From a virus: a stretch of DNA of 24,596 nucleotides. The DNA is taken from positions 1 through 24,596 of IMG/VR virus record IMGVR_UViG_3300025698_000053. The stretch is one strand, 5' to 3'. The notes under the pieces were generated by a model that saw only the letters and a list, made by a program, of their open reading frames with translations, ran no database searches and was not told the origin of the DNA. A program made the position numbers and the translations under genes. Positions 1-24,596 of the stretch are shown piece by piece (position 1 is the first letter of the stretch; the number at the start of each line of letters is the position of its first letter).

Positions 1-1
1 G

Positions 2-25
2 AAGGAGAGTCTCTTCAGTCTCCTT
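2..25. terminator. Inverted repeat at the 3' end of the minus-strand gene, possible terminator
   Basis: AAGGAGA (2-8) and TCTCCTT (19-25) form a perfect 7-bp stem with a 10-nt loop. The stop codon of the minus-strand lysozyme-like gene (15-17) lies in the loop. A short T run follows on the + strand (24-26), while on the minus strand only a few bases remain before the window edge. It fits a hairpin terminator between convergent genes, but the stem is not GC-rich and the flank cannot be seen. Confidence 0.3.
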
Positions 26-530
26 TAGGGTTTGACATCACAATCTTCTCAGGATAAGGCGATTTATCCGTAACCCTTAAGTAAGCATCAATCGATTTCT
101 TTTTGGTTGCTTTACCTAAGTGTGTGTTGTAGTACTTTTTGTAATACTCATACATAGCTTCAGGGTCACGACCATCCGGAAGCGCTTCTCTTACGCGCAA
201 GTAATGAATCCTGCATATAGCTGTTGCGTAGTCTAAGTCAGTAATTAACCGCTCAGCCGCAGGCACGCCATTCACATTGAACTTCATTGAAAGCATAGAT
301 ACATACCGCGAGTGATGGACAATGTAATTCCTCCAAATATCAGTATGAGTGGCTGGCTCGCATTGATAAATACCTAAGGCTGGTCCTTGAATTTGATGAA
401 TATACTCGCCGCCATTTGACTCCGTAGCGCACGTAAAAACAAGAAGCTCTTCAGCCGCCTTAGAATATGAGTTAAGCTTGGATAAAGCTGGGGTAATAAC
501 ATAATCTCTTAACTGTTGAGTATTTATCAT
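15..530 (-). CDS. Putative lysozyme / lytic transglycosylase-fold protein (171 aa)
   Basis: Residues 37-62 carry a pattern like the SLT/lysozyme fold: a Glu-Ser (E37-S38) in a TESNGG context, then GPALGIYQ (49-56) and EPATH (58-62), matching the 'ES...GA.G..Q..P.T' layout of soluble lytic transglycosylases. E37 would be the catalytic acid. I infer peptidoglycan cleavage, either as an endolysin or in the virion. There is no signal peptide or membrane segment. I chose the ATG at 530; the open frame extends to a TTG at 608, but that would overlap the start of the next gene on the opposite strand. An AAAGGA-type site lies about 12 nt upstream of the chosen ATG, a long spacing. This is the only minus-strand protein gene in the window. 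The gene family is usually left as hypothetical in phage annotations, so the enzymatic role is inference. Confidence 0.55.
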   Translation of the reverse strand: MINTQQLRDYVITPALSKLNSYSKAAEELLVFTCATESNGGEYIHQIQGPALGIYQCEPATHTDIWRNYIVHHSRYVSMLSMKFNVNGVPAAERLITDLDYATAICRIHYLRVREALPDGRDPEAMYEYYKKYYNTHLGKATKKKSIDAYLRVTDKSPYPEKIVMSNPKGD

Positions 531-533
531 AAG

Positions 534-564
534 TGGACGTTTTCCTTTAAGTTTGTTATATAAT
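534..564 (+). promoter_or_regulatory. Possible sigma70-type promoter for the late rightward operon
   Basis: A perfect TATAAT (559-564) sits 24 bases before the ATG at 588. The best -35 candidate is TGGACG (534-539, 4 of 6 matches) with a long 19-base spacer. The -10 is convincing and the -35 is weak. It lies between the minus-strand lysozyme-like gene and the + strand operon, where a promoter is expected. The strong AAGGGGAG ribosome binding site (573-580) follows. Confidence 0.35.
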
Positions 565-587
565 GATAGCAAAGGGGAGTATGTACT

Positions 588-1157
588 ATGCAGGTTAATT
601 CTACACAATTATATAAGGCGCAAAAAGCTGGCGGCGACGATTACAACGAAGCCAAGCATTGCAAGATGATTATTGATTGCATGAACACCTCAGGCACCAT
701 GAGCGCGTTTTGTGTAGCGGCAGGCATTGGAGATGGAAAATTCTACCGATGGATGCATGCCCACGACACCTTTATGGATTGCTACAGAATTGGCTGCATG
801 ATAGCTAGAGAGAACTGGGAGCGCGAAGGCGAGGCCGGTAAAGGCGACGAGTCTTTTGATTTAGAGTTATGGAAAACACAGGGCGCCGCACGATACGGTG
901 TAGGGAAGACAAACCGCGTGCGCGTCCACATTGATGCTGACTCCACCCCTTACTCGCAGTACAAGCAGTTAATGATGCAGGCAAGCATGGGTGATTTTAC
1001 AGCCTCAGAACTCAAGCAGCTCATGGAATCCATTAACATTGGAATTAGAGCGTATGAATCATTCGAGCTACAGCGAGAAGTTGATACTATGCGAGATGAC
1101 TTAACTAAGATGAATAGCGAAAATGGCAACAATATCGTCGCAATTAAGAAAACTTAG
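588..1157 (+). CDS. Putative terminase small subunit (189 aa)
   Basis: Residues about 35-57 read as a helix-turn-helix (GTMSAFCVAAGIGDGKFYRW), followed by a D-x-F-x-x-x-Y-x-x-A/G segment and a W-E-R-E-G stretch (77-81), the pattern of many phage small terminases that bind pac/cos DNA with an N-terminal HTH. The C-terminal third is predicted helical, which suits oligomerisation. The ATG at 588 has an excellent AAGGGGAG site 7 nt upstream. The large subunit lies about 22 kb downstream rather than next to it, which is unusual; the position directly before the portal cluster is compatible with a packaging role. It could instead be a DNA-binding regulator of the late operon. Confidence 0.55.
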   Translation: MQVNSTQLYKAQKAGGDDYNEAKHCKMIIDCMNTSGTMSAFCVAAGIGDGKFYRWMHAHDTFMDCYRIGCMIARENWEREGEAGKGDESFDLELWKTQGAARYGVGKTNRVRVHIDADSTPYSQYKQLMMQASMGDFTASELKQLMESINIGIRAYESFELQREVDTMRDDLTKMNSENGNNIVAIKKT

Positions 1158-1182
1158 GAAAAGCATTAATGTACCGTGGCGC

Positions 1183-1269
1183 ATGAAGATGGTAGACCGC
1201 GTCGTTGACCCTCAAGAGTTTGAGGAAAAAATCATTTATGTCCACATATGGATAAAGGAATCATCATGA
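1183..1269 (+). CDS. Possible 28-residue ORF, or +1-frame tail of the preceding gene
   Basis: A short ORF fills most of the 108-base gap between the small terminase and the next gene. It starts at ATG 1183 and ends at a TGA (1267-1269) that overlaps the next gene's ATG (1266-1268) as ATGA, the coupling style used elsewhere here. It has no good ribosome binding site of its own. The same frame is open upstream through the terminase stop codon, so the stretch would also be read by a +1 shift near ACT-TAG. The encoded residues (VDRVVDPQEFEEKI and on) look protein-like rather than random. Function unknown; it may equally be non-coding. Confidence 0.25.
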   Translation: MKMVDRVVDPQEFEEKIIYVHIWIKESS

Positions 1270-1574
1270 GTGAATTTTCAGAGCAGTTTAAAAACTTTCA
1301 CCCTCTAAAGGACGCAGAGCGGGGAATCAGTAAAGCCATTCCGCACGCGCATTCTGCTGACAAAAGAGCGGCAATGTACGCTTCACGAGAGCAAATGCAG
1401 TTTTACCAACAGCAAAAAGAAAACCTCACCAAGCAGGCAGGCGAATTAAGTGAGCAACGCGCCACTGAGCAAAAGAAAGTTCACCAATCCCAAATCCGTT
1501 CTTTAAGAAATAACTACAGAAAACGCAGCGGCTTAATGGGCTCTACTGAAACTGCTGGCGATAAACTGGGGTAA
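1266..1574 (+). CDS. Small conserved protein next to the portal (102 aa)
   Basis: A Gln/Lys/Glu-rich helical protein whose end (IRSLRNNYRKRSG then a Gly/Leu-containing tail ending DKLG) resembles a short family found immediately upstream of portal genes in many podophages; the basic IR-LR--YR segment followed by a terminal LG is the hallmark. Its role is not established; a head-assembly or virion-associated role is inferred from position. The ATG at 1266 is preferred over 1248 because AAAGGA lies about 6 nt upstream of it, whereas 1248 has none. Two bases separate it from the portal gene, so the two are probably translated together. Confidence 0.6.
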   Translation: MSEFSEQFKNFHPLKDAERGISKAIPHAHSADKRAAMYASREQMQFYQQQKENLTKQAGELSEQRATEQKKVHQSQIRSLRNNYRKRSGLMGSTETAGDKLG

Positions 1575-1576
1575 TC

Positions 1577-3145
1577 ATGCTTACACGTAACGAATTAGAG
1601 ATTTTCAGTAAACGCCAAGCACGCGCTACAAGCGATGCTTTGTTGTGGGCAGGACTTCACGAGGCTTGCTACTTCTACGCTATCCCTAACCGTAATAAGT
1701 TTTGGCAAAGCAAAGAAAACCAAGGTACGCAACGAGGCGCACGCGTCTACGATACAACTGCTATTGAAGCCACTAAAACGTTCGTGTCTAAACTACATAC
1801 CGCCATGACACCCCCACAGACCCAATGGGGATACATGCAGGTGGATAGAGTGTGGGCAGCAAACAACCCGGAATCTTTAAATGAAGCTCAGACCGTTCTT
1901 GACGACTACATGCGGAATCTATTTGATTTTATTCACGAGTCTAATTTCGATGTTGTCATTAATGAGTGTTATTTTGATTCAGCAGTTGGTACAGCATGTT
2001 TAGTTGTGAATTCCTTTACAACTGACCAGCCATTACTATTTACCTCTATCCCAATGGATAAACTTGCTATTGAAGAAGCTATGACAGGGCGTATTGAGTC
2101 TTGGTATCGGGACTGGGAGGCAGTCAAGATTAACGAGATTAAAGTTCGATGGCCCAAAGCTACTCTCCCGGCTTATTTAATTCAGAATGAGAAAGATGAC
2201 TCTTCAGCCGTAGTAGCTAAGATTCACGAAGGCGTAATGTACATGCCTGGGAATAAAGATAAGCCGTACATGTATGTAGTAATGGCAAACAATGACGAGC
2301 TTTACAGTGAGGCCTTTAAGGTTAACCCTGGTATTGTTTGGCGCTTTCAAAAAACCAACAGTGATATTTTCGGACGCGGCCCAATTATGGACGCTTTACC
2401 TTCGATTATCTCGCTGAATGAGTTGGCTAGAATTGAGCTTGCGTCAGCCAACTTAAACACCTTTAAACCTTACATGGCGTTTAGTGATGCGGTATTCAAC
2501 CCTCACACGTTTGTTATGCAGCCGATGTCTATTATTCCTATCGCGCCGCTTAGTCATCAAGGGCAGCCACCTTTAATTCCATTGCCAGACTCTTCCGCGC
2601 CTCAGTTTGCCCAATTAACCATGGGTGATTTAAGAATGCAGGTTAAGGAATTGCTGTTTGCTCAGTCCCCATTACAGAGTGACTCCAAGCAACCTATGTC
2701 CGCGACCGAATCAATGATTGCTGATAAAGAGTTGGCTAATAAAATTGGTCCGTTGTTCTCAAGGCTTCAGCAAGAATTTTTATACCCTCTTCTTGAGCGC
2801 TGCGCTTACATCCTAGATACCATGGGAATACTGCCTAAGCCTAAGATTAAAGGTGCCAAGTTAAGCTTTAAATACAAATCCCCGTTGGCCTTGGCTAAAA
2901 ACCAAGAGCAAATTGGGCGCATAACGCAGTTTGTTCAAATCATCCAGGGCACAATGGGCGCAGAAGAAGCTAAGCTTTATATCAACGCAAGCAAATACCC
3001 ATGGATGTTAGCAAACTTAATGCAGCTAGACCCTGACTTCTTGAATTCGCCGGAAGATGTGGCGCGAGTAGCACAGCAAATGCAACAGCAAGCTGAAGAG
3101 CAGCAACAGCAACAACAAGAGCAGGGACAACAACCAGGGGGTTAA
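1577..3145 (+). CDS. Portal protein (head-tail connector), T7 gp8/BPP-1 type (522 aa)
   Basis: This forms the dodecameric ring at the capsid vertex through which DNA is packaged and ejected, and nucleates procapsid assembly. Length (522 aa) is close to T7 gp8 (536 aa). Recognisable blocks are an N-terminal LHEACYFYAIPNR segment (about 27-39), TAIEATKTF...LHTAMTPP...W (about 55-85), an E-C-Y-x-D-x-x-x-G-T segment near 130-140 and a FGRGPIMDALPSI block near 264-276 ahead of long helices. The C-terminus (about 493-522) is almost pure Gln/Glu and is likely disordered. It is followed after one base by the Bbp19-like gene, whose ribosome binding site lies in the portal's last codons. Confidence 0.88.
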   Translation: MLTRNELEIFSKRQARATSDALLWAGLHEACYFYAIPNRNKFWQSKENQGTQRGARVYDTTAIEATKTFVSKLHTAMTPPQTQWGYMQVDRVWAANNPESLNEAQTVLDDYMRNLFDFIHESNFDVVINECYFDSAVGTACLVVNSFTTDQPLLFTSIPMDKLAIEEAMTGRIESWYRDWEAVKINEIKVRWPKATLPAYLIQNEKDDSSAVVAKIHEGVMYMPGNKDKPYMYVVMANNDELYSEAFKVNPGIVWRFQKTNSDIFGRGPIMDALPSIISLNELARIELASANLNTFKPYMAFSDAVFNPHTFVMQPMSIIPIAPLSHQGQPPLIPLPDSSAPQFAQLTMGDLRMQVKELLFAQSPLQSDSKQPMSATESMIADKELANKIGPLFSRLQQEFLYPLLERCAYILDTMGILPKPKIKGAKLSFKYKSPLALAKNQEQIGRITQFVQIIQGTMGAEEAKLYINASKYPWMLANLMQLDPDFLNSPEDVARVAQQMQQQAEEQQQQQQEQGQQPGG

Positions 3146-3146
3146 A

Positions 3147-3470
3147 TTGGATAAGGTTTTAGGGCAAGAAGATTATTTTAAAGGGTATCAAGAAAGTATT
3201 GATGAGCTGAAAAAAGAAACCCCAGCAGTGGAGCTGGATAAGATATGCTTTAATGCTTTCGACAATGAGGCTGGAAAAGTATTATTAAAGTATTTATCTG
3301 AAAGTATAGTTATGGCTGCCGTCCCTCATGAGATGGGGCCGGGCTATAAAGATGCTTGCATATACTACGAAGGCTATCGGGAAGGTTACCGCCAATTAAT
3401 TCACGCAGTTAAAAGCTATCCATTGCGACGTGAAGCTGAAGAAAAGGCTAAATTACGGGGTGATAAATGA
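3147..3470 (+). CDS. Bbp19-like phage protein (107 aa)
   Basis: The core (about residues 33-90) fits the Bbp19 family named after Bordetella phage BPP-1: a Phe-x-x-x-F block, GKVLLKYL, then a late EGYREGYRQLI segment corresponding to the family's conserved 'reGrR.v' motif. Biochemical role unknown; it is consistently encoded with portal and capsid genes, so a head or connector function is inferred. The start is TTG at 3147: AGGGGG lies 5-6 nt upstream and the next in-frame ATG would delete most of the domain. It overlaps the scaffold gene start as ATGA. Confidence 0.65.
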   Translation: MDKVLGQEDYFKGYQESIDELKKETPAVELDKICFNAFDNEAGKVLLKYLSESIVMAAVPHEMGPGYKDACIYYEGYREGYRQLIHAVKSYPLRREAEEKAKLRGDK

Positions 3471-4162
3471 GTTTAATTTCTAATGAAGCGCCAGTTGAAG
3501 AGGTTATTGATGATAATCCAGAGCAACAATCAGCTTCAGAGCCGTCTTGGTGGTGGGATAAAGCAACCCCAGGAACCGGCGACCGCCCAGATTGGCTCCC
3601 TGAGAAATATAAAAGCGCTGAGGACACAGCTAAAGCATTCAAAGAGCTTGAGAAGCGCCTCGGTAGTGCCCCAGACAAGTACGACTGGAGTAAAGGTAAA
3701 GGTTGGGTAGATGAAGAGTACGAGCCCTTCCAGAAAATGGCTGAGTTTGCAAAATCAAATCACGTACCTCAATCAGTTATGGATAACATGCTTGAGTCAG
3801 TGGGCACTTATTTAGATGAGTTCAACACAGACTACGCTGCTGAAAAAACCGCACTGGGTGATGACGCAGAATCCAGACTTAACACTGTTGAAAATTGGGC
3901 AAAGGCTAATTTTAGTGAGGATACGTACACATCACTAATCGCCAACCTAAGAACCGCCGGTGATGTTAAAGCAATTGAAGAGATGAGGTCTAAAATGGTT
4001 GAAGGCATGACAACAATACCTACGGGTAATGAAGTTTCTGAAGCTCGCATGACAGTCAAAGAAATTCAAAATGAAATGAAGCAAAACTATGACCGCTATA
4101 AAACAGATGAAAATTACCGCGCGGAAATTAAAGATAAGATATCTAAAGCAGTAGAGAGTTGA
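3467..4162 (+). CDS. Putative capsid scaffolding protein (231 aa)
   Basis: Position between portal and major capsid gene, an acidic low-complexity N-terminus and a mostly helical body fit a T7 gp9-type scaffold that guides capsid shell assembly and is lost on maturation. A RPDWLPEKY...AKAFKELEKRLG block (about 40-67) is common to proteins at this position in related phages. The C-terminal helices (about 190-231, rich in Lys/Glu/Met) suit the basic capsid-binding end of scaffolds. The ATG at 3467 overlaps the previous stop and follows ACGGGG. Its stop codon lies inside the -35 hexamer of the candidate capsid promoter. Sequence conservation in scaffolds is low, so the call rests on context and composition. 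Confidence 0.7.
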   Translation: MSLISNEAPVEEVIDDNPEQQSASEPSWWWDKATPGTGDRPDWLPEKYKSAEDTAKAFKELEKRLGSAPDKYDWSKGKGWVDEEYEPFQKMAEFAKSNHVPQSVMDNMLESVGTYLDEFNTDYAAEKTALGDDAESRLNTVENWAKANFSEDTYTSLIANLRTAGDVKAIEEMRSKMVEGMTTIPTGNEVSEARMTVKEIQNEMKQNYDRYKTDENYRAEIKDKISKAVES

Positions 4163-4187
4163 CATAACCAGCGGTCTAGTGAACAAT
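4159..4187 (+). promoter_or_regulatory. Candidate sigma70 promoter for the major capsid gene
   Basis: A perfect TTGACA (4159-4164), overlapping the scaffold stop codon, is followed after an optimal 17 bases by AACAAT (4182-4187, 4 of 6 matches, keeping A2 and the final T). Transcription would begin near 4193-4195, giving a leader of about 130 nt. A dedicated capsid promoter is expected since the capsid protein is needed in the highest amount. Confidence 0.45.
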
Positions 4188-4202
4188 TAGGTATGAGTTC
4201 TA

Positions 4203-4317
4203 TCAATCTCAAAGAAGATTGACTAAAAGGACACCTTATTTTGCTAGACCCCTGACGGGATACTCTAGGCCAATAAGCCCTGTTAGAGAATACGGTTTCA
4301 ATACGTAACTAACAGGG
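4203..4317 (+). promoter_or_regulatory. Structured leader: three hairpins, the last covering the capsid ribosome binding site
   Basis: No gene fits the 162-base gap 4163-4324. Hairpin 1: TCAATCT (4203-4209) with AGATTGA (4216-4222), 6-nt loop. Hairpin 2: CTAGA (4244-4248) with TCTAG (4264-4268), enclosing CCC (4250-4252)/GGG (4257-4259) around TGAC. Hairpin 3: CCCTGTTAG (4278-4286) with CTAACAGGG (4309-4317), enclosing TACG (4291-4294)/CGTA (4304-4307). The right arm of hairpin 3 contains most of the AGGGG (4314-4318) that serves the capsid ATG at 4325. None is followed by a T run, so these are not terminators. Translational control, RNase III processing or mRNA stabilisation are the likely roles; none is proven. 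Confidence 0.5.
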
Positions 4318-4324
4318 GTATACC

Positions 4325-5155
4325 ATGTCTCAATCATTGAGCAACGTCGAACAAATTGACTTTGACAGTCTTGTTAAAGTTGAGTACCAAGCAAACGGTC
4401 ATTTATTCCGTGACACCATCCGTACCAAGCACGATATTGTTGGCGCAACCGTTGAATTCCGTAAAGTTGACCAAGTTATTGCGGTTCCAACTGCTTACCT
4501 TGCGGCTGTTACGATTCAAGACCCTGGTTACAGCAAAGTATCTGCTACCATGCAGAAATACACAGCCCCTACCGCAGTGGATGAAGTTCAAGAAATTACA
4601 GTAAACTTTGACACCAAAATGGAAAATGCAATGGTAGTTGCTAAAGCCTTAGGCCGACGCTCTGACCAAATTTGTATTGACGCATTGGCTGCTGACCCAG
4701 GCGAAACAATCGTAAATGGCGGAACTAACTTCAACTACGCTAAATTTACTCAGATTCTTGAGTTCTTTGATGATAACGCCGTACCGCTTGAAGAAAGATA
4801 TGTTGCTATGTCTGGTTCTAATTTCCGTAGCTTGATGAATGACGATCAATTCATCTCTTCTCGTTACACAACAAACTTTGCAGTTCAAAAAGGTGAAGCA
4901 TCTGACTTCTTGAACTTCAATATTGTACGTGTACCAACGATGACTGAAGGCGGATTACCGGTAGATGGCGATATCAACACAGTACTTGCTTGGCATAAAA
5001 TGTCTACAGGTATGGGTATTGGTAAAAACTTTAGAACTGAAATCAATTATATTGCTCAAAACACTTCATGGTTAATTAACGGTATCTTTAGTGCAGGCGC
5101 TACCGTAATTGATAATAAAGGTGTAATGGCTATTGATTGCGATACTTCAGCATAA
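4325..5155 (+). CDS. Major capsid protein (276 aa)
   Basis: Builds the icosahedral shell. It follows scaffold and precedes the tail tubular genes, the fixed place of the capsid gene, and it alone has its own candidate promoter, structured leader and downstream terminator. The sequence resembles short podophage capsid proteins expected to have the HK97 fold: an N-terminal arm, then FRDTIRTKHDIVGATVEF (about 28-45), an E-loop region, LGRRSDQICIDALAAD (about 109-124) of the spine-helix region, an FDDNAVPLEERY...SG block (about 149-164) and a C-terminal beta-rich part. At 276 aa it is shorter than T7 gp10A (345 aa). AGGGG lies 6 nt before the ATG. Confidence 0.82.
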   Translation: MSQSLSNVEQIDFDSLVKVEYQANGHLFRDTIRTKHDIVGATVEFRKVDQVIAVPTAYLAAVTIQDPGYSKVSATMQKYTAPTAVDEVQEITVNFDTKMENAMVVAKALGRRSDQICIDALAADPGETIVNGGTNFNYAKFTQILEFFDDNAVPLEERYVAMSGSNFRSLMNDDQFISSRYTTNFAVQKGEASDFLNFNIVRVPTMTEGGLPVDGDINTVLAWHKMSTGMGIGKNFRTEINYIAQNTSWLINGIFSAGATVIDNKGVMAIDCDTSA

Positions 5156-5182
5156 TCCATACCTACATACAGGAGAATTAAC

Positions 5183-5476
5183 ATGGCTTTTAATATCGAC
5201 AGACTTTCCCGTACCACGCTTGCGTTTAACGCTGGCGCTTTAACCTTAAGTGATGATTCAGTCACTAACGGTCCAGCTCAGTTTACTTATGCTTCAGCAG
5301 ACGATGCAGTTGCAGCAGTAGCAGGCGCTAACTACTTTAACCCAGAGTCAGTTATTTATGACCTGAAAGTAGATGACATTATTATGTGTGTATGTAGTGA
5401 TGCTAACCGGGTTTTAAGAGTGGCAGCTATAAGCACCACAGCAAACCCTAAAACCATTTCTACAGCAACGTTCTAA
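5183..5476 (+). CDS. Putative capsid decoration / small head protein (97 aa)
   Basis: A short protein directly after the capsid gene beginning FNIDRLSRTT (3-12), with a YASADDAVAAVAGANYF block (about 35-51) and a VDDIIMCVCSD strand (about 62-72). This arrangement is shared by small proteins after the capsid gene in many podophages and siphophages; a role as decoration or head-stabilising protein is inferred from position and small beta-rich form. It has one of the best ribosome binding sites here (AGGAGA, 5171-5176, 6 nt spacing), implying high expression, and it is the last gene before the terminator. Confidence 0.6.
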   Translation: MAFNIDRLSRTTLAFNAGALTLSDDSVTNGPAQFTYASADDAVAAVAGANYFNPESVIYDLKVDDIIMCVCSDANRVLRVAAISTTANPKTISTATF

Positions 5477-5500
5477 GTTACAAGCTAAGCTTAAATGTTT

Positions 5501-5516
5501 GCGCCTTTCGGGGCGC
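5501..5516 (+). terminator. Hairpin terminator after the capsid block
   Basis: GCGCC (5501-5505) and GGCGC (5512-5516) form a GC-rich stem around TTTCGG, 24 bases after the stop of the decoration-type gene. The following run (TTACTT) is T-rich but broken, so termination is probably partial. T7 has its main late terminator at the same place, after the capsid gene; partial termination there keeps capsid mRNA in excess over tail mRNA. Confidence 0.5.
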
Positions 5517-5527
5517 TTACTTAATCA

Positions 5528-5573
5528 TTGGTTAAATTACAAATACCCTATACACTACTCCTAAGGGGGTATT
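5528..5573 (+). promoter_or_regulatory. Candidate promoter and inverted repeat at the tail tubular A start
   Basis: TTGGTT (5528-5533) and TACACT (5551-5556) are separated by 17 bases and could act as a weak sigma70 promoter restarting transcription after the terminator. Separately, AATACCC (5542-5548) and GGGTATT (5567-5573) are a perfect 7-bp inverted repeat with an 18-nt loop; its right arm covers part of the AAGGGGG ribosome binding site (5563-5569) of the next gene. The hairpin would form only on read-through transcripts, since a start near 5562 would omit the left arm. Confidence 0.3.
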
Positions 5574-5576
5574 ACG

Positions 5577-6173
5577 ATGAGCCTTACAAAAGTCCAAATT
5601 ATTTCTCAAGCGCTAATGCAGTTAGGCCATAAGCCAATCAGCTCTTTATCTGGTGGTGACGCTTTAGTTGTAGCAGCCGACCAAATATACGATATGAAAA
5701 TTACGTCGTGCTTGAGTAGGTCGAATTGGCGATTTGCAACACAAATTCAACAGCTATCGCAGCTTGCTGAAACTCCACCGCCCCAATGGAAAACCGCTTA
5801 TGCACTTCCTGCTGGGTATCTAAAAACCATTCGGGTTATGCCTAATATTTACGTATGGGATATATACGCAGATTTAAAACTCTACACGCAATTTGAAGGC
5901 GCGTTATATATGGAGTATATCTTTCTCCCTGACGTTTCTTTATTCCCATCTTATTTTGCTGATTACTTTACGTATGAGATATCAACAGCTTTAGCGCTAT
6001 CAAATGCTCAAAAAGCTGAATACTATCCATTGCTAAATACGCAAAGAGTTCAGATGCAAGGCCTAGCTATGGCAATTGACTCTCAAAATCGACCCAACTT
6101 TCACCAGGTTGATATACCTGTGCTTAACCAAAGAAACCTTAGTGACTACCAAGGTTATGGGTTTACTGTTTAA
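5577..6173 (+). CDS. Tail tubular protein A / head-tail adaptor, T7 gp11-like (198 aa)
   Basis: Forms the ring between portal and nozzle. The length equals T7 gp11 (196 aa), and the N-terminal SLTKVQIISQALMQLGHKPI segment followed by helices with SCLSRSNWRFATQ (about 43-55) is typical of the gp11/adaptor family (small Ala/Leu helix, then 'R..y.W.fa...'). A YALPAGYLK block (about 81-89) matches the 'y.lP.D.l....' stretch of that family. AAGGGGG lies 7 nt upstream of the ATG, within the inverted repeat described at 5542-5573. Nine bases separate it from the nozzle gene. Confidence 0.8.
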   Translation: MSLTKVQIISQALMQLGHKPISSLSGGDALVVAADQIYDMKITSCLSRSNWRFATQIQQLSQLAETPPPQWKTAYALPAGYLKTIRVMPNIYVWDIYADLKLYTQFEGALYMEYIFLPDVSLFPSYFADYFTYEISTALALSNAQKAEYYPLLNTQRVQMQGLAMAIDSQNRPNFHQVDIPVLNQRNLSDYQGYGFTV

Positions 6174-6182
6174 GGAATTTTA

Positions 6183-8732
6183 ATGGCTGAGGTTATTTGG
6201 TCGCAAGATATTTTCTCCAAGGGCGAGTTATCACCTTTGATGTACAGCCGAATTACGGTTGATGCGTATTATAACGGCTTAAAAACGGCTAGGAACTGCA
6301 TCACTTATCCGCAGGGTGGGATTGGTAAGCGGTTTGGCACGCTCTTTGACGCAGAAATATCTGGCATCACAAGCTATAAAGACGCCATGTTTGAGGCTTT
6401 CACTTATAACGCTGAATGCGTTTACATAATTATTGTTATACCTGAAAGTATCTTGATATACCTGGAAGGCATTTTAATTCACACAGAGACGAGCACTGGC
6501 ATTACCGCGCCTATGATTCCATTGATTGACAGCACCATTATTGAGTCAAACTTTAGAATGGCTTCAGGTGCTTTTGCTTTGCCTGACGCAGGCCCTAAAG
6601 ATTTATCAAGAGACGCAAACGACCCTAATGTTATTGCCAGTGTTGCTTCAAACGAGATAGTCCTAACGGACGCAGTAGTGGATGGGTTGGTTCTTCCAGG
6701 ACAATTCACTACTAACGATATACTGCCAGCCACCACACCTCAGATATTAGTAAACCAAAACTATTTTGTACGAACTACATCAACAAGTACCGCTCAGATA
6801 TACGCAACGTCGGCAGACGCTAAGGCGCAAGTAAATGCCTTTACTATTACTGACGCAGGCACGGGCACGAATAACTTAATAACTCAAAATAACTGGACTT
6901 TAGCTTCAGTAGAATTTTCTAAATTCCCAGTATTTGATTTTGATGATAGAGAAATTTCAAACTCCCCAGTTAGCTATGACACCGCTGCTTTTACTCCGAC
7001 CGCTAAAGCAGGCTTTAATAAAACAATTAATTCAGATATTGATATATTTTTAGAGAGTGACGTGGGCGGTGAGTTTTCAGGAAATGGTGGAATATGCCGA
7101 ATTAAGTCCCGCACAAGCGCGCAAGCTATTGTTGTTGATATTGTATCTGACTTTAGCAGTTTAGACGCAATACCTGGGGTTCAAGCATATCTTGGTGAGC
7201 CCGCATGGAGTGATGAGCGTGGCTGGCCTTCAAAGTGTTCATCCTTTCAAAACAGGGCTATCTTTGCTAATACAAGAAAGCTTCCAAACGGTTTGTTTTT
7301 GTCGGTGACTAATGATTACAACAGTTTTGATGGCCTTGAGCCCTTTGTCGATGACAGTGCTATATTCTGGTACCCATCTTCAGATAACGTTAACGTTATT
7401 AGATTTATCGTTCCCTATCGTAGCCTAACAATTCATACAAACACGGGGATTTACTCAACGCCCTTAACGTTTGAGCAGGCCGTTACGCCAAACACTTTCT
7501 CCATGACTCTCCAGGACTCAACTGCTGCAACCGTCGTTCAGCCGCGAGCGCTTGATAACCAAATTATAGTCATTGCAGGTAATGATGTTCATGCCATGGT
7601 TTGGGATGGATTTAACAACGCTTACACATCTAATATTGCTTCAGTGGCTAATGAGCACTTGATTCGAGACCCGCACGATGAGGCGGCTTACGTGGATGTT
7701 AACCGCGCTGGCTCGCGCTACATGTTTATTATTAACGACGATGGCGAAATGGTTATTTACCAAACGCTTATTTCGGAAAATGTATCTGGGTTCACACCAA
7801 CCGATTTAACGCAAACGTACGGAAATGCGTACTTCAGGTGGGCGGCAGAATCATTTGGTGGGCGTTGCTGGTTCATGACAGAGCGTGAGATTGCTGAAGC
7901 TGTTACAGGTGATTTGGTTGATGGCTTTACAACCGACTCTTTAACACTTACAACCGCATCTACATTTGAATTGAGTGTTATTACAGCCTTTAAAATAACG
8001 ACAACAACTTCTTTGCCAACCTCAGTGCCTCAGATGGTAGTGGGCTCGTATTATTGGGGTGTAGCAACTGACACTTTAAATATTACAGTCTACACTGAGT
8101 ATGCCGACGCCGTTGCAGAGGACGGTGCTTTAACTTTTTCTGACGCTGGGGTAGGTTGCACAGTAACTCCTTGGCCTTTAGCCACTAAGTTCTACCTTGA
8201 GGAGTTAAGTTTCGATGTATTTACCGACTGCACTTACACCTATTCTGGAGCGGATGAAAGCACGTTTACGGGCTTATCGCGATTTAATGCGCAAATGGTT
8301 AAAGCGGTTGGCAATGGCTTTGGCTTCGATGAAGAGGGAAATGACGGTGAAGTCGTATTGTCGGAGCATGGGCAAGCGGTTGATGCCTCTGAAGTCACGA
8401 TTGGGTTCCCGATTACAACGCATATTGAGACGCTAAGCATATCTGTACCAGGAGCTTTGCAATATAAGGGCTCGTCATTAACATTCCCAAGTCATATACG
8501 CGCAGTAAATGCGATGTTCAATGAAACGATTGGAGGGTTTATAAATGATACGCCGATTCAAATTGACACGCTTGAAGAAACGGTTCCAGGGGTTCCGCCC
8601 GCTCCCATGTCAGGGGTAATGGAAATAACACCTATGTTAGGATGGAATAACGATTCCGGTTCAATCTCGATTACGCATGATGAGCCTTTTGATATTAAAC
8701 TAATCGGTATCTTTTACCGTATCGAGACTTAA
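6183..8732 (+). CDS. Tail tubular protein B / nozzle, T7 gp12-like (849 aa)
   Basis: Closes the tail tube and holds the fibres. The first 55 residues hold the signature of this family in T7/BPP-1-type phages: KGELSPLMYSR (13-23), a Tyr-x-x-G-L segment, then CITYPQGGIGKRFGTLF (39-55). The rest is beta-rich. T7 gp12 is 794 aa. Two similar modules of about 60 residues are present (about 176-240 and 604-664), each beginning LP-x-x-x-P, then a Tyr-rich strand, a D/T-rich strand with an A-D-A triplet and ending DAG-x-G; they look like inserted Ig-like or carbohydrate-binding domains. The ATG overlaps a TAAGGAA site at the previous stop. Confidence 0.8.
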   Translation: MAEVIWSQDIFSKGELSPLMYSRITVDAYYNGLKTARNCITYPQGGIGKRFGTLFDAEISGITSYKDAMFEAFTYNAECVYIIIVIPESILIYLEGILIHTETSTGITAPMIPLIDSTIIESNFRMASGAFALPDAGPKDLSRDANDPNVIASVASNEIVLTDAVVDGLVLPGQFTTNDILPATTPQILVNQNYFVRTTSTSTAQIYATSADAKAQVNAFTITDAGTGTNNLITQNNWTLASVEFSKFPVFDFDDREISNSPVSYDTAAFTPTAKAGFNKTINSDIDIFLESDVGGEFSGNGGICRIKSRTSAQAIVVDIVSDFSSLDAIPGVQAYLGEPAWSDERGWPSKCSSFQNRAIFANTRKLPNGLFLSVTNDYNSFDGLEPFVDDSAIFWYPSSDNVNVIRFIVPYRSLTIHTNTGIYSTPLTFEQAVTPNTFSMTLQDSTAATVVQPRALDNQIIVIAGNDVHAMVWDGFNNAYTSNIASVANEHLIRDPHDEAAYVDVNRAGSRYMFIINDDGEMVIYQTLISENVSGFTPTDLTQTYGNAYFRWAAESFGGRCWFMTEREIAEAVTGDLVDGFTTDSLTLTTASTFELSVITAFKITTTTSLPTSVPQMVVGSYYWGVATDTLNITVYTEYADAVAEDGALTFSDAGVGCTVTPWPLATKFYLEELSFDVFTDCTYTYSGADESTFTGLSRFNAQMVKAVGNGFGFDEEGNDGEVVLSEHGQAVDASEVTIGFPITTHIETLSISVPGALQYKGSSLTFPSHIRAVNAMFNETIGGFINDTPIQIDTLEETVPGVPPAPMSGVMEITPMLGWNNDSGSISITHDEPFDIKLIGIFYRIET

Positions 8733-8734
8733 TT

Positions 8735-9262
8735 ATGGACCCCTACACAATGTTCCTTCTTAGTATGCAAGCTGCCGGTGTGGTAGTTAGCATCTATGAC
8801 AAGCAAAGCAAAGAGAAGTTAATCCAGCAAGGTCGATCAATGGAAAAGACTGGCATTGAAATGAATATGGCCGCTAACAACTATGAGTTTCAAGAATCTT
8901 CTTTGGCCTCTATGCGCGCTCTTCGCCAAAACCTCGGTACACAAGCAGTTATGAATGCTGCCCGTGGTAACGCTTCAGGCACAGAATCAGCAGTTGGTAA
9001 TGTTGAAAAGTCCGTAGCCACACAAGGAGCTGACCAAGAAGCTCGACGAATGAAGATGCTAGCACATGACGCTGAGTTAAGAGCTCAGGATATTACTTCT
9101 GGCTTGTCTGTTCTTAAGTCTGAAACAGAGCTTGGCCGGGCTTTAGGTAAGGATATGATAGAGGCAGCATCTACAGGCGTACGGCAATTTGAAAAACATG
9201 CAGCTTTGGCATCTAAATTCGGCTATGGCAATAAGGGCGCAAATGTAGGGGCGACTAAATAA
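8735..9262 (+). CDS. Internal virion protein, T7 gp14-like (175 aa)
   Basis: First of three ejection proteins. T7 gp14 (196 aa) is released into the outer membrane to make the first pore. Here the N-terminus has a short hydrophobic stretch (about 4-19) and the rest is helical, with an SSLASMRALRQNLGTQAVMNAARG-type block (about 55-78) in which 'Q...AARG...G' is shared by the family. It begins two bases after the nozzle gene, has no strong ribosome binding site, and is therefore probably coupled. Its stop overlaps the next start as TAATG. Confidence 0.7.
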   Translation: MDPYTMFLLSMQAAGVVVSIYDKQSKEKLIQQGRSMEKTGIEMNMAANNYEFQESSLASMRALRQNLGTQAVMNAARGNASGTESAVGNVEKSVATQGADQEARRMKMLAHDAELRAQDITSGLSVLKSETELGRALGKDMIEAASTGVRQFEKHAALASKFGYGNKGANVGATK

Positions 9263-11733
9263 TGGCTGACTCAGTAGGCAAAAACCCAACATCACAAGGC
9301 ACGCTGCCCGCAGCTCACCAGGCTATACCGACGCTTGATAAGAGCACGGCAACACAAGCTGAATCGCAAGTGCCTGGCTTTACTAAAGAGTTTGCTTCTT
9401 TGGCTTTAACTCCCTCTGCAATAGGCGAGGCGGCTTCATCGGTTATAACCCAAACCGGCGTGTCGATGGCTGAAAAAAATGGTGCTTACGCTGCACAAAA
9501 TAACCCAAACATGCAGTTACTCCCGTCCTTCAGTGAGTCTGGAAAAGCCTTTGACGCTGCTTATAAAAATGAATCCTCGTCAATTTTAGGGTTGCAGTCT
9601 CAAAAGTTAATCGACAACAATTTAGAGCAACTATCTGAGGCAGGCACATTAACCCCTGGATTAATTAATTCTTTTAATCAATCTTCAGCGCAGGGCGTAG
9701 AAGGCGTTTTAAAAAATGCGCCGGAAAGTGTGCGGGCATCATTAACAAATCAATACGCACAACAACTACAATCTCAAACACATAAACTAAACACCCAAAT
9801 GATTGAAAGTCAAAAAAAAGTATCGGCAGGCAAAAACGCTGCATACTTAGTTGAGCAATCAAATCAAATGCAAGATGCAATTCGCGAACAAACTCCTATA
9901 AGCATGGAGACAGCAGCTATTGCAAAAAGGAACATAGACGACAGTATTGATAATTCACTAGAGTCTAATCAAATAACAGCGACCCAGGCTCAATCTGCAA
10001 AAATCGCAAATACGCTGAATTACGAAAGTGGCTTAAAAATTAACGAAGCTTTGTCAGCCAAGGCTAACGGCACCCTTGAAAAATTCCTATCGGAAATGCC
10101 TGATAAAAAAATACCAGGGCTTACATGGACGCAGTCTGAGGCCGTTCAAGATAATGTAATGAAAGCGGTTACGCATATTGAGACAGCCACAAAAAGAAAT
10201 GAGCAACTTGTTATATCTAGCGGACAAAGCATGGTACGCGAAGGGACTATGACTCCTGAAAAGTTAGAGTCAATGCGCCCTGAATTAACCGAGACTCAAT
10301 TTAATAATTTATCTAGCTATTATTCCATACATGGCCACAAGCAAAGCGCTGCCAGTCAAAAGATTGGTGCGCTAGTGTCTAACTCTGGAAATGCTCGCGC
10401 TTATGATGGTGCCACTACCGAGCAAATAAACTCCGCTTACGATTCAATTGTAGCCGGCAAGCAAGCTAATAACCCTGATTTAAGCACTAATGAAGCTGAG
10501 TTTGAAACCGCTGCCTTTATGGCGCACCCCGTACCTAAATATATTGACGGAATTAATAACGGGATTTTAGGTGGAGACTTAGGGCAGGCATCTAACGCAA
10601 TGGAGCAATACAATCGACTGCGAGCAGAAACGGGGTTTAAAACAACCGGAGTAACCGATACTGCAATTGCAACCGCACAAACATTTTTAGCCATGCAAGG
10701 TCAGTACCCTGGAGACCCACAAGAAGCGCTGGCAAAAGCGCGTGACCTTGTAAGTAATAAAGACGAAGAAACCATCAAGATGAATAAGGCGAAAATAAAC
10801 CAGTATAATAATAAGCACAACTCTACAGCGCAAGCCAGGCAATCTACCATGATAAAAAAAGGTGGGTTAGGGGGTGGAAATTACCAAGATTTAACGGCGT
10901 TTACTAATGATATGAGCCAGCATTTTGATGCTTATATGCAGTTAACAAATGGCAATGAAGACACCAGTGATAAAATGACACGCGATTACGCCACTAAAGC
11001 TTACGCTGAAACACATATTAATGGCGTAGCAGAGATTGGTTATTTGCCGGTAGATACCGCAGTTGGAGTGCCTCAAAATGGAACGCCATTAATTCAGAGT
11101 GATATCCATAGTAAACTTGACGAACAATTTGAGGTAGGCAAGCAAGCTTATGATAACGGTACGTTAGATTCGTATTGGCAGACAAAACCTAGGGTCAGTC
11201 TAAATGATTACAAAGAAGCTAAGTCAATCATAAACCAAGAGATGAGTTTTAAGGGTGTTAAGACTGCCTTTAAAGAGGCTCAAGGGACTAAGTTAGCACC
11301 CAATCAAATTATGATTAATAAGCTACAGCCTTACCGAGATATCGTAAATGAATATGAAGCAGGCAAGCCAATTCAAGTTGAGCAGGTAATGCGTAATGGC
11401 ACAGTTAACCCATACACCATACAAACCCGTTCCAGCCCCTACACAACTGTTTCTGCCACTAGTGGCGAGGTTATTGGGCCTTACCTTATTCAGGTAAAAG
11501 ATGACGTAACCGGCATCCCCAGTAATATACACAGTTATTTTGGCTCGACACGTACCATGCCAGAATATCGGCCGGACGCAGCGTGGATTAGAGGTAATTT
11601 CCTTTCTGTTAATGGCTTAACTCAAACATGGGCTCAATACAAATCCTTAGTAAACAAACATGATGAAGCTATGGATATGCTTAGAGCTCCACATATGAGA
11701 AGTCCAATGCGCGCACGTCCTGGGGGTGGGTAA
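9262..11733 (+). CDS. Internal virion protein, T7 gp15-like (823 aa)
   Basis: Second ejection protein, recognised by position and size (T7 gp15 is 747 aa) rather than by a sharp motif. The N-terminal 100 residues are Gln/Ser/Ala-rich and probably flexible; most of the rest is predicted helical, Gln/Asn/Lys-rich with no membrane segment, as in the gp15 tube that spans the periplasm. The C-terminus ends in a basic Pro/Arg tail (RSPMRARPGGG). Both ends use TAATG overlaps with the flanking genes, so the three ejection proteins should be made in a fixed ratio. Confidence 0.65.
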   Translation: MADSVGKNPTSQGTLPAAHQAIPTLDKSTATQAESQVPGFTKEFASLALTPSAIGEAASSVITQTGVSMAEKNGAYAAQNNPNMQLLPSFSESGKAFDAAYKNESSSILGLQSQKLIDNNLEQLSEAGTLTPGLINSFNQSSAQGVEGVLKNAPESVRASLTNQYAQQLQSQTHKLNTQMIESQKKVSAGKNAAYLVEQSNQMQDAIREQTPISMETAAIAKRNIDDSIDNSLESNQITATQAQSAKIANTLNYESGLKINEALSAKANGTLEKFLSEMPDKKIPGLTWTQSEAVQDNVMKAVTHIETATKRNEQLVISSGQSMVREGTMTPEKLESMRPELTETQFNNLSSYYSIHGHKQSAASQKIGALVSNSGNARAYDGATTEQINSAYDSIVAGKQANNPDLSTNEAEFETAAFMAHPVPKYIDGINNGILGGDLGQASNAMEQYNRLRAETGFKTTGVTDTAIATAQTFLAMQGQYPGDPQEALAKARDLVSNKDEETIKMNKAKINQYNNKHNSTAQARQSTMIKKGGLGGGNYQDLTAFTNDMSQHFDAYMQLTNGNEDTSDKMTRDYATKAYAETHINGVAEIGYLPVDTAVGVPQNGTPLIQSDIHSKLDEQFEVGKQAYDNGTLDSYWQTKPRVSLNDYKEAKSIINQEMSFKGVKTAFKEAQGTKLAPNQIMINKLQPYRDIVNEYEAGKPIQVEQVMRNGTVNPYTIQTRSSPYTTVSATSGEVIGPYLIQVKDDVTGIPSNIHSYFGSTRTMPEYRPDAAWIRGNFLSVNGLTQTWAQYKSLVNKHDEAMDMLRAPHMRSPMRARPGGG

Positions 11734-14700
11734 TGGTTAGGAGTGTAACTCAAACATCTCAGGGTGTTAAAAGAAAAGAGGCCGAGGTTCGGGCTAACCG
11801 CATTTACAACAGACTCATTGACGGCGGCCTTACGCGCATTGCTGCAACCGGTATCATGGGTAATATCAGTAAAGAAACTGGCGGCTCATTTGACCCCAGC
11901 AAGCGGCAAGATTCAAAAAAAATTGGAGATGGATTAGGGCCTGGTAGGGGGCTTGTTCAGTATGGCGGTAATCCAGCTACAAAAGGAAAGGTTGGCGGCC
12001 GTTTTGACGAAGATAAAGAAAACCTTATTAAATTTTCCAAAGGTACTGGAAAAGACTGGGATGACCTCGACAACCAAGTGGATTTTATTCTTCACGAATT
12101 AAACACCGTTCCTGAATTTAAAAAAGTTAAAGCTAGTTTACAAAAAGCTAATTCTATTGCAGAAGCTACCCAAATATTTCAATACAAATTTGAAAAAGAC
12201 TTGTCTTCAGCGAATGCCACAAAGTCTGGCGAAACCAATAAAAACCTTGAGGACCGTGTTAGGCGGTCTGAGTCCTGGGGTAAAAAACTGCCAGAAGATA
12301 CACGCACAGCTACACCCGCAGAAGATGAAAAAAGAACAGCGACCCCAAGTGCTGACGCCAATTCAGCGCAAGAAGATGATGACGTTTTTGCCCCATCTGC
12401 TACACCTAGTGCCGACCAAAATATAAGCGAAACTAACGTACTGCCCGATGATAACAACAGTGGTGAAGTAGTTGTTCCCAGTGAGAATCTTCCAGAAGAA
12501 GACCCTGTACCTCCATTAGATTTTGCAAATAAAGATGAGCAGCTTGAAGTGCGACAGCCTGAGGCACAAGAGCCTGAAGCGCCACAAGAAAACGCGCTAA
12601 CGGAAGATGCAAACGAAGGGAGCCAGGAGCCTACAACAATACCTAGTATTGATATGAACCAAGCGACACCAGTTGATAAAGCAGTTGACTCCGCTCAAGA
12701 GGCCTCTCAAGACTTGATGGATGATGTAATTACAAGCCAACCTACACTGCCAAACTTACCAATATCAATGCCTGAGACTGGAAGTGACGCTCAGTACACG
12801 ACCCCAAGTAACCCGCAATCGCCTTTGAAAAAAGACAATATCCCAAATGAGGCTTTTGATAGGGATGTTCTTGGTGATTTACTTGTGTCGGATAAGGGCA
12901 CGCCACAAATATCCACCTTGCGACCGTACCAAGAGAAACCAGGGTTTGTTGAAACAATAGGTCATAATCTAAATGAAATGAATATTGGCTTAATGGCGGG
13001 GCAGTATGCGTACAACGAGTTTATGAAAAAAAACCCTACGCATGACCCAGTCCCAGAAGGTTTTACAGCCATGAGCCCTGAAGTGGTAGAGGGCTTTGAC
13101 AGCAAGTACTGGCCCTTTCTTACGAGCGCAGTATCTCCAAACGATGTAACAGCACGCCAACAACGCGTACGTGAACAAATGGCTGAAGATGTTAAATTTT
13201 CTAACGGTTCCCTTTTTACAACTTTGTTAGGTGGGGGCTTGGGAATTCTGACTGACCCATTAACGTACGTAATACCTATGGCCGCTGGAGCAAAGTACGC
13301 AAAGCTCAGCCAAAATGTACTTATGAATATGGCTAAAATCTCCCCTGGTATGGCCATGGATTCCGTCGCTAGGAACACAATGCTTCAGGCAAGAAAAGCC
13401 GGAGGCAATGTTCAGGACGCAGCAACAGACTCGCTTAGGGATTTTGTTTTTGGCACAGCTTTGATTGGTGCGGGGAGCGCTCTTGGTCACGCCAAAAGAG
13501 CAGGGACATTGTGGAAAACTCGTCGAGCGTTTAACTTTGCAGCGGATGGCGTTGTTATTAATCCAGTGGTAAAAGATGGCGTTATTGTTAAGGATATGGA
13601 GGCCTCGATACCTGAAGGGCTTACAGCCTCCATGGAAAGTTTAACGATGACTGAAGGCGAGAGAATGGATGTATCTCTTAGTCAGGGGAAGAACGCCATG
13701 TATATTGGCGCTGCAAATGGCTACATTGAGGAATTGTCAGCTAACTCAGGCGCATTTGGTAAAAAGTTTTTAGGCGCAGCGCTTACGCGAGTGCTGGGTA
13801 ATGATTACCTTGGGACTCCAGTAATGCAAGCTGCCCGCTCTCCCTATAAAGCTGTTCAATCATTTTTTAATAGAACTGCATTTACCGGGAGCATTACTCA
13901 AAGAACAATCGACGGTGAAGCTAGAAACTTTACCGCGCATGAATACGCTACCTATTACAGGGATTACGCGCGCGACGTTGCTGGAGAAGTTCGTGGTTTA
14001 TTTTACAAAGCCAATGGAATTGCTGGCTCTACTGAGACTGGAAAAGCATTTAAAAACTTTCAGCAAGCAGTTACAGAAAACCGAACAATAAGTGAAGAAG
14101 GGTTTGGTCAGGAAATAAGAAGTATATTAAATACCAAGGGCTACGAATCAAAACATCCTGAAGCGCACGAAGCGGCGGAAACTATCCATAAATTCTTTAA
14201 AGGCATGGGTGAGGATGTGTTTACCGCCATGGGCAAAGAGGGCACGTTCCTTGACCCATTAACCGCTTGGAAGTATTTGCCACAAAATTATAATATTCCA
14301 GAGATGGTTAACAATCCTCAGAAGTGGATGGATATAACGGTTGGCGAATACAAAAAGCAAGATGAAACGATGCGTGCACTTACTCAGCCCGTAACAGACA
14401 CAGACGCCAGAATTAAAACCCTTCAAGACCGGCTTGCCGCAGCAGGGGCAATTGATAAAAAATCAAGCCTGTATAAAGTCACGGGCAACCAACTAAAAGA
14501 AGCTAGACAACTGTTAAAAAGACAACTTGATGACCAGGTAAAAGAGCTTAGAAATAATAGCGACCATCATATTCTTTTGGAAAGTAGGGTGATGTTTGAT
14601 TCTGCTGAAGCTGCGCAGCTTGAAACTATACTTAAACCCGTCACTTCTGCTGAAGCTAAAATTAGCAAAGAAAAAACTAAGGTTAAAAAACTTACGCCTA

Positions 14701-16814
14701 AAAGTGAGTCTTCAGTTGGTGCGCTTAACAAGGCAAATAAAGAGCTATTAAAAACTAAAAAGGCTTCATCTAAGTCAAAAGACAAAACAAGCGAAGTTTT
14801 TTATGAAGCTAAAGTCTCCAAGCAAGAAGCTGAAGTTGAGTTGTTAAAAACAAAAAGCAAAGCAGATTCTATGGCTTTAAAGAAGTCTGAATCAGCGCTT
14901 TTGAACGCCGAAGATGAATTGCTCGACGCAAACAATGCCATAAAAGATGGCTTTTATGAAGGGCGAATTGATAAAAAGTTTGTTAAGAACGAAGGGTTTG
15001 AAGACTTTGCGCTACACGACCCTAAGGTTAGACCTAAGCTGCGTGCGCCGTTTTCCAGTTTGGAACATATGTCAGAAACGGCAGGCCAGGTGTTTAATTC
15101 AATAACCAATAACACGCCAGAAGATTTAATTATGGGAGTGTTTGGCCATATTGACGCCTCAATGAACGCCAGTCCGAGCCACCTTAAAAGCCGCTCTCAC
15201 TTAGTGAGTTCCGAGGCATACAACAAAACAAACTTTTTAGACCCTGATGTAACGAAGTCTGTATCAGCTTACGCCGCATCTATGGGCAGGATTATTGGGT
15301 TTAAACGTGCCTTCCCGGAATTTGCCAGCGGAATCGCACTTCCAGACAAGAGCGATATTGGCAAAACAGGAATTCTTGTTGAGCTCGAAAAGGAGCACAA
15401 GGAAAGGCTTCGCTCGTTCAAGTATGAAGAGGGTACTAAAGAGGGTAATAAAGAAAGAACCAGGGTTGCCAAAGAATTCCAAGACGCAAAAGATTTTATG
15501 AAAGACACGTACAATATTTACATGGGAACGTACGCCAAGCATAACCCCAAATGGCAAAAGAAAGTCCAGGCCATGAAGAATTTGGTTGCGTCTGCCAAGC
15601 TAGGCGCGGTTCCTGTGTACCAAATAGCGGAGCTTGGTTCAATTCTTATGAAGTCCAGTATTATGCCTTTTTTTTCGGACGGTCTAAAACCACTTATCAA
15701 AACCCTTGGTGGAAATACTGAAGGCCGAGAGAGTGAGGCTTTCTTAAATAACGCAGGAAACGCACATCTTGGAATTAATCACGTAAGAAATGGCTATGCT
15801 GCCAAGTTGGTAGATAGCGACACCACATCCTATGTTTCGGTTGGCGGGGCTACGGATAAAATGCAAGCACTTGCAGAGGGGGCGGCGCATCTTTCAGGAA
15901 ACCTTTACGGAATAAACGCCATGGCCAACCTTAACGAGCGAGTAATGGCTTCAACTTATCAGTCAGAAGTTATGCAGGCCATGTTTGCACACCAAGAAGG
16001 CACTTTAACTAAAGAGCAAAATGGTAAAATGCTTCATTACGGTCTTGATGTGCGTAATGACTCAATGAGCTTTGTTAAAAACTTTGAGAGGTCCGAAGGC
16101 TGGAAGCAAGATAGAGGATATCAATCTGCTTACTGGGCATGGGAAGACGCTGGTGCATCAAATAAAATGGCTATGTCTATTCGTCGCGCCGTTCAAGATA
16201 CGGTTGTAAACGGAAATATTTTTACCAGCCCATACTGGACAAATAACCCAATCCCCGGCATGGTATTTATGTTTCATGGCTGGGCGTACGGAGCCCTTAA
16301 TCACTACACAATACCCATGATGCAGAGACCTACGGCAGAGATGATGTTAGGTTTAGTTTCAACGGTTGGACTTAGCATGATGGCTGACCCATTACTCAGG
16401 GTGGTGAATGGAAAAGAGCCTTACTCAGATGATGATTCGTGGTTTGATAGGGTTTACAAGGGCATGGATTATTCAGGAATAATGGGACCGTTTGCCAGTT
16501 ACTTGCAAGATGTAAACACAACCACCGGTGGGGTTTTTGCCCCTGGTTTACAAACCGAAAGAACAAAGTATGTCAATCAATGGCCTGGGCCGATTGCGGG
16601 TTATTTTGGGGATGTTATCAAGTCAGGGCAACACATATACAAAGGCGACAGGACCCAAGGTGATGCAAGGCGTGAAGCTAGCTTAATACCTTTATCATCA
16701 AACCTAGCAATTAGGTATTTGTTAGGTAAGTATATAGGTAGTACCGACCTTCCTGAAAAGAGAGGTCAAGCAGAACCCTCCCCATGGTACACTGCTTTCT
16801 ATGGCGATAAATAA
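11733..16814 (+). CDS. Large internal virion protein, T7 gp16-like, with N-terminal tail-lysozyme domain (1693 aa)
   Basis: Residues about 17-185 match the phage tail lysozyme fold (Phage_lysozyme2): an IYNRLIDGGLTRIAATGI segment, GNISKETGG with candidate catalytic E48, GRGLVQYGG (71-79), then 'QVDFILHEL' and a closing R-x-x-x-S-E-S-W. It would locally open peptidoglycan during DNA entry, as the N-terminal transglycosylase of T7 gp16 does. Then comes an acidic Pro/Thr/Glu-rich linker (about 189-365) with TATP/SATP-type repeats, a body with two hydrophobic Gly/Ala-rich stretches (about 490-520 and 565-590), a Lys/Glu coiled-coil-like region (about 966-1072) and a conserved-looking C-terminal part with aromatic and membrane-like segments (about 1490-1565). 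At 1693 aa it exceeds T7 gp16 (1318 aa), largely from linker and coiled coil. Confidence 0.8.
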   Translation: MVRSVTQTSQGVKRKEAEVRANRIYNRLIDGGLTRIAATGIMGNISKETGGSFDPSKRQDSKKIGDGLGPGRGLVQYGGNPATKGKVGGRFDEDKENLIKFSKGTGKDWDDLDNQVDFILHELNTVPEFKKVKASLQKANSIAEATQIFQYKFEKDLSSANATKSGETNKNLEDRVRRSESWGKKLPEDTRTATPAEDEKRTATPSADANSAQEDDDVFAPSATPSADQNISETNVLPDDNNSGEVVVPSENLPEEDPVPPLDFANKDEQLEVRQPEAQEPEAPQENALTEDANEGSQEPTTIPSIDMNQATPVDKAVDSAQEASQDLMDDVITSQPTLPNLPISMPETGSDAQYTTPSNPQSPLKKDNIPNEAFDRDVLGDLLVSDKGTPQISTLRPYQEKPGFVETIGHNLNEMNIGLMAGQYAYNEFMKKNPTHDPVPEGFTAMSPEVVEGFDSKYWPFLTSAVSPNDVTARQQRVREQMAEDVKFSNGSLFTTLLGGGLGILTDPLTYVIPMAAGAKYAKLSQNVLMNMAKISPGMAMDSVARNTMLQARKAGGNVQDAATDSLRDFVFGTALIGAGSALGHAKRAGTLWKTRRAFNFAADGVVINPVVKDGVIVKDMEASIPEGLTASMESLTMTEGERMDVSLSQGKNAMYIGAANGYIEELSANSGAFGKKFLGAALTRVLGNDYLGTPVMQAARSPYKAVQSFFNRTAFTGSITQRTIDGEARNFTAHEYATYYRDYARDVAGEVRGLFYKANGIAGSTETGKAFKNFQQAVTENRTISEEGFGQEIRSILNTKGYESKHPEAHEAAETIHKFFKGMGEDVFTAMGKEGTFLDPLTAWKYLPQNYNIPEMVNNPQKWMDITVGEYKKQDETMRALTQPVTDTDARIKTLQDRLAAAGAIDKKSSLYKVTGNQLKEARQLLKRQLDDQVKELRNNSDHHILLESRVMFDSAEAAQLETILKPVTSAEAKISKEKTKVKKLTPKSESSVGALNKANKELLKTKKASSKSKDKTSEVFYEAKVSKQEAEVELLKTKSKADSMALKKSESALLNAEDELLDANNAIKDGFYEGRIDKKFVKNEGFEDFALHDPKVRPKLRAPFSSLEHMSETAGQVFNSITNNTPEDLIMGVFGHIDASMNASPSHLKSRSHLVSSEAYNKTNFLDPDVTKSVSAYAASMGRIIGFKRAFPEFASGIALPDKSDIGKTGILVELEKEHKERLRSFKYEEGTKEGNKERTRVAKEFQDAKDFMKDTYNIYMGTYAKHNPKWQKKVQAMKNLVASAKLGAVPVYQIAELGSILMKSSIMPFFSDGLKPLIKTLGGNTEGRESEAFLNNAGNAHLGINHVRNGYAAKLVDSDTTSYVSVGGATDKMQALAEGAAHLSGNLYGINAMANLNERVMASTYQSEVMQAMFAHQEGTLTKEQNGKMLHYGLDVRNDSMSFVKNFERSEGWKQDRGYQSAYWAWEDAGASNKMAMSIRRAVQDTVVNGNIFTSPYWTNNPIPGMVFMFHGWAYGALNHYTIPMMQRPTAEMMLGLVSTVGLSMMADPLLRVVNGKEPYSDDDSWFDRVYKGMDYSGIMGPFASYLQDVNTTTGGVFAPGLQTERTKYVNQWPGPIAGYFGDVIKSGQHIYKGDRTQGDARREASLIPLSSNLAIRYLLGKYIGSTDLPEKRGQAEPSPWYTAFYGDK

Positions 16815-16825
16815 GGACACAAACT

Positions 16826-18706
16826 ATGTCAACCAATCAAGTAATAAATGATGTTGAGCCAAGAACTCAAATAGTCGCCACAAGCCTGCAAACTGTGTTT
16901 AATGCAGCGTGGACTGCCGATGTTGCAGCGAGTGTCCTTGTTTACGCGAGAGCTACCGGAGTAGACGCGGATGATGCTACTCAACTTATAGCGGACACAG
17001 AATATAGTGTGTCCTTTATCGGCTCTACCGAAACCGTGCGCGTTACGTTCTCTACAGGCCGAGTGCTAGATGATATTGTTACTTTAGTTCGTAGCACTGA
17101 CTCCTCCCGGACCAACCTTTATACCAACACAAACTTCACGCCTTCAATGCTTAATCAAGATTTTGGCATTGAGACTTTGGTCCAACAGCAAAACCAAATG
17201 TATGCGCGTGACTTTGCGCCGCACTATAATTTCTCTGCTACATACACTAATGACTCAGACACAGATATTGATTTAGTTCTTCCTGTTCTTGGGGCCAATC
17301 AAGTCTGGGCTATGAATGCAGGCCAGACCAAAATAGTAGGCTACGACTTATCTGAAACTGGCGGGCTTGTTAACACAGTAGTTGGAACAGCTAATCAGAT
17401 TGACGTGGATAGCACGGATGGTACGAACCCCGTCTTAAGCTTATCAAGCACGCTTATTGCTCCTGGAACCATCCAGTCTGGAAACATTAAAGTTAACGGC
17501 AACACAATCACAAGTGAAGACACTGATGGGGACATGAACCTAACGCCTAACGGCACGGGTGATTTAGTTCTAGACTCAGTTAATTGGCCTCAAGCTGATG
17601 GCACAACCGACCAGGTTTTATCTACGGATGGTTCTGGTCAAAGTGCTTGGGTAGACCAAACTGGTGGCAGTGTAGGTGGTGGTTTCCAGTCAATACAGAC
17701 ATTTACCTCCAGCGGCACGTGGACTAAGCCAGCAGGAATTACTCATGTTATTGTTGAAGTGGTTGGTGGTGGTGGTGCTGGTGGTGGCTCACTTGGTGGC
17801 GGGTCTGTAGCGTCAGCTGGGGGCGGTGGTGGTGGTGGTTACTCAACAAAATTTATTGATGTTAGTGCCATATCTTCGGAAACCGTAACCATTGGCGCAA
17901 GTGGAACTCTTGGCGCGGCTGGTAACAATCCTGGTGGAGACGGCGTAGATACCACTTTTGGCACTCACTGCACAGGCGGTGGTGGAGGTGGTGGTTTAGG
18001 CTCGGCAAGCTCGGCATATTCCGGTGGACGAGGTGGTGCAGGCGGGGCTGGCTCAAGCGGTACCGTTAATACAAATGGCGGCCCTGGGGGCAATGGAGCT
18101 ACAAGGAACGGTAATGCAAACCCTGGGTTTGGTGGCAGCACGTATTTTGGTGGAGGAGCTCAGCCAATCCTTTCCGACGCAATAGGTAGTGATGCAGTAA
18201 GCTACGGAGGAGGCGGTGGAGGCTCAGTTTCTACATCTACTAGCAGGCAAGGTGGTGGCGGGTTTGCTGGTATCTGTGTCGTTTATGAATATACGATAGG
18301 CGCAGTAACGGATGCAGTAGCAGCAACGCAGGCAGGACAGGAGGCAGCGACAAGTGCAGATACCTTTGTGTCGCCGTCCGTTCAGCAATACCATCCCAGC
18401 GCAGCTAAGGCATGGGTTGTGTTTGATGGAACGGGAACAGTGGCAATTAGCGCATCGTATAACGTTGCAAGCATTACGGATAATGGCACGGGTGATTACA
18501 CGGTTAACTTTACAAATGCATTTTCGAGTGCGAATTATTCTGCATGCGCTACTAATAAATGGGATGGGGGTGGCACAGCTTACAATATAGCCCAAGGAAA
18601 TGTGGCAGCTACCGCGTCGGCATTTAATGTAAATACATTTACGGGCGCTGGCGCAGCTGGAGATTCATCAAGAGTGTCCGCATCATTTTTTGGAGAACAA
18701 GTATGA
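16826..18706 (+). CDS. Tail fibre with T7-like anchor and glycine-rich adhesin domain (626 aa)
   Basis: Residues about 1-125 resemble the T7 tail-fibre N-terminal anchor: beta strands ending in VTLVRSTDSSRTNLY, then 'F..sMLN.dF.....LVQQQNQMY'. A middle part (about 210-290) has GNIKVNGNTI, NLTPNGTGDLVL and a DQVLSTDGSGQSAW motif common in phage fibres. Then a glycine-rich domain (about 292-490): FTSSGTWTKPAGITHVIVEVVGGG followed by many Gly tracts, like the polyglycine sandwich adhesins (T4-type Gp38). The C-terminal domain (about 515-626) holds YHPSAAKAWVVFDGTG and YNVASITDNGTGDYTVNFT motifs found at fibre ends. AAGGA lies upstream of the ATG. It should bind the host receptor. Confidence 0.8.
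   Translation: MSTNQVINDVEPRTQIVATSLQTVFNAAWTADVAASVLVYARATGVDADDATQLIADTEYSVSFIGSTETVRVTFSTGRVLDDIVTLVRSTDSSRTNLYTNTNFTPSMLNQDFGIETLVQQQNQMYARDFAPHYNFSATYTNDSDTDIDLVLPVLGANQVWAMNAGQTKIVGYDLSETGGLVNTVVGTANQIDVDSTDGTNPVLSLSSTLIAPGTIQSGNIKVNGNTITSEDTDGDMNLTPNGTGDLVLDSVNWPQADGTTDQVLSTDGSGQSAWVDQTGGSVGGGFQSIQTFTSSGTWTKPAGITHVIVEVVGGGGAGGGSLGGGSVASAGGGGGGGYSTKFIDVSAISSETVTIGASGTLGAAGNNPGGDGVDTTFGTHCTGGGGGGGLGSASSAYSGGRGGAGGAGSSGTVNTNGGPGGNGATRNGNANPGFGGSTYFGGGAQPILSDAIGSDAVSYGGGGGGSVSTSTSRQGGGGFAGICVVYEYTIGAVTDAVAATQAGQEAATSADTFVSPSVQQYHPSAAKAWVVFDGTGTVAISASYNVASITDNGTGDYTVNFTNAFSSANYSACATNKWDGGGTAYNIAQGNVAATASAFNVNTFTGAGAAGDSSRVSASFFGEQV
17760..17842 (+). repeat. In-frame GGT/GGC microsatellite in the tail-fibre gene
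   Basis: Two runs of GGT-type triplets (17760-17788 and 17820-17840) encode polyglycine in the adhesin domain. Slippage by whole triplets would change loop length without breaking the frame. No other repeat unit is seen. Confidence 0.6.
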
Positions 18707-19146
18707 TTAACCAACGAATAGCTTATAGAGATGGTGATGGGATTTCAATTGTATCACCAACACCTGAATTCTGTGCCAACCCTGCTAACACGATTGGAAC
18801 GTTAATTAGAACGCTGCCACTTGGTGTTCATTTTGAAGTTCATTGCGTCGAGGACATACCAACCGACCGTTACTTCCGAAACGCATGGCGCTTGGATAAA
18901 GGTGTAAATATCGACGTGGAATGTGCCAAAAAAATCCACCTCGACTGCTTGCGTAAAGTACGAAACAAAAAGCTTACTGAGCTAGATGTTCCTTTCCAGC
19001 GCGCGCTAGAAGATAAAGATACGGTAATGCAAGATAACATCGCAGAGAAAAAGAACGCGCTAAGAGATATGCCTCAAAATGTTGATATGAGCTTGTTAGA
19101 CTCACCTGGAAAAATTAAAGCATTCTTGCCGGATGTTCTGGCGTAG
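18703..19146 (+). CDS. Putative tail-fibre accessory / assembly-type protein (147 aa)
   Basis: Contains the phage pattern I-A-Y-R-D-G-D-G near the N-terminus, PTDRYFRNAWRL (53-64), a K-K-I-H-L-D helix with paired R/K, and LRDMPQ (about 120-125). Proteins with this 'P.DR.FR.AW' and 'LRD.P' layout follow tail-fibre genes in many phages; most resemble small fibre-associated or fibre-assembly proteins, and their exact job is not proven. It overlaps the fibre gene by ATGA, so the two are likely coupled. Confidence 0.5.
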   Translation: MINQRIAYRDGDGISIVSPTPEFCANPANTIGTLIRTLPLGVHFEVHCVEDIPTDRYFRNAWRLDKGVNIDVECAKKIHLDCLRKVRNKKLTELDVPFQRALEDKDTVMQDNIAEKKNALRDMPQNVDMSLLDSPGKIKAFLPDVLA

Positions 19147-19187
19147 TTAACTTATGTATACTAATTTAAACGATATAAGGAATTATC

Positions 19188-19541
19188 ATGACTTCAGCAC
19201 TTAAGTTCGCCAAGGATGCCAAAGGAAGTGTTACGTTTGCCCCAGAGCCAACTGTAACAATGTACAAGGCTGAGTTAACCAACGGGAATGCGGATAGCAT
19301 CACCTTAGCTACTGACGCAGATTTCTACACTGTATCTTTTGTATATCAACCAGGAACCACATGTTGGGTTGATGTGACGGGTGTTACCGCAGCCGGACCT
19401 GCCAGCGCAGCTTTTGTTTTAAGTACATCAAGAGCTAATCCAGCCTCTTATCTTTTGCCGGGTGGCGCAGAGGTTAGTGTTGTTACTGAAAGTGACACAG
19501 CCCAAGTAAGTATCGCAATCTGGCAGGGTGGAAATACATAA
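19188..19541 (+). CDS. Putative beta-rich virion surface protein (117 aa)
   Basis: A beta-strand-rich, Thr/Ser/Ala/Val-rich protein with few charges and no signal peptide. A central VSFVYQPGTTCWVDVTG strand pair and a C-terminal LLPGGAEVSVVTESDTAQVSIA stretch are typical of small phage structural sandwiches. AAGGA lies 7 nt before the ATG. Position among fibre genes suggests a virion component; I do not recognise a specific family. The 41-base AT-rich gap before it holds only a weak -10-like TATACT (19157-19162). Confidence 0.5.
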   Translation: MTSALKFAKDAKGSVTFAPEPTVTMYKAELTNGNADSITLATDADFYTVSFVYQPGTTCWVDVTGVTAAGPASAAFVLSTSRANPASYLLPGGAEVSVVTESDTAQVSIAIWQGGNT

Positions 19542-19723
19542 TGCCTAGCCCAGAGCAGCCCTTCATGTTTGACGTTAATTATTCATTTGGTTTTGGTAGT
19601 GTATTTACTGAAATTAACAATGAAGAAGCTGGTGTCACTCCGCCTCCTGTATCTGGAACATTTACATTGCTAGACGGGGCATCCTTTTCGTTACTAAGTG
19701 GCGAAGACTTCGTTCTGTTATAA
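19541..19723 (+). CDS. Small protein with LLDG/LLSG repeat end (60 aa)
   Basis: Coupled to the previous gene by TAATG, with AGGGTGG upstream. The C-terminal half contains repeated units of the form F-x-L-L-(D/S)-G-x-x-F (FTLLDGASF, then FSLLSGEDF, ending VLL). Similar short repeats occur at the ends of small proteins among phage tail genes; function is unknown. The N-terminal FMFDVNYSFGFGSVF is aromatic and beta-like. Confidence 0.5.
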   Translation: MPSPEQPFMFDVNYSFGFGSVFTEINNEEAGVTPPPVSGTFTLLDGASFSLLSGEDFVLL

Positions 19724-19732
19724 GGAAAAATA

Positions 19733-20590
19733 ATGGCTTCAAATATTGACCAAATCTTTACCGCTAATCCAGCGGCCGCTATGGCTGCGACGGATTTATT
19801 ATATTTGGGTCGCTCTCCTTATGGCGCACCGGATGACTTTGCTATTACATGGGCTAATTTACAAACCAGTATTACGGCACTAGGAGCGATTGCTGCTGAC
19901 ATCATCGTAAACGCCATACCCTTTGGTCGTGGCGCTGCAAATATATCTACAAATATTTTTGTAGGCTCTTCCGGTAATGGTGCGGCAACGGGAGGCTCGA
20001 ACCTTTGCCTGGCTAGCTCAACTACTTTTCAAGATTTAACATCAGGAACGGGTAACGTCTCAATCGGCAATAACTCAATGAGCTCCTTAACATCCGGCGT
20101 AAACTCTGTTTGCGTAGGGGTTAATGCGGGTAGGTTAATTACAGACTCAAACGGACTCACTCTAATTGGAGGTAGTTCAGGCTCAAAAGCAACGGGGGCA
20201 AACAATACTCTTGTGGGAAATGGCTCAGGTATTGAGATGACGACTGGTTCAAACAATGCTGGTCTCGGTCACTCAGTCGGTAGAAGTGTAGCTCCTGGCG
20301 CCATTGATGTAACGACAGGCTCTAATAATTTGTGGCTTGGAATAAACGCGGGCTCGGATGCCGCTGGTGCAACAGGGACAATCTCTATTGGATTTAATTC
20401 CGTAGCAGAAACAGCAACAGGAACTACAAGCGGTGATTCTGGCCCTGGATTGGCCATTGGTAGCGCGTCAGACATGGTAGGATTCAGGGGTGATGACAGC
20501 ATTTACCCTAGCGCTGGAACGTCTGCCGGTTACATGCGTGTCAAGATTAATGGCACAAACTACAAACTGTTACTTATGGCTGACGCTTAA
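19733..20590 (+). CDS. Fibre-like protein with YadA-type beta-roll repeats (285 aa)
   Basis: Residues about 95-240 are built from repeated G-x-N-x-x-x-G-x-x-(S/A/G) units (for example SGTGNVSIGNNSM, GVNSVCVGVNAG, GANNTLVGNGSG, GSNNAGLGHSVG, GSNNLWLGINAG), like the left-handed beta-roll of trimeric autotransporter adhesin heads. The N-terminal 55 residues (DQIFTANPAAAMAATDLLYLG and on) form a helix/strand anchor seen in marine phage fibres, and the last 30 residues are a compact strand-rich cap. There is no intramolecular-chaperone (S74-type) end. I infer a second trimeric receptor-binding fibre. AAGGAAA precedes the ATG. Confidence 0.6.
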   Translation: MASNIDQIFTANPAAAMAATDLLYLGRSPYGAPDDFAITWANLQTSITALGAIAADIIVNAIPFGRGAANISTNIFVGSSGNGAATGGSNLCLASSTTFQDLTSGTGNVSIGNNSMSSLTSGVNSVCVGVNAGRLITDSNGLTLIGGSSGSKATGANNTLVGNGSGIEMTTGSNNAGLGHSVGRSVAPGAIDVTTGSNNLWLGINAGSDAAGATGTISIGFNSVAETATGTTSGDSGPGLAIGSASDMVGFRGDDSIYPSAGTSAGYMRVKINGTNYKLLLMADA

Positions 20591-20602
20591 GAGGAATAAA
20601 TT

Positions 20603-21082
20603 ATGGTTGATATAGTGTTTGATGGGTCGATAACCTTGTCTCAAACATCTGGTGTTATCGGAACAACGACTAACAACAATGCCGACGCTGGTAGTGTAGG
20701 TGAGTATATTGAGTCAACCGGGGCCTTGGCTGCAAACTCAAATGCAACGTCTAAAAATATTACGTCGGTAGAATGTACGGCTGGAGATTGGGAGTTGTAC
20801 GGCACAGGGCATTTTAACAAGTCAGCCGGAACTGTTATGTCACAAACTATATTGTGGATTAGTGCTTTTTCAGCCACACTGCCAGGGGTTACATTGCGAG
20901 CTGAAAACAGGTATTCAAGCACAAATCCGGCGTCCGCGTCTAGCGCAAACATATCTTACACAGTCCCTACGGCACGGTTTTCCTTGTCTTCTACTACTAC
21001 AATTTACTTAAGCTCTTACGCTGCATTTACCACTTCGACATTATCATCATCGGGTAAACTTTGCGCACGACGTGTTCGATAA
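20603..21082 (+). CDS. Putative beta-sandwich virion protein (159 aa)
   Basis: Ser/Thr/Ala-rich and almost without charge except the basic C-terminal CARRVR. Residues 25-85 contain the run 'NNNADAGSVGEYIES...NITSVECTAGDWELYG', a layout of conserved phage structural proteins in which 'GSVGEYI' and 'TAGDW.v.G' are the anchors. The fold is probably a jelly-roll-type sandwich, and a role in host recognition at the tail or capsid surface is inferred from context. GGAATAAATT precedes the ATG. Confidence 0.5.
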   Translation: MVDIVFDGSITLSQTSGVIGTTTNNNADAGSVGEYIESTGALAANSNATSKNITSVECTAGDWELYGTGHFNKSAGTVMSQTILWISAFSATLPGVTLRAENRYSSTNPASASSANISYTVPTARFSLSSTTTIYLSSYAAFTTSTLSSSGKLCARRVR

Positions 21083-21095
21083 CTAGGAGAATATA

Positions 21096-21338
21096 ATGAT
21101 TACAGAAGAAAAATTACCGTTGCTAATTAAAAATGTTGATTGCGGCACGGGTTGTGTTGAAGCTATTTATCGCACAGTTCTCAAGCGCGACGGTGTAGTG
21201 ATTCACACAATCAATGACCATCAGTATGTTAAGGTTGAGAACGCTGAAGCTGGTCTTGTTGAGATTGAAAAAGCTGTACTGTTGGCTATCGAAAAACGTG
21301 ACGAGACAGAAACCAAGGGAGAAGATGATGTCATTTGA
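21096..21338 (+). CDS. Small protein, tandem paralogue A (80 aa)
   Basis: No known domain recognised. It aligns without gaps to the next gene product over about 30 residues: L7/L8, P8/P9, I11/I12, C16/C17, G19/G20, V21/V22, Y25/Y26, T27/T28, K30/K31, D32/D33, G33/G34, V34/V35 and I36/I37 are identical. The fold looks like a beta hairpin (about 20-47) followed by a helix (54-68). Residue 70 onward is a Glu/Asp/Lys tail absent from the partner. Strong TAGGAGAA site before the ATG. Function unknown. Confidence 0.55.
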   Translation: MITEEKLPLLIKNVDCGTGCVEAIYRTVLKRDGVVIHTINDHQYVKVENAEAGLVEIEKAVLLAIEKRDETETKGEDDVI

Positions 21339-21525
21339 AAAAGTAGAATTACCTGCGATGATTACTAAGCTTTGCTGTGAATCTGGTAAAGTTACCGTGC
21401 GTTACAGCACTGAAGTTAAAGAAGATGGGGTGTCTATCCTGGTAAACTCTGAAGAAAAAGAGATGGTGTTGGAAGGTATGGATGATTGCTTGGCTAAGAT
21501 TGCTGAGGCTATCGCTAAGGCTTAA
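21328..21525 (+). CDS. Small protein, tandem paralogue B (65 aa)
   Basis: Overlaps paralogue A by 11 bases and is likely coupled to it. I chose the second of two adjacent ATGs (21325, 21328) because AAGGGAG (21315-21321) is 6 nt from it. The frame is open further upstream but only inside the previous gene. The region LPAMI...CCESGKVTVRYSTEVKEDGVSI repeats the pattern of paralogue A, then a helix (about 48-65) ends the protein. Two adjacent cysteines (16-17) are notable. Function unknown; a small virion-associated or host-takeover role cannot be told apart. Confidence 0.55.
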   Translation: MSFEKVELPAMITKLCCESGKVTVRYSTEVKEDGVSILVNSEEKEMVLEGMDDCLAKIAEAIAKA

Positions 21526-21537
21526 ATAAGGATTTAC

Positions 21538-21720
21538 ATGATTGATTTAAATGAACGTCGAGAAAAGTTTGTGGCAGAGCAGGAAAAGATTTCACTGCGT
21601 TATGATGAGCTAAAGATTGAGATGGAAAATTTAAAAGCTAACCATACTTTAATTACCGGTCATATTGGCGAACTTGATTTTCAACTTCAAGAACTTGGAG
21701 ATAAAAATGATGAAGTGTAA
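21538..21720 (+). CDS. Small coiled-coil protein (60 aa)
   Basis: Nearly the whole chain is a single amphipathic helix with heptad spacing of Leu/Ile and Glu/Lys pairs (about 5-55), suggesting a dimeric or trimeric coiled coil. No signal peptide or membrane anchor, so it is not a spanin or holin. AAGGA precedes the ATG by 5-6 nt. Proteins of this form occur near late genes in many phages with unknown function. Confidence 0.5.
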   Translation: MIDLNERREKFVAEQEKISLRYDELKIEMENLKANHTLITGHIGELDFQLQELGDKNDEV

Positions 21721-21907
21721 AAACGGAATGAGTCCAAATAATTCAGGCAATGTTCCTGGGTTAGTTACAGGGGAAAAAGCTGAGAGCCGCTCTGGCTTCG
21801 CTCAAAATGTTCGCCGTGAAAAAGACCTTGGTAAATCTAATAAGCGTGCCGAAGGTGTTGCTTACGGTGAGTCGTACTTAGGTATTGATAAAATGGAACG
21901 TAAGTAA
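21707..21907 (+). CDS. Small basic protein (66 aa)
   Basis: Begins inside the coiled-coil gene (ATG 21707, 14-base overlap); GGAG (21697-21700) is 6 nt upstream, and a second in-frame ATG follows at once. Longer starts lie inside the previous gene and were rejected. The sequence is rich in Gly, Asn, Lys, Arg and Ser (NNSGNVPGLVTGEKAESRSG and on), likely flexible with a short helix near the end. No domain recognised. Its stop overlaps the next start as TAATG. Confidence 0.45.
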   Translation: MMKCKNGMSPNNSGNVPGLVTGEKAESRSGFAQNVRREKDLGKSNKRAEGVAYGESYLGIDKMERK

Positions 21908-22056
21908 TGCCATTAATCTCTGGCGCCAAAGCGAAGACCAAGAAAGGTTTTTCTGCTAACGTATCGGCTGAGATTAAGTCGGGCAAAAAAAAGGATACGG
22001 CTCTTGCCATCGCTTACTCCAAGGCTCGTGAAGCGAAAAGTAAAAAAAAGACGTAG
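21907..22056 (+). CDS. Small lysine-rich protein, DUF6496-like (49 aa)
   Basis: ATG at 21907 overlaps the preceding stop (TAATG). The sequence MPLISGAKAKTKKGFSANV, then AEIKSGK, then TALAIAYSKARE, fits the short phage/prophage family with the pattern 'kA..NI..Ei.aGKp..qAvAIA....r.A' (DUF6496). Function unknown. About a third of residues are Lys, mostly in the middle and last 10 positions, so nucleic-acid binding is possible. It overlaps the VRR-NUC gene by 29-53 bases depending on that gene's start. Confidence 0.5.
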   Translation: MPLISGAKAKTKKGFSANVSAEIKSGKKKDTALAIAYSKAREAKSKKKT

Positions 22057-22426
22057 CAGTCTGTTTCCCGAGAGCGCTGTTCAGCGTGACGTTCTCAAGT
22101 GGATGGGCTTACAGTACCCTGAGGCTCGCCGTGCGGTGGTTAGAATTGCCAATGAGGGCAAACGTACGGCTGCGGGGCATAGCCTTGCTACGGCTTTGGG
22201 AATGCATGTTGGAGCTAGTGATATTTTTCTTGCTTATCCCTCCCGTGGGTATCATGGGTTATGGTTAGAGGTAAAGCCACCTGGGTGGAAACCAACGCCA
22301 AGCAAGATGCCACACCATCAAAGGCAATTAGATTTTATTGAGCACATGAAAAGCCTGGGGTATGCTGGAGAAGTAGGTGTTGGGCTTGAAGGATGTGTTA
22401 AAATACTGAGTGATTATTTGAAGTAA
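22004..22426 (+). CDS. VRR-NUC domain nuclease (140 aa)
   Basis: A PD-(D/E)XK-fold nuclease of the VRR-NUC family: RRAVVRIANEGKR (42-54), GASD with D73 (70-73), LEVK with E89 and K91 (88-91), and a Gln-bearing helix HHQRQLDFIEHM (104-115) correspond to the family's catalytic D-ExK-Q layout. A basic N-terminal stretch (8-17) may bind DNA. Its substrate is unknown; family members cut structured DNA, and the site next to terL hints at a role in resolving branched DNA before or during packaging. The start is TTG 22004 (AAGGA 8 nt upstream); GTG 22028 is a good alternative. Both overlap the DUF6496-like gene in another frame. Confidence 0.75.
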   Translation: MPSLTPRLVKRKVKKRRSSLFPESAVQRDVLKWMGLQYPEARRAVVRIANEGKRTAAGHSLATALGMHVGASDIFLAYPSRGYHGLWLEVKPPGWKPTPSKMPHHQRQLDFIEHMKSLGYAGEVGVGLEGCVKILSDYLK

Positions 22427-22459
22427 AAAAGCGGGAGGGTATTCGGCCCTTAATCCCGC
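22425..22459 (-). terminator. Rho-independent terminator read on the minus strand
   Basis: GCGGGA (22431-22436) pairs with TCCCGC (22454-22459), with a smaller inner GGG/CCC pairing. On the minus strand the stem is followed at once by six T (A run at 22425-22430), the classic layout. On the + strand no T run follows. It therefore points leftward, against every protein gene nearby. No minus-strand gene except the tRNA-like element at 24449-24536 lies upstream of it in that direction. Confidence 0.55.
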
Positions 22460-22479
22460 ACTACTAACGGAGAAAGTGT

Positions 22480-23139
22480 ATGTCAATAAAAGAGAAAGTT
22501 AAACCAATAAAAGAATTATTTGTCGGTATGAGGGTAGAGAAGTTAATTATCCTAGAGATTATTCCTGGCTCGTACCCAAAAGGTCAAAAGCACATTACCG
22601 GTGGTCATAAAAATAAAACTGTTAGGTGTCTTTGTGATTGTGGTATTGAGAGCATTAAGTATTACGACTCCATTCGGTGGCACAAAACAAAGTCGTGCGG
22701 CTGCCTTAGTAAGGTGATTGGCCAAACTCACGGCATGCATAAGTCTACTGAGTATGGGTCTTGGGACGGCATGAAACGTCGGTGCTATAATAAAAATACC
22801 ACAGATTATATTCACTATGGCGCTCGTGGAATTACCATGTGTGAACGCTGGAAAAATAGCTTTGAAAGTTTTATAGAGGACGTAGGGCTAAAACCTACAC
22901 CCAGCCATACCCTCGACAGGATAGATAATAACGGAGATTACACTCCCTCCAATACAAGATGGGCAACCCGTAAAGAGCAGGCTAATAACAGAAGAGGTTT
23001 CAGGATAACCAAGAAAGACGCTATAGAGATACGCAGGTTAAAAGCGGTAAAGACCCCCAAAGAGCTGGCTGAAATGTTTATCATTTCACGCAGTTCAATT
23101 TATGGAATTATCAATAACCACACCTGGATGGACGCTTAA
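22480..23139 (+). CDS. HNH homing-type endonuclease (219 aa)
   Basis: A phage HNH endonuclease with a zinc-binding N-terminus (cysteines 50, 52, 54, 73, 75 in CLCDCG and KSCGCL), a conserved linker (EYGSWDGMKRRCYN, about 91-104; YGARGITMCERW, about 113-124), the nuclease core HTLDRIDNNGDYTPSNTRWA (143-162; H143 and the Asn residues), then a C-terminal helix-turn-helix-like segment (about 176-216) that would recognise target DNA. Such genes are mobile and often cut near their own insertion site in phage terminase or other late genes. It has GGAGA 6-7 nt before the ATG and a 1-base TAATG overlap with terL. Confidence 0.8.
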   Translation: MSIKEKVKPIKELFVGMRVEKLIILEIIPGSYPKGQKHITGGHKNKTVRCLCDCGIESIKYYDSIRWHKTKSCGCLSKVIGQTHGMHKSTEYGSWDGMKRRCYNKNTTDYIHYGARGITMCERWKNSFESFIEDVGLKPTPSHTLDRIDNNGDYTPSNTRWATRKEQANNRRGFRITKKDAIEIRRLKAVKTPKELAEMFIISRSSIYGIINNHTWMDA

Positions 23140-24446
23140 TGTTCATTTCCATACCTAGCATCAGGCCATACCCTCATCAGCATAGGATGTTCAAAGCCAT
23201 TATGGATGGTAAGAATGTTGTTGCAATTGTGCACAGAAGGGCCGGAAAAGATGTATTTTGTATAGAGGCGTGGCTACTCCGCGCCCTACAAAGAGTTGGT
23301 ACTCACGTTTATCTTCTCCCCCAGCAAAACCAAGCAAGGTCTGTGGTGTGGTCAGGAATGGATTATACCGGAAGACCTTTCATGTCGGCCATACCGGAGT
23401 GTTTAATAGAGTACAAAAATGAAGCAAGGATGGAGCTTAGGCTCATCAATGGGTCAAGACTTGTGCTAGGTGGTTCAAATAACTACGACTCTTTGATGGG
23501 CAGCAATCCGATTTCCATCATCTATTCTGAATTCGCCCTTCATCACCCCCTGGCGCGTCAATATTTAAATCCAATCCTTATTCAGAACGACGGCCTAGAA
23601 ATTATTCAAAGTACGCCCCGGTCCCGTAATCATCTATACGACGTCTACGAAGCCGTTAAGGATAACCCGAAATACCACATCGAGCACCTAAACGTAGAGG
23701 AGACATTCAATCACGAAGGAAGGCGCATCATCACTGAAGAGCACATTGACGCCGCACGAAAGATGGGGATGTCAGAAGAGATGGTCCGTCAAGAGTGGTA
23801 CGTCGACTTCGATGTGGGTAACGTGGGTAGTTATTTTACAAGAGAAATGTCCGATATGGATAAAGAGGGTCGAATACTTCCGGTTAAGCCAAATCGCAAT
23901 CTTCCTGTACATACTGTATGGGATTTGGGCGGCACAGACGCCACGGCTGGTTGGTTATTCCAGGTAGATGGAGAATATATTAACCTCATAGCCCTGCTTC
24001 ACGATACAGGTAAGGGCTTAAAGTTCTACTTAGAATGGGCTGAGCGACTTAGGCAGCAATGGGGGTGTCAATGGGGCACGCACTTCGGTCCATTTGATAT
24101 CACGCAATCTCACCAGTCCTGGGAGCAGGCTGAGTCCAGGCTTATGCTGGCGAGAAAAGCAGGCTGGCACTTTCAAGTCACGCCCAAACTTAGCATTGAA
24201 GACGGCATAGAAGCAATGCGCTACATATTCCCAAAACTTAGGGTTAACTCAGATGATTGCACCCTAGGTGTCAGGGCTATGCGTGAGTATAGACGAGAGT
24301 ACGATGATGTTAATGCGTGCTTCAAACCTAAGCCTCTGCATAACTGGTCGTCAAATATCATGGATGCTCTACGATACCTGGCTGTAAATTACCGCAGGCT
24401 TTATGACGTACCAAGCCCTGTTAGGACGTATGAGTATAAGGGGTAG
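23139..24446 (+). CDS. Terminase large subunit (435 aa)
   Basis: Motor and nuclease that cuts and packages the genome. ATPase motifs: Walker A HRRAGKD (32-38, ending in Asp rather than Thr/Ser), Walker B SIIYSEFA with E131, and the coupling motif STPRSRNH (158-165). Nuclease motifs: VWDLGG with D262, FGPFD with D320 and SNIMDALRYLA with D409, the three acidic residues of the RNase H-like fold. The length is short relative to T7 gp19 (586 aa) but usual for this family. Both halves are complete. ATG overlaps the HNH stop; no strong ribosome binding site of its own is seen, so translation probably depends on the HNH reading. Confidence 0.92.
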   Translation: MFISIPSIRPYPHQHRMFKAIMDGKNVVAIVHRRAGKDVFCIEAWLLRALQRVGTHVYLLPQQNQARSVVWSGMDYTGRPFMSAIPECLIEYKNEARMELRLINGSRLVLGGSNNYDSLMGSNPISIIYSEFALHHPLARQYLNPILIQNDGLEIIQSTPRSRNHLYDVYEAVKDNPKYHIEHLNVEETFNHEGRRIITEEHIDAARKMGMSEEMVRQEWYVDFDVGNVGSYFTREMSDMDKEGRILPVKPNRNLPVHTVWDLGGTDATAGWLFQVDGEYINLIALLHDTGKGLKFYLEWAERLRQQWGCQWGTHFGPFDITQSHQSWEQAESRLMLARKAGWHFQVTPKLSIEDGIEAMRYIFPKLRVNSDDCTLGVRAMREYRREYDDVNACFKPKPLHNWSSNIMDALRYLAVNYRRLYDVPSPVRTYEYKG

Positions 24447-24448
24447 TC

Positions 24449-24536
24449 GGGGCATGCTGGACTCGAACCAGCGACTTGACTATTCGGATGGCTGGCCATC
24501 CGCATCCGCCCCTCTAACCATCTGAGGTAATGCCCC
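24449..24536 (-). tRNA. tRNA-like element with non-canonical anticodon arm
   Basis: Read on the minus strand: acceptor GGGGCAT (24530-24536) pairs perfectly with ATGCCCC (24449-24455); positions 8-9 are TA; D-arm CCTC/GAGG encloses AGATGGTTA; T-arm GCTGG-TTCGAGT-CCAGC is perfect and fits TTCRANY. The 38 bases between D and T arms should hold 23. They form CGGATGG/CCATCCG with a four-base loop (24485-24502) and offer no seven-base loop with T33. No CCA is encoded; the base after the acceptor is G. It is either a decayed tRNA, a non-decoding tRNA mimic, or one with an unusual arm. A weak minus-strand promoter (TTTACA, 24590-24595; TATAAC, 24565-24570; 19-base spacer) lies upstream. It starts two bases after the terL stop. 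Confidence 0.55.
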
Positions 24537-24596
24537 ACCCAACAATACCACATCCTCCGACACTGTTATATTTTAAAAGCCTCGCGGTATGTAAAA

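Follow-up and report, generated by a model that had tools for sequence, protein, structure and literature searches.

The stretch of DNA analysed here (the window) is the whole of a linear viral contig of 24,596 bases. Ten of its proteins, part of its ORFs, were compared with PHROGs and gave head-tail adaptor, major head protein, tail, internal virion, HNH and terminase families, a set as in podoviruses; no integrase was found among these ten. An ORF at the left end (15-608) belongs to phrog_3108, of unknown function, and has no Pfam match. At the right end lie the gene for the terminase large subunit (23139..24446, plus strand) and, on the opposite strand, a gene for a tRNA-like RNA (24448..24536, minus strand, from G1 to the discriminator G73), delimited by ARAGORN, RF00005 and a forced-arm fold. 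The terminase stop codon is one base from the RNA gene. Only 60 nt separate the 5' end of the RNA from the contig end, so its upstream side is mostly unseen. A sequence-only reading had described a tRNA mimic at 24449-24536; that location stands, while the end moves to 24448 once the discriminator base is counted.

The RNA has the body of a canonical class I tRNA (RF00005), with which it shares the acceptor, the D and T arms and a variable loop of 5 nt. All features described here are on the minus strand. The acceptor strands GGGGCAT (24530..24536) and ATGCCCC (24449..24455) form 7/7 pairs, the D arm (24511..24527) has a stem CCTC/GAGG (4/4) and a loop AGATGGTTA with both A14 and G18G19, and the T arm GCTGG-TTCGAGT-CCAGC (24456..24472) pairs 5/5, so that both sequence and tools bear out the mimicry of stems and elbow bases proposed at the outset. 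ACT follows the discriminator G directly and no CCA is therefore encoded, again as described. The anticodon region (tRNA numbering 26 to 48; 24473..24510) is enlarged to 38 nt from the normal 23, the 15-base excess reported earlier, and folds with an MFE z of -2.2. With the canonical arms forced, three base pairs at its foot lead through an internal loop to a 7-bp hairpin capped by the 4-base loop CCAG (CGGATGG-CCAG-CCATCCG, 24485..24502), which takes the place of the anticodon loop; the free fold agrees, and a fold of 24446-24538 gave a z of -3.0, with 0/200 shuffles as stable. This hairpin and the tandem GCGGAT GCGGAT (24498..24509) had both been picked out from the letters and are indeed present. 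In contrast to a canonical class I tRNA, the window RNA has no 5-bp anticodon stem with a 7-nt loop and no reliable T33 or anticodon. In the strict frame its anticodon stem has 2/5 pairs, which, together with L160 and L176, is the weakest of the 23-member set described below. Shifted by one base, the stem has by eye 4/5 pairs and a G-A mismatch, and the frame reads ATGCGG, with T33 and purine 37 present.

ARAGORN calls the element tRNA-Arg(gcg) (24446-24537, minus strand), and the covariance-model check suggested by the sequence-only reading came out in favour of a tRNA, with RF00005 scoring 43.6 bits at 24448-24536 against a 29-bit cutoff (small stretch, evalue mode) as the best match of its clan. 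Both results are what an ordinary tRNA-Arg(gcg) would give. That reading is nonetheless hardly credible, as the anticodon stem in the ARAGORN frame comprises three Watson–Crick pairs, a terminal G-T and a G.G mismatch, the long variable region is nearly unpaired, and the stable fold buries two of the three anticodon bases in another helix. The loop in the ARAGORN frame, ATGCGGA, does contain T33, so the earlier statement that T33 is missing is true of the hairpin fold and depends on which fold is taken. A class II tRNA was rejected on the grounds that the variable region is almost unpaired and the extra hairpin sits inside the anticodon arm, and a tmRNA on the grounds that ARAGORN, which also seeks tmRNA, reports a tRNA alone and that RF00005 tops its clan. 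The suggestion of an attP-like remnant has so far found no support: both acceptor halves are present, and no integrase turned up among the ten proteins compared with PHROGs. On the opposite strand the single Rfam match, Plastid-ycf2, scored 18.8 bits, far below its cutoff of 65.7. A gathering scan of the whole window with Rfam overlooked the 43.6-bit tRNA, probably through its speed filters. The exact 25-mer of the insert was not found in other viral contigs. A search of named phages with the window stretch at E up to 1 matched 112 records; the best 20 of these 112 cover 16-18% of the query and lie within annotated tRNA genes.

A portal search yielded 72 related loci, 67 of which (L014-L080) have at least 49% identity in the best segment. 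ARAGORN reported tRNAs in four of the 72 (L068, L069, L070 and L073), of which the short 67-nt call in L073 has no Rfam support at that place. In the other three, a homologue of the window element, 95 nt long and the same to the letter in all of them, lies close to the left-end ORF, and in L069 it is downstream of that ORF on the same strand. Read by eye, it has a different hairpin, GTTCAG-CTAAGA-CTGAAC, in the same anticodon region, and the RNAs of the window and L069 are identical at 64/95 aligned positions. Among 50 whole records, comprising 48 of the 67 loci at or above 49% identity and two distant ones and including many fragments, a tRNA exceeded the cutoff in three, the contigs of L068-L070; of the relative loci with the left-end ORF, 39/55 extend at least 250 nt past its end. 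The best 40 of 438 terminase relatives in named phages reach a top identity of 38.6%, and for five of these named-phage relatives the stretches examined held no tRNA. The tRNA-like element is thus rare within the phage group of the window. The sequence-only reading had proposed that finding nothing conserved in this place would speak against a function, and this is half borne out, the three records just mentioned being the exception. Because of this rarity, local decay, in which a tRNA with a recent duplication or insert in its anticodon arm is drifting towards a pseudogene, stays a minority alternative. The weak anticodon stem of the window, the tandem GCGGAT copies and the missing CCA also fit decay, while the fully paired acceptor and T stem and the structured insert do not.

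Other features of the related contigs were seen in passing. Short pieces of the terminase 3' end are found inverted upstream of the portal gene in L014, L019, L024, L025, L027, L028, L030, L033, L034, L040, L044, L075 and L076, and in the comparisons of L079 with L086 and of L067 with L093. In some relatives, inverted copies of about 119-124 nt that are 100% identical flank the late module, which could be an inverted repeat or an assembly effect. The contigs L019, L024, L027, L031, L036, L039, L051, L058, L079 and L080 begin about 255-275 nt past the point where the left-end ORF is estimated to stop, which would suit a repeat or a physical end of the genome at that spot.

A wider family was gathered by pattern search. 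A general pattern, built from the letters of the D and T arms only with a gap exceeding class I tRNA length, matched 94 viral stretches, many of them tRNA-like with enlarged anticodon regions. Run on genomes as a control, it matched at least 119 stretches; 89 among the matches listed have a good tRNA body, and over half of 80 titles among the matches listed are Methanobrevibacter or other archaea, because this pattern picks up intron-bearing archaeal tRNAs. The search was then limited to the subset with the window's D stem, CCTC/GAGG. The stricter CCTC pattern, whose range includes normal length, had 12 matches among viral contigs, and genome_contigs, in which 84,980 species are represented by one genome apiece, yielded no match. 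Virus specificity rests on this pattern, the looser ones having covered viral contigs. After the looser patterns, and with a filter of at least 6/7 acceptor pairs and 5/5 T-stem pairs, the collection stood at 23 distinct enlarged elements, including that of the window, and 24 distinct normal-length ones. As the members were gathered with D-arm and T-arm patterns, the conservation of those arms is by construction. Acceptor pairing was absent from the search patterns, and of 34 distinct long-insert matches to the last pattern, 23 reach 6/7 acceptor pairs, compared with 24/1280 slid controls. Two relationships are apparent among members, one joining L160 and L176 and the other L178, L188 and L197.

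Eight long-insert matches (two in L367, two in L381, and one each in L376, L383, L384 and L385) were dropped because by eye they belong to another tRNA type, which has a long variable arm and an acceptor displaced by one base. Three more (L332, L345 and L358), with fewer than 6/7 acceptor pairs in register, were also dropped; they may be decayed or bulged members, and such poorly paired acceptors are what decay would leave. Another 37 enlarged phage tRNAs, whose D stem is not the CCTC one, were not counted as family: 18/37 have T33, 15/37 keep the anticodon stem, 19/37 are near other tRNAs and they show no promoter signal of the kind described below. Compared with named phages by BLAST, two of four family members had no match and the others matched two records each, covering 40% and 29% of the query on the T-arm side, in ordinary or fragmentary tRNA genes. 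ARAGORN labels the relatives tRNA-Phe, -Thr, -Gly, -Leu or tRNA-???, the near-identical L160 and L176 elements receive tRNA-Ser and tRNA-Pro, and those of L172, L178, L188 and L197 get no call. Such genes are easily overlooked or mislabelled, in the window as tRNA-Arg.

In the 23 enlarged members, selected by the filter on acceptor and T stem, 160/161 acceptor cells and 115/115 T-stem cells are paired. The acceptor has 4 to 6 pair types per position, and since its sequences vary widely yet stay paired, changes on one side have evidently been matched on the other. In the anticodon stem (27-31/39-43), 99/115 cells are paired, against 65 when slid by +1 and 44 when slid by -1. Against dinucleotide shuffles, the inserts have a mean MFE z of -2.49 over the 23 members (range -0.71 to -5.63), and the loops GCAA and UUCG occur in L123 and L161. 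Judged from these alignments and predicted folds, the family anticodon stem is mostly kept and covarying, and the loop is enlarged and structured. The marks of decoding are largely gone: T33 is present in 4/23 enlarged elements, against 20/24 normal-length CCTC tRNAs and 48/52 intron-type controls, and R37 in 11/23 against 20/24 and 49/52, the intron-type controls having been preselected for at least 4/5 anticodon-stem pairs. A slide of one base, in one direction or the other, does not bring T33 back in the enlarged family, where it is then seen in 6/23 each time. Base 73, the discriminator, may be G, A, C or T. These comparisons support the idea, first proposed for the window RNA by itself, that decoding has been lost selectively while elbow and acceptor were retained.

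These numbers also bear on the possibility that the extra bases are a short anticodon-loop intron, spliced out to leave a decoding tRNA. Archaeal intron-bearing pre-tRNAs resemble the phage family in keeping the anticodon stem around an enlarged loop, and the T33 and purine 37 of the shifted window frame raise this reading slightly. They differ, however, in retaining T33 and R37, which the phage family has mostly lost, and we consider an intron very improbable.

Comparison of related members with their flanks speaks to constraint. L160 and L176, on diverged contigs, share 81/82 bases of the RNA and 31/31 of the insert, against 54/150 upstream and 111/160 downstream, with 58% amino acid identity in the best terminase segment. 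A recent block transfer could contribute to this identity, but the adjoining downstream DNA matches worse, which argues for constraint on the RNA. Among L178, L188 and L197 the insert is identical at 44-45/48 positions and the acceptor at 7-11/14 yet fully paired, while the flanks are barely alignable. In the pairs L371/L375, L374/L379 and L068/L069 the RNAs do not differ at all, one flank differs little or not at all and the other matches less well; L138/L155, L185/L203 and L068/L070 are near-identical throughout and hence uninformative. The window element looks like one member of a phage tRNA-like RNA family, 22 other distinct elements having the same architecture. Since that architecture recurs, its stems covary and the RNA outlasts its flanks in some pairs, a non-decoding use is favoured over decay, although the conservation is that of other members and not of close kin of the window. 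For the family, decay thus becomes the less likely of the two, and we would hold out little prospect for it. The sequence-only reading had left decay and non-decoding use side by side, and it is comparison across the family that separates them.

Transcription of the tRNA-like RNA on its own is plausible at most. A weak candidate promoter, TTTACA-19 nt-TATAAC (24565..24595, minus strand), has its -10 element ending 28 nt before G1; a standard scan with 16-18 nt spacing found no promoter at the window RNA. Among the 15 members gathered first, sites of the sigma-70 type that end 20-36 nt before the RNA, a distance range chosen after looking at the data, score 7.83 on average against 6.49 in shuffles (0/300, z 6.2). 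The signal did not replicate in the eight members found later (6.88 vs 6.55, z 1.1, 51/300 shuffles reaching it) and is therefore kept as a hint only; all 23 members together give a z of 5.8, and normal-length tRNAs show none (6.15 vs 6.41 in shuffles). Within about 500 nt of available sequence, 19/23 enlarged elements have no other ARAGORN tRNA, against 12/24 normal-length ones.

Terminase or its family is found within about 4 kb of the element in the window, L123, L160, L185 and L339. Other neighbours include a helicase (L178, L188), HNH (L188), an endolysin (L161) and replication or exonuclease genes (L135, L172, L387), and no partner gene is shared by those neighbours that were searched, a subset of which several matched nothing. 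Some arrangements would suit a processing or end-protection signal, in which the tRNA fold is excised by RNase P and 3' enzymes and so makes or protects the ends of neighbouring phage mRNAs. The elements of L138 and L364 are followed on the same strand by a major capsid gene, at distances of 146 and 131 nt, respectively. That of L339 is in a run of one direction, with small ORFs, between a phrog_2472 protein (the family of the window terminase) and a portal-like protein, and L069, with its element after the left-end ORF, is a further case. Against this, the window element is antisense to terminase, orientations relative to neighbours are mixed elsewhere, and a processing signal has no obvious need for inserts conserved at 31/31 or 44-45/48. 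We think such a role rather unlikely; it would itself be a non-decoding function and overlaps with the main explanation.

That main explanation is that the window carries a phage gene that stands alone and encodes a tRNA-shaped RNA with no part in decoding. A functional non-decoding RNA of some kind is, on the sequence evidence, likely; that it comes from a stand-alone gene and acts most likely by its tRNA shape is probable, action through shape being suggested by a tRNA body without a usable anticodon loop. After transcription, alone or together with its neighbours, host RNase P and 3'-end enzymes would trim the RNA, a host enzyme would add CCA and a stable L would form. Acceptor, T arm and elbow are the parts of a tRNA read by RNase P, by the CCA-adding enzyme and by enzymes that modify the elbow, and the anatomy accordingly predicts recognition by enzymes of this kind without codon reading. 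As a mechanism, a decoy or sponge fits best: by its shape the RNA would occupy host factors that hold tRNAs on the acceptor-T-elbow side, for example defence enzymes or toxins attacking the tRNA tail, and the insert would be an element for binding or protection that is particular to each lineage.

The individual roles, whether decoy, scaffold or processing signal, are inferred. Given a functional non-decoding RNA, a decoy is a possibility that we would put somewhat short of even. Of the roles proposed by the sequence-only reading, a decoy for anticodon nucleases is the least natural, because the loop that those enzymes cut is missing, and a fixed aminoacyl sink is disfavoured, because the acceptor stem and discriminator vary between members. 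More tentatively, these genes may constitute a phage-specific family of non-coding RNAs with the tRNA fold as chassis. The constant acceptor-D-T side would titrate host enzymes that act on tRNA, including tail-attacking defence nucleases or toxins, and the exchangeable structured insert in the anticodon loop would bar decoding and supply a lineage-specific function.

The usual reading of phage tRNA genes is that they serve codon supply or replace host tRNAs that have been cut. Those that evade defences reportedly still decode, with changed loops, whereas in the window RNA the loop is gone. Phage tRNAs evading tRNA-targeting defences (PMC10264068) are similar in being phage tRNA bodies altered in the anticodon loop. 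The Bacillus cereus pseudo-tRNA tRNA-Other, which PMC3399842 reports as non-functional in translation and adjoining a pathogenicity island, is likewise a tRNA-like RNA outside translation; it keeps a Trp anticodon and may belong to a larger regulatory RNA, whereas the window RNA is from a phage and has no usable anticodon loop. Titles and abstract starts in the open-access literature, outside which most subscription papers fall, gave no description of such phage RNAs. Another non-decoding tRNA-like RNA with a poor anticodon arm is mascRNA, and the tRNA-like end of MALAT1 is a precedent for processing and end protection by a tRNA fold. According to PMC8128908, mascRNA is cut from MALAT1. It is mammalian and derived from a long RNA, while most of the phage RNAs come from solitary genes in intergenic positions, and some contain structured inserts that are conserved. 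If the phage family keeps a tRNA body without codon reading, phages also exploit the tRNA shape itself, and such RNAs would be a simple system in which to test enzymes and defences recognizing the acceptor and elbow and not the anticodon.

Other unusual tRNA-like genes were met during the searches. Some normal-length CCTC tRNAs (L360:776-830 and L366/L368) have as anticodon arm a long stem with a loop of 4 or 6 bases instead of 7. A second enlarged phage group (L130, L151, L165, L173, L174, L181, L182 and L184) has the acceptor TGACCCT/AGGGTCA or a close variant, long anticodon regions and other tRNAs nearby. Enlarged tRNA-like genes unlike the archaeal intron type are present in genome contigs L218 and L245 (Chryseobacterium titles) and L314, and L134, L157 and L187 hold phage tRNA-Ile(TAT)-like genes, the isotype being taken from the loop, with an added paired variable arm. 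The Vibrio phages vB_VpaP-MS02 and PhiImVa-1 (L329:1190-1790 and L330:1190-1790) contain an odd cluster of tRNA pieces. An insert motif resembling CAGCAA[AC]CCAAT recurs in it, and, by eye, a tRNA 3' half lies upstream of the matching 5' half, as in a permuted tRNA.
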